Source: Ganoderma boninense (lineage: Eukaryota > Basidiomycota > Agaricomycetes > Polyporales > Polyporaceae). Taken from it: a stretch of 64,000 bases of DNA. Each line of letters begins with the position of its first letter. Position 1 is the stretch's first letter. The position numbers and the translations under genes were made by a program. The notes under the pieces were generated by a model. That model was not told the DNA's origin. It worked only from the letters and a program-made list of their open reading frames with translations, and did no database searches. The stretch is from the NCBI GenBank assembly GCA_002900995.3, contig CM035310.1:186001-250000 (forward strand), given 5' to 3'. This document shows, one piece after another, positions 1 through 64,000 of this stretch.

Positions 1-2352
1 GTGTTGTGGCCTTAACCATCCCAGCGGTTCTCGTAAGCCATCCACAACCCCTCAACCCCGTAGCTACGCCGCGTACTGACACCCATATTTTACGCAGGTT
101 GTGCACCAGCTGTTCCGCCGCTACGAAACCTTCTCCGTCCTCATCCACGCCGCTCTCCTCCTCGGCCCCCCTGCGCTCATCGCCGCATCTGCCGCCCCAG
201 ATCCCTCGACGAATCTCGACTCGTTCAAGCATGCATTCCGCTCCTCCGCGTTCATCTACCTCGCTACCCTCGCCATTTCCATCGTCCTCTACCGCATCTC
301 CCCTTTCCACCCCCTCGCCCGCTACCCCGGCCCATGGCTGGCCAAGGTATCCATGCTCGGGCCTGCGTTGTCTTCCACGACCGGCAGACGCAATCGAGGC
401 GTTAAGAGGCTGCACGACCTCCACGGCGACGTCCTCAGAATCGGTGCGTGCCCGGCACGCCTATGGTCGAGCCTCAAGTTCTCTTCGCCTGACACATTTA
501 CTTGCTCTCGGCTCCGAATGCTGCAGGCCCTAACGAGCTCTCGATACGCGACCCAGCGGTGGCAATGGCGGTCCTTGGCACTTCGGGGCTTCCGAAGGGT
601 ACCGGTAAGCCCCATTTCGCTTTCTTGAGAAGGGGCAGTCGATTGTTCCAGTTTGACTCGCAGAGACCGCTGAGCAGCTCTGGAATCATCCGCCTCCCTG
701 ACGTCTTACCTCCGGTAGCGGGGCAGGGGGCAGGACGCCAATACACCTGAAACATTCGAGATTGAGTGGACGCATGCTTAGTGCAACTAACCTAACAGCG
801 TTGTTGGCAGATTGGGTGGGGGGAATGCTCCGCGACCACAACCTGCCCCTCGTCGGCATCCGCGACATGGACGAACACCTCCGCCGACGCCGCGCCTGGA
901 ACCGCGGGCTTGGATCCGCCGCTATACGAGAGTACCAACACGTCCTTGCCCGACGCGCGCAGCTCCTCGTGCGACGGCTGGAGGAGCAGGAGGGCGAAGT
1001 CGATCTTGGTCAATGGCTCAGCTATTTTTCTTACGACTTCATGTCGGACATGGCGTGAGTCCAAAGTTACGCCTCTTCGCGTTCTCCCGTGGTGCGTTGA
1101 TGGACTGAGTTGCGCTGGGTTGCAGGTTCGGTGGGGGGTCGGAGCTGCTGAGCGAGGGAGACAAGAACAACGTCTGGGCAATCCTAAGTAAGGGCATGGC
1201 GTGAGTCCCCCCGACGTATTCTTATTTCGGATTTCGTCGCTGACGAGGGCTGGCGTTAGGCTCGGGACTTTCTTCGCGCATCTGCCCTGGCTCGGAGTCT
1301 ACATTGGCCACATTCCTGGCGCAGCGTGGCCCCTCAACTCCCTCCATCGTCATGGCGAGAAGTGTGCCGCGAAGCGCCTCGCGCGCGGCTCGACCACGTC
1401 TGACCTCTTCCATTACCTCGTCAGTCCCCCTTCTCCTACTGTGCCTTCTAGGTGATGCGTGCTGATCTTCGAACAGAACAACGAGGATCTACCGGACAAG
1501 ACGCCGCCACCTGCGCGTCAGCTCTACGACGATGGCGTGCTCGCTGTCGTCGCCGGGTCCGACACCGCGTCGAGTGCAATGACGAGCATCTTCAATTGTC
1601 TCCTGACACACCCCGAGACGTATGCGAGGCTCCAGGAGGAGGTCGACCGGTTCTACCCCACGGGCGAGGACGCGTTCAATACGAAGCACCACCGCGATAT
1701 GCACTACCTGCAGGCGGTCATGTAAGTGCGCCATCCTCGCACGCGTCTTCGCCTATCTCTCAACGACCCCATGTAGAAACGAAGCGCTCAGGTTGTACCC
1801 TCCCGTCGCAAGTGGCAGCCAACGCCGCCTTTCTCGCAATGCGCAGGGCATCACGGTCGGCTCCATGTACGCACGCGTCCCCCTCGCATCCCACGCGCAC
1901 TCATCTCCTCGTCCAGATACATCCCGCCCGGGACCGGTGTCCGCATCCTGCCGTGGTCGATCCAGCGCGACGCGCGCAACTTCACCTTCCCCGAGTCCTT
2001 CTGGCCCGAGCGCTGGCTCGTCGCGTCCGGCCGCCTCGCGCTCGCCGACGCGCCCCTCCCCAGCCCGGGCACGCTCTGGTCGGCTGAGAATGAGAGGTGT
2101 AAGCCTTTGGGGGCGGCAACGGAGTTCGTGCACAACGAGCAGGCGTTCCTGGCGTTCTCGATGGGGCCGATGAACTGTCCGGGCAAGGCGCTCGCGATGC
2201 AGGAGATGCGGATGGTTGTGTGCGCGCTCGTGCAAAGGTTCCACATGCGACTGCGCGAGGGGTGGGATCCCGGCTTTTACGAGCGGGAGATCAGGGACTA
2301 CTTCAACGCGACGCGGCCGCGCGTGCCTGTCGTACTCGAGAAGCGGTGGTAG
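1..2352 (+). CDS. Cytochrome P450 A (5' end outside window)
   Basis: Heme-thiolate monooxygenase, probably anchored in the ER membrane; substrate unknown. Exons by alignment to copy C: <1-32, 98-443, 527-604, 811-1054, 1126-1200, 1260-1419, 1477-1721, 1777-1866, 1917-2352. All internal exon lengths equal those of C, and the reading frame is open to TAG at 2350. The initiator ATG would lie about 37 nt before the window. Visible motifs are two hydrophobic N-terminal segments, the proline hinge RYPGPW, I-helix AGSDTA, K-helix ExxR (EALR), FWPERW and the heme loop FSMGPMNCPGK. The residue two before the heme Cys is Met, where most P450s have Arg. It is a direct duplicate of C; exon 7 differs at roughly 25 of 245 positions. 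The heme loop GPxNCxGK recalls basidiomycete families such as CYP67/CYP5037, but I cannot assign a CYP number. Confidence 0.9.
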
Positions 2353-5044
2353 AGTCTGCGTCTGTCGAATGTGCTGCGACTGTAAATAGTTGGGGTGGTG
2401 GGGCAGCTGGGGCGGCGCGCATTCTTTTTTTTTTGCTTTATCTGTCTCTTGTGCTGGAATATGGTCCAGCTACACTTGGACCCGTTGTTACGAACCATTG
2501 TGGGCTTCCTCAGAGACAAGGGGGTCGTGCCGCTCCTGATGTTCGACGGTTTCCGCCGACGCTGCGTTCACGTCGGGGTTCGCGAGAGAGAACAGATCGC
2601 GAAAGATACCTGAGCGAATTCGAAGTGACAAGATGCCTTTGTGGACACCGAAGGCGAGTCCATGCCAGTGCTGTAGATCACAGCGCTCGGCACATTAACA
2701 TGCCACGGTTTCCCGCGTACAGTCAACTTCAAGTTCACCGGTGAATGGAGCCATTCCGCAGAATTACGGAGGCCCTGCAATGTCAGAGAAGGATGTGGCG
2801 CCGAAGCAGGTCCGGCAGGTATGGCCATAAAATGTCTCGCAACTAAGCAATGTAAAACGGCCAGGACGCCACGAGGGCGTAAACACTGCAAAAGGGCTTC
2901 CATGCAGTAAACCGTTGGGCGCGACGCTAGAGCCGGCACCAGTAGGCCACCGTGTAGGGACTACAACGGCCCCGTCGTCGCCTCCACCCAGTTCGACGTG
3001 AGTGGCATGCTATTCCTTGCATACCCCACGAAGTATGCGCACGCACCGAAGAACGTAGCCATAGACCCAGTCGCAGAGATAGAGCGAACACCAACGCACC
3101 ATGCGCGTTTCACCCTTCTCCACTCCTTCCCGCTCCCGCACGTTGGTGGCTGTAGTACAAAGTGGACGAAGCAGCCTACCGCAGCTGCAGAACGATAGGC
3201 AGCTCCAGCCCCTGCGCCGTCAAGTAGCTGCAGTATTAAGTTCGCCTTGTACACCTTCGCCGTCCTCCTCCACGAGCGCTGCCCTGCAGTGCTCGCAGAA
3301 CTTGTGCCAGTGCGAGAGCCGCGCCCAGTATATGTCCGCCATCGGTGTCAGCGCGTGTGCGTCGCCCATCGACGACCTGTACAGGTACGCCTTGCCCCGC
3401 AGCTTCGCTAGCGGCGTACTCCGCGTCACATCGCACGACTCCCGGGCCACGCAGCGCGGAGACGGCACCGCGCGGAGCAGGTTCAATACACGCGGCGCGC
3501 GCGCCTCCCCCAGGAGGGCCCGCGTACGGCGTTCCATGGTGCTCCTCGATTGCCTAACTTGCGCGCATACATCTGCTGGCCTCAAAGCCAGACGTCTGCG
3601 GAGGCTCTAACCTGACATGTGCGGATTCGATGGAGTGCAACGTACCTCTCTCTGTCCTTCGGTGCCTGCCCTCCTTCAGCCGATAAATGGAAGGATTCAT
3701 CATCGCGGCCTTCAAACCCGCCTCCCAACTGACCAGGGACCGTACAGATTGATGATGCTATTTGGGGAAGGCTATTGGGTTGAAGTTGGGGGTCGTGATA
3801 TAGACAGATGAATGCAAGCCAAAGCTCGAGTTATGCATCTGCCTAGCCATTGAGAGCATGCAGTGAGTGAGCCAAGGCTTGCGTCGCGACGGTGGCGGAG
3901 GAGGGCAAGGACCAGCGAGAACTCAAGAGTGCACCTGCGAGGGTATGCTATTAACGAGGGTTGTACATGGATACCACAGACAGAGTGTGAGGCAATCTAC
4001 AGGAGTTGTTTGAGGGAGGCAAGCGTCGGAGGCAGCAGACGGGGATGGCGCCGGCCGTGTCGCGGACGAGAAAATCATTGGCGCCCGATACAGGCGGCCT
4101 CCGGGCCGTACTACTGCCCGCTCAACTTCAAATGTAAACTGGCGCTGACTGCGTGCTTTGCACGCAGCACAAGGGTTAGTACACACCTTGCGATTGAACG
4201 TTCTTGAACACTGGCAAATGCAACTTGCGTGGCAGTTGGGCCGCAATGCGCATGGGGTGCGTACACCCTTTCTTCTTCCTGTCTAGACGTACGGGACCCC
4301 TTGGGCCCACCGGAGGTGCTCAGGATGACATCGAGGTCGGGTGGCAGTAGTGTCGCGGATGGACAGTTCATCCGGGCGTACTAGAGTGGGTTGATCAGAG
4401 CTCGAGCAAAAAAAACAAGACCAAGACCATCATGCGCATGTAAGGTAGCCAAAAACGGGGGATGAGCTTGATATATGCGTAAACGAAAGCTCATGATCCC
4501 TCCTAGCTATAGCTTATACGACCGTCGAACTTGGCAGAGAGGTACCCCGTACGCTTTGTTCGCGTTCTCGTGGCCCATAGTGTTATCCACTGGAACTCTG
4601 GGTGGATACAGTTACAGTCGTCTACGGCGCTCTCGCCGTCAGAGCCGCACGAGGCCGCATCTCTACGAAGAAAGGCGCCAACGCACTTACAGCGGCCATG
4701 TACTATGGTTGGAGCTCGCGAGAAAACAAGTACACAGCCGCACGGTCGGGTGAGCTCCCGAGCCTCACGCTTGGTGAGCGTGAAGCCCGCGGCGAGCTCT
4801 CGGTGCACTCTAAGAGGTTAATAGTGAGCCGCGTTCTGCAATCAGAGTAGGTCGATATTTTATTGTCGTTTCCAGCCAGTAGGCGTCCGGAGTCGACATC
4901 AGATATTCAGACGTTTAGATTTCACTAGCATGTGAATTACGGATCCGAGTCCCCCACTGGCTTCCAAGTGCCATCATTGTCTCCCGCGAGCCCGCAGAGT
5001 CCAACCAAGCTACGACTCGGACGGAGCATACGATACCGCTACCG
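2353..5044 (-). pseudogene. Relic field: BTB and P450 fragments
   Basis: No intact gene. After about 190 bp of 3' flank shared with copy C, the minus strand carries, reading downstream from P450 B: a P450 intron-2 relic (about 4860-4480); a P450 exon-3 relic (about 4377-4294, still ending in a GTACGT donor); unassigned sequence; the C-terminal part of a BTB protein (3560-3240, open frame, with the motifs LRGKAY, SSMGD and ALTPMADI also seen in the intact BTB gene at 39378); the last codons of a P450 (about 3240-3199); a conserved P450 3' flank (3150-2965); and a BTB-domain N-terminal piece (2655-2535, including VHKGILSLR). The order suggests repeated recombination between P450 and BTB loci. 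Nothing here looks expressible as a full protein. Confidence 0.7.
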
Positions 5045-6169
5045 CTACCGCAGCTCGAGCACGACAGGGAGCTCCGGCCTCTGCGCCGTAAAGTAGTCGC
5101 GGTAATTCGCGACGTACGCCCCCGCGTCCCACCCCTCCACCGCACGCATCCGGAACCGCTGCAGGACCGCGCACAGGACCGTCCGCATCTCCTGCATCGC
5201 GAGCGCCTTGCCCACGCAGTTCATCGGCCCGACCGAGAACGGCATGAACCCCGCCTCGTCATGCTTGAACTCTGGGGAGTGCGCGGAGACGCCGCGCAAG
5301 GCCGGGTCGGATGGGGAGGGCGGGAGATCGGAAGAGGCGGAGGCGGAGGCGAGGAGCCAGCGCTCGGGCCAGAAGTCGGCGGTGTAGGGCGCGAAGTTGC
5401 GCGGGTCGAGGTGCGTCGAGTAGACGTGCGGCCAGACCATCGTTCCGGGTGGGAGGACGCTGCGTGTAGCACATGTTCGTTGTTAGGGAACGTAGAGGGG
5501 AAGGGGGAGAGGGGGAGGGAGAGTGGGACGTACAGGTTTCCGACGACGACGGCCTTGCCGTCGTGCGGGACGTAGCGCTGGCTCCCTCCGGGCACGGGCG
5601 GGAAGACGCGCAGGGTCTCGTTGCTGGGTGTGGGGTTCCGCATCAGCCGCGGTCATCTCGAAGGCTCGCATTGAAAGAAGGAAAGGAGGGAAGCTTACAT
5701 GACGGCGGTGAGGTACGGCATGTCGCGGTGGTGCTTCGAGTCGAGCGCGTCCTCCCCTGCGGGGTAGAACCTGTCGATCTCCGCCTGCAGGCGCGCATAC
5801 ACGTCCGGGTGCGCGAGCAGGCAGTACGCGATGCTCGTGAGCGCGATCGACGTCGTGTCCGCGCCCGCGATGATCGCGAGCACGCCGTCGTCGACGAGAT
5901 GTTGTATCGGGGTGGGCGCCTGGTCGGGCAGGTCTTCGTTGTTCTACGGAACGCGGCGTTCTCACACCGTTCGAGATGCGACGCGACGAGGAGACGGATG
6001 CCAGCTTACGAGGTAGTGGAAGAGGTCCTTCTTCTCCGAGCCGCGCGCGAGGCGCGCCGTCGTGCGCTTGACGCAGTCGTTCAGGAGCACGACGAGGTTG
6101 CCCGTCACGGCGGGGATCTTGCCCATGTACACGCCAAGCCACGGCACGTGGCCGAAGAACGTCGCGATG
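2960..6169 (-). repeat. Left arm of inverted segmental duplication
   Basis: The minus strand from exon 6 of P450 B down to about 2960 aligns along its length with the plus strand of 19959-23180. Both arms hold P450 exons 6-9, a shared 3' flank, the P450 intron-2/exon-3 relic, a shared region around 3620-3980 (22120-22340 and 21840-22100 in the other arm) and the BTB C-terminal relic. In exon 7 I count about nine differences in 245 nt. Non-coding parts diverge more and carry indels. The arms are about 13.8 kb apart. Confidence 0.75.
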
Positions 6170-8470
6170 CTGCGCGCGCCAGAATTAGCATATGTTCGCC
6201 ATCAAGCAGAGACGGAAGGTGTCGAGGGATGCGCACAACATGGCTTCCTCGAGCAGCGCCCAGACGTTGCCGCGGTCGTTGCCCGCCTTGAGGAGCTCCG
6301 AGCCGCCCCCGAACGCCATGTCGTTCATGAAGTCGTACCTGCGTATCCCCCAGTCATAATGATAATGTCAGCGCCACGGTCTGCCCATCCGCGTGCGGGG
6401 CGGACGTACGAGAAGAAGTTGAACCAGTTGCCGATGGTCACGACCGCACCCGCATTGTCCTCGAGCCGGTCCACGAGCTGGCGGGCACGCTTCGCGATGA
6501 ACGGCTCGTACTCCCTGATCGCGGCCGGGCCCAAGCCGCGCGTCCAGTTCCTGCGCCGCCGAAGGTGCGTCTCCGTGTCCTGGATCCCGACCATCGGCAG
6601 GCCCTCGGTGTTGAGTATTCGCCCGATGAAGTCTACGGGTACAGCCGTGCACCGAGATAGTCGATCAGCCATATAAGGGGATGGGGAAGGCGGGGGAGAA
6701 GAAAGATGGGACGTACGAGGTCCCTTGGGGAGGCCTGAGGTGCCCAGGAGGGCATTGAGGACGGTGCTGTCGCGGATCGACACCTCGTTCGGCCCTAAAC
6801 GTTACACAGATCAGAGATTGAACAAGAGGGGTGCCGTAGCAGGGCGGCTAGAGACAGAAGGAAGGTCGATGTATGTCATAACAGCCCGCTGTAACGTGAA
6901 GCTCCCGAGCGGGAGCATGGCAGGACCACGATCGACTTTGGAGTCGGTGCGATGCGGCGTGCGTGGGTCCTCCCGTACTCCAGCACATGACGTGGGCATA
7001 TAGAAGGGCTATCGGTGTATGTGGGGACAGTCATGAGGCTGTCCGCCAGAACTCGACCTTGGGGCATCAGCACCTTTACAGCTGTTTGCAAAAACGATAC
7101 TCGTCCCCGAAGGAAAACTAATTCAAGATGCATCGGCGGTGGCGAGCTACCCGAGCTGAACAGCAGTTTTTCGAAGACCACTCTCATTTTGCAGGCAGCT
7201 GTACATCTCTTTGAGCGCTCCTGAACGGTCCTGACTATCTGGAGAAGCAGACTCAGGAGCTGTCAGAAGCACCGGGCTCTAAGACAGCTGCTGGCGAAGC
7301 TGACGTAGAGCCTTTAGGAGCCTGAGGCGACCGGAGGCGCCTACCCAGGCCGTCGAGGAAGTCCAGGCTCTCCCCAGGAAGTGATGAAGTTGGTGAAGCC
7401 AGCGCTGATGACACGCGGGGCACGGAAGATGTTTTGGGGTCAGGGAAATGGTCAGGAAACGAGGACGGAAGTTTCAAGTTTCTCGGGAGTGTCGCGGCTG
7501 TGGAAACTGAGCATTTCCTTTGCGATTTTACCGAGTTTTGGAAGACCAGAAACGACCCGAAGTGTTTCCACAAGGGGAGGTTGTCAGGACATCGGGCAGA
7601 AACAGACTACATTGTTTGGAAACACAATGTGTCACTTAGACCTGTTTCCGACCCATGTGCCCGAGATTTCCCTTCCATGCAAACACCTCACCTGTTTCCA
7701 ATACGGTCCGGGCACACATGGGAAATACCCAGGCAACTCGTCGTTTCCTGAACTCCGAAACACCCCGGAAATGGCCAAGAAACTTGACCGTACCAGGTTC
7801 CACAACGCTCCAAACACCCACCTTGCCCGCCGTGTGACCGATTTCCCCCGAGAGAAGGGCTTCTAGCAGTAAATCACTCGCGCGACCCCGGAAAAGAGTA
7901 CCCGATGGTCGGGCCCCATGTTCCCAAGGGGAATATCGTTCTGCCGGGCGTTGACGCCACCACACACCATCCTCCAAACCGAGGAGAGGACGCTCGAACC
8001 GCTTCAAGCGCGGAAACATAGAAAGAGGGACGACGCACCGATGCGCACGACATCACCGTACTGCTCGTGGAGGGACTTGATGTAGTGGTGCTGGAAGCCG
8101 AAGAGGCAGCGGAACCCCAGCCAGAATTTCGAAAGCTTGCAGCCGAGCGGGCCCGGGTAGCGCGCGAGTGGGTGGATGGGCGAGACGCGGTAGACAAGGA
8201 GCGACAGAAGGAGTGTGGTCAGGTAGGTGGCGAAGTTGCTAAGGAGGGTGCTGGAGTTGGTGAGAAGCGTGAGGAGGACGGGCGGGGCGAAAAGAAGGGC
8301 GGCGTGGACGCGGATGTCGTAGGTCTCGTACTTGCGGAATACCTGATGTGCCGCCTGCAGGTGTTCGGGGAGGAGGTAAATGTGGATGAGATAGCCAGTA
8401 GCTGCCAAGGACGTACCAAACCGAGCGCAACGGCGATCCCAAACGGCGAAGGACTGTTATTTGCGGTCAT
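5045..8470 (-). CDS. Cytochrome P450 B
   Basis: Complete nine-exon P450 of 560 aa: complement of 8417-8470, 8039-8354, 6717-6794, 6410-6632, 6237-6338, 6010-6169, 5699-5943, 5534-5623, 5045-5459. All junctions are GT..AG and the summed length (1683 nt) is a whole number of codons. The first ATG (8470) gives a short hydrophobic exon 1, as in E and F. Motifs: YPGPLGCK hinge, I-helix AGADTT, ETLR, FWPERW, heme loop FSVGPMNCVGK (Met at the usual Arg position). Like E and F, and unlike A and C, it has an extra intron between exons 4 and 5. Intron 2 is 1244 bp against about 600 in E and F, and contains a structured insert (7430-7790). It is divergent to copy C across 948 bp. Substrate unknown; probably an ER-anchored monooxygenase needing a P450 reductase. 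Confidence 0.92.
7430..7790. repeat. Foldback-like insert in intron 2 of P450 B
   Basis: About 360 bp dense in GTTTCC/GGAAAC words on both strands. GTCAGGAAACGA near 7448 is answered by TCGTTTCCTGA near 7738. ACCCATGTGCCCG near 7647 is answered by CGGGCACACATGGG near 7708. It also contains the smaller palindrome CATTGT...ACAATG near 7611. No comparable sequence is visible in intron 2 of E or F. It looks like a small non-autonomous foldback element; I cannot name a family. Confidence 0.5.
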
Positions 8471-9418
8471 GGCCGCTGGTGGGTGTTAGAAGAAGGAGCG
8501 GGACGTACTGGACGGGATGAAAATGACGGCGAGTTTTAGAAGGATTCCGAAGGCGACAGTGCGGGTCTTTTCCTGCGCGCGGACCGGACGAGAGGCCGCC
8601 CTGGACCGCAGTGGGCGCGGGTCAGTGTAAATCGCATCGATTGCCGTAATACGCGACATTGGGCTGGGCTTCGCAATCTCGGTAAAGCCCGTCTAGGTTT
8701 TGCGACATTTGAGGAGGCTGGAGCCCTATAGGAGGACCAGCTACGTCACCTCCATCGACGATGTCCTTGCGGGGAAGGGAGAAAGGATGCTCACTTTGCG
8801 CGCTGCGAATCAATACCAACTTTGTTTGTGCAGTACACACGTAGCAAGCAGGAAGGGAGAGGCGACAACCATTGTGACCATGCTTTCGCTGCTAAGCATG
8901 TCAATATTCTTTTGCATTGCAGGGCGTAGTTACGGCCCCGCAGAGAACTTTTCAAGGCCAAGGAAGCGGGCGCAGTGTTGATGAGGGAGCCGTGAGAGCC
9001 GGGCCGCTGATCCCCGTTTAGCCAAAATCAGTAAGTTCCCGCGCTTATGTCGCGGCCGCCTGGACTCCCACGGGGCCGTCCCCGTCGCCATTCCTTCTCC
9101 CCAGGCCCTGCCACTGTCGTCGCGACTCAGGCCTCAGGCGTAGGAGAGACGGAGACGCATACATCCTCTCCTCCTCGCGGGGAGCTCGTCTCCAGTAAGT
9201 TTTCCACTGATTTTCCATCCACTGTCATTGTTTGTGTCCAAGACGGGCTCACGAGGCAATAACCCTATCTGCAGGCGCCCTGCCCCCTCTTATAAATCAG
9301 CAATCAGCAACGGTTATCCTCCCTGGCATTACTTAGCCTTCGGGGCTTTCGGTTTACCATCCGTCGTTGAACTTCACCGGTCTAGCCAGGCTCGACGGCT
9401 CTAGATCCCTCGGCCAGT
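8471..9418. other. Divergent intergenic region between P450 B and C
   Basis: Holds the 5' flanks of two head-to-head P450 genes. No ORF here looks real. The only element I can point to is the TATA-like site upstream of C, listed separately. Shared regulation of B and C is plausible from the layout but is an inference. Confidence 0.5.
9291..9297 (+). promoter_or_regulatory. TATA-like box upstream of P450 C
   Basis: TATAAAT 122 nt before the ATG of P450 C. The position fits a core promoter with a 90-100 nt leader. Confidence 0.45.
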
Positions 9419-12354
9419 ATGTCGTCTGTTAACGATGGCTCCTCGCCGGATCGGAGCATTGCGGCCTTAACCATCCCAGCGGCTCTCGTAAGGCATCCAC
9501 AACCTCTGAACCTCGTCACCCCACAGCACGCTGATGTCCGTCTTTCTTTTCTCTGTTCCATAGCTTATGCACCAGTTGTTCCGCCGCTACGAGACCTTCT
9601 CCGTCCTCACCCACGCCGCTCTCCTCCTCGGCCTCCCTGCGCTCATCGCCGCATCTGTCGTCCCAGATCCCTCTTCGAATCTGGACTCGTTCAAACATGC
9701 GTTCCGGTCCTCTGCGTTCATCTATCTCGCTACACTCGCCATTTCCATCGTCGTCTACCGCATATCCCCTTTCCACCCCCTCGCCCGCTATCCCGGCCCA
9801 TGGCTGGCCAAAGTCTCAATGCTCGTGCCGGCGCTGTACTCGACGACTGGCCGCCGGAATAGGGCCATCAAGAGGCTGCACGAGCTCCATGGCGACGTCC
9901 TCAGAATCGGTGCGTGCCCGGCATGCCCGTGGACGGCGAGCTTCTCTTCGAATGATGTACTCATTTGCTCTCGGCTCCGAATCACGCAGGCCCTAACGAA
10001 CTCTCAATACGCGACCCGGCGGTGGCAATGACGATTCTTGGCGCTTCGGGGCTCCCGAAGGGTACCGGTAAGCCCTACCTCGCTTTTCGAGGGCAGTCGA
10101 ATGTTCCAGCTCGGTTCCACGGTTCCGCTTTTTCAAGAACTGGCGAACCTCGGTTCACGGTCCTGAGAGCGCGAAGGGTGTCTCGTGCCATCGTTGGAAC
10201 CAGTTCCGTCCTGGGCTTTTATCGCCATCTGTCGAGCCGGGGGCGGGGGGGATCTCTTCGTGTCGGCTGTCATGTCTCCTCTTTGTCACTCAGGACTCGC
10301 TTATGGTCTGGCCTTACTGGTTCTAAAAGCTTAGACTGAGGCTGTGATGCGTGCATGGGTGGATTACCCTTCATTGGTGGGCTCGCGAATGCTAAGATGA
10401 TCTCGAGGTGCCAAAGCCCGTTCTAGACTGTAGATCCTGGAACTGCCGCTGATCGCAGACTAAAGGCACACGGCCATTCTGTCTCGAGGGCTGAGGCGCC
10501 AGCGAAGTCTGGCGGTCAGATGTTCGCACATCGAAGCTGACTGGCAAGGCTGCAGCAGAGCCATATTGTCCAGAAATTGCCGAAGTCACGACGAGCTGCT
10601 GAAGCCTCACAGTAAGACTTCAGTAGCTCCTCGAAGTTCGTGTGCCATTTCTCTTCCCGCCTCCAGTCGGGCTATCAAACAGGACATCGCCGTACTGGTA
10701 TCATAGACCTTCGCACTCACCGAACTGGACCAATCGACCGTACACTTCCTTTCTCTGCGTGCCAGATATCGCTGACCTCGACGTGTTCCTGGCAGATTGG
10801 GTTGGGGGCATGCTCCGCGACCACAACCTGCCCGTCGTCGGCATCCGCGACATCGACGAACACCTCCGTCGGCGCCGCGCCTGGAACAGGGGGCTCGGAC
10901 CCGCGGCCCTGCGAGAGTACCAACACGTCCTTGCCCGGCGCGCGCAGCTTCTTGTACGACGGCTGGAGGAGCAGGAGGGCGAAGTCAATCTCGGTCAATG
11001 GCTCAACTACTTTGCTTACGACTTTATGTCGGACATGGCGTGAGTGAGGCCTCTTTGTGTTCTGTTGTGTAGCTGGATTGAGGTCGTGTTGGGGCGTAGG
11101 TTCGGTGGGGGGTCGGAGCTGCTGAACGAGGGGGACAAGAATAACGTTTGGGCGGTCCTAGACAAAGGGATGGCGTGAGTCTCTTCGACGTCTTTCGGGT
11201 GTCGTCGTTGACGAGGATTGGCGTTAGGCTTGCGACGTTCTTCGGACATGTGCCCTGGCTCGGAGTGTACATTGGCCACATCCCCGGCGCGGCGTGGCCC
11301 CTCAACTCGCTCCATCACCATGGGGAGAAGAATGCCGCGAAGCGCCTCGCGCGCGGCTCGACGACGTCTGACCTCTTCCATTACCTCGTCAGCTCCCTTT
11401 CGCCTGCTGTGCCTTCGCATTAGACGTGACGCGTCCTGATCTTCCGATTCTGCACAGAACAACGAGGATCTCCCGGACAAGGCGCCTCCGCCTGCCCGCC
11501 AACTCTATGACGACGGCGTGCTGGCGGTCGTCGCCGGGTCCGACACCGCGTCAAGCGCGATGACGAGCATCTTCAACTGCCTGCTAACACACCCCGAGAC
11601 GTACGCGAGGCTCCAGGAGGAGGTCGATCGGTTCTACCCCGCGGGCGAGGACGCGTTCAACACAAAGCACCACCGTGACATGCACTACCTGCAGGCGGTC
11701 ATGTAAGTGGGCCATCCTTCGCGCGCGTTCTCGCTCGTAACTCAATATCCTCGCTCGCGCAGCAACGAAGCGCTCAGGCTGTACCCGCCCGTCGCGAGTG
11801 GCAGCCAACGCCACCTTCCTCGCAGCGCGCAGGGCATCACCGTCGGCTCCATGTACGTCTGCCCCCCGCCTCCGTCATGTACTACACAGCGCCGCACGCT
11901 CACGCATCTCGCATTTCGCGTGCACAGCTACATCCCGCCCGGGACGGCGATCCGCCTCCCGCCGTGGTCGATCCAGCGCGACGCGCGCAACTTCACCTTC
12001 CCCGAGTGCTTCTGGCCCGAGCGCTGGCTCGTCGCGTCGGGCCACCTCGCGCTCGCCGACGCGCCCCTCCCCCGCAGTAGTACTGGCACTCTCTCAGGCT
12101 CGGTCGCGACAATGGCCGACGTGACGTTCGCGCACAACGAGCAGGCGTTCCTGCCGTTCTCGACGGGGCCGATGAACTGCCCGGGAAAGGCGCTCGCGAT
12201 GCAGGAGATGCGGATGGTCGTGTGCGCGCTCGTGCAGCGGTTCCGCGTGCGCCTGCGCGAGGGGTGGGACCCCGGGTTCTACGAGCGGGAGATCAGGGAC
12301 TACTTCAATGCGACGCGGCCGCGCGTGCCCGTCGTGCTCGAGAAGCGGTGGTGA
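9419..12354 (+). CDS. Cytochrome P450 C
   Basis: Complete nine-exon P450 of 577 aa: 9419-9487, 9564-9909, 9990-10067, 10796-11039, 11100-11174, 11228-11387, 11458-11702, 11763-11852, 11928-12354 (1734 nt, in frame). The first ATG adds 23 codons before exon 2. Two hydrophobic segments precede the RYPGPW hinge. Motifs: I-helix AGSDTA, K-helix EALR, FWPERW and heme loop FSTGPMNCPGK with Met at the common Arg position. Exons 4 and 5 of B, E and F are fused here, as in A, so A and C form one subgroup. Intron 3 is 728 bp against 206 bp in A; the extra sequence starts after about 10111 and shows nothing recognisable. The 3' flank matches A to about 12530. A TATA-like box stands upstream. Substrate unknown. 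Confidence 0.93.
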
Positions 12355-14381
12355 GTCTGAGTCCGCGCCGCGCCCTGAGGGGCGGGGCGGGCGGCGGGCC
12401 ACGTCCGCGCGTTGCTTGGCTTTATCTGTCGGTTGTGCTGGAATGTGGTTCAGCTAAACTTGGTCTGGTCGTTATGAATCATTGTGGGCTTCCTTGAACA
12501 CAGGCTTTGGGGCCGTGCTGCTCCCGTCCAAGGTGACGGTTTGGCTGTGGCGTCGTGCATGCCGCCGGGCTCGACACTATGTCAGCACCAGCAGGCCGGT
12601 TGCCATGATGGTGCGTATTTTATGTTTTGCCGGACTGTCCACGCCCTGGATACTCACCAAACATAGTTCACATAGTTCATCCTTCAGGCAACGTATGTAT
12701 GTCGTGCTCGATAGGCCGCAGCTTTGCGGGCTGTGAGAGGCGCGAAGACATCAGTATCGCCCGTGCCGTTCCACAAGCGCGCTATCCTCGTCAAGTTTGT
12801 CGAGGACCACGCATCATGACACACATAACACGTGCGTTTCAACCTTCCGCCATTAAGGATGCAGGGAAGGACGTCGGGAATGGCGCCGGAGACACACCCA
12901 CGGCAATGTCATGGTCAAAGTGTGTGCGGCGCCCGAGGTCCCCAGGCCGAGATCGATGGGGTGCGCTGGACGTTGCCTGTCACGTCGCCGACGTCGTACG
13001 GTAATCTGCTCTCCGTGTGAGCTCGTGTACACTGTAAGCAGATCCTCTCGACTCCTCTCTCTGCCAGTGTGCGGTGCGTGCTTTCCTCCTCCTCCGTTCA
13101 GCTCAATCCAAGTCCTGAACCTAGCTCGCTCCTGGCCTCTATTTTGATGCTCCGACTCCCAGGGGTTACCTCCAAGCCACCGCGAAGCACGGAGGGCCCG
13201 AGCATCCTCCGCCCAGTCCGCTCGACTGCAGCCTGCTCGCTTCTACCGCCGCACCCGAACTCTCCTTGACAGCATCAACTCGTTATCGCCCGGTTCGCCA
13301 GCGTTCCACCTCACGGCCTGGGAGGTGGTTTACCTTGCACTCCTCTCACACACGCGGGTATCATGAACTCTGCCCGGACGCTTTTGCGAGTCGAGCTTCT
13401 GTTCTCATGCAGGTGCGTCTCGCTCACTGAACGGCGCGCACAGCCTCCTGATATATGCACACTTGAGGCCCACGACCGCGTTCGGCGTCAGGAGTGACAG
13501 GTTCTCTTCGCTTCGCTCACGAGAAGATGGATGCAAGCCCTGAGCGTGCCCTCAAAACCGCTCAGCCTACGTGCAGTCTCAGCGCTCCGTGGCACTATGC
13601 ACGGCTGAGACCTGGTTAGCGCAATGGATGCGCCCAAGTATCTTCAGCTGTGCGTGGCGGGCACCACTAGGGATCATCCTGTTCACAACTCTCAAGTGCG
13701 GTAGTCGTCGTCAGGTTTCACAGCGCGCCGCCGCCACCACATGCAAGTGGGGGAACCTTGGAGATGTGTGAAGACCGGGGATACCAAAATCATTACCCGA
13801 CCTTTTCAACTGCCACTCGGCCCAGCGTCCAGCTGGATAGCTCACGTAGTACAGCTGCCGTTCTGGTGAGCGCCGCTTTCACGGATCTAGCGGAATCTTC
13901 TCCGTGTATTCTGCAGAAGCGTCACTGTCAGAGCATGGAACAGAGCCCCTTCCAGGGCCGACCGTTCTCGCTGCGGCAGCACGGTTCTGCTCATCGAGAT
14001 TTGTTGCGCCTGCCTGCCAGATGCCCCGTGAAACAGGCTGTGCCGCCGCCACTGGATTGGTGCGCTTCCTAAAGCTCGGGAGGTATAAAGCCTCGAGCGT
14101 GTCGTAGGATCTGTCGCTGGCCCACCGAAGTGATATGTTGCCAATCCGGTTCCCACACGAGGTAGGATCGACAGGCCCCGTCCACAAAAGTGGTTGTCTC
14201 CACCCGACGAACTGCCACTTCCGCTGATAAGCTTTGCGAGCAGAACCCGGTTATTTGAGGCCGACGGCATTCCCCCGCAAGGTACGCGTATATAAGTTTG
14301 GGCACGGCGCGTGATGCGTGCGTTACGTTTGGCTGACAACCCACGCCCAGGTGCAGAGCGGGCCCCGGTTACGCTTCCTTC
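12355..14381. other. Gene-free interval
   Basis: The first 170 bp match the 3' flank of P450 A (2395-2545). The rest has only short ORFs without recognisable motifs and no clear relic of the P450 or BTB families. Part of it presumably holds the promoter of the membrane protein starting at 14382. Confidence 0.5.
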
Positions 14382-16057
14382 ATGTCGCAGACGAGCGGTA
14401 GCCAGTGTCCGTCCCCTACGCCCACACTCACACCCTTCAATCGAAGGCTTTGGGATTTTCAAGCTCACGGTCTGCAGGAGTTGCTCGTACTGGCGACGTT
14501 GCCGGGTGCCCTGTACGGTACGCACGAATTTACGCCTTTTCTCTTCTTTGCTCGCTTAAAGCATAATGGCATTCGGTGCAGGCGTATTCACGATTCTGTG
14601 CGCAGCATCCGTGTATGCCCTAACAAAGTGCGTCAGAAATGTTGTTGTTGTCGTCTTTCGAGTTTTGTGTCTGTTCATAGCGTTAATCAACTCTGCGTAG
14701 ACGTCCTAGTAGTGGAAGAATCCGCATTCCGGCCATCGTCCTCGCTCTGACCTTGCTCATCCTCTTCACCTCGACGACAGTGTACCTGGTCTACACGATT
14801 CTATCCGTGCGAAGCAAGATCTTGAATACCTTTCTCTTGTCGGCCAATGTCCTGTGGCCCATTCCGTTCGGGTCTCTGGAAATACCTGACGGGCTTTTCA
14901 AGGACTACACATTTGCTCAGCAGTGTGCGGGCACGACAGCGCTAACGATCAATGTTGGGCTCCAATCTGCTCCCTCGCTTAACTGGTCTGCCACTCACAT
15001 TGCACTCGCAGATATTGTTGGGAGATGCGATCGTATGCTGGAGGGCCTGTGTTCTTTGGCATCGAAGTCGCCTCGTCAAGGGTCTGTGCATAGCCTTCCT
15101 TCTGGCAACGTTCGGTAAGCGAGTTCTGTCATCGTTTCTCTTCTCTCTGCCTCTTGAATAATCGAACGTGGCCCTGCAGTGTTGGGCATAGTCGACGCCA
15201 GGTTCACTTGTGCTCCATTCCATAATGGGTCCCTCGACCACCATGCTGTTGGGACGGGAGCCATGTACAGCGGGGTCTCGTCTGGCGTCGCAGCATCTGT
15301 CCTGTCGTTCAGCACCAACCTGTGCGCCACGGTATTGGTTGGGTACAAGGCATGGTGCGTCCCCGCTTGCATCTTCCCCAGCGTCTCTTGCAACTGACAG
15401 GTACATACATGCAGGGAAGCGAGGAGACGTCTGCGCCAGTACATCGTTGCGGGGCCTGTGGCATCCCAGATGGAGAAGGTGTTCGCGCTGCTCGTTGAGT
15501 CGGGGGCGGTCTACTGCGCTCTCTGGGTACGCCCACCACTGACTCGTCCCTCTCCCGCAGAGCTGGATTATGCTGACCCCGTCCAGGCTGTCGTCGTCGC
15601 CTGGCAAATCGGCTATTATCAGAACAAGGTAGAGACGAATGCGAGCAACAACACGTTCTGGGACATCTTTGGCGTCATCGTCAATGCCGCCCTCGTGCCC
15701 CTCATCGTACGTCTGACTGTGCTTCCGTTACCCGCCACGTTGCCTTAACGTTCCTATCCCTCGCCCTCTCTACAGGCAATATACCCAACCATCATCATCG
15801 TGCTCGTCGCGCTAAACAGGTCGCACGTCGAGAACGGCATGGCGTCGACAGGCCAAACTAGCTCCAGCGGGGCGTCCATCCGCCTCACCACCGTCCGGGT
15901 GGACACGGCCATCACCAGCCACCACGACCACCAGCTGCCGCGGCGGTCAGAGGTCTTGATCATCGGTGACCGAGAGTTCGGACTGGGGAGCATTGCCGAG
16001 GCCGGTACGAGCACAAACGACGTCAACGACGAGCGAAAATTAGACGGAATTATTTAG
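14382..16057 (+). CDS. Seven-helix membrane protein, mushroom-expanded family (copy 1)
   Basis: Eight exons: 14382-14517, 14582-14627, 14701-14953, 15012-15114, 15180-15354, 15415-15526, 15587-15706, 15776-16057; 1227 nt, 408 aa, all GT..AG and in frame. About seven hydrophobic helices are followed by a roughly 75-residue polar tail. The motif GDAIVCWRACVLW after helix 3 and AIYPTIIIVLVALN at the last helix are typical of a large agaricomycete family of receptor-like proteins whose function is, as far as I know, not established. Copy 2 (31738-33544, minus strand) has the same intron positions and nearly the same length, so both are probably functional. Relics of the family lie at about 34703-35240 and 54340-54850. 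The gene sits between P450 copies but shares no strand or spacing pattern with them. Confidence 0.85.
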
Positions 16058-16624
16058 TTGGGCCCGCTCTTGCCTTGCTTCCACGATGACGATGACGACG
16101 ATGACGACCTGAACGCTAGCATGATGCTTGATCTACTTGTAATACTGGACACCTAGATAGGTTATGGCTGTAGCCCTGACGATCCGCGTATTCTAAGTTA
16201 AGTTCTGTATCACCACCATGGGATCTACTGCGCAGTGTTCGCCATGAACAGCTTAACGAAAACATCAGCTATGTGACGAAGTTTTGCAGGCAACTGCACC
16301 AGATTACTTACCAAGGGCTGACCAACTGGCGGGTCCTCGCATTCATCATAGCTATGCTAAGCATTCGACAACCGGAAGGCACCGTCCAAGTGTTGGTCCA
16401 TGCCAGCACCAGTATGAATATCACGCACCTAGACTTGGGCGTACGTTGTAACGAGGAGGAAGAGACGAGAGACGGCCGCGACTGTATAAAGCCAAGAAAG
16501 CAAATAAGATAGCACCCAAGATACAGACAGACAGCGTACAACACAGGTCCCCCGGTCCTTAAGCCCAGAGTCCATAAGCCACGAGCAATTAAGCAATGTA
16601 ATCAGTATAAGCAATAATCGGCGA
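16058..16624. other. Convergent intergenic region
   Basis: Short 3'-to-3' interval between the seven-helix gene (+) and the F-box-like gene (-). The GATGAC repeat at about 16086-16109 is a small microsatellite. No gene or RNA is visible. Confidence 0.5.
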
Positions 16625-18815
16625 TCAGTAATACCGCACGCGGTCCGCGAAGCTCAGCCCTCCCGCCGCCATCACCTGCTCCGCGACGCCCGCGGGCAGC
16701 GTGTCGAGGTAGAGCCAGCCCCCGTCGCGCCCGATGTGGAAGAACCGGCTCTCGCAGAGTGGCGGCGCGAGCTGGGGTGGGGCTGGGGGCGGCGCGGACC
16801 AGAAGGGTGTAACAGGGCTGAGGTTTGGGGCGGCGGCTGGGGGCCGGTCGTCGTGCAGGATTTTGAGGAGGACGTAGCGGAGTGCGGGGCTCTGTTCGCC
16901 GGTGTACCGCGCGAAGGCTTCGGCGCGCGAGAGCGACAGTGTGGCGGCGTCGTTCTTGCTGAGCGGGTGGCTGTCAGGGCATGAGTACATGGGGATGTCG
17001 CCATCTGGGTCCTCGTAACCGTCGTCGTGGGGTATGCGATCGAAGGGGACGGACGTCCTGTCCCAGTGGAGCACAAACGTCGCGAGCGTGTTCGTGAGCG
17101 GGAGGAGCATCGCGAGGATGTCGCGCTAGAGACAGACTGTGAGCGTGCACGGACGAGTGGGGCAACGTGTCATCGAGTGGGAGAGTAGGACTCACCGTGA
17201 CGTGCTTCCAGTTCCCCGGCTCCTCGACTCTCAGGACCAAGTCGGTCACCCCGGCCCAGACCTCGTCGTTCCCCATGCTACCGCCGAATATCGACTTCAA
17301 GGCATCCCGCGCGGTCTCCTTCTCCCTCTCCTTCCGCCTCCCGCTGCACGCCTTTTCGTTCTCCCTCACCTTCCTCTCATCCCCCTCCTTCGCCCCGCTC
17401 TTTCTCCTCCTCTTGCCCCTCGCCTTCTGACTTTCCCTCTCCACGACCGTCATCTGCCCTTCCGCCCACCATCCTCTGCCTAGTCCCAAGGTGACGCTCG
17501 TCGGCTTCGCGTCCACCAATACCTTCTGCACCGCTCGCGTCTCCTCGGTACCTTCACTGGGCGGTGCGAGCCGGCCGATTTCAACATGGCGCACGGCGCA
17601 TGTGAGGCCAAGCGCATACAGCCCGGGCACGAATCCGCGCACGCACGCGAGGGGTGGGAACGAGCTGTACAGCTGGCTTGTGCAGTTCGCCTCGCGCGTG
17701 TCATGGATGCTCGGCATCGGTGCGCGTAGTCTCTTCTTCATCGGCTCCTCTTCCCCCTCATAGTCTTTCGAACATTCAGTGGCTGGAAGGTCAGGAGCAC
17801 GGACGCCGCAGCCATCGTAAGGCGTGTAGACATAAAGCTCGGCGAGGGCCGGGAACGCGTGGACGAGGGGGGTGACGGTAGGGACGCCCGCGAGGCGCAG
17901 AGCGAGCGTCTTGACGCGCGGGTAGCGCAGTTTATCGGCTACAGTCACGATAATCGCGTTGCTCGCGCGGAGCGTGCGTAGCGTCTGCATGCCGTTGGCC
18001 AGGAGCGAAATGGGGTCGGGAAGTACCACAGCATCCGCGGCGGGGCTCGCAACGGGTGTAGGTGTAGGGGTTGGCAGGCCGCCGTTGAAAGATACGCGCG
18101 TGGCCGGTTGCTGAAGAGACGTTCCGAGGACGGAGAGGACCCAGTCGTCGGCGAACTCGACCTCAACATGCTCGAGTGGCGATTTAAGGGATTTAAGGAA
18201 AGCGCAGCCGCGTGGGCCGACGGAGTGGATTACGAGGGATGTAAGATTGGAGAGAGAGGCAAGAGCATCGTATATGCGCTCTTCTTGGGTGAGTAGATGT
18301 TCGGCGTAAGATATTCGGAGATGTGCAAGCGTCGAGGCGCATATATGCAGTATTTTCAAAAGCGAGATGGAGGAGGAAAGCTGGTGGATATGAAGGGTGA
18401 GTTGTCGCGGTCGTAAGGTGGGTATGTCGTCCGCTGATGGGGGCCCAGGACAAGCTGCGAGTCCGCCGCCTTCCATGGCTTGCTGTATGGATTCTTCGCC
18501 AATATTCCGTCCCTGTCCAACGCCCACGCCCCACCGCTCAAGGAACTGAGCAAAGCTATCCACCGTACTCGTCGAAGACAGCCTGACCCCCTCTTCCGCC
18601 ACAGTTTCTCCTCCAGACCGCACAGGAGGTATGAACGAAACACACCTGACCAGTGCCAAGTCACCGGGATGCTTTAGAGCCCGGCAAGTCCGTGCGAGTG
18701 CTGCGACGTCCGCGAGAGATAGCGAGGAAGCGAGAGGGTTGGCAAGGGCGAGAGAGATCGCCGTGACGGTGAGCGAGGCTCTGCGGGGCCTAGGGTCTAG
18801 TCTGGTGGGATCCAT
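16625..18815 (-). CDS. F-box-like / leucine-rich hypothetical protein
   Basis: Two exons, complement of 17196-18815 and 16625-17125 (one 70-nt intron), giving 706 aa. I chose the ATG at 18815. The frame stays open to 18989, but that extension is proline and serine low complexity from a homopolymer-rich leader. The N-terminus (LADVAALARTCRALKHPG) resembles a divergent F-box. The middle has evenly spaced Leu-rich segments, as in basidiomycete F-box/LRR proteins. Residues about 440-500 are strongly basic (KRRRKSGAK, GRRKEREKE) and could be a nuclear signal or linker. If the F-box is real it would recruit substrates to an SCF ubiquitin ligase. The match is weak and from pattern only, so I would treat the protein as hypothetical. 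Confidence 0.65.
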
Positions 18816-19958
18816 CTGTGCATGAGAAGGAGAAGGATGGCGGCAACAGCGGCGAGGTCGAGAGCAGGGATGGGGGGAGAGGGAGAGAGTGGGGGGGGGT
18901 GGGGGGGGTTGGAAAAAGGGAATCGAGGCAAGCCGAAATCCGAAGACGCCGCTTGAAAATTCGAACCCTTTTCGGTCGACGTCCAGCACCGCCCCGTCGT
19001 CCCACCTGACCTCTCCCCCGATGTCGACACACCGTGAGGCCCTCTCGTCGCCATGAAGGCCAGGCCAGAAAGCAGAAAAGCGGATGGGTCATGTTGGGAG
19101 GTGGTGGATGCCCATTGACATGCACCTGGATCACACCCACTGACGTCGGCCTGGGCGTTGAAGGGTGGCAGGGTGCGTATCCTAGCTGACATACAATACT
19201 TGGTCTCGAGAACTCAATATTTGGCTAGCCGTTTGAGCTTTTCTCCTAGATGATCCTCATCCTTGTAGCAGGAATCACACTGTCGGCTTGTGGACACGAT
19301 CCTGGGGATGCCATCCACCTCAAGGCTCAAGCTGGCGTCCCGACTTTTTATCTGACGGTCTCTGGAGATCAAGTAGGTCCTTCGTTGCATATCTTCGCCC
19401 ATTTCTTCCTACGGGAATTTTTAGGGAACGAAACGTTTTTTGGCCTCCCAGAGAAACTGGTGTCATGAGATGTGGTAGTCGTGAGTGCGGTTCTCTCTTC
19501 GCGGGTGGAGTCTGATTCATTACTCTCAATTTTGACCCTCCTTCGCCTCCTCCTTCGCCTCCACAACATCTATCATTGGCGACGTTGACAGGTAAGCACA
19601 GGCGTGTGTGGAGATGGAGGCGGAAGGAAGAAGACACATAAGCCGCGGTCGAGGACCGATGAGCGTAAGAAAAGGCGGAAAGCCTAGAGGTAGTGCCCAC
19701 AGCGGCAGTAGCAAAAATAATTTCCCAGACCGACGTGACAGCCGCAACAGTTTGGGTTGGCCATTCGGCCTCGTAAATGACGCATATAGTCGTCGATTGG
19801 GAAGATGTCTGCGGCGGGTGATCCTATGGGCCATGGCTGCATCCGATGATTCCAGCCGCGGCTAACCACCACGCCATCCATGGTCTGCTTCCCCTCATAT
19901 CTCTCCTTTTCAGCCGACTTTAACGCCAACATTCGCCGGGACTGACTCCCCCGAGCAC
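18816..19958. other. Gene-free interval before P450 D
   Basis: Holds the promoter side of the F-box-like gene and the unrelated sequence to which P450 D was joined. There are only short ORFs, a C-run at about 18891-18910 on the minus strand and short CCTCCTTCGCCT repeats near 19540. Nothing here matches exons 1-5 of the P450 family. Confidence 0.5.
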
Positions 19959-21058
19959 CATCGCGACGTTCTTCGGCCACATGCCGTGGCTCGGCGTGTA
20001 CATGGGCAAGATCCCCGCCGTGACGGGCAACCTCGTCGTGCTCCTGAACGACTGCGTCAAGCGCACGACGGCACGCCTCGCGCGCGGCTCCGAGAAGAAG
20101 GACCTCTTCCACTATCTCGTAAGTTGGGCATCTGTCTTCTCGTCGCATCGCATCTTGAAAGGTGTGAGAACGTGTTCCGCAGAACAACGAAGACCTGCCC
20201 GACCAGGCGCCCACCCCAATACAACATCTCGTCGACGACGGCGTGCTCGCCATCATCGCGGGCGCGGACACGACCTCCATCGCGCTCACGAGCATCGCGT
20301 ACTGCCTGCTCACGCACCCGGACGTGTATGCGCGCCTGCAGGCGGAGATCGACAGGTTCTACCCCGCGGGCGAGGACGCGCTCGACTCGAAGCACCACCG
20401 CGACATGTCGTACCTCACCGCCGTCATGTAAGCTTCCCTACTCCTGCGAACTTCGGAGATGGCCGTGGCTGACGCGACGCCCCAGCAACGAGACCCTGCG
20501 TGTCTTCCCGCCCGTGCCCGGAGGCAGCCAGCGCTACGTCCCGCACGACGGGAAGCCCGTCGTCGTCGGAAACCTGTACGTCCCCCTCTCCCTCTCCCTC
20601 CCCCCCTTCCCCTCCACTGTCCCTAACAACAAACATGTGCTACACGCAGCGTCCTCCCACCCGGAACGATGGTCTGGCCACACGTCTACTCGACACACCT
20701 CGACCCGCGCAACTTCGCACCCTACACCACCGACTTCTGGCCCGAGCGCTGGCTCCTCGCCTCCACGGACCCCAGCGTCCATCTCTCGCCCTCGGACCCC
20801 GCCGCGCGCGGCGTCTCCCCTACCTCCACGGAATTCAAGCACGACGAGGCGGGGTTCATGCCGTTCTCGATCGGGCCGATGAACTGCGTGGGCAAGGCGC
20901 TCGCGATGCAGGAGATGCGGACGGTGCTGTGTTCGGTTTTGCAAAGGTTCCGGATCCGGGCGGTGGAGGGGTGGGACGCGGAGGCGTACGTCGCGAATTA
21001 CCGCGACTACTTCACCGCGCAGAGGCCGGAGCTCCCTGTTGTGCTCGAGCTGCGGTAG
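19959..21058 (+). pseudogene. Cytochrome P450 D, truncated at exon 6
   Basis: Contains exons equivalent to 6-9 of copy B: 19959-20118, 20183-20427, 20486-20575, 20650-21058. Introns and frame are intact. From the in-frame ATG at 19981 a 293-aa product could be read, with I-helix AGADTT, ETLR, FWPERW and the heme loop FSIGPMNCVGK. It lacks the membrane anchor, hinge and helices A-G, so it should not fold as a working P450. Homology to B starts at the first base of exon 6 (CATCGCGACG); upstream is unrelated sequence with no AG directly at the junction. The remaining frame has no stop, so truncation is recent or the fragment is still constrained. It marks the outer edge of the right arm of the inverted duplication. 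Confidence 0.8.
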
Positions 21059-22451
21059 TGGTGCGCTGTAGGCTGCGTTGTCGCTTGACCATGGACTTTG
21101 GGGACCCACAGGAGACAACGATGGCACCTAGTACTGAGGGACCCGGATCACTAATGCACATGCCAGTGGAAGCTGAACGTCTTCGAGTCTGAATGTCTGA
21201 TGCCGATATCGGACGCCTGGTAGCGGGAAATGACAATTATGTATCGACCTACGTTGAACCAGCCCCCTCCCGCGGTGGCATCCTCTGATGGCAGAACGCG
21301 GCTCAAAATTGGCCCTCGAGAACGCATAGGGAGCCCGCGAGCTTCAGGCTCATCAAGCGTGCGTGCGGCTGTGCATTGGTCTTGACGTCGGATGCGGAGG
21401 GCCATTGAATCTCGGATATTGTGTCTTGATCACGATTGACCGTGCTCACGGGCTCCAACCACACTACATGGCAGCTGAAAGTGCGCCACCACCCTCGACA
21501 ACCGTAGACATGAGTGTATGTATGCATTGGCGGCTCCCTTCGTGGACGTGCGGCGCAGACGGTGAGAGCGCCGTAGTAGACGACTGTACCCATCCAGAGC
21601 TCCAGTGGATAGCCCGATGGGAACGCGAGCAACGCGTACGGTACCGCTCTGCACAGTTGGACGCGCATACTTATATCGAGCCCATGCACCTTTTTGACTA
21701 CCTATGCATATGATGGTCTTGTCACTTTGTTCAACCCACTCACATCCCGAATGAAATGTCCGTCCACGACACAGCTGCCCTCAATCGCAATGAGAATGCC
21801 CTGCGATCCGCCGGAGTGCCACACAACTACTTACAGTAGTTGGAGCTGTCCAAGAGCGTTGTAGTCGGGTAGCGGGCCGTAGGACCGGCGGTCGCCTGTA
21901 TCGGGCGCTAATTATTTTCCCACCAGCATCCGCTGTACATTTGCCTCGCACTCTGTCTCTGGTATCCATGTACAGTCCTTGTTCAACCCTTGCACGCGCA
22001 CTCTGCGGTCCTCGCTGGTCCTACCCTCCTCCGCCATTGTCGCGGCGTGCCTGGCAACCCTCGGCTCACTCACTGCACGCTCTCAAGGGCTGGTCGGATG
22101 CATAACTTGAGCTCTGGCTTGCATTCGTATGTTTACATCACGACCCGCAATTCCAACCCAATGGTCTCTCTAGACAGCATCACCAATCTGTACTGTCCCT
22201 CGTCCGTTGGGAGGCGAGTTTGAACGCCGCGACGATGAATTCGTTCATCGGCTGGAGGAGGGCAGGGGCCGAAAGACAGAGGTACGTTGCATTCCATCGA
22301 ACCCACATATGTCGGGTTAGAGTCTCCACAAACGACCGGCTTTGATGCCAGCAGATGTATGCACGTCATTTAGACAATCAAAAGCCGTGGAACGTATCCC
22401 CGCTCACGGGGCCTGAGTACTAGTAGCGTTGTTGGGATGCCATGCACGCCT

Positions 22452-22738
22452 GTCGTCCGGGTTCTGCAAGGAGCTCCTGGGGGAGGCACGCGCGACGCGT
22501 GCGTTGCACCTGCTCGGCGCCGTGCCGTCTCCGTGCTGCGTGGCGCGGGATGAGCTGTGGGCATTTAAAGCGTACCTCTTCCGGTCGTCGATGGGCGACA
22601 CACTCGCGCTGACGCCAACAGCGGACATAGGTTTTGGGCGCAGCGCTCGTGGAGGAGGTCGAGATGGTGATAAGGTTGCTGTGGCACTTGCGGCCACACT
22701 TGTTTGGGCTGCCAGGCCTAGGGGATGAGGATAGATGG
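22452..22738 (+). pseudogene. BTB protein C-terminal relic
   Basis: The plus-strand frame shows LLGEARATRALHLLGAVPSP and SSMGDTLALTP, matching the C-terminal third of the intact BTB protein at 39378-40552. The frame breaks after about 22640. It is the counterpart of the better preserved relic at 3240-3560 (minus). Confidence 0.75.
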
Positions 22739-22789
22739 CCAGCGAGGAGCACGGTTCGGCGCCGACTTCTAGTCCTCGCAATCCGGCGA

Positions 22790-23050
22790 CCTCTTGCACT
22801 CCGGCCCCGCCAAACTATCCATCTTCCCCGCGTCCCCAGAGTTCCGGCATGATGAGGCGAGATGGTATCCCGATCACAATCGGGTCGACGAACGGTCGCG
22901 ATGCAGGAGGTGTGGTTGGTCCTGGTGCGCGGCCGCGATTTGGCAGAAGTTCCGATGTGTCCGGGTGAGGGGCGGTGGAGTGGAGTTCTGTCGCAACTAC
23001 TTCAGGGCGCAGAGGTCGGCGCTGCCGATGGTGCTACTGGACGTGCGATA
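22790..23050 (+). pseudogene. P450 exon 9 relic
   Basis: Starts with PEFRHDEA, then loses frame. Further codons matching the MQEMRMVLCAVLQRF and DYFTAQRPELP regions are spread over other frames, down to a TAG at 23050. The heme Cys is missing. It is a dead exon 9 most like copies E and F. Confidence 0.7.
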
Positions 23051-23545
23051 GGCTAGTGCTCTTTTGTCCACTTGGACTCCAGCAAGGGAGGGGATCAGGG
23101 TGGAACGAGAATGGCTGCGTTTTCCTTTGTTCCGGGTGGGCGACTGGACTGATGGTCACAATATTCAGTGCGTGCTTGTAGCCGCGGGAATCTGCAAGGG
23201 ATGGCATCTATGAAGATGGCGAAGGTGACAGCTCAGCAGGCCGTAGCGTTTTGACCACCGGGAGCCACACACTGGCAGCTTCAAGTTCACGGGTCACTTG
23301 CGATGAACTTCGTCTCGAACTACCATCTGCTCTGTGTGCGACCTTCAGCCGAGCACCTCTAGTTGTGCAAATGGTATTGCCCGCCCGTGACATGAGCTAA
23401 ATGTTTGACATATTTACAGCGGCCATCTGCTGCGATCACACTCTGCGCGCACCACAGAACTCCTCGCTCAGCGCTCAGGTCGAGATTGTTCATAAAGCCG
23501 CAACGTTCTGTACGTCCTGCGCGTTCCTCATTCTGGACATCCATC

Positions 23546-26394
23546 ATGAACGCAAGCAACAGCAGTTCCTCGTCGGTGTTCGGGATCGCCGTCACTCTAG
23601 GTCTGGTGCGTTCTTGCTCCGCGTGCTCCGTTGCTCCTGTGGTCTTGGATTGGCTGACAACGGGCGGAACCCGCGCAGGCGGCGCACCAGGTCTTCCGCA
23701 AGTACGAGACGTACGACATCCGCGTCCACGCCGCCGTCCTCCTCGCGCCCCCTGCGCTCCTCACCCTCCTCACCACGTCTGCGCAATCCACCTTCCTCCG
23801 CGCACTCATCGCGAACTCCGCGACCTACCTGGCCGCGCTCGTCCTCTCCGTGCTTGCCTACCGCATCTCGCCCGTGCACCCGCTCGCGCGCTACCCGGGC
23901 CCGCTCGGCTGCAAGCTCTCGAAGTTCTGGCTCGGCTCCGTCTGCCTTTCCGGCTTCCAGCACCGCTACATCAAGGCCCTGCACGAACGCTATGGCGACG
24001 TCGTGCGGATCGGTGCGTCTGATGAGTCCTACTTAGTCCTCGTTCGCGCGCGTTCGTGTTCGTGTTACATAAGTGCTTGTGGGTTTGGTTTGCGATTTGC
24101 GATTCCTGCGATTGGTGGCTGTCTGGGTGCTTGGGGCGCCGGACCATCATCGTCGTGCGCTGCTCCTCCGAGTCTGCTCGGAGCAGCTTTCTGTTACGGA
24201 AACCCCCTTCTGATACAGTATCACTGATACTGTCGCTGAACATCTTTCGCTGCGGCGATCTAACTTTGCGCCGGGCGTCGCGGGGAAATCAACTTCTCCG
24301 CAGCGAGGAAAGCGTCCCGCAAAGCGCCTTTCCGTGGCCCGGGGCACAGGAGGTCCATGAGCCTTTCTGGGCCGTAGACTGGCGCCTTTCTAAGGTACCG
24401 TCTGTCCAACGCGATGAACTGTCGACGAAATGGGTCCCTTTCAGAAGAGGCCATATCCACAGACTTTGCATGACGTTGAAAAGTTCATTTCTCCTCAGTG
24501 CGGTCAGGGAGGGGAGACCTTCCCTTTGTTTTGGCGCATATACGGACCCGAATCCTCGTTTAGACTCTCATATGGGGCCATATCTCCCTGTTCCGCCTCT
24601 GATGCACGGATTGCAGGCCCCAACGAACTGTCTATCCGGGACAGCACAGCCCTCAACGCCCTCCTCGGCACCTCCGGCCTCCCCAAGGGTCCCCGTACGT
24701 CCGCTCGTCCGCGTTCTTCTGCTATACTGGAGCTGGAGCTGACTTTCGCTTTCACATTACTTCCTGCGTGGGCGCTCGCCAATGCCGGCAATTCAACGGA
24801 CGTAGACTTCGTCGGGCGGTTCCTGAGCGACACGACCCAGCCCTTGGTCGGGATCCAGGACACGGAGACGCACCTCCGGCGGCGCAGGAAGTGGAACCGC
24901 GGCATGACCCCGTCCGCGGTGCGCGAATACGACGTGTTCGTCGCGAAGCGCGTGCGTCAGCTCGTCGAGGCGCTCGAGGAGAAGGGTCAGAGGCGGGGTG
25001 CGCCAGTGACGATCGGGGCCTGGTTCAACTTCTTCGCGTGCGTGGCCGGACGAGCGTCCGCTATTCCTGCTCAGTCAATGAACACTGACGCTGACGGCCT
25101 GGGGATGCTAGGTACGACGTCATGAGCGACATGGCGTTCGGAGGCGGCTCGGAGCTTCTGACGGCGGGGAGTGACAAGGGGAACGTCTGGTCGGTGCTCG
25201 AAGCCGCCATGTCGTGCGTATACTTGCTCTGTGTCCATTGAGGTCCCTGCTGAACGACTCCCACAGTATCGGGACGTTCTTCGGGCATGTGCCGTGGCTC
25301 GCTGTGTACGTCGGGAAGATCCCCGCCGCGACGGGCAACATCAAGGTCCTTCTGAACATCTGCACGCAACGCGTCACTGCGCGGCTGAAGCGCGGGTCTG
25401 AGAGGAAAGACCTCTTCCACTATCTCGTAAGTTGGCATCTGGCTTCTGTCTGCTTCCAGCGTCTACATCAATCCATCATCATCTGAGAACGCGCGTTAGA
25501 ACAACGAAGATCTCCCGGACAAGGCACCCGCGCCAATGGCGGATCTCGTCGACGACGGCGTCCTCGCGGTCGTTGCGGGTGCGGATACGACTTCCGCCGC
25601 GCTCACGAGCATCATCTACTGCGTTCTGGCGCACCCGGATGCGTACGCGCGGCTGCAGGCGGAGGTCGATAAATTCTATCCCGCTGGAGAGGACGCGCTC
25701 GACACGAAGCACTATCGGAGCATGCCTTATCTCACCGCGTTCATGTGAGCAACGTTATTGATGTTTTGAGCGCAGCTGAGACGGAGAATACTGACGGTGA
25801 GAACTTGAATGATGGCTAGCAACGAGGCACTACGCCTCTTCCCACCAGTCCCAGGAGGAAGCCAGCGTCGTGTGCCGCACGACGCGGACGCAGTCGTCGT
25901 TGGAAACATGTGGGTCTTGTCCGCGTGCTCATTGCATCCATCCCTCTCTCCGGTCTGAGCCTCAGGCTGACCGTTATCTGCCGACATCGGCTCGCAGCGT
26001 CTTGCCTCCCGGCACTAACATATGGCCGCATGTGTACTCGCACCACCTCGACGCGCGCAGCTTCGCACCGTACACAGCTGACTTCTGGCCAGAACGCTGG
26101 CTCCTCGCCTCGGGGGACCTCTCGTCCTCGGACCCGTCCACGCGCGGCGTATCCTCTGCGTCCCCCGAGTTCCGGCACGACGAGGCGGGGTTCATGCCGT
26201 TCTCGGTCGGGCCGATGAACTGCGTTGGCAAGGGGCTCGCGATGCTGGAGATGCGGATGGTGCTGTGTGCGGTCGTGCAGAAGTTCAAGCTTAGGGCGGA
26301 GGACGGGTGGGACCCGAAGACGTACACGGCGAACTACCGCGACTACTTCACGGCGCAGGGCCCGGAGCTGCCTGTCGTGCTGGAGCTGCGATAG
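23546..26394 (+). CDS. Cytochrome P450 E
   Basis: Complete nine-exon P450 of 565 aa: 23546-23605, 23679-24012, 24617-24694, 24806-25037, 25112-25213, 25267-25426, 25500-25744, 25820-25909, 25998-26394 (1698 nt, in frame). The first ATG opens a Ser-rich hydrophobic exon 1. There are two membrane segments, then the RYPGPLGCK hinge. Motifs: HLRRRRKWNRG in helix C, I-helix AGADTT, K-helix EALR, FWPERW, heme loop FSVGPMNCVGK. Intron 2 is 604 bp, a feature of the B/E/F subgroup. It is tandem with F in the same orientation, with a dead copy between them. Probably an ER-anchored monooxygenase; substrate not inferable. Confidence 0.93.
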
Positions 26395-26439
26395 ACCGCC
26401 CTGTCCACCTGGACTGCAGGCACCGGGCGGAAGTGGGCA

Positions 26440-26635
26440 GAAGTGGAGAAGGGAGGAGCGAGCATGGTGCGTTAGTGTTCGCTCCAGGTGCGCGACTTGG
26501 TGTCGATGGCCACGCTATTCAGTGCGTGCTCGTACTTTGTGGGGTATGCAAGGAATGGCGTGGCGCTCAAGTCGAACTGGGCGGAGGCGACGACGGGGCC
26601 GGCACATTTTGGCCAGCCAGATAGATGCGTTCTAA
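26440..26635 (+). other. Conserved P450 3'-flank segment with small ORF
   Basis: The ATG at 26508 opens a frame beginning MATLFSACSYFVGYARN. A copy on the minus strand at 3150-2965 reads MATFFGACAYFVGYARN with no indel over about 31 codons, and a third partial copy lies at 23083-23180. Each follows a P450 3' end. It could be a small membrane peptide, a lost C-terminal exon of another gene, or conserved 3' UTR copied along with the P450. Not recognised. Confidence 0.4.
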
Positions 26636-26899
26636 TGAACTTCATTTTGAACGTCTGAACCAGCGTCTTCGTCTTCTGCTCCGTCTGCCCCGTTCATCCT
26701 GGCTCATTTTGTTGGCCACACGATATCGTTTTCTTCACGCACCTAAAGTCTGAACCTATTCCGATTCCGGCAGGAAAGATTTTGATTTACAGGCCTCACA
26801 CCTACGTCGCTCCACAGCCTAGATATCCTCATTCAGCACTCAGGCCGATCCTTCAAAAATCCGCCACGAGTTCTGTACGTCCTCGTCACTCCTCTCGCA

Positions 26900-27811
26900 C
26901 TGAACACCTCACATGAACGCAGGCCATAGCAGTTTCTCGTTGGTGTTTGGGATCGCGAGTGCATGTACACTTCAGTTGTTAATGTCGAGACTCGTCCTCA
27001 GAACCTGCGCAGGCAGCTCACCGTGTGTTCCGCAAAAACGAGACCTATAACATCCGCGACCATGCTGCTATTCTTTTCCTCCTCCCTTGCTCCTTTCCTT
27101 CCGATCTCGGAGCGATCTGAGTTCTACGTCTTCTCGGTTCGGTGATGGTGGCCTGTGGCGCCGTGAACCGCACTCCTTCTCGGAACGGGGCGGCCGACTG
27201 GAGCGGGATCCAGCGTCAAGCCCAGCGGTTTACTGCATGGAAGCACTTTTGTAGTGTAGCCACCCTCGCAGCGTCCTCGCCGTTACTTTACTGTGTTGCG
27301 AGACATTTCATGGCCATACTCGCCGGATCTGCTTGGGCGCCCTATCCTTCTCTAACATTGCAGGACCTCCATGACTCTTCGGAATCGCTCCGTGCACTGG
27401 CGCAGTTGCGTGTACGCGAGCAAATATATTAATGCCCCGAGAATGATGGCTGACTGCATGCAGTTAAATTTCTCAATGTTGAGTTCCCGTGGAAAGCCAC
27501 ATGACGTTCCACGCATGTTATCACCCGAGAGTGTTTGAAGGCTGCCGGGTAAGACTCCACTTTCTGGCTGCTTTTACGACGCATATCGGCCAGTGTTCTG
27601 TTTTCAACCGCTCAGATCTCGACTGACGTTTGTGATTCCAGGCTTGAACGCTGGCTCGATGCAGGAGATGCGCATGGTCCTGTGCTCCGTGCTGCAGCGG
27701 TTCCGGACGCGCGCGGTGGAGGGGTGGGACGCCAACGCGTACGTCGCGAACTACTGCAACTACTTTACGGCGCAGAGGCCGGAGCTGCACGTCGTGCTCG
27801 AGTTGCGGTAG
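26900..27811 (+). pseudogene. Dead P450 between E and F
   Basis: 26914 starts with an exon-1-like ATG (MNAGHSSFSLVFGIA). Exon-2-like sequence follows from about 27007 (matching HRVFRKNETYNIRD) and soon loses frame. The middle is replaced by about 300 bp (27165-27470) homologous to the minus strand of 2690-2910. 27650-27811 is an intact exon-9 tail (MQEMRMVLCSVLQRF) ending in TAG. The heme Cys and all middle exons are absent. Confidence 0.75.
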
Positions 27812-28311
27812 CCTAAGTACTTATGGTCTGGAGGCTGGCCCGGGCTGGGAGCTGGTGCGTCGACACTTGGTTCCGGCCACGCGGGCTGGGTTCGGTTCAC
27901 CGTCGCTTATACTTCATTTGCGACTGAGCCGATTGCCCTCCTGAGTGCGCGCTCGCACTATACTTGGGGGCCTGCGAGTGGCATCCATGTGGACTCGGAA
28001 GACGGAAGAGTCGACGATCGAGTGACGGGTTGACTAGGCCATGACGTTACGTTTTGGCTACTACCCACACAAGTCCGCAGCTGAACATCTTCAAATTGCG
28101 CCGTTCAAGTTGTCTTTATCTTAAACCTTAGCATAACATTCCGGCGTCATTTGAAGCCATCATATCCACCATGAAGGCACGCCACAGAACACTGGATTAT
28201 GGTTAAGCGCTTACACCTCCGGTTGAACCTATCCTTCAAGGCTTTAAAAGCCGCCGTCATGTTCATTCCACATGTAAGTCCTGCTCGTTCCTCCAACACT
28301 GCACACCCCGC
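27812..28311. other. Upstream region of P450 F
   Basis: 500 bp without coding signal. The AT-rich CTTTAAAAG at about 28241 may be a weak TATA-like element for F. Nothing else recognised. Confidence 0.35.
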
Positions 28312-31140
28312 ATGAACGCAAATAATAGCAGTTCGTCGTCGGCGGTGGTGCTCGCCGTCGCCCTAGGCTTGGTGCGCTCTCCTCTCCTCCCGGTGGATGC
28401 TCAGGCTCTTTCGCTGACAGTGAGCTTCGTTCCTGCATCTCACGCAGGCGGCCCACCAAGTTTTCCGCAAGTATGAGACATATGACATTCGCACCCATTC
28501 CGCCATTCTCTTCACTCCCCCAGTGCTTCTCACCCTCTTCGCGGAACCCATACAACAAATGTTCCCCCGTGCGCTGCTTGCCAACTTAGCCATCTATCTG
28601 ACCACGCTTGCATTTTCTGTGCTTGTATACCGCGCCTCACCCATCCACCCTCTCGCTCGCTATCCGGGCCCACTCGGCTGCAAGTTGTCAAAGTTCTGGC
28701 TGGGGTTCCAATGCATCTCCGGCTTCCAGCACCATTACATCAAGTCCCTCCACGAGCAGCACGGCGATGTCGTGAGGATCGGTGCGTGAAGTTCTGTCCG
28801 GCATCGTTCCGAGTTTGCGTCTTCTTTGGAGGTTTGAGGGCCTACGTCGTAGTGGGTCGAACGGTGGCGGTCCGTGACGTCGTCAATCATACGCCGTTTG
28901 AGGACGTGACGGCCCGCTAGCGTCGATTCTGCCCCTCGGGCGTAACCCTCTTACGCCGCAGAAGCCCTTCTTCGCCGAGTATTTGTCCCCCAGTGCACCC
29001 CATATCGCTCAGCTGAACGTGATCTTGCGCCATCCCCACACGTTTGACTCCCAAGCTCACCGACTCTACTCCAGCCACACCACTGGCACATGGCCGCTGA
29101 GAATACGCCATCGCTCTCGACAGCTGTGGATATGGGTGTACGTGCCGTTGGCGACTTTCCCTGCAGACGTATGACTCTGCTGACTTCACGAGAGCTGCCG
29201 AGGACCGTATCCATCCAGAGTGCTCGAACTCGGGCGCTGTGGGTAGCCCCCTCACACAATCATTCCCATTTTCGCGTATATATGACGCTGTCGACCCGAT
29301 CCTAAGTAGTTTTTGGCTGCCTTTGCGCGATGCTCTTGCGGTTCTGTTTGACCTCTGTTCTCATCTCCACCCTCTGTAGGCCCGAACGAACTGTCCATCC
29401 GCAACACAACTGTCCTCGATGCCATCCTCGGCACCTCCGGTCTCCCCAAGGGTCCTCGTACGTCCCTCGTAACTCCCAAACGTTCGAGTCGCCCACCGGC
29501 CTGGCGCTCAATTTTACACATCGCTACCGTGACGTAACTAACGAAACCGCCGACAAACCTAGATATCGTCGGGCGATACCTGAGCAGCACGCACCGGTCC
29601 CTGGTCGGGATCCAGGACACGGAGATGCACCTCCGGCGGCGCAAGAACTGGAACCGCGGCATGGCCCCGTCTGCGCTCCGCGAGTACGAGCTGCTCGTTG
29701 CCAAGCGTGCCAGACAGCTCGTCGAGAGGCTCGAGGAGACTATTCGGAGTCCAGGGGTGCCAGTGGTGATGATCGGGAGCTGGTTCAACTTCTTTGCGTG
29801 CGTCTCGCCCATCCGGAATGTCCGATAGTCATGGTCCTTGCCGCAATTGGATATGCGCTGATGCTGACCGGGGTGTGGATGTAGATACGACTTCATAAGC
29901 GATATGGCGTTCGGAGGCGGGTCGGAGCTCCTTGCTGCGGGGAGTGACCAAGAGAACGTCTGGTCGGTGCTCGAGGACGCCATGTTGTGCATATGCTCGC
30001 TCTGCGTCCATTGGTCATTCTAGCTGAACTTTGATCACCCAGAATCGCGACGTTCTTTGGTCACGTCCCCTGGCTCGGTGTATACGTCGGGAAGATCCCC
30101 GCCGCTACCGTGAGCCTCGTGACCCTCTTGAAGGCCTGTTCCCAACGCGTCATTGCGCGGCTGAAGCGCGGCGCTGAGCGGAAGGATCTCTTCCACTACC
30201 TGGTAAGCCATCTGTCTGTTTATGCTGATAGTGTATCCGCCAATCTGGGAATATGCTAGAACAATGAAGACCTTCCGGACAAGCCACCCACACTGATGGA
30301 GGATCTCATCGACGATGGAGCTCTCGCGGTCGTCGCGGGCGCAGACACGACCTCCATCGCGCTAACAAGCATCATTTACTGTATACTGGCGCACCCGGAT
30401 GCGTATGCGCGGCTTCAGGCGGAAGTCGACAAGTTCTATCCTGCTGGGGAAGACGCGCTCGACACGAAATACCACCGGGACATGCCTTACCTCACCGCTG
30501 TCATGTAAGCATCGTTCTCCACGCTTGATACTTCAGCACATCTGGGACGGGGAATGCTGACTCTGAGAACGATGCGTAGCAACGAGACCCTACGGCTCTT
30601 TCCTCCAGTCCCGGGAGGGAGCCAGCGCTGTGTCCCGCACGACGCCACGGCCGTCGTCGTTGGAAACATGTCAGTCTCGTCCCCCCCTCCCCAGTCTGAG
30701 TCTCACGCTGACCGTTGTCCGACACCCTCCCACTCACTTACAGTGTCCTTCCCCCTGGCACCGCCGTATGGCCACACGTGTACTCGCATCAACTCGACCC
30801 ACGCAACTTTGCCCCCTTCACGGCCGACTTCTGGCCCGAACGCTGGCTCCTTGCCTCTGGGGACCTCTCGCCATCGGACCCGTCCGCGCGGGGCGTCTTC
30901 CCTGTGTCCCCCGAGTTCCGGCACGACGAGGCGGGGTTCATGCCGTTCTCGATCGGGCCGATGAACTGCGTGGGCAAGGGGCTAGCGATGTTGGAGATGC
31001 GGATGGTGTTGTGCGCGGTCCTGCAGAGGTTCAAGATTAGGGCCGAGGACGGATGGGACCCAAAGGCGTACCAGGAGAACTACCGCGACTACTTCACGGC
31101 TCGGAGGCCGGAGATGCCTGTCATGCTGGAAATGCGATAG
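28312..31140 (+). CDS. Cytochrome P450 F
   Basis: Complete nine-exon P450 of 566 aa: 28312-28371, 28448-28781, 29380-29457, 29563-29797, 29885-29986, 30043-30202, 30260-30504, 30580-30669, 30744-31140 (1701 nt, in frame). Motifs: RYPGPLGCK hinge, HLRRRKNWNRG, I-helix AGADTT, ETLR, FWPERW, heme loop FSIGPMNCVGK with Met at the usual Arg position. It is closest to E, with identical lengths for exons 1-3 and 5-9. Intron 2 (598 bp) contains about 29050-29290, a sequence that also survives in the relics at 4480-4860 (-) and 21290-21720 (+), showing that those relics derive from a P450 of this subgroup. Substrate unknown. Confidence 0.93.
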
Positions 31141-31737
31141 GAGGCAAGGTCGGGTGGGCGACTTAGAGAGCGGAGTTCTGCGGAGTTCGCGACGCACGAT
31201 GTTTGTCGTGCTAGTTGAACTTGTAGCTGACAGCTACGGTCTTCGGTATTAATATCCATTTTATCTCATTGCATTTGGTCTCTGCTTGGATTCCCCCGAA
31301 TTTGGTTGATGCTATGCGCCGTACGAGGGTGTTCTCGAGTGCAGATGATGTGACCGCGTTCGGTCCGCTGCGAGACCAATCATGGTTTTCTGCTCCTCTC
31401 TGCGGTACCACTGGTGGTGTCGAAGTAAGCTCTGCTGAATCAACGCGCGCGAGCGCCGTAGTGGCGAATCAGGGAAAAAGGTCCTTTGATTCCAAGTCGT
31501 CGTCGCGCTGTGCATATGTCTACTACGGAGAGAGGCTGACTCGTTCTACTTCTTGTATGTCCACGTCCACGTTCGTCGCTCGGAAACTCAACCCCCCCCC
31601 CCCCGAGATACAGATACATACAGCTCCAAATCCTCAATATTTATATACTTACTCCTCGCCCTCCTGTTTCCGCACTCTTGCCTCACCCCTCTCTGACATC
31701 CCCATCCGCCACCACCGTACTTGAGCAAAGTAAATCA
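31141..31737. other. Convergent intergenic region
   Basis: 3'-to-3' interval between P450 F (+) and the seven-helix copy 2 (-). Contains a C homopolymer at about 31592-31603. No gene seen. Confidence 0.5.
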
Positions 31738-33544
31738 TCATCGCTTTGCGGAATGGCCCAAGGACTCCAGGTCCTCTTCTGCATTTTCTGATGAAGCGCA
31801 CGCCGTGACGTCCTCTGCGTTGCTGTTATTGTGCGTGTCTGACTCCACGACCTTCTCGACCGCGACGGCGATCGCGGCGGTGCCCTGGCGCACAGTGTCG
31901 CGCCGCCGCAGCCCGTTCTCGACCGCCGACTTGTTCAGCGCGACGAGCACGATGATCGCCGTCGGGTATATCGCCTAGGACCGTCACGTCGAGTCGCGCC
32001 GCGTCAGGATCCCATGCATGTGATGCGAGACTCATGGGGATGGGCCACGTACGATGAAGGGGACGAGGCAGCCCTCGACGAGGACCCCGCCGCGGAACCA
32101 GAACGAGTCGGAGTGCGGCTGGTGCTTGGCGAAGAGCTGGAAGGAGAGGAAGATGGAGGTGCGCATGTGCGGGTCGTTGATCCGCGACCCGATCTGCCAC
32201 ACGACGACCACAATCTGGGGGCGGAAGGTTGGATGGGGAATAAAAATGGAAAAGAAAATGAAAAGTAGGAAGAGAAGTTAAGGAGCGACGGGGGGCGCGC
32301 GGGGGCTTGGCGGGGACGTACCCAGAACGTGCAGTAGAGCGCGCCGGACTCGATGAGGAGCGTGAAGATCCTTTCCACCTGCGTGCTCCGCGACCCGCTC
32401 GCGACGTGGTTTCGGATGCACTTTCGATGAACCCTGCAGGTTATCTCGTCAGCTATAATGTGATATACACAGGAACAGGGTAAGGGAGGAGATGTCGGAC
32501 GATGCCTACCATGCCTTGTATGCGGTAAGTGCGTTCGCGGCGAGGTTGGTCACGAGAGAAAGCACCAACACAGCGGTGCCCACAGGCGAGCCTTCGTACA
32601 TGAATCCTCCCTTTTTGTGGCACGCAAAGTTAGTGTCCACCGCCCCCGTGCCTGCATAACGCGGAGCATGCATGAGGTCAGAACGAGCAGGGAGTTACGC
32701 GGACCAAACAAAGACGCCGCACTGCGGCGGCGGCTCACCAAAGGTAGCTACCAACAGAACGCCCCCGACAACAGACACGATCTTGCGACGCAGCACACAG
32801 CTGTCCTTCCACAGAACCCAAACACGCCACCAGACGACGACGTCACTCAGGATCAGCTGTTGAACGGAAGCTAGTCAGGCGGCGCGCGAGGCACTCAGGT
32901 ATTTAGGATAGGGTATTACCGTGACCGAAACGTACGTTCACTGTGAGCGTCGCGGTGCCGACGCACTCTTCTGGATGGAACGCCTCCCTGTTGGACAGGA
33001 AGGTGACCGTGGTGGGGTGAGAGAGAAGGCCGCCGAAGCGCTGCAGGACGACGACGGCCCAGTGCGTGGTCGTGGACACGAATAACGCCATGACCGCGAG
33101 GAGCTGTATTGCGGTGAGGGGCCGGCGCCGGACGCCCCGGCAGCTGCAGCACCGGTGCCCACGAATGTTGTCAGGTCCAACAATGGTTACTGATAAACAT
33201 TATCGCAGATTTGGGAAGTCCCGGGGGAACTTACAGGAGGAGGTATACGGACACCACGGCCAGGGTCAGGAAGAGTCCTGTGTACGACGATCGCAGTCAG
33301 CTCATCCCTTTTGAGTGGGAGAAACACTGGGATATTTCATACCGTAGAGGACTGCGAAATACGTCGAGGTCGCCACCGCCATCCATAAGATATCGGGGAA
33401 GATTTTATTCAGAGGATTGTAAGTCCAAGAGGTCGCATTTCCTGTGTTGTGAGGAGGCGGGGGATGGTGCCAAGAGGTTGCGTTGCCTGCGCTGTACAGA
33501 TGCGGGAGGTCAGGCGGAGGGGACATAGTGTGCCGGCACACCAC
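31738..33544 (-). CDS. Seven-helix membrane protein, mushroom-expanded family (copy 2)
   Basis: Eight exons on the minus strand: 33343-33544, 33235-33277, 32936-33143, 32739-32856, 32510-32651, 32322-32433, 32053-32214, 31738-31974; 1224 nt, 407 aa, in frame with GT..AG junctions. Exon phases match copy 1 exactly. The start is the ATG at 33544; the next Met at 33526 is equally possible. Diagnostic motifs are SDVVVWWRVWVLW, VERIFTLLIESGALYCTFW and AIYPTAIIVLVALN. The N-terminus carries a twofold repeat of NATSW and could be extracellular and glycosylated. Probably a plasma-membrane or endomembrane receptor-like protein; no function is established. Confidence 0.85.
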
Positions 33545-34700
33545 AGCAGGTTGGCAGTGAGCACACGAGGGGGGGGGGAGTATTTACTAGGAAAGGGCTC
33601 TGGCTCGTACTACGGGACAAGGGGCATGCGTTGGCCGCCCATTTATGACCACCACCATGATGTCGAACGGGAACAGATTTTGTGTGCAGTGCTGATCAGA
33701 TACGAGTGGGCTGAAAAGGAAGCGGTCAGAGTTCTAGCCAGGCGGTGAATAATCTGTATTCTTTGTATGGAATCTAGTGGCCTCTCTGTAGAAGTTGCGA
33801 GATTAATTGAGCTACCGGAGCAACATGCGGGTGATAATATGCATTCTTACCTCAAAGGATACGCTGCAGAAAGGTATGACTTGGTCATGTTAGTCATCGA
33901 CGAATTTAAGGTTGGGGTCGTGATACTGTAGGCAGACGTGTTGGTGCTCCACAATCTGAAGTATACTACACATTTAGCACATCTTTCTGTCCTAGACGTG
34001 CTTGCATCACGTCCACATGGAAGGAAATCCTTGCAGTATCACGACAATTCTATCTTAATCCATCCAGGGCGTCGGCGTCCAAGTCGGCCCAATCGGGCTC
34101 CTGCTTTCACGGGTCGCTATCCACGGAGATCCTGTAATCGCGTGAAGGCATCGAGGGTATGATCAGATCAGAGAGATGGGAGGTACTGTCTGTTAGTTAC
34201 GTGACTATCTACAGAGAGCAGAGGTCGCGGGCGGTCGAGATAGTAGACGAAGAAGTCGGAGATGATAGATGAGGAAGCAAATAAACGTCACAGTCAGCAT
34301 CCGCCCCGGTGCATTGGCGAGTGACACTGTCCGGCCAGGTCCAAGTTTTACGAGTGACCGAGACCGTCGCGAATCGACGGGTTGTGATGATGGGATATGG
34401 AACACTTACATATATTATATTTATACTCGAGCGAGAGCTTGACGGTCCCAGGGCACAATTCGAGCGTCAGGCTCGGAGCGGCCGATACTGTAGTAAGTTA
34501 CATGAGCGCTGAGCACCTCCGTCAAGTCCGACTTCATGGCAGCGTGCGGGTACCGTAGAATCGGACCGTATGCACAGTCTTCCGCAACCGCTCTAGCCCA
34601 AGCAGGATCACTGGGGTGCGAGGAGCCAAGCGCCGCAGTGCCATGGACGACTCGGACAGTAAGTAGCACATCGTCAGTCTCACTAGCGCTGTCCGTCAGT
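33545..34700. other. Gene-free interval
   Basis: Promoter side of seven-helix copy 2. Includes a G-run at about 33571-33580. No coding signal or repeat recognised. Confidence 0.4.
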
Positions 34701-34702
34701 AC

Positions 34703-35240
34703 TCACGGCTGTCTCGACCTCTGAGGCGATTCCGGGTGGGCCGGGGCTAAGTCGCGCTTGAAGTAGTTCTCGATCCCTGAATTGTTCAGCATCGCGAGCA
34801 CGACTTTCGTGGTCAGGTATATTGCCTGCAGGGAGACCCTCCTACCTCCAGGCTGACGGTCGCGGTCAACGCGGAAACTGGTGTCACCCATATCAATAGG
34901 AAGGGACTTCAATCACGCCAAGGTCTCACCCCCGCAACAGGATTCTGCCCTGCCGGAGCTGACATGGTGCCCATGGGAGGCTCGTAGGGCATGTACGCGG
35001 GTCCAAGGCCTCTCGTCATCCGCTTGTGCCAGGCCAAGCTAGAGTGGAGTCGATGCTCCTCCGAGATCTTGGGCGAGAAGAGGATACGACTAGAAGAATG
35101 CGATTAGTTGGGCCTAGGTTGGACTCACCGGTGCGAGGAATCGATATCGGAATTAGATGTCATTCAATGGTGGTGACTGAAACTTACTTGGAGATGACGA
35201 GCTCGAGAAGGACGCCGATGATGGACAATGGAGATCGCGG
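34703..35240 (-). pseudogene. Relic of a third seven-helix gene
   Basis: The minus strand at 34834-34703 starts after a good acceptor (CCCTGCAG) and reads AIYLTTKVVLAMLNNSGIEN, matching the last exon of copies 1 and 2. About 35240-35185 reads SIIGVLLELVISK before a GTAAGT donor and corresponds to the end of exon 7. No frame for the other exons is visible upstream. Confidence 0.55.
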
Positions 35241-36088
35241 TACGAGCTGCACGTTTGAACGTTGTCGTGGACGACGATCGACACGTCTGCGCCTCCAAGC
35301 GCCCGGATTCCGGTTCTCGGCGGCGTCGGCGCCTACGACTCTCGCTTATATATTGGCGCAGGCATGCGGCACACTCCATTCTTTGCACTCCTGCATTTGG
35401 ATCCGTTTGTATTCGAAGAAGACCCTTCGACTTCACCTGCATATGCCTCGCACAGTCCGGCCCCAACGAGAACACGGTGCGGCCTCGGAGAAGAGTCCAG
35501 GACGTAGCTGGTCCACCGTGACAGAGCACAGGTAGCGTTTTCAAGCACCAGCTTCTCTCCATCTCATATCCGTTGCTACCGAATCCGCCGACAGCTGGCC
35601 ATGTTTATGTTTCTGCAATTCTCTCGATCAGACCCCCCGCCTGGCTTGTTGGTTCGACACCGAATGCATGTCGTCCTCCGGAAGCAAACCTCAACCCGCG
35701 ACCGCCTGGGGGTCGGGCACACCGGGCCCGGGTATCGCGCACAGCTGTAGTTAACGTTCAAGTTCTCCAATTCTCCGCGTCGTCGCTCGGTTTTCCCATC
35801 CAGGTCTGGACCTACCCTCTTTGCGTGCTCCATTCACATCTGCGCGCGCAGCCATGCTATAGCTATACAACCCAAGTTCAGGGTCTAGTGACCATGACTC
35901 GGATTGACGGCGCATCCACGTCGACCTCACTCGTAGGTAGCTAACACATTCAAACCACCTCAGGCCCCGGCCGTGAATTTCGTCGACGCTCTGGTGGAAG
36001 TCCGCAGCGCTGGCTGACCTTGGCTCCCAAAAACATATATATATAAGGCCATTGTCGCGGCCGGATCGCCCTTGAACGATCAGTAGCC
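35241..36088. other. Upstream region of S53 protease
   Basis: No gene recognised. The last part holds the core promoter of the protease, listed separately. Confidence 0.4.
36035..36047 (+). promoter_or_regulatory. TATA box of S53 protease gene
   Basis: ATATATATATAAGG about 45-55 nt before the ATG at 36089, a strong TATA-type core promoter for an inducible secreted protein. Confidence 0.55.
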
Positions 36089-38574
36089 ATGTTCTGGTCA
36101 TCTATTCTCATCTTCGCGCTCGCGCACCTCGCCATCTCCAAGCCTTTCATTGTCGAGAGGTGGGATGACTTCTCCGTGAAGCACGCCTGGGGCGAGGTCC
36201 CTCGTGGATGGGAGCTCCATGGACCTGCCTCTCAGAAGTATACCTTCGACATGCGGATTGGTCTCAAGCAGGACAAGTTCGATGATCTCGTCACCGCCCT
36301 CTACGAGGTCAGCGACCCCACCCATGAGCGGTGAGTGAACATGTGATGCGAGCCCGTCTTTGTTCGAACCGCTGATGCTTGGAAAGATACGGGCAGCACC
36401 TCTCCAAGGAGGAGGTAGCAGCCCTCGTTGCTCCTCACGCCGACTCAGTGGACCTCGTCGAATCCTGGCTCGAAGCATACGGTCTTGATGCTGCTTCTTC
36501 GCAGCGCTCTCATTCCGGAGACTGGATCACCGTTCGTGTTTCTGTTGCCCAAGCGGAGCGGATGCTGAGCACGAAGTACAACGTTTACCGCCACGGCAAG
36601 AGCGACGAGTACGTCGTCCGCACGATGAACTACAGCCTGCCCAATATCCTCTACGCGCACGTCGCTGTTGTAGCACCGACAACCTACTTTAGCACGATGA
36701 AGAGCATGAGGGCCACCAGCTTCACGAACACGGACTCGCCTACCATCGAGAGCGATTACTCCGTCGCATCGCTCAACGACTCCAGTTCGCTCACTACCGT
36801 GCCCTCGAGCTGCAACACCACGATCACTCCCGCCTGCCTCCGGGCTCTTTATAACACCTCCGACTACGTCCCCACTGCCACGGACAAGAACACTCTCGGC
36901 GTTGCAGGCTATTTGGACGAGTACGCGAACCGTGCTGATCTCCAGGTGTGCACCACCCCAAGGTCCAGCCTGTCAGATGCTGACCGCCCGGTGACTCCCA
37001 TCGCGTGTTTGACTGCGATAGACGTTCTTCAAACTTTTCCGAACCGATGCCGTCAACTCTTCCTTCACCACGGTATTAGTCAACGGCGGCGGCGACAATC
37101 AGTCGGAGCCTGGTCTCGAGGTGCGTCAAAAACATTGTTTCCAAGCAAGAACGCTGTGACACCACAGCTGTTGACCGAATCGATCCACCAGGCAAACTTA
37201 GACATCCAATACGCCGAGAGTATTTCCTTCCCCACGCCCAACATCTACTACAGCACCGGCGGCTCTCCTCCCTTCGACCCCGACGAGGGAACCGAGACCA
37301 ACAGCAACGAGCCATACCTCAACTGGCTGGACTACATCCTCAACCAGACCACTATTCCGCAGACCGTGCGCTCAGTCCAGCCTTCGCTTCCGATATTATA
37401 TTTGGGCTCATTATTTTCTGTGTGCGTGTCAGTTCACGACGAGCTACGGCGATGATGAGCAGACCGTGCCTGTCGACTACGCCACCGCCGTCTGCAACCT
37501 CTTCGCGCAGCTGGGTGCCCGCGGCAGCAGCGTCATGTTCAGCAGCGGCGATAGCGGCGTCGGCCGTCACTGCGTTTCTAACGACGGCACGAACACGACA
37601 AAGTTCCTCCCGGCGTTCCCTGGCACGTCCTCTCTCAAATAGGCACACCCGCGTCCTGGAAACTGACTGAACTTCCCATTATTCGGACATTCTTACTTCG
37701 TAGCGTCGTGCCCATACGTCACCGCTGTCGGTGGCACGACCCACATCAGCCCCGAGGTCGCTGCCAGCTTCTCGGGCGGGGGCTTCTCGGACTACTTCGC
37801 CCGGCCGAGGTGCGCACACGCTGCTTCATACGCATATAGTCGTATAGCGAAGCCTGTGTCCAACGCTGATGATGCATGACGGCCCGGCGGCGAAAAATCA
37901 GCTACCAGAGCTCTGCGGTGTCGACGTTTCTGAGCGGACTGGGCAGCACGCACGCGGGGCTTTTCAAGTACGTTAGAGCAGGCCGCTCGTATCACGGGAT
38001 TAACGTTCAAGATGTCTAACAAACTTGCCTGTCGTCCGACAGCCGCACGGGTCGTGCATACCCCGACGTTTCTGCGCAGGCAGTGGGCTTCCAGGTCGTC
38101 CTCGGGGGGAGCGTCGTCTCCGCCGCAGGCACCAGTGCCAGCTCCCCAGTAAGCACCATCCTGCTTGCCAGCCTGAGCGGCCGACCTGAATCTCGCTGAT
38201 TCGATTCGCGGACTCGGACAGACCTTCGCCGCCGTGATCGCGCTCCTGAACGACTTCCGCGTCGCGCGCGGCAACTCGTCCCTGGGCTTCCTCAACCCGC
38301 TCATCTACTCGACGCGCGCCGCTGCCGGCTTCAACGACATCACTTCGGGATCGAACCCCGGCTGCAACACCTCTGGCTTTGCGGCGGGCGAGGGCTGGGA
38401 TCCGGTGAGTGTGCCGTCGGCGCGGGTTCCAGTTCTCCCCGCGCCCGAGTCTTCGTATACATACGGTGGTGGCGGGGCCGCTGCTGCCGATGCTGATCTC
38501 GTTCTCTCGGATGCGGGCAGGTCACCGGCCTTGGCACGCCCGACTTCCTCAAGCTGCAGACGCTGATCGGCTGA
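36089..38574 (+). CDS. Secreted sedolisin / tripeptidyl peptidase (peptidase family S53)
   Basis: Ten exons: 36089-36330, 36387-36945, 37022-37120, 37192-37365, 37433-37622, 37704-37809, 37902-37967, 38043-38148, 38222-38404, 38521-38574; 1779 nt, 592 aa. Residues 1-18 form a signal peptide, then a pro-kumamolisin domain to about 190, then the catalytic domain. The sedolisin residues are visible: Glu300 and Asp304 (EANLD), oxyanion Asp398 (SSGDSG) and Ser510 (GTSAS). Asp553 (FNDIT) and the GWDP..TGLGTP segment fit the calcium site. The enzyme would remove tripeptides from protein N-termini at acid pH outside the cell. The intron after exon 5 must use a GC donor (G|GCACGT) to keep the family sequence [14 protein letters not shown]; a GT donor nearby would shift the frame. 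All else is intact. Several N-glycosylation sequons are present. Confidence 0.93.
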
Positions 38575-39377
38575 GCGCCACCAGCTGGTGCGGGCATTGT
38601 GGCAGGAGGGTCGGATGGAGGGGTTGAGGGACAGCGGACGTTCGCCGTGCCTGTAAACCACAGACGGGGGGAGCGCCAATTGATGAGAAGCAAGTGACTG
38701 TATGCACCCATCCGAGTCCATCGTGTGTAGTTCGTCATTATCATTCGTCTCCGAGGGCCAGCGGTCGACTCACCGAACCAGCACTCGCACGACGAGCCCT
38801 CGGGCGGCTGGTCCCCGGCAATCGGGTCCTCTCTCCTCGCGGTACCTGTGTTGGTCGGTATTCGCGTGGAGCTCTCTCCGATCGCCGCCACGGGCAGCCC
38901 AGTTCCACTGGAAGTCCGCTGGCGAACTTTGGGAACAGAGTCTGAAGTACACCAGGATGACAGTGAATACCTTGCGGTCAAGGACGTGGGGCCCGTCGGA
39001 CCAGAAGATGGGCCGTCGGACAGTCGGCGAGCGGAGGAGGATCCAGAGACGTCGGATGCCACTGCAGCGGAGGGAAATGGGTTAGACCGGTCAGGTGCCG
39101 CAGATAAAACAAACGTACGGTAACTGAGTCGGCGCGGAAGGTTTGATCCTGGACTGGCCGAAGGCCCCCTGGGCCATATTTGCATCCGAGGATACCGGTC
39201 GTGACTGTGGAGTTCGCGAGTACACTGGTTGGAGTTCGTTTATATAAGCAAAGCAAGGTCCTTATAATGCCGTCCATCTTCTCCTTCCTCTCATCCCTCT
39301 GCCTTTGAGCTTACTACACGATATACCGCAATACCGAACACACCGTGTCAGCGCTACCATCCTTCCCCCCGAACATC
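38575..39377. other. Intergenic region with BTB gene promoter
   Basis: No convincing gene. The minus-strand ORF over 38340-39185 lacks recognisable motifs. TTTATATAAGC at about 39238-39248 is a TATA-like element roughly 130 nt before the BTB start. Confidence 0.4.
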
Positions 39378-40552
39378 ATGTCTTCTCCTCAAGGCCCATC
39401 TCGCACGCCGCGGGCCCACGTCGAATCGGCACCCGACCCAGACGAAACGGGCGTTCAAACAGACGAGGAAGTATGGTTCCCAGACGGGAACGTCGTCGTC
39501 GTCGCCGCGAACAAAGTCGCCTTCCGCGTCCACAAGGGCATCTTGTCACTTCGCTCAGATATCTTTCGCGATCTCTTCTCCCTTGCGAACGTGGACGCAG
39601 CAACGGCGGAAACAATCGAGGGGTGCCCAGTGGTCCATCTGACCGACCCACCCGAAGAAATCCGCCACCTGTTCTTGGTCCTCTGCTGCGGCAAGAAGTG
39701 CGTCGCTGCCCGCCAAGTCGGCTGAGTCCTCCATCCGTCTTCGCTGACCTTCGCCCCACTCGCAGCTACTACTACGACAGCGATGAGGTCATCCCCGTCC
39801 CGTTCGCCGTCCTCGCTTCGCTCATCCGCATGGCCCACAAATACGCCGTCCTCGACGTTCTCGACGACGCCCTCTCGCGCCTCAAGAAACTCTACACCAC
39901 CGACCTCGCCGCATGGCAGGACCCCTCCTCGCGCGCCCGATACGTCACCGCTGGCCCAGAGGACGCGCCGACGGTCATCCGCCTCGCCAGGCTGACGAAC
40001 ACCCGGTCCCTCCTCCCCCTCGCCTTCCTCGTATGCACCAAGATTGCGACATGGGTGTACGAGCACCCCGATGGAACGTGTGCGTCACGGATGGGCACTC
40101 TGTCGATCCCGGACCAGGCACGCGTCATCGAGGGGAAGGGGCTCCTGGGGGTGGCACGCGCGACGCGTGCGTTGCACCTGCTCGGCACGGTGCCGTCTCC
40201 GGGCTGCGAGACGCGGGAGGCGTGCGAGGCGACGAGGAATGCGCCGGTGGCGAACCTGCGGGGCAAGGCGTACCCGTTCAAGTCGTCGATGAGCGACAGA
40301 GACGCGCTGACGCCGATGGCGGACATATTCTGGGCGCGGCTCTCGCTCTGGCCCAAGTTTTGCGGGAGATGCCAGGCGGCGCTCGTGGAGGAGGACGAGA
40401 TGGTGATGAGGGCGCTGTGGGACCAGCTGCCGCTCTTGTTTGGACTGCCTGCGGATGAAGGCAGTTGGCCGGCGACCGACTCTCGCTGGCAGGCTGGCGG
40501 TGCCAGCAGTCACGGTGGTCCCGGTGGCACAACGCGAGAGACAGATCAGTGA
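39378..40552 (+). CDS. BTB/POZ domain protein
   Basis: Two exons, 39378-39697 and 39766-40552 (68-nt intron), 1107 nt, 368 aa. The ATG at 39378 is the first in frame after a TATA-like element at about 39240. The BTB fold spans about residues 38-145: DGNVVVVAANKVAFRVHKG, LRSDIFRDLF, then VVHLTDPPEEIRHLF and, after the intron, YYYDSDEVIPVPF. BTB domains mediate dimerisation or cullin-3 binding. The family is expanded in mushrooms, typically with this C-terminal layout of LLPLAFLVCTKI and a Cys-containing FCGRCQAALVEED segment. Relics of the same gene lie at 2535-2655, 3240-3560 (both -) and 22452-22738 (+), mixed with P450 relics. This is the only intact copy in the window. Confidence 0.88.
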
Positions 40553-40756
40553 ATGTAATATACACTACTGAATGAATTGTTACAGGCCATGTTTCTTTCA
40601 GATCGTATTCTTTCGAAAAAGGAGACTCACATTGTGGTTGGAAATTGACGTCGTAGTAGTACTAACTAGGAGGGTCTGTCAGTTCGGTCAAAGCGCTATA
40701 ATTGTTTGGGTCTATTTGGTTCCGCGTCCTCTGTGGACGCTCTCAGCACCTAAAAA

Positions 40757-41009
40757 CACTTCGGGGGTTTCGTCATGTTGGACCGGACAACATGCCTGTT
40801 AGAATAGAATTCAGTAGCTAAAACAATGTAACGAATGTTGAATCACTTAATGTTTGAAATTTAATCCGGGACTTGAGCCGGTTTAAAATTTCTTATGTTC
40901 TCCTGCATGTTGCGCCGCGCAACATTGCATTCAGCAATTGAATTGTTCCCTGGAAGAAAAGTCAAGACAACGTTGCAACCGTGGTGCGGGCCAACATTTG
41001 AAAGATTAT
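40757..41009 (+). repeat. Left terminal inverted repeat
   Basis: Essentially identical to the reverse complement of 50241-50491. Contains many subterminal CAACAT/ATGTTG words, including the small palindrome CATGTTG...CAACATG at about 40776-40796 and GTTGCGCCGCGCAAC near 40907. Such clusters often act as transposase binding sites. Confidence 0.75.
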
Positions 41010-41102
41010 CTGGGCCCAAATGTAAATCAACATATGAAATGTCGATTCACCTGTAAACGCGGTCAACATTTCAGCTTTAATCCGGATTTTCGGTTGTCGG
41101 GA

Positions 41103-41238
41103 GATGATCGGCCGCTCGTCTCCCGCTCATCGGCCGCTCGTCTCCCGCTCATCTCCCACTCATCGGCCGCTCGTCTCCCGCTCATCGGCCGCTTACCTGC
41201 CGCTTATCGGCCCTTCGTCTCCCGCTCATCGGGCCGCT
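41103..41238 (+). repeat. Minisatellite, unit about 22 bp
   Basis: About six imperfect copies of a unit like CGGCCGCTCGTCTCCCGCTCAT, just inside the left terminal repeat. Confidence 0.8.
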
Positions 41239-42436
41239 CACCACCGTTACAATGTGACGCAAGGCGTCACGTTCTACGATACGCCCGACGTCATCGGGAC
41301 TTTGAAGTTCCAAGAAAAGCTTACCATTCAATACGATGTCGATTTTTACGGCCGGGAAAACGTCAGAAAGACGACAACGTTCGCGTCAACATTTTCGACC
41401 CATTACAATTCGACATCCTGGCTCTACAACTCGACAAAGGTTTCAAGAAACACCGCGCCCGCTCTCGACGCGCCGACCACCCGCTGAGTGCCCGCCGGAT
41501 GCCTCACGCGGCGCCGCGCCCTTGTTCGCGCTGGTCGCGTTCTTCGCCTGGATCGCCGTGTTCTGGCGCGCGGCGACGCGTGAGCTGAACGCTTCACCGG
41601 GCTGTAGGCGAGTTAGTACAGGCGCGAACGGCGGCTCCAGAACGTATCAACGCACCCAGGGGGAGTGGAGGAGCGACGCGCCTGGTCGCGCCCGGCCTGC
41701 AGGCCCTGGAAGGCCATAATAGGCTGTAATAGGTCAGTATTGAGCCACAGAGAGAGCTGAGAGAGGTGGCAACATACCATGTACTTGATGATGTTCTGAA
41801 TGACAATTGGAAGCATTGTGAAGTTGTTGTGAATGAGGGGGAGAAGCTGGAGTGAGGAGATGGTGGTGGATGAAAGGAAGGAGGAGAAGGAGGGCGCCCT
41901 TGTTGAAATCTTCTTCTGTGCGAGAAAGTTGGGGCCCAGGGACTGGGTGGTGTGATCCCGAGAAAGTATGGACATATACATATGTTTTGATATGTCAAAA
42001 ACAACATTCAAAGCGCACCATAGGCCGGCAAAGACATTGGTCCTATAAATCCAATGGAGCGTCGCACCTCCATTTGTCTGCTTGGAAGGTGACATTACGA
42101 AAGGACAAGACAGTGAACGTTACGTCGCCGAAGCACAAGCTACCGCAGTGGGAGCGTTACACGAACTGGGAGCGTTACACGAACGCGTTAGCGTGGTGCT
42201 CCCTCTCGTCTTCCCTGCGTTCCTGTCTACCCCGGCACCTGCGTTAACGCTACTCCCCTCCTTGCTAACCCCCTAGTTCTGCATGGGCCCTTATGGTCGT
42301 GCTGGAGCGGAGCTGGCTGAGAAAGCCGAGCTGGGCGACGAGGCTGAGGGACGAGGGGGTGCTGGGTCGAGAGCGAGGCGGTGGAGCCGTGGATCGAGGG
42401 TCCTCCTGGAGGCCTCCAAGGATGTTGAGTGGTGAG
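41239..42436. other. Element interior, unassigned
   Basis: An open plus-strand frame at 41240-41487 (VTFYDTPDVIGTLKFQEKL) looks protein-like but I do not recognise it and it has no clear start. The remainder to 42436 has only short ORFs. The direct repeat GGGAGCGTTACACGAAC at about 42149 and 42166 is noted. Confidence 0.35.
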
Positions 42437-42890
42437 CTTAGCGGATGGATCTCCGAGCATCATCCTCAAGTCCGAAAAGCCACGCTACAAGGGCGGGACA
42501 TGGCACGTGGAGAGCACGGCGAACGAGCGGATCGTCGCGACGGGCATATACTATTACCACTCCGAGAACGTGGCCGATGGCAAGCTGGTCTTCCGCTAGT
42601 CGCTCGGCGGCGAGAACCGCGAAATGAGTTGACTGTCCGAATAGAGCGACTACCGCGGGTACGGCGTCGTGTGCGGGGTGTACCAGCAGTTGAACCAGGT
42701 GCTCGGAGACGTGCCGACGAGCGAGGGCAAGTGTCTCGCTTTCCCGAACATATACGTGCATCCTTTTGAGCTGGTGGGGAAGATGCATCCAGGAGTGAGG
42801 AAGACCCTGGCGTTCTTCCTCCTGGACCCAACAGAGAGAGTGCTCTGAAAGGGGGCGATACCATTGCAGCGGGGTGAAGCAAACTCCCGG
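42437..42890 (+). pseudogene. DUF4246 C-terminal fragment
   Basis: The plus-strand frame reads KPRYKGGTWHVES, NERIVATGIYYYHSENV, then after in-frame stops (first TAG at 42598) YRGYGVVCGVYQQLNQVLGD, KCLAFPNIYVHPFEL and HPGVRKTLAFFLLDP. This is the order of the conserved C-terminal motifs of the fungal DUF4246 family (PF14033), recognised from memory. Stops and the missing N-terminus make it a dead fragment, probably captured by the mobile element. Confidence 0.7.
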
Positions 42891-44097
42891 CGCGGGCCCA
42901 TAACTGGCGTCGGGGTCAGGAGTCGGATGACCGTTCTCGTCGCGACTGCCAGTGGGCTTGGGTGTGATTCACTACTCTGACAGCGGCGTCGTGTTTAGTC
43001 GCTCCAGGGCAGATATCTCCCGGCGCCAGAATCCTGACGTTGTTGATACTGCGTCGGGAGCATACCCGCCGCCGTGGGCGTACAGCTGGTGCTGTTGGGA
43101 GGCTCGGACTCTCGTGCGTGCGAGTGTGAGACGAATGGACCAAACTGACCATATCGATACACCTGAGCTCGCCTCGCCGACATTTGCGAGAGTACGGTAC
43201 TACAGACACTCCCTCCCGATCATCGTTTAGCGCCCGTGCGTGTCTCGCCCTCCTCCCACAAGTTCACGTTGTAAATTGCTGCACCGCGCAGCCCTCGCTT
43301 CAAACACTATCCCATTCGCTTTCAACAGTGTCCTGGACCTTCGCGGACTGGGAGAGCTGGTGGAGGAGTGCGAGCTGATTGGCGTCCAGCACTGGGGTAG
43401 GCGGCGGGGCTGACCGGAACAGAGGCGGGGGTGGTGTTTGGCTAGATCGAAGGGGAAAAGGAAAAGATTCAGTACCGTGCTGCGGGGCAAACGTGGAGAT
43501 GCTGCTCACCTTGTGTGCAGTATATACTCATCCTAGATTTGTGAACCCGTCGCCGCTGCGCGCGTGTCTTCGAGCAAGGGAAAGCCGTCCGCACGAGACA
43601 AAATGGGAAGTCGGCAAGCGCAGTACGAGGAGCTCACGCGATCGTATGCTGCTGGCCCCGAGATAGCGTCGGGCTATGCCAACATTGAGCAGCTGTAGGC
43701 ATCATGCGCGACAACCCTCAATTCAGTACGGAGGAGACATGCGCTGAAACGATCGATGAGCGACGCACCATCGACGCCAGCCTTGGCGGAGCAGTCCACA
43801 GCCCCGGACAGAGGGTGACGACGGTCATGTATGAGGGAGGGCGCGCGTGGCGCTCGAGTCGCCTGCCCAAGAGGTCGATGACGATGATCTTTGCGCCGTC
43901 GGACGGGCGAAGAGGAAGGCGGTGATGGCGTGGATTCGGCAGAGGCTGTTGACCTCGAACTGTATGCGGGGAGGGGAGGGAGGAGGCACGACAATGAGTC
44001 GGGGACTACGACGACGGGCTGGATAACGTACCGCAGAAATAAAAGGAAAGCGGTCGAAGTGGCGACCGCAATGGGTCGGCAGAGATACCATGCATTG
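42891..44097. other. Element interior, unassigned
   Basis: 43509-43300 (-) is a 69-codon ORF (MSSISTFAPQHG..) that might be a small exon. No other coding support. A minus-strand stretch near 43895-43800 faintly resembles a protein-kinase segment but is not supported. Confidence 0.3.
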
Positions 44098-44172
44098 GGT
44101 CGACACCGCAACACATGAACGCGTGCAGGGTAACGAAAACGGGAAGTGCGTCGGGTCAACACCACGACACAC
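44090..44172 (-). repeat. GGTGTTGACC palindrome pair 1
   Basis: Cores at 44098-44107 (variant GGTCGACACC) and 44154-44163 (GGTCAACACC), 56 nt apart. Arms CATGCATTG/CAACACATG (7 of 9 pairs, one unpaired G) and GTGCGTCG/CGACACAC (7 of 8 pairs, one unpaired A). Read on the minus strand, the mismatches become G-T pairs. Confidence 0.75.
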
Positions 44173-44352
44173 GCTGGGCTGGATGGATGAGGAGACGAGA
44201 GGGAGATGCTGGGAAGATCGGGCCTCGACTCCGCGGAGGCTGTGCCTCGTGGGAATTTGTCAGCCCGACGACAGAGGGTGGCACTGGCATGCGTACGGGC
44301 GCTTTCCCGCGCTGTTCCCACCTTCCTCCTGCGACCCGTCGAGCCCTGGGGT

Positions 44353-44391
44353 TCTCCTCCTCCTCCTCCTCCTCCTCCTCCTCCTCCTCCT
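44353..44391 (+). repeat. Trinucleotide repeat (TCC)n
   Basis: About 13 TCC units immediately before palindrome pair 2. Confidence 0.9.
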
Positions 44392-44392
44392 T

Positions 44393-44493
44393 GGATGTTG
44401 CGGTGTTGACCGCGGCATCTGAACCATCTATGTTCTCTTATTCTGCTCCTGCTCTGCTCTGTTCTGCCCTCAGTGGTGTTGACCATTGAGGGT
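44393..44493 (+). repeat. GGTGTTGACC palindrome pair 2
   Basis: Cores at 44402-44411 and 44475-44484, 73 nt apart. Arms GATGTTGC/GCGGCATC (8 of 8 counting two G-T) and CCCTCAGT/ATTGAGGG (8 of 8 counting one G-T). The second lies directly after a polypyrimidine-AG that could be a splice acceptor. Confidence 0.8.
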
Positions 44494-44880
44494 GCCTACG
44501 AGTCGAAGACACAACTGAAGACACGCCTCGCTGCGAGCAAGCTCGTCAGGAAGTGGCTCGCTCGCCAGGAAGTGGATAACGTTCACTACTGGGTGAGTAT
44601 TCGCACTTTGTGTCCTCCATCAACCCTCGCTATGATTACAATCGTCCTCACGAAACTGTGGTCTACATCAGGCGATCAACGCCGAAGTGGAGGAATATCT
44701 ACGTTCCAAGCCTCTCTGACCCACTCTGCTACGACTTCCACTGGACTAACGTTCCACTGTGCGAGGTATGTTAATTGGATTCATCGCGCCAAGAGTGTCC
44801 CACAGGACTCACGATAAACCTCAGGAAGCAAAGCACGACAGCAAGTTGAAGGAAGCTCGTGAGTGTAGGCTCCACGCTTG
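44485..44880 (+). pseudogene. Possible broken small gene
   Basis: Exon-like stretches separated by good introns: about 44485-44592 (TRLAASKLVRKWLARQEVDN), an intron GTGAGT..CAG to 44672, an exon to about 44765 and another intron to 44822. The first frame ends at a TGA after YLRSKPL, while a shifted frame continues as DPLCYDFHWTNVPLCE and EAKHDSKLKEA, suggesting a one-base frameshift. No initiator ATG. Not recognised. Confidence 0.3.
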
Positions 44881-45066
44881 CTGCTTTGACGCTTGCCACT
44901 TTGACGGGGGACTTGGCTGGGTTCTCTGTACGCTGAGTGCGCTTTCCTTGCCGTCCAGGCATGGTCCGCTCCCAGATGGAAATAGATGGTTGTTTGATCG
45001 ACGATGTCGCACAAAGTACAATTGACCGCTCGCCGTCATAGTGTGTCTAATCACCAGTGTTATCTC

Positions 45067-46237
45067 TCAGCTTCCGTTACGCATTGAATGACATACCGCG
45101 ATACTTTGCACGAGCTCTGTGGGATCATCGCTGTGGACCAGAGTGTCCAGAGGAGGACCTCCTTTACGCTTGTTGAAGACATAAGCCTTCCCATGGTCGC
45201 TGCCGATGATGACCACCCGACGACCCTCGCCGAATATGATTGGCTTCGGCAAGTCTGTACGGGATTTCTCCGCTTTGTAGACCGCTACTGTACCTTCTCG
45301 CGAGTTCGGGTCGTGCAAAGTGAAGCCGCCGGAGTGGGAGATTGCAATAAGCTCTTTCTTTTCGTCAATCGCGGCGAATCCTCTAAGACATTGATCAGAA
45401 AACTCTTCGTTCGAGCACCACATGTTAACTTACATTGGGTCCACGAATGACATGGGAGACCCGACGCAGTTGCCAGTGTCGCGATCGAGGATGAACCTGT
45501 TGGCGATTAGCGTCTCACCTTATATCATAGACTGTCTTACGTACATCTTTCCGTTGTGGAGGCTGAGGACACGCACAGAGCCATCCTCCCGAATCGACAT
45601 CGCCCTCGGGATGAACACATGCGAGCGTTGACCCCAGGAGTTCCACAAATATACTAATCCCCGCCTCATACACCAGTCGATGCAGGCGACAGAACAATCC
45701 AACAATCCAACCACAATACGAAAGCCATCATCTTGCGCTACGGAGACTGCGCTGATAATTTCGGCACTCCCCGGCATCCGAATACGTGCTAACACAGTGA
45801 ATTTCTAACCACAATCATTGATCCAGTGTATGCGCCGATGTGCTGGCCAGAGTATACTACGTACCTCATCAGAGCCAGACCAAATCACCAGAAAACCTAA
45901 GGCGGTACCCGATCAACAGTTCGTTTTCGTCCATCCAGTGCAGTATCGTCACGGCCCTGTAGACCTCTGGGTAGAAATTCGGTATCTCAAGGGGGACGGT
46001 AGTCTTGAGCACGCGGATTTCAGGGCCTCGCTTGCCTGTATACATTGTCAGTAACATAAATTGCATGATCAACCTACGAGACTCACCTCCGTAGGCAAAC
46101 ATCAGACCGTCAGGAGAGATTGCGATGGCGTAGATGGGCTGCCCCAGATCGGTAATGCGGTTTACGAGCTGGTAGGAAGCTGGCGAGCTGCCATCGTCAT
46201 CTCCAGAGCTTCGAAGGCCTTCAACGAAGTTGAACAT
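45067..46237 (-). CDS. WD40/propeller-like hypothetical protein
   Basis: Five exons on the minus strand: 46087-46237, 45889-46035, 45545-45788, 45434-45496, 45067-45382; 921 nt, 306 aa, in frame. Repeating blade-like motifs are seen: PIYAIAISPDGLMFAYGG, AVSVAQDDGFRIVVGLLD, SIREDGSVRVLSLHNGKMF, DRDTGNCVGSP, AISHSGGFTLHDPNS, GRRVVIIGSDHGKAYVFN. This is typical of a beta-propeller. About six blades fit, so it could be complete or slightly truncated. Intron 2 needs a GTGATT donor; using the GTACGT donor 24 nt further on would leave an in-frame stop. The ATG at 46237 is the first plausible Met. Palindrome pair 3 lies about 60-125 nt upstream, in the leader. It sits inside the putative mobile element as possible cargo. 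Function unknown. Confidence 0.65.
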
Positions 46238-46290
46238 GAAGCCGACGTTGCAGGTGTGTCGTTCAAGGGGGAAGATGATGTTGCGGAGAG

Positions 46291-46371
46291 GTTCGTAGAG
46301 GTCAACACCTCGGCGAACTTGAAGAATGATAGACGAACGGAGATTCGTTGAGGTCAACACCTCAGCGAATT
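46291..46371 (-). repeat. GGTGTTGACC palindrome pair 3
   Basis: Cores at 46300-46309 and 46352-46361 (GGTCAACACC on plus), 52 nt apart. Arms GTTCGTAGA/TCGGCGAAC (8 of 9 with one G-T) and GATTCGTTGA/TCAGCGAATT (10 of 10 with two G-T). The two hairpins have nearly the same arms. Confidence 0.8.
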
Positions 46372-46778
46372 GGTTGTGGATGGATGAGTAGCGATGACGA
46401 TGAGAGGATGAGGGGATGAGAGGGCGACTAGCGCAGGTAACGTAGGAAGGGAGTGAGAACCAGGGGAGTGAGAACCAGCCTCGGATATGAGTGGCGACTA
46501 GGCGGGGAAGCAAAACGTCGGTGAATGCATCTTTATCTTCGGGTTGACGCTCATAGGTACCGGAGGATCTCTCTTTTGTTTCCGCGCATCATCGTCTTAT
46601 TGTTAGTGCTACCTTCCCGGTTCTCGCTATTGGCAATGCCGCTTCCTTATTGGTGGTTATTGTCGTTGTCGTTCTCGTCGTCTGCTTCGTTATCGTCGTC
46701 GCGTCATCATTTTCATCTCATTGTCAATACTCTTATATTGGCTAGGAGCGAAGAGTGTCGTATTGTCAAGTTCGCATC

Positions 46779-47893
46779 ATGCCCTCTACTACTCGCTTTC
46801 CGTCTCCTCCTTTAGATTTGAATCCTCTGCCACGGCCCTGCGTCTTGCTCTTCCTGCAAACCCCGCTTTCTCACTTTCGACCTCGTCGTGCTGTTCTCTG
46901 CCAGACAGAGCTGCGCCCGTTCTCTCGCTGGGCTCGAGACCGTGCGCACCCCTACGGCCAAGGTCGCGTTGCTACCCCAGTCCGTTCAGCGACTCCTTCT
47001 CCTTCTTCCCGTCAAGGCACTCCGGGCCCATCTCGTTCCCGTCACGGCACTCCGGGCCCATCTCGTTCGCGCGCCAATACCCCAGGACCATCCCAGCCAA
47101 AAAGCGTTCACTTTCCAACTGAGACGCCTCCCTCTGACGAAGGTAGCGGGAACGAGGATGATCACGAAATCACGGAGCTTCGAGCCCCGGACGCCGACGG
47201 CTTCATCCCTAAACCTCTCGGCGAGGTTGGCCGTAGAGAGCGAGGGTACTCTCTTCAGACAATCCTAGGTTGGGACGATCCCATATACAAGCCATTGAGA
47301 AAGCAGGTCAACGTCGATATCAGCAATTACCTCGACCATTCGCTGAGCGCGTCCAACCAGCCGGCTGGTTTAGTGAAGGGCTTAACAAAAGTGGTGAGTT
47401 TCTTTCATTCTGACATTAGTTCCCGCTCCCAACACACGTCGTAGATTGCTGCCAAGCACCCCATCGTCTCACGGTTCCGTGATGGCTGGCCCATCGCCGA
47501 CATGATCCATCTTCGCCTTAAATATACTTCCGGTCGTAGTCGGCGTGGTCTTCCAAAGACACCGCAAGGGGAGGAGTACCCGAAAAATATTTCAGAGGCT
47601 TTGGTGAGTGGGGGATCTCCATCCAGTCCGTTATCATAAATTTACATGCGGTACAGAAAACTTTAGAGCGAGGTAAGGCGGTCGAGCGTCGCCCAGAGCC
47701 GGAGGTTGCACGAGACGTTGCGCGGGCAACGAGGGCGCAGACTAGAGTACGAGAGGAGAGCGAAATGGACGGCCCATCCCCGGTCTTAATGGGTGTCAAT
47801 AAGAAAGGCGAGAGCAAGCAAGTCTCGAGCCGTGGAAAGGGAAAGGCGAGGGAGGAGGAGAACAGCGACTCGGAGTACGATGACGATGATTAG
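46779..47893 (+). CDS. Mushroom orphan protein, common near KDZ transposases
   Basis: Three exons: 46779-47393, 47445-47603, 47657-47893; 1011 nt, 336 aa, in frame. The N-terminal 130 residues are low complexity, with GTPGPSRSR repeated twice and NTPGPSQPK. A conserved core follows: FIPKPLGEVGRRERGYSLQ, TILGWDDPIYKPLRKQVN, then FRDGWPIADMIHLRLKYTS. The C-terminus is charged and ends in an acidic YDDDD. From memory, proteins with this core (IPKP.GE.GR..GY.L...LGWD) are multiplied in agaricomycetes and often lie beside KDZ transposase genes; function unknown. The gene looks intact, unlike the neighbouring transposase. The acidic tail and KGKAREEE stretch suggest a nuclear protein. Confidence 0.7.
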
Positions 47894-47980
47894 CTTGTAT
47901 CGCGGTTGTGCTGTCGCAGGACGACGATAAGCGTGTAGTCGCGGGACGACTCAGATGCCAGTGTATGTCGCGGGTTATAA

Positions 47981-48065
47981 TGATGACGGGTCAACACCAC
48001 GATCACCTTGAATGCAGGCTGAAGTACGCGTCGGAACATTCGCAGCGGTCAACACCGCTGCGAAC
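47981..48065 (-). repeat. GGTGTTGACC palindrome pair 4
   Basis: Cores at 47989-47998 and 48047-48056 (GGTCAACACC on plus), 58 nt apart. The second has perfect 8-bp arms TTCGCAGC/GCTGCGAA. The first has a weaker stem of about six pairs with small bulges. Confidence 0.8.
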
Positions 48066-48220
48066 ACTTGAAATGAAATGTGCGGTGCCAGGAGTGGACG
48101 TCGGACTTTGGCCTGCTGGTGGCGGTGCTGTGTGGCGGTGCTGTGTCCCACGTAGGCGCCTTGTACATCCGCTGGTTCACCGAAGTCCCTCCGTCGTTGG
48201 TCTGGTCTCCGTTCTCCCCC

Positions 48221-48296
48221 CACCTTACAGTGTTGACCCTAAGGTGATGGCTCTTGCAGATGGTTCGTCACCCTCGACGGTGTCGACCGCCGGGGT
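48221..48296 (+). repeat. GGTGTTGACC palindrome pair 5
   Basis: Cores at 48229-48238 (AGTGTTGACC) and 48279-48288 (GGTGTCGACC), 50 nt apart. Arms CACCTTA/TAAGGTG (7 of 7 beyond one mismatch) and CCTCGAC/GCCGGGG (6 of 7 with one G-T). Confidence 0.75.
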
Positions 48297-48456
48297 TCAA
48301 TCTAATCTAAGCGACGTCCGCAGCTCCGCTGAACACCCCATCAGCCCGCTTCGTTCTAGAAGAAAAGCGGCGTATCGCACCCTGGCCCTCTTCTTGACGG
48401 ATTCAGGCAGATATTCGGCATCCGCTGAGGAAGCCAACAGAACAGGAAATCTGTGA
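48247..48456 (+). CDS. Small ORF overlapping palindrome pair 5
   Basis: 69-codon ORF starting MALADGSSPSTV. Its frame covers the second palindrome of pair 5. No homologue recognised; may be non-coding. Confidence 0.2.
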   Translation: MALADGSSPSTVSTAGVQSNLSDVRSSAEHPISPLRSRRKAAYRTLALFLTDSGRYSASAEEANRTGNL

Positions 48457-48878
48457 CCTTCGACCGCTCCGCGGCCGTTGTCCGCGATGCTAAAACCGAC
48501 GTCGACCGGCAAATTTCAGTTCCAGGTACCCGTCCTGGACGAGCTCCTGCTCCCTTTCTGCCCCGCTTCTGCCGCCATCCCGCTACGTTACCCCACCTCC
48601 CCGTCGCATCGCCCGAACGCTATTTCATTCGTTCGCCCTCCTCGCTATTCTCTCCCGTGCGCTCCGAGCGCCCTCTTGTACCGTACCAGAACAACGAGTA
48701 AAATAAACGCGGCGGTCACGAGCGCAACGACCTCTCAACTCGGAACAAGGGAAAACCAATCTTGGAAACTGAGAATCGGGTGGCTGTGCTTGTCTTGGTC
48801 TCTTAGGGCGCGCCAATCGACTTGCCGACCACCACGACCATCTCGTCCCATCTACCACTCCCTCTGCCCTCCTGCCCA

Positions 48879-48950
48879 CTGCTGTCGGTGTTGACCGCAG
48901 TAGATCTTCTCCCTTGCTGTTCTCCTGCTGTCGGTGTTGACCACAGTAGT
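48879..48950 (+). repeat. GGTGTTGACC palindrome pair 6
   Basis: Cores at 48887-48896 and 48933-48942, 46 nt apart. Arms CTGCTGT/ACAGTAG (second, 7 of 7 with one G-T) and CTGCTGT-like/GCAGTAG (first, 7 of 7 with two G-T), each with one unpaired C before the core. The pair ends 40 nt before the ATG of the KDZ-like frame. Confidence 0.8.
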
Positions 48951-48982
48951 GTGGCTTTGTTTTTCTTCTGGTCCTCTCACCG

Positions 48983-50141
48983 ATGCCTGAGCGAGCAAGC
49001 ACACGCGCCCGTCGACAAGCTCGATACCCCACACAGGAACCGGAAGAGAATGTGGCCGACCGTCTCGCACAACAAGTTATGGCAATGACTATCGCAGACG
49101 AGGCTCCCGACCCCAACCCGCAGCCAGACAGGCTTTGGATGCCTCGAGCGCGGTATCAGAGGGCAAGACCCCTTCCTGAACCTGCTGAACCTCCTTCGAA
49201 TGCCGCCATCTCAACGATTATCATGGATGCATTCCAGGGGCTGTCGGGGTCCATGTCACTTCCTGCAGCTCCTCTGCCTCCTGTCCCATCCATTCCTCCG
49301 ACCGCTTCCTCCACCACGTCTCGGAACAGCGCTTGTCCTATGCTATCGTCTTCCCGCGAACATGTATCTCTCTCGAGTCCTCCATTATCGTCCCGACCTC
49401 TCGAAGAGGAGGAACGCCCGCTCGACGTCCTCGTCGGAACGCTGCGCAGAGGCAAATCGAGGATCAGCTCAGGTCTGCCGCGTTGATTCACGAAGATCTA
49501 TGCCTTTGTGAGGAGATAACAAATCGGCAGCCAACCCTCCAAGTCTTGTATGAAACTTCGCCGCAGAATCCAGAACGTCACAACAGGCATCGACTACTCA
49601 ACCGCCGCGATGAGCGGGTGCAAAACCAAGCGCGCTGAGCTTCTCGCACGCTGTACCCAGGTCCGGCAGGTAGTTGCGGATTGGAGTCAGATTTGTCTTC
49701 CAACGGAGCCTAGAAAGGTCGACACGAGTACGTTTTTATTTCGGCTGCACATTGGCTAAGACGAAGCTGATAGAATCATAGGTCGCCACTTTGAACGACC
49801 TATTGATCGCCATACCGAGCTCACCCAGGCATGCGGCTGCTAGGGATGGTCTGTCAGGTCATCATGGGAATTAGTCGGCGCGGTGGCGACTTCGTCATGG
49901 GCATGCTTACGATTATCCTCTCCTTCATTTCCAACCATCTCGGCGATACAGACACCAATCTACCTGGGCAGACATTGAATCAATTACCTACCACCATTGA
50001 GACTATAGCGTCTTGGTTCCGTTTCGATGGCAAGCTCACTGTCATGCAGTCTGTCCCTGTTGCCACGCCAACTATCCTCCTCGTGACGGTGCCAGTTATC
50101 CTTCGAAGTGTCACAACCAGTCAACTCCCGGGTCCACATGT
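48983..50141 (+). pseudogene. KDZ-type transposase N-terminus, frameshifted, runs into gap
   Basis: The ATG at 48983 opens MPERASTRARRQARYPTQEP and a proline/serine-rich region. A coiled-coil-like stretch (RQIEDQLRSAALIHEDLCL, then AELLARCTQVRQVVADW) follows in shifted frames. Next come CQVIMGISRRGGDFVMGMLT and QLPTTIETIASWFRFDGKLT. After another one-base shift comes the cysteine cluster VCPCCHANYPPRDG with YPSKC and a further Cys, cut by the N gap. This order matches, from memory, the CxC1-type cysteine cluster that precedes the KDZ (Kyakuja-Dileera-Zisupton) transposase domain in mushroom DNA transposons. At least two frameshifts suggest a dead copy unless they are assembly errors. The catalytic domain is not in the sequence. 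Confidence 0.6.
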
Positions 50142-50241
50142 NNNNNNNNNNNNNNNNNNNNNNNNNNNNNNNNNNNNNNNNNNNNNNNNNNNNNNNNNNN
50201 NNNNNNNNNNNNNNNNNNNNNNNNNNNNNNNNNNNNNNNNN
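50142..50241. other. Assembly gap of 100 N
   Basis: Exactly 100 N, the usual placeholder for a gap of unknown size. It cuts the KDZ-like gene just after a cysteine codon and abuts the right terminal repeat. Confidence 0.99.
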
Positions 50242-50491
50242 ATCTTTCAAATGTTGGCCCGCACCACGGTTGCAACGTTGTCTTGACTTTTCTTCCAGGG
50301 AACAATTCAATTGCTGAATGCAATGTTGCGCGGCGCAACATGCAGGAGAACATAAGAAATTTTAAACCGGCTCAAGTCCCGGATTAAATTTCAAACATTA
50401 AGTGATTCAACATTCGTTACATTGTTTTAGCTACTGAATTCTATTCTAACAGGCATGTTGTCCGGTCCAACATGACGAAACCCCCGAAGTG
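50241..50491 (-). repeat. Right terminal inverted repeat
   Basis: Reverse complement of 40757-41009, starting directly at the gap edge. The outer end is CCCCCGAAGTG followed by AAA. Confidence 0.75.
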
Positions 50492-51827
50492 AAAGCTTCT
50501 TGAGTCCTTAAGTTCCCCAGACCGTACGACAATCTTTGATTTGCACAGCACCCTTTGGGATTCAACATTGCTCTGCCGCTGCGCCCATTCCGCCACGTTG
50601 TCAGTCTCTACTTGCCATTCCAGGGTAGCACTCTCATCGTCTCGCGGGACTCAGACTCGGGTGACGCTGACGCCAGAGTCGGGAGCACCGTGTTACGAGG
50701 TCTATATGTAGGTCGACACGGTGCAGAGAAGGCGAGGTGCGTAACCCAGCTTGGCGGCTTGTGCCCGGCTTGACCCAAGCTGGCCCTGCGCGACACGAGG
50801 AGCTCCGACGAGAAAAACGCATCCGCCGCGGCCTTCCACAACTTGTGCTGCAGTCGTCGCCCAAGGCAGCATCAACCATATTTCAAACGCGAACCGCATG
50901 CGCAGGGCTGCGACTATTGCAGAGACTCGAGATGAATTTTAAGATGGACAAGGCATCCGATAAGGCACGTATCTATTTGCCGTCTTCTTGCGCTTCTCTA
51001 CCGGCACCGAGGATATAAATATGAAGCCATCTTCCCTTCTATCCACAATACTACCAGGCCCCCATCAACGCCTGAAGAGCCGACCTCATTCACCACAGGT
51101 TCGTTCATAGGGAGCGTCAAGTTCAAGTTGGTGTTGATCCAAAGTTCTCCCGCTCAACCTCAAGCATCCAAACATCTGCGCAATTGACCACATGCCATGC
51201 CTCGGGGACCTTGCGCTCTTCGAGTACGGATGCTCGAGAACCGGAGCAGCTCACTCGAGACGGAGAGCAGGGGCGCAGATACTTCGACGAGCCGAGCCAC
51301 GAGACACGGTGCGTATGCTGCCACTTTTCTGCGTACTGTATGCTGTATGCTCTTGTCTGCCGATCTTCATCATGTCTCATTCCCCGTCTTCCTCTATCCT
51401 ACCTTGCCTTTCGACGGTTGTATCAGAATGGGCCCCGTGCGAAGGAGGACTCGAGCATGAGGCCTAGGGCAAACACCGTTGTGCTCGGGAAGACCGAAAG
51501 CGCTTCTAGTCGCTCGGGCGTCGTTACTCTTGTGTACCGAATGTTGTCACGATATCTCACTCAGGCTCATGCAGTGGGGCACAAACGCGTCCAGGAAAGC
51601 ATAGCGATGCAAACTGCTACACTCGTCCTCCGGTATGTGCTAGTAGGAGTCGGGCATCCTGGACCTTCTCTGCATTCCGCGTGCGTCTCATCGCTCTCAG
51701 TTCCGATGCCGCGTCTTCAGCGAGAGCTAGCCAAGGCGAATGTTAACACCAGCACACGGGAAGCGTGCAAATCTCACCCAGATGCGCCTCCTCGTACCCC
51801 GGGAGCACCTCCGAAATCGCAGGCCCG
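50492..51827. other. Gene-free interval
   Basis: Only short ORFs without motifs. GGATATAAATATG at about 51009-51023 looks like a TATA element, but no convincing gene follows. Confidence 0.35.
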
Positions 51828-53158
51828 CTATGCGCGCCGCGCGCAGCCATCGCGTGCAGCACGTTTCTCAGCGCCGCGACCTCTCCGTGCAGTGCGTGGA
51901 CTTGCGCCTGCACACGTGCTTAACTGTTCGGATGGATTCGACTCAGACCGCGATTCCTGCCGGCATTGGGAGCCTGGCGCCGCGCTCATCTCGCGCTGCA
52001 GCGCCTCGATCCTTCGACGGAGCTCCGCTTCGCGCTTGTGCTCGAAGGACCGCGATGATCTGCCAGACGGAGGCGCGAGCGTCGAGGATCCTAGGGATGG
52101 GCCTGTATGCGCACGCACGTAGCCGTCCATCGCTGGTCAGTGCATGATCGTGGGGCGGCGCGATACGGCGGGCTAACTGGCTCACCTCCGACGGTCGCAG
52201 CGTTCGATAACAGGCCTATACTCACAGGCCGGGATTCGGAAGCGGCGATCGGAGGTTTGGCACCGTCTTCAGGCGTGTTGCAGTCCGAGTGCGGGGCGAG
52301 CGGACACGCCTGGCGGCGATGGCGTCGACGCCGCCGGTTGAGGACTAGGAAGAGGGATAGCGCAGCTACCGAGAGTAGCAAGAAGACGCCGCCTATAACT
52401 CCACCCACGATCGCTCCCCTCAGCTGGCGGGCAGATGCAGATGAGGGGTCGGACAGAGGTGTGGTGGTTGGCGACGTAGAAGACGTCGCATGTGCGGTCG
52501 CGGAGCCTGAGGTCGTCGTCTCCTCGATTTCGGTGGTGTAAACCAGATAGTCGAAGAAGATAAGCGACCGCTCGCTCCCGGACGCGCTCATGACGAGCGT
52601 GTGGACCGTGTCGGGCAGGCTTGCGTTCGCGTATACGAGGTGGCTGTAAAGGATGTCCGAGCTCGAGTCCGGGGCGTGGAAGAATTGCCCGACGATTTCG
52701 CCGTCGAGCGCGAACGTGATGTTCACGAGCGTGATCGCGCCGTTCGGGAGGAAGTTGGGCACGACGTTGTATACGTATACGGCCGTCCCGGGGAACGTGA
52801 TCTGCACCTCGATGGGGATGCCGAGGAAGTACGTGGCGTGGTGCCACGATTGGTCGAAGATCTGGTCTATGTCGAGCTCGGAGGGCTTGATCGTGCAGAT
52901 GCCGCACTCCTCGCTGGGGGAGCCGACGTGCCAGGTGTCGTTGGCGGGGAGGTATGTCGGTATGAGGGTCCTGTCGGTATTTCCGAACGGGTCGTCGACC
53001 GTAACGTTGATGGAAATGGCGGCGGCGGCGTGAATGAGGAGCATACAAAGGAAGATAAATGTGTGAAAGAGGGATGCTTTCACCCCTAGAATTACAGCTG
53101 TGAATGGGTCGGCTCCAACTATCTGACTGAAGTACGCACTGGGGATGAAAGAAGTCAT
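51828..53158 (-). CDS. Single-pass membrane protein with extracellular beta-rich domain
   Basis: Two exons on the minus strand: 52186-53158 and 51828-52132 (53-nt intron); 1278 nt, 425 aa, in frame. A hydrophobic segment ending LLIHAAAA is a likely signal sequence; the true start may be the ATG at 53158 or an internal Met. The ectodomain carries SINVTVDD, CGICTIKPSELDIDQIFDQ, WHHATYF, ITFPGTAVYVYNVV, NITFALDGEIVGQFFH and SLIFFDYLVYTTE, the standard order of an abundant agaricomycete family. A Ser/Thr-rich stalk, a transmembrane helix (VGGVIGGVFLLLSVAALSLF) and the stop-transfer RRRRRHRR follow, then a cytoplasmic tail with coiled coil EAELRRRIEALQREM. The C-terminus is uncertain: a further acceptor (GTGCAG) before a frame reading LHGEVAALRNVLHAM suggests a third exon. 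Function unknown; a surface sensor or cell-wall contact role is guesswork. Confidence 0.75.
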
Positions 53159-54339
53159 ACTTCTCTTCGGAATACTGCCACGAGTCCCCGCTGATTGACG
53201 CGTACTTAGCTGAGGGAGGATGCTTCCAGCCCGTCTTGTCTCTGGAAAGAGTTCATCAGCGGCCGACTCATGGCTCTCGAGCAGACTGAAACCACCCACA
53301 GAAATAGAGCCCAGCTCGTTGAAGGACAAGGTAAGAGCGGAGAAATGCGTCCACTGCATTTACACCCTCGCGCGTTATGAGGCTCGACGCAACGATACAA
53401 GTGAACCCCCAGAGACAGGTCTATCCGACTATACCCACCGATCAGGTTGCCACAACAGCAGCTTTGAAGAACTTACGACTTCAATACTCCTAACGGTGAT
53501 ATGGCAATCCGTTCGTCATCTCGCTCTTCGCTCCAATGTTAGCCGGATGGATGTAATAAGTAGTTTCCAGCTCCGGAAACCCACGTTAAGCCAGCAACTT
53601 TGGTACCTGCTGGTCGTATACTTGTACATGCAGTCATGCCAGTCTTCGATGGCGAGCGGTCAGATTCGGGAGTCAATTTCGCGCCTGCGCAGATGTTCAA
53701 ATTGTGGGATTGAACAATGATTTCCATGTGTAGCTTGGTGGTGCGGTGGGATCCGAGCGCGGTAATTCCACCACGAGAAGTCGCGTGCGTCGCTGTGATC
53801 TCCGCAGGTCTGGCGAACGAGATCGACGCCAACCGCATGTGTTTCATGTTCTCTACACTGCACTTCGATTCCTTGTCAGCAACACTTGAAAGTCAACAAG
53901 AAGCTTCAAGTTGAAGCATCTATATACCCACCGGACGTTGGTTCGTGAGTCAATTGCATCCGTTCGGGCTACCGAGCTGCGAACCGATCTGCTGTGAAGG
54001 CGTCGCAATTGGTGAAACTTTGTATAAGTCGACGTCCGATACGCAGCAACGCGGCGGCCGTGAATTTATGCAGCCCTGAGCTGTACTGAGTAACTCTGGA
54101 GCCGAAAAACTTGAATTATCGCGCCGAGGGAGCTTCATTGCGCGACAACATGCCGCCAGGGCATGATGGTAGCGATGATTAAACCCGTCTACGCTACCTA
54201 AACTGCATTCAGCGCCCAATCCGTCGATGTCGACAACCAACAAAGTTTCCGAACCTGGATGCAGCTCGTTCAGACTTCGAGTTGTGATTGCGTTCTCGGT
54301 CACGGTAACGGCTATGTGTGGGGTCGGAACGGACTCGAG
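53159..54339. other. Gene-free interval
   Basis: No recognised gene. AT-rich CTATATACCC at about 53921 might be promoter-like. Short ORFs only. Confidence 0.35.
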
Positions 54340-54850
54340 ATGTTGCGAGTCGTTGCTCGACGTGCTATCGGTTCATCGCGACCAGGACTATGACGATGAC
54401 AGGGTAGATTGCCTCTGCAGACGGGAAGTGGAACGGTCGAAGTCCACGAAGGGCGCAGTTGCACAAGGGATTATGTTTTGGTCGCGACGTACGGATCTCC
54501 GATCTTGTGTGCTCTCGCTGGACACAATCGCGTGAAACGTAGCCACCGGGTGGGGTGTCGGCGGAGACTCAAGACCTTGGGAGAGCCTCTTCTTGATGTG
54601 CGAATGTTCCAGCGTCACGAGGACGGTGATGATGATGGGGTAGAGGGCGTAGGATGTAGGCTGTCCCAACGGACAGAGTGAGTACATGCCAACCTCGCGC
54701 TAGTGTCACTGAATGAGTGTAGACTTACCATCACCAGGACAGAAGACACCGCCGAATACGAGGCCGAAGGTGTTCAAGAGGCCGCGTCCAGCTGCAGATG
54801 CTGGTCGCCTGGATGCGCCACCGGACCGTGACCAGATCTTCCACTTTTCG
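54340..54850 (-). pseudogene. Relics of seven-helix genes, last exon in duplicate
   Basis: On the minus strand, about 54415-54340 reads AIYPVIVIVLVAMNR then a stop. About 54668-54585 reads ALYPIIITVLVTLEHSHIKK. About 54850-54730 reads LLNTFGLVFGGVFCPGD before a GTAAG donor and matches exon 7. Two last exons behind one exon 7 mean a tandem duplication or two collapsed copies. No full frame remains. Confidence 0.6.
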
Positions 54851-55878
54851 GCGGACTGAAGAGTGCGAGCAAGGAGTCCTTGACCAGATGAGCCTGAAAT
54901 GGATATTCACCTCCATCGAACGCCATGGCCGGTGTACCTGTCGTACGAGAGGAGCAAAGGCGGTCGATGTCGATTTACAGGGGAATGGCGCTGATCTCAA
55001 TTTCAAGTTATCAGGATGGAGTAAACTCTTATATATGCGCTCGAAAGTCAGGCTTACCAGGTTTTCGCGCATCCAACTGAAGAAGAACATTGTTGAGCGT
55101 CCTAGTGGTGGGCAGTTTCGGTCCTCAGTCAGAGGCGCATGCTTGCCGTCTGCAAAACGCCTCAGGCAGTGTCAGTTTCCGCTCCCTGTTGAACGGCTTA
55201 CCTGCAATCCGATGACCTGCCATCAAAGATGGAGAGAATACGTACCGGCAGGCGTTGTGTTCACTACCGCCCACTACAAGAGGTGGCCAGTAAAGGTGGT
55301 CCCGGAACCCAGAGACCGTGCGGTATCGTTGTATGCGCGGATTTTCTGTGCAACCTGGGAGCCTGTGGAATGCATAGACGGTGGAGAGTCTTTTGTACAC
55401 TTGCAGCTCCGGCAGTCGAGGTCTTGCACGCCGAGCTTAGCACTTCCGTGGCGGGGCTAGAGCTAATATTCGAGAGCGAGGATTATATGCCAGGTAAGAG
55501 CCTGAGGCAAGCAACTAATAGCATAGAAATACCGGCTGAGAGTGGAGTTGCGATGCGAGTGGGGCGGCAGTCATCGTAGTCGATGGACAAGGACAAGTCC
55601 AGGGAGCGCTCGCAGGGAGATGCGGGGAAACGTCGGGGCAAACCCCACATTCGGCTCACAGGGCCGGGCGACCGGGGGTGGGGTCGCGTCGAATTCCCCG
55701 CTGCCTGCCCCACTCGCTCTTTTCTCCCACCCCACGCCCGAGCTCGTTTATCTTCTTGCCAGCTCACTCCCTCACCTGCCTCCCTACTGCCTGCGAGCCA
55801 CGCGGACCTCGGCGACTGAGAACGACATCTTTTTCCTGAACTTAGAGACGAACGGAGAACACTCAGACCGATCGGAAC
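54851..55878. other. Gene-free interval upstream of Mpv17-family gene
   Basis: Further degenerate seven-helix sequence may extend to about 55100. The rest shows no coding signal. The promoter of the downstream gene should lie in the last few hundred bases. Confidence 0.35.
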
Positions 55879-57036
55879 ATGTCCAGGTTACTTCATGCGT
55901 TCAAGTGAGTAACCCCTTCCCCCTTCCTCGCCTGCCCACCGCATCCTCTGCGCCCCGTAGTCCCCGTGTACTCGATGTATGGAACAGATACGGCATGCTA
56001 ACGTCACCGGCGGTGCACAGTGCCTCTCTCATCCGCCGACCAATGGTCACCCAGTGCGCGACCGCGTTCACCCTCTTCGGCGCCGGAGACATTCTCGCCC
56101 AACAGGCCTTCGAGAAGAAGGGCAGCAACCACGACGTAAGTATCTCTACCCCAACGTCGCTCTTGACGCTTGCCAGCGAGGTCTGATTGGTGACCGCTGG
56201 CTCGCGCGCTCGCTCTGGCGTTTGGCAGTTTCTCCGGACAGCGCGAGTATCGTTCTACGGTGGTGCGTTCCCCTCGTTTTCCTATTCGCTCGTAGGACGC
56301 CCGCATTTGGACGTAGTGCGCTCATTCCTGGTCCCGACGCTTAGGCGCGATATTCGGGCCCATCCTCACAAAGTGGCTTCAGTTCCTGAATCGGCTCCAG
56401 TTCGCGACCCCCACAAAATCCGTCGTCTACAAGGTCTACCTCGACCAGTTCGTCTTCACCCCTGGTGCGCCCTCCATTCTGCTCTATCTATCCCATTCTA
56501 TCGTTCTCAAACACGACGCAGGTGTGGTCGCCATGTTCTTCGGGAGCATGACGCTCCTCGAGGGCAAGAGCATCAACGACGCCCAGGAGCGCATCTCCGA
56601 GGTCGGTCTTCCCCGTGACAGACCGCCTGACTTCGTGCGCTCATCCGCCGTCCCGATGCTCTCCCCTCCCCCAACAGGCATACGTCCCGACCCTTGTTCG
56701 TAACTGGTACGTCCGCGCGGTCCCGATAGACGAGTGACATAGGGTACTGAGGGGAGGTTCGCAGGGGCGTGTTCATCCCGACACAGATCGTCAACTTCGC
56801 GGTCGTCCCGACGCACCTCCGCTTTGTCACGATCGGCATCGTGTCCCTCTTCTGGAGTGCGTCCCTCTCTCGGCTCTCCTCAGCTTCTTCACAGGTACTG
56901 ACGATGCCATGTCTCTATGGCGCGCGCAGACGCGTACCTGAGCTCGGTGAACGCGAAGAAGCAGACGCAGCTCGCACTTGAGCACGAGCACGAGCACGCG
57001 CTCGAGGACGAGAAGAAGATCGCCGCGGTCGTGTAG
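55879..57036 (+). CDS. Mpv17/PMP22 family membrane protein
   Basis: Eight exons: 55879-55904, 55961-56135, 56229-56262, 56345-56464, 56522-56601, 56678-56706, 56765-56856, 56930-57036; 663 nt, 220 aa, in frame. Family signatures in order: WNRYGMLTSPAVHSA, GAGDILAQQ, RVSFYGGAIFGPILTKWLQF, KVYLDQFVFTP, NWGVFIPTQIVNFAVVPTHLR and, after the last intron, the end of the WNAYLS motif. Four hydrophobic helices are expected. Members sit in the mitochondrial inner membrane (yeast Sym1) or peroxisome and form channels or help metabolite homeostasis. The charged tail (repeated EHEHEH) is unusual but short. The length is slightly above the usual 170-200 aa because of that tail. All introns are GT..AG. Confidence 0.92.
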
Positions 57037-58498
57037 GCCCATACGATCATCCGGCATTCAACGCCGCGTGCTGCCGTGCGGATTTACGCGCCGTGCCGGT
57101 GTGGGGCGACTTCGCGGGGCGAGAAGACGGGGCAAAAGGAGTCTATATGGCCTGCGCATGGTGATCTGCGCCGACCGGGACTGGGACATGAGGTGGGGGT
57201 GGGGCTCGCTGCTACGGACTTGGCATATAGAAATATATAGAGTTAGATCTACATAGAGAGAGTCCGGACGTTTTCTCAGCGACCGTGCTCCATATAATGA
57301 CATGTACATATACCCGTGATGAGATACTGTCGCAGGCTCCCACTAATACTGCCTTGTCGCTGCGCTTCCATCCGCAGACCGCAGACGTCGCAAGTTCTTC
57401 GCAGAGTACTGTACATAGATTCGAGCCATCGCCAAAATGCCATGGTAGTTAAATTCGGCAGGAAGCAATGGAGTAATATATTCGAGCAAAAGTACGAAGA
57501 TATACAGGGATGTGTGTAACACGGATGGACGACGATCTCACCTGCTCTACGAGCAACACTCCACGCAGTGCAGTGCCAGAGTCAGAGCGGCAACGAGGAT
57601 CTAGGAATGAGATGAGTTAGTTTATCCAATCGCGACGAGAAGTGAGATGGGAAAGGAAGTGAAAATCAGAATTGCAGAAGTAGGGATCGTCAACTGGTCA
57701 AAGACCATTGGACTGTTGAGCTTGAATGTGATAGGTTGTTCATCAGGATGGTAGGCCGTTCGCAGGCGACGAAGACGGTTGGAGGGGAGAAATGAAGGCA
57801 AAGAGCGAACAGACTACTCACGGCGACAGCATATTACGGAAGGGTGTCCTGCGAGGGAGCCCGGGCTGTGAAAGTAGCGGAGAGCTGCGAGTCGAGGCGC
57901 GCACACGAGTGTGGTCATGGGAACAGCTAACGCAGACAGGGCCGACAGATATGAAAGCTGGTGTTGGCGAGGCCGTAACGCGGCACGAATCGAATGGCCT
58001 AAGGTCGTCGGAAAGGCGAGTGCGTTGATCTTGAATGGTTGGTTCTGGTAGACGAGGAGAGAGCGGATGGCGGAAGGCGGCTGCGGACAGATCCTGCCTG
58101 GAGTTGCCGCTCGGGAGAGACTCGAGCGCGTCGCCTAGGCTCTCAGTCTACGGATACTGCACCGACAAGAAACCGGGCGCGCCGACGGCGGCGCAAGGGA
58201 GGCAAAAAAAGAGGGGGGTGAGGGAGGAGGAGAAGGGAGGAGGAAGGACGACGACGGAGGACGAGGAAAAATTAAGGCTGACCTGGAGGCGTGTTTGTAT
58301 GTATTTGGCGGGAGTGGCGGAGGGCGTTTGTCAGTCGAGGAACCAAGTCTTGCACGGGAGCGCCGAGATATCTTTCGTCTGCTGCCCATCGCCTCCCCCG
58401 TTTCTGAGCCTCTTTCCCTCTGTGCCACTCTCGGAGCCCGCAGAGACGACGACCAGCCCGCCATCTCCGTCTGTGCCCGCTGCACGCCCTTCTATGTC
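57037..58498. other. Intergenic region upstream of Set3-like gene
   Basis: 1.46 kb without recognised gene. Contains AT-rich TAGAAATATATAGAG near 57229 and a purine-rich tract (58196-58280), probably leader or promoter of the downstream gene. Confidence 0.45.
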
Positions 58499-61400
58499 AT
58501 GCCAAACGATGCGACCGAGGCCGCGCTAGGTTTGCTGGGGCTCACTGGGGCCTTCCCTTCGTCCTCGACCACCACCACCCCCACCATCCCCGCAAAGCGC
58601 AAGCAGCCCCCTGCTCGACCTCGCTCTCCTCCCTCGCCAGACGGCCCCGAGCCCCAGAGCTCCGACTCCATCTCCTGCATCTGCGGCTTCTCCTACGACG
58701 ACGGCTTCTCCATCGGCTGTGACTCCTGCTCTCGCTGGTCCCATGCCGCCTGCTTCAACATCGTCGAGAACCAGGTCCCCGACGAGTGGCAATGCTGGAT
58801 CTGCGCTCCACGACCCGTCGACAAGGACAGAGCCGTCAAGCTCCAGAAGGCCAGACTCCGTCAGGCTGCCTCCAACGCACAGTCGGCCACCAATCCGACC
58901 TCCAACGGCCGACGACGCTCATCGCCCGGCGTCGAACGCAAGACCCGCAGGCCCAGCACCATTACTTCCACCCAAGACCCATCCTCACACCCCAATGACA
59001 AGTCCACTCACACCAACAAACGCAAGCGGCGTGCCTCGACCTCCATCCACGCCGCCAACACCACCACCCATCACCCACAGGAGGACGAACACGTCGACAT
59101 CGACGAACCCTGGACACTTTCTTATGTTCCTACCTCCAAGGACATCATCCCCGCCGACGAGACCCGCGACCGTCTACGCCGGGTGGCCTCTGACTGGCGC
59201 GGGGTGTCCGCCATCAACGGCAGTGGCAGCCCCAGTCCCAACACACCCGGATGCACCACCCCCTCCCTCCTCACGCCCGACGACCTTCCCTACGCCTCGC
59301 CCGCATCCCTCTGCCCCCCACAAATATCCATTTCCCCGCTTCACGGCCCTGCCGCTGGCTCCGTCTGGCCGGGGCTGTATGCGAACGGGAGCGGAAGCCA
59401 CTCGGTACGTCCCCCGTCCTACGCCGTCCATGCCAACAAGCCCATTCAGTCCTCCAAGCTCATCGCTCCCTACCCGTCCACCATCATCCCGACGAGCATG
59501 TACCTCCGGGATCCCCTCAACGCGTACGCCCACCTCGGCATGCCCAAGCCGTACGTCCACCTCTTCGGTCCCCCGCTGGACGTCGCGCTCGACTCGAGGA
59601 TCACCGGAGACCAGTCGAGGTTCGTCCGGAGCGGGTGCAAGCCCAACGCCATCCTCCGCCCGATGCTATGCGGGGCACACGGGAAGAAGGCGGGCAAGGA
59701 CGAGCGGGAGGACGAGGGGATCACGTTCGGGATATTCGCGCTGCGGGATTTGAAGCCGAACGAGGAGGTCGTGCTGGGGTGGGAGTGGGACGACGACAAC
59801 GTCGTCCACCATCTGCCTGCGCTCATCCAGAGCCCGTTCACCTTCCCGTACGTCCCGTCCGCTTCGTCCGTCATCGTCGTCGTCGCCGCGCGCTGACCTG
59901 CCCCGCAGCGAACACCAGCTCCAGCACTTCCGCAATCAGATGACCTCCATGTTGCATTCCCTCGCCTCGACCTTCACGACCTGTGCGTGCGGGCGAAGGC
60001 GCACGACTGCGTCCTCACGCGCATCGCCGAATTCGTCGAGAACCAGACCCCGCTCACTCCCTCGCCGTCGCCTCCGTCGCTGTTCGCAAAGGAGAAGGAG
60101 AAGAACTCTGGCAAATCTCGTAAGAGCGATCCCGCTGAGTCCAGCCCCGCGCCAGTCGACCTCGGTCCACTCGTCGGTATCGAGCGCGGCTTTCGGACAC
60201 GTGAACGAATACCTTCCTCGGGCGGGATGGGCGGGATGGAGATGGTCCCGCCGTCGCCGTCGGCCGAAGCTGGTCCGTCACGCCTCACGACCGACACCCC
60301 TCGGCGAGTCTCCTTTCCGGACGATCTCGTCCTTTCCAGCAAGGCGAAGAAGGCGAAGGGTCGGAAAGGCAAGGGGCGCGCTGCTGAGGACGACGATGAG
60401 AGCTGTGGCGAGGGTGAGGATGTCCAAGGTAAGCTGGCGTCGTGCATCTGTCAGATATCGTTATTGATTACGTTCTCGGCGTCGTTGATGACAGGACGGT
60501 CTCGCGCGCGTCGTCCATCTGGCGCTGTGTCCCATCCGGACGCCATGGACGTCGATACGCCGCCACCGCAGGAGGAGTGTCTGCCGCCGAGGCTGCGCAA
60601 GGCGTGGATCGCGAAGAGCCTGGAGCGGCTGCGAGTGCAAAGAGGCGGTGAGGCCATCTCCCCGGTACTGTCCAGTGGTGGAGGGGAGAGCAGGATGGAT
60701 GGAATTAGGGAAGAATCTTACTTCGGTGCGTGGCCCTCCTCTGCCCAGCGGTGTTTCGTCGCTAACGCATGTTCATCCATCCAGATTCCCGCGATATGCC
60801 TCCACCACCCCTCCCGCCTTCACGTACACCCCCAATTCTATCGACGTCGCTCTGCCCTCCCCCGATCTCCGCTACTTCTTCGACATCCTCCACCTCCTCG
60901 ACTTCTTCAAAACAGCGCGTGGCCACCGACGGCACAGCGTCCCCTTCTGTTCCTTTCTCTAAATTATCCCTTCTTTCGCCCGTTGTCCCTCTACCCCTGA
61001 ATACCCCCACTTCCGCACGCCCGAGTTCCCCCTCTGTCCTGCCCACACCATCCATTTCGAAGCCTGAGCCGAAGAAGCGACGCCGTCCGACAGACTCTCC
61101 ACAGCCGCCGCCGTCGGACCTTAACCCTCCTAAATCGTCCAAGTCTGCGAAGGCGAAGACTGTCAAGGGCAAGGAGAAGGAGAAGGCGAAGGACAGAGTT
61201 GATGAGTCTGACGAGAAGAGGGACAAGGAGACGAAGCCCAAGTCAAAGGCGAAGCCCAAACCGAAGTCAAAGGCCGCGAAGAAGGAAGCGAAGGAGAAGT
61301 TGGTGCGCCCTTCGACGCCCGCGACAGAGTCGGACGAGCCTGTCCTCAAGTCGTCCATCGTGCGGCGGGGCGAGAAGAAGTCCGTCGCGCGAGCGAAGGA

Positions 61401-63462
61401 GAAAGACAAGGACAAGGCGAAGCCCCGGGAGAAGAATAAGGGAGAGAAGGCGAGGTCGGCGTCGGCGGAGCCCCCGGGCGCAAGGTCTACTGCCTCCGCT
61501 TCCGCCACTGCTTCTCCGTGCGTACCCCCAGCTGTTCTCGCTCCGCTCTCTTCCCCTGGCCCACCGCCTACGACGCCCATCGTCGTCCCGCCCGAACTGC
61601 CACTCGAGCCACCAGATCAGAAGCGGTGGTCTGTCGCTGTCAAAGCGCCGGACACTGTCGTCGACGAGGATGCTCGGGCTACGGATGCGATGGATGTCGA
61701 TCATCCGACCGAGGCCACGCCGAAGGCGTCTCCCGCCGCGTCGGTGCACGCGCTCCCCACTCCTCCCGTCGCCTCCCTCGACCTCCCGGCGCTCGCGACA
61801 CCTTTACTGCCTTCACCCTCGCCGGCTGCTTCTCCCCTTCTTCCTGTGGCCGCACTGCCGCCTTCAGAACCACCGGCAGCGCGCAGTCCCTCACCGCCTC
61901 CCACGCTCCCTCCCGCACCACCGCCGCCTGATCCCGCAGCTGCTGAGCCTGCGTCCTTGTTGCATGATCAGGATGCTATGGTCGTTGACCAGCAGCCCGA
62001 CGGTGCAGCTCCTGATTCTGTACCACCGATTGTCCAGCCCGTGTCGGACGCGCCGCCCTCGTTATTCTTACCACCGCCGGAGGACGGACCTCGACATGAC
62101 TCAGAAGCCCCGACCGACCATCATTCTTCCCCCGCACCTCAAGAACTTGAACTTGAACGCGAGCGTGAACTAGAGTCCAAGGAGCCGCCGCCCCCAGCGA
62201 AGGTTAAGCTCTCGCTAAAGGACTTCGCGCTCCGGAAGAAGAAGCAGCGCGAGGAGCAGAAGGAGCGGGAGAAGGAGGTGCAGGATAAGGAGTCGGTGTC
62301 GCCGCGCGTACCGATGACAAGTCCGCTGCTTGAGCCGGATACGCCCGCGATTGCGACAGTGGCTGCCACCGAGCCGCAGTCGCCGAATCCTGAGGGCCTG
62401 GGCATCACGCTTCGGAATTTGGACGAGGACGTGAAGATGGCGGAGGCGGACGAGGACAAGGGACTCGAGGCGCAGGTGCCTTTCACAGAGGATGCGAGGG
62501 AGCCAGGCGAACAAGGACAGCCACCCGCGGAGACTATCAATGGCATACGTGACGCCTGTGTGCCGGACGGTGTGGATAACACGTTGCCCGTCGAGGAGCT
62601 GTCTCCGCCCCCGATGTCTCCTGTCGTGAAGGATGCGGCATCCGACTACGTCGCTCCCGTACCGAATGGACATTCGACATATTCTTCGACCCGGCGGTCG
62701 CCGACCCCGGACCGGTTCTTCTACGGTCGGAGGAAGGTTGAGTCGACATGGGACGATGACAGGAGGTATCGTTCGCCTAGTCCCGACCACAGCCGGAGGC
62801 GTCGCAGTCCGAGTTTCGAGAGGCGACGCCGCACACCAAGCGAGGAGTTCGAGGACCGCCACAGCTATAGGCGAGGCGACTCCATCCAGGCCAAGGTCGA
62901 GCTCCTCGATAGCTTCGTGCCCAATGGGCTCGTCGCTCCCGTCCGCGATCTGTCCCCCCTCAATGCCTATCCCGTTCCGCGCTCCCCGAGCCCCGTTACA
63001 CCTCCTCGCCTTAACTCTCCGACGAAGATGTCCTTCTCGCCGCCGCCTCGGAATTCCATCCCGCCACCACAGGCTCAACCCCAGCCTCAGTCTTCGCAAG
63101 AGGACGGCGAGATCTTCAGCCCACCCCCACCCAAAGCTCCGCCTCTCGCGCCGCGCTCGCACACGCCGCCCACTCACCCGCGTTCATTCTACACCGCACG
63201 CGGCGACATCTCGCCTACACGCCGATCACCCCCGCCTTCATCTGCACGTCGGCCGCTACATCCTACGCAGTACCCGCGTACTCAGGGCCCGCCCCGTCTC
63301 GCCCCCAGCGCTCCTCGCGCACTGCGGGAGGGCATCGGCTACGTCCCGTCGCCGTTATACGGCGGAGGCGGAGGCGTGCAGAACGCGCCGTACTTCGCTC
63401 CTCGGGGCCCGTCTGCAGACCGCGATCGCGACCGAGGCGGGACTGGGGCCGCGATCGGGTGA
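58499..63462 (+). CDS. SET3-like: Set3-like chromatin protein with PHD finger and SET domain
   Basis: Four exons: 58499-59847, 59909-60428, 60496-60725, 60784-63462, about 1592 aa once a one-base gap is allowed for. The PHD finger is at residues 58-106 (CICGFSYDDGFSIGCDSCSRW, HAACF, WQCWIC). The SET domain is at about 320-460 (RFVRSGCKPNAILRP, FGIFALRDLKPNEEVVLGW). FTTCACG follows; then the frame must shift by one base at the GGG of 59991-59993 to continue as KAHDCVLTRIAEF. The long tail is disordered and Pro/Ser/Lys-rich, with SRSPSP-like motifs near the end. The domain order matches Set3/MLL5-type proteins, which scaffold a histone deacetylase complex and bind H3K4me3 through the PHD finger; their SET domains are usually thought catalytically weak. 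The start ATG is the first good one before the PHD finger. Nuclear. Confidence 0.88.
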
Positions 63463-64000
63463 CAGCGAGAGAGCGTGGATCCCGGGCCATCGAGGGGGCG
63501 AGGGAGGGGACGTGGGGGAGGTGAGCGTACGTAGTTTATCAATCGTGTAGCATATCTCGTGCGTACTTGCAGACTGGATTCTTGTCGCGTCCGCGCCTTT
63601 CTTTCGACTTCGAACTTAGTACTATGTTTGCCCTTCGCTTGCGATCGCCGCCGCGGTGAGACACTTGTGCACCGTATCCAATTCCTGTGCCGGCGACGCC
63701 TTTTAATCACCCTTCATATGTTTCGCGACTGTGCCCATTGCTGTTTGGGAATGTTTGTGCCTTCGTCTTGTGTTTATTGAGTATGATATTGTGCCGCGCT
63801 AGCCATAGTACGTGAAGAGCGATGTCGTAGTCCACAGCAGCAACTTGTAGCTCATATTAGATACTAGTATAATCAATGCCTACGTTCTTGATTCACTCTC
63901 TAACAAGTCTTTTGTTGTTGCTCATGCACACCTTCACCTTTCAGAGGCGACATGTGTGCCAGTGGGCCGCATCATTATAGGGAAGCAAACTTGCCTGAGT
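63463..64000. other. 3' flank of Set3-like gene
   Basis: No further gene start is visible. Probably 3' UTR and intergenic sequence running to the window edge. Confidence 0.5.

What the first reader, a model, noticed from the sequence alone, without database searches (positions are those of the whole stretch)
44090..48950. Twelve palindromes with a fixed GGTGTTGACC core and arms that change together
Cores lie at 44098, 44154, 44402, 44475, 46300, 46352, 47989, 48047, 48229, 48279, 48887 and 48933. Nine are exactly GGTGTTGACC or its complement; the other three differ by one base. The arms outside the core share no sequence between loci (TTCGCAGC, CCCTCAGT, GATGTTGC, CACCTTA, CTGCTGT and others), yet in nearly every copy the left arm pairs with the right over 6-10 bp. 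That is the mark of selection or of a copying mechanism acting on structure: core conserved in sequence, arms conserved only in complementarity. Recombinase sites normally show the reverse, with conserved arms and a free spacer. I know of no named element with this design. Candidate explanations are RNA hairpins with a GUUG loop, protein binding sites, or footprints of an enzyme that makes or targets palindromes.
Basis: seen in the sequence. Interest (0 to 1): 0.88.

Follow-up and report, generated by a model that had tools for sequence, protein, structure and literature searches.

The report
Paired RNA-like hairpins heading transposon genes
Inside a large jumping-DNA family of a mushroom-type fungus, several genes start with two short hairpins that share a fixed tip and have stems that differ from gene to gene but still pair, which looks like a shared control switch for the element's genes.

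Summary
All twelve cores are where stated (nine exact, three with one change) and the arms pair far beyond chance. They sit inside an EnSpm/CACTA-like DNA transposon (window 40757-50491: CACTT...AAGTG ends, 250-bp inverted repeats, 3-bp target duplication, Tnp2-type transposase) of a fungal genome; copies reach 45.8 kb. The fixed part is nearer GTGTTGAC than the 10-mer. Hairpins come in same-strand pairs 46-73 bp apart. In five leader families where a gene start could be read, the pair faces the gene and precedes its ATG or a 5'-leader intron. Arms are better conserved than their surroundings, and stems hold more G.T than A.C mismatches on the sense strand. Best reading: paired stem-loops in 5' leaders of the element's genes, recognised through the tip, probably by a protein in trans. 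Pairing and position are shown; transcription and function are inferred. Some pairs have no gene start behind them, and part of the strand bias is arm composition. A DNA-level binding site is the main rival. Copies of the 10-mer outside these elements mostly lack paired arms. No Rfam match was found, and no description in the papers searched.

The parts
40757..41006 (+). left terminal inverted repeat (CACTTCGGGGG...), 3-bp target duplication AAA just outside
   Evidence: identical over 250 bp to the inverted right end; AAA on both sides
50242..50491 (-). right terminal inverted repeat, directly beside a 100-N assembly gap (50142-50241)
44088..44117 (-). hairpin, core GGTGTCGACC, one-base bulge 5' of the core; second of a pair
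44144..44173 (-). hairpin, core GGTGTTGACC, one-base bulge; first of the pair
44392..44421 (+). hairpin, arm GATGTTGC / GCGGCATC; first of a pair
44465..44494 (+). hairpin, arm CCCTCAGT / ATTGAGGG; second of the pair
46290..46319 (-). hairpin, second of the pair before the minus-strand ATG at 46237-46235
46342..46371 (-). hairpin, first of that pair
47979..48008 (-). hairpin, weakest stem of the twelve (score 4.0); no gene start found behind this pair
48037..48066 (-). hairpin, perfect 11-bp stem with 4-nt loop; pair mate of 47989
48219..48248 (+). hairpin, core AGTGTTGACC; first of a pair; no gene start found behind this pair
48269..48298 (+). hairpin, core GGTGTCGACC; second of the pair
48877..48906 (+). 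hairpin before the presumed Tnp2 start, one-base bulge; first of the pair
48923..48952 (+). hairpin before the presumed Tnp2 start, one-base bulge; second of the pair, ATG at 48983
48983..50141 (+). presumed 5' part of the Tnp2-type transposase gene, cut by the assembly gap; that the ATG at 48983 belongs to Tnp2 rests on position alone
   Evidence: window 49760-50144 matches the tnp2 exon of the 45.8-kb copy in three pieces at 87-92%, one piece with a stop; that exon has Transposase_21 at E 5.9e-6, below the curated cut-off
45872..46237 (-). minus-strand open frame from ATG 46237-46235 (MFNFVEGL...), no Pfam match
46250..46386 (-). 137-bp leader segment with a hairpin pair, identical to the leader of the 545-aa-family gene in the 45.8-kb copy
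   Evidence: C1:3071287-3071423, 100%; C13:1061222-1061358, 99%

Best explanation
The palindromes are paired stem-loops in the 5' leaders of genes of an EnSpm/CACTA-type DNA transposon family. Each has a fixed apical motif, about N-GU-GUHG-AC-N', on a stem whose sequence is free as long as it pairs. Shown: location in the elements, pairing with compensatory change, pair spacing, same-strand orientation before gene starts in five leader families, and better conservation than the sequence around them. Inferred: that they are transcribed, fold as RNA, and are bound through the tip by one trans-acting protein (element-encoded or host) that controls translation, export or stability of the element's mRNAs together; two copies per leader would give strong or cooperative binding.
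For: Confinement: 24 of 27 genome-wide GTGTTGAC pairs lie in five TIR-bounded copies; the reversed control pattern gives 4. Strong 4-nt-loop hairpins, both strands counted, are 4.7-10.3 per 10 kb inside four copies against 0-1.85 outside. Covariation: 65 cells changed on both sides against 19.8 +- 4.0 shuffled, chosen rows. Position: the stem ends 14 nt before ATG (MDSTYF gene) and 33 nt before ATG (presumed Tnp2); the core ends 62 nt before ATG 46237; in the 545-aa-family and kinase-like genes the pair precedes a 5'-leader splice donor (GTATGT, GTACG or GTGAG) in two diverged copies each (starts and splice sites read by eye). Conservation: arms 62-82% against spacers 35-52% and flanks 30-55% in five leader families. 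Strand: 48 G.T against 15 A.C at the inner eight positions of 43 distinct hairpins, where flank composition predicts 0.92:1; by cluster 10 of 15 G.T-richer, 4 A.C-richer, 1 tie, p 0.019; sense RNA more stable than antisense, loop-corrected, in 30 of 43.
Against: No transcript data. Arms mispaired between clusters already give G.T:A.C 2.1:1, so part of the strand bias lies in arm composition; hairpins are related, so p values are optimistic. In the conservation test the fixed core anchors the alignment next to the arms, which favours them. Pair 48229/48279 and its relatives face the 3' end of another gene or nothing recognisable, and 47989/48047 has no gene start. The sister pairs on C9 appear only when the third loop base is left free (51 pairs against 21 in the reversed control; not), and their arms were not read. 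No pair was listed near the sister 545-aa homologues (C9:1722293-1723807, C10:2190082-2192100) or near the two 42-43% Tnp2 homologues. The first 21.8 kb of the 45.8-kb copy (fungal kinases) and the C11 copy have no pair. No binding protein was identified.
Confidence: 0.57

Rival explanations
1. DNA-level binding sites: an element-encoded DNA-binding protein (like TNPA of En/Spm) or a host factor binds the double-stranded dyad in the promoters, and the arms matter as dyad or extruded cruciform.
For: CACTA elements of plants carry subterminal repeats that can form stem-loops and are bound by TNPA-like proteins (PMC2613891, passages seen). Several pairs stand back to back, 180-290 bp apart, as in shared promoters, and in two copies a pair lies within 0.6-0.9 kb of an element end.
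Against: In the window copy the sites are internal; arms differ in sequence between genes, whereas the soybean stem-loops share a sequence motif; G.T mismatches exceed A.C on the sense strand, though part of that is composition.
Confidence: 0.28
2. Mutational origin: template switching or gene conversion between imperfect palindrome arms keeps them matched, without function.
For: Inverted-repeat correction is a known mutational process (recalled). Some pairs are near duplicates, and one leader was copied whole.
Against: Does not explain the fixed tip, the pair spacing, the position before gene starts or arm conservation above the flanks; exact copies of the core elsewhere mostly have no paired arms.
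Confidence: 0.06
3. Recombination or cassette-exchange sites used as folded single strands (attC-like), which let the elements shuffle gene modules.
For: Structure-conserved arms with a conserved core resemble attC design (recalled); gene content differs between copies.
Against: The one clear recent exchange (137 bp at 46250-46386) has borders 42 and 16 bp outside the arms, not at the cores. No recombinase was seen among the 22 open frames given to Pfam, which were not all frames.
Confidence: 0.04
4. Ordinary repeat debris: chance palindromes within a repeated element.
For: The window copy is 97-99% identical to part of the 45.8-kb copy, so the twelve are not independent of that copy.
Against: 15 arm clusters keep pairing (hairpins had been chosen by core and partner); orthologous hairpins survive where the 545-aa-family protein is 59-60% identical.
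Confidence: 0.02

Closest known systems
CACTA/EnSpm subterminal stem-loop repeats bound by TNPA-like proteins (En/Spm, soybean Tgmt*)
   Same: Same transposon superfamily; many palindromes in one element; a trans-acting element protein is thought to bind them (PMC2613891, passages seen).
   Different: There the stem sequence motif is conserved and the sites are subterminal; here the tip is conserved, stems vary between genes, and sites are paired before gene starts.
TET-bearing and other fungal EnSpm/Plavaka elements (Kojima 2025, PMC12730594)
   Same: CAC..GTG termini and 3-bp TSD for EnSpm (sections 3.1 and 3.2 read).
   Different: Those two sections mention no leader hairpins; whether our elements carry a TET/JBP gene was not looked for.
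Protein-bound mRNA hairpins with a fixed loop and free stem (boxB/N, Smaug recognition element, Rnt1 AGNN hairpins)
   Same: Conserved loop with stem conserved by pairing (recalled).
   Different: Different loop; here two copies per leader on several genes of one DNA transposon; no partner protein known.
attC sites of integrons and hairpin promoters of phage N4
   Same: Structure-conserved, sequence-variable arms (recalled).
   Different: Bacterial; no related enzyme seen among the frames scanned.

Membership tests
EnSpm/CACTA DNA transposon | 5'-CAC..GTG-3' termini | tested here: met
   CACTTCGGGG / CCCCGAAGTG in 4 of 4 copies read
EnSpm/CACTA DNA transposon | 3-bp target-site duplication | tested here: met
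   AAA, GAT, AAT, TAT in 4 of 4 copies read
EnSpm/CACTA DNA transposon | Tnp2-type transposase | tested here: inconclusive
   Transposase_21 E 5.9e-6, 26.1 bits (cut-off 28.6) in one exon; DUF4218 E 1.6e-4, 22 bits (cut-off 27) in the next frame: significant, but below Pfam's cut-offs
EnSpm/CACTA DNA transposon | C(2)C and H(3-4)H motifs between second D and last E | not tested
   gene is split by introns and gaps; not examined
TNPA-type subterminal repeat | sequence-conserved motif repeated near the element ends | tested here: not met
   window copy: hairpins 3.3-8.2 kb from the left end, the last 1.6 kb from the right; unlike arms in 15 clusters. Exceptions: pairs 0.6 kb from the left end of the 18-kb and 10.6-kb copies and 0.9 kb from the right end of the latter. 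The subterminal stretches were not searched for other repeats.
Known Rfam RNA family | covariance-model match | tested here: not met
   0 matches at E up to 1 in window 43900-49100
Cis-regulatory mRNA stem-loop | covarying stem with conserved loop | tested here: met
   (20 chosen rows, all GTGTTGAC); GTCG and GTAG loops in rows not used there
Cis-regulatory mRNA stem-loop | present in the mature transcript | not testable with these tools
   no RNA-seq; inferred from ATG and leader-intron positions
Cis-regulatory mRNA stem-loop | changes expression of the downstream gene | not testable with these tools
   needs reporter assays

The most novel reading that the evidence does not exclude
A giant DNA transposon runs its own post-transcriptional regulon: its core genes, transposase included, carry a tandem pair of GUGUUGAC-tipped stem-loops in the 5' leader, read by one RNA-binding protein (perhaps element-encoded, for example the product of the gene just downstream of Tnp2), so that transposition genes are switched together at RNA level.
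Probability: 0.33. Interest if true: 0.76.

Novelty: new variant of a known kind. Interest (0 to 1): 0.62.

Why it matters
En/Spm-type elements are known to regulate themselves through DNA-bound TNPA (PMC2613891 passages). A shared, covarying RNA structure on several genes of one DNA transposon would be a different layer of transposon self-control in a eukaryote. It also gives a sequence tag (GTGTTGAC pairs with complementary arms) for finding genes that belong to such elements and for separating them from possible later cargo such as the fungal kinases, which lack it in the copy read here. The pairing code and fixed tip make the idea directly testable.

Tried and rejected
Structure model of the 545-aa protein family: mean pLDDT 32, unusable, so no fold search was made. 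Relatives in viral contigs and in the bacterial/archaeal genome set: none confirmed. Pfam on 22 open frames: fungal kinases, a weak kinase (below cut-off) and transposase pieces; 'WD40' for the window's minus-strand gene, used in my notes, is an impression with no Pfam support. 'FunK1' is a recalled name, not from a call; the calls show Pkinase_fungal. Protein searches gave 5 and 4 relatives, two of them named (Ganoderma sinense). Paper searches listed no paper whose title or abstract start describes such hairpins; beyond listings I saw PMC12730594 (abstract, sections 3.1 and 3.2), PMC6431247 (passages) and PMC2613891 (passages). Subscription papers and Repbase were not searchable. Taking the G.T excess as proof of RNA was rejected after the mispaired-arm control.
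Full report
What is there. The twelve cores are as reported. The window is G000:C7:186001-250000 of a 55.6-Mb genome in 74 contigs; introns read by eye and protein relatives in Ganoderma sinense point to a polypore-like fungus. The palindromes lie between two inverted 250-bp repeats at 40757 and 50491 with a 3-bp duplication AAA outside. Intervals with the same ends lie at C1:2312007-2330009 (18.0 kb), C1:3034223-3080071 (45.8 kb), C6:2381687-2392245 (10.6 kb), C11:2331427-2373934 and C13:1051334-1080752. Target duplications are AAA, GAT, AAT and TAT in the four copies read. A tnp2-type transposase is present (Transposase_21 E 5.9e-6; DUF4218 E 1.6e-4; both below the curated cut-offs). CAC..GTG ends and 3-bp TSDs are what Kojima gives for fungal EnSpm (PMC12730594 section 3.1.5). 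The window copy contains a 100-N gap right beside its right repeat, so its true length is uncertain.

Anatomy of the hairpins. In four copies a scan found 57 candidates, 54 of them with a same-strand partner 46-73 bp away, 37 of them distinct. In 20 aligned unbulged rows, all chosen with a GTTG loop, the invariant part is GTGTTGAC; other rows show GTCG or GTAG as the loop, and one has AGTGTTGACC. One leader family has C-G or T-G in place of the outer G-C of the 10-mer. Some families carry a one-base bulge just 5' of the core. With hairpins from four further loci, 43 distinct ones fall into 15 arm clusters.

Statistics. 10 of 12 stem pairs vary on both sides and 94.2% of cells pair against 64.0 +- 2.3% with shuffled partners. 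Choosing rows with good stems inflates the percentage; sliding the partner by 1-3 columns gives 27-46%. Without choosing by stem, 22 of 24 distinct exact cores in the elements score 5 or more, against 5 of 66 outside; left and right arms mispaired between element hairpins reach 5 in 12% of draws. Genome-wide, GTGTTGAC pairs number 27 against 4 for the reversed pattern; 24 of 27 lie in five TIR-bounded copies, the other three at C2:4113767, C9:2360691 (0.9 kb inside a terminal-repeat-like end at C9:2359753) and C13:268349. With the third loop base free there are 51 against 21.

Position. Where a start could be read, pairs face the gene that follows. Presumed Tnp2: hairpins at 48887 and 48933, ATG at 48983; the link of that ATG to the tnp2 exon rests on position. 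MDSTYF gene: ATG 14 nt after the second stem in the 45.8-kb copy; the 18-kb copy keeps the hairpin pair and the protein start but about 2.7 kb apart. 545-aa-family gene: pair, then a GTATGT donor, then ATGTCACA in the 45.8-kb, 18-kb and 10.6-kb copies, the first and second 59-60% identical in protein. Kinase-like gene: pair, then CAAAG|GTACG in the 45.8-kb copy and CAAAG|GTGAG after a different arm family in the 18-kb copy. The minus-strand gene starting at 46237 has a leader identical over 137 bp to that of the 545-aa-family gene. Start codons and splice sites were read by eye. Exceptions: 48229/48279 and relatives face the 3' end of another gene or nothing recognisable; 47989/48047 has no gene start; the families at 44098/44154 and 44402/44475 have candidate genes only in other copies.

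Conservation. Between orthologous leaders of two diverged copies the arms are 78, 82, 62, 68 and 70% identical, spacers 36, 52, 51, 35 and 36%, upstream 37-55% and downstream 30-41%. The shared core anchors the alignment beside the arms, which favours them somewhat.

RNA or DNA. On the sense strand 48 G.T and 15 A.C mismatches occur at the inner eight positions of 43 distinct hairpins. Flank composition predicts 0.92:1, and perfectly paired arms would predict 1:1. Arms mispaired between clusters give 2.1:1, so the bias is partly held in arm composition, although that composition is what wobble pairing would itself produce. By cluster 10 of 15 favour G.T, 4 A.C and 1 is tied (Wilcoxon p 0.019). 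Sense RNA folds more stably in 30 of 43 after correction for the loop. I take this, with orientation and leader introns, as moderate support for RNA.

A prediction. After finding a sister Tnp2 (60% identical) at C9:1735445, I noted that hairpins should be looked for upstream. The relaxed pattern search then listed a minus-strand pair at 1734016 and plus-strand pairs within 1734317-1734450, 238 bp apart and 1.0-1.1 kb before the exon; in the 45.8-kb copy the nearest pair is 0.8 kb before it. The strict pattern had not found them, and their arms were not read. No pair was listed near the sister 545-aa homologues or the more distant Tnp2 homologues at C4:2172756 and C7:3912889.

Mechanism. The most likely reading is a shared leader element with a protein-recognised tip on a free stem, two per mRNA. 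Who binds it is unknown. I found no Rfam family and no report in the papers searched. The nearest known relatives are the subterminal stem-loops of plant CACTA elements (PMC2613891), which differ in position and in which part is conserved.

Noticed in passing
window 46250-46386; C1:3071287-3071423; C13:1061222-1061358: A 137-bp leader with a hairpin pair is 99-100% identical at these places, in front of different genes in the window and in the 45.8-kb copy: a recently copied promoter/leader module.
   Followed up: partly
C1:3034223-3056000 (L060, L061, L034): The first 21.8 kb of the 45.8-kb copy carry at least three frames with fungal protein kinase matches (Pkinase_fungal, E down to 2.4e-22) and no hairpin pairs, as if they were later cargo.
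   Followed up: partly
C11:2331427-2373934: A 42.5-kb interval bounded by terminal repeats identical to the window's has no GTGTTGAC or GTGTNGAC pair; its inside was not read.
   Followed up: no
between the divergent pairs, e.g. C1:3077545-3077739 and window 44173-44392: A second dyad (CCCACGAGGCACAGCCTCGTGGG and variants) lies mid-way in one type of divergent module.
   Followed up: no
C1:3360018-3432220: Two related terminal-repeat ends 72 kb apart in opposite orientation; a single strong hairpin (14 arm pairs) at C1:3364113. Possibly a very large or nested element.
   Followed up: no
C2:4113700-4114200 (L064): A diverged four-hairpin module; by eye mostly C-to-T changes against the 45.8-kb copy, many of which keep pairing through G.T.
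   Followed up: partly
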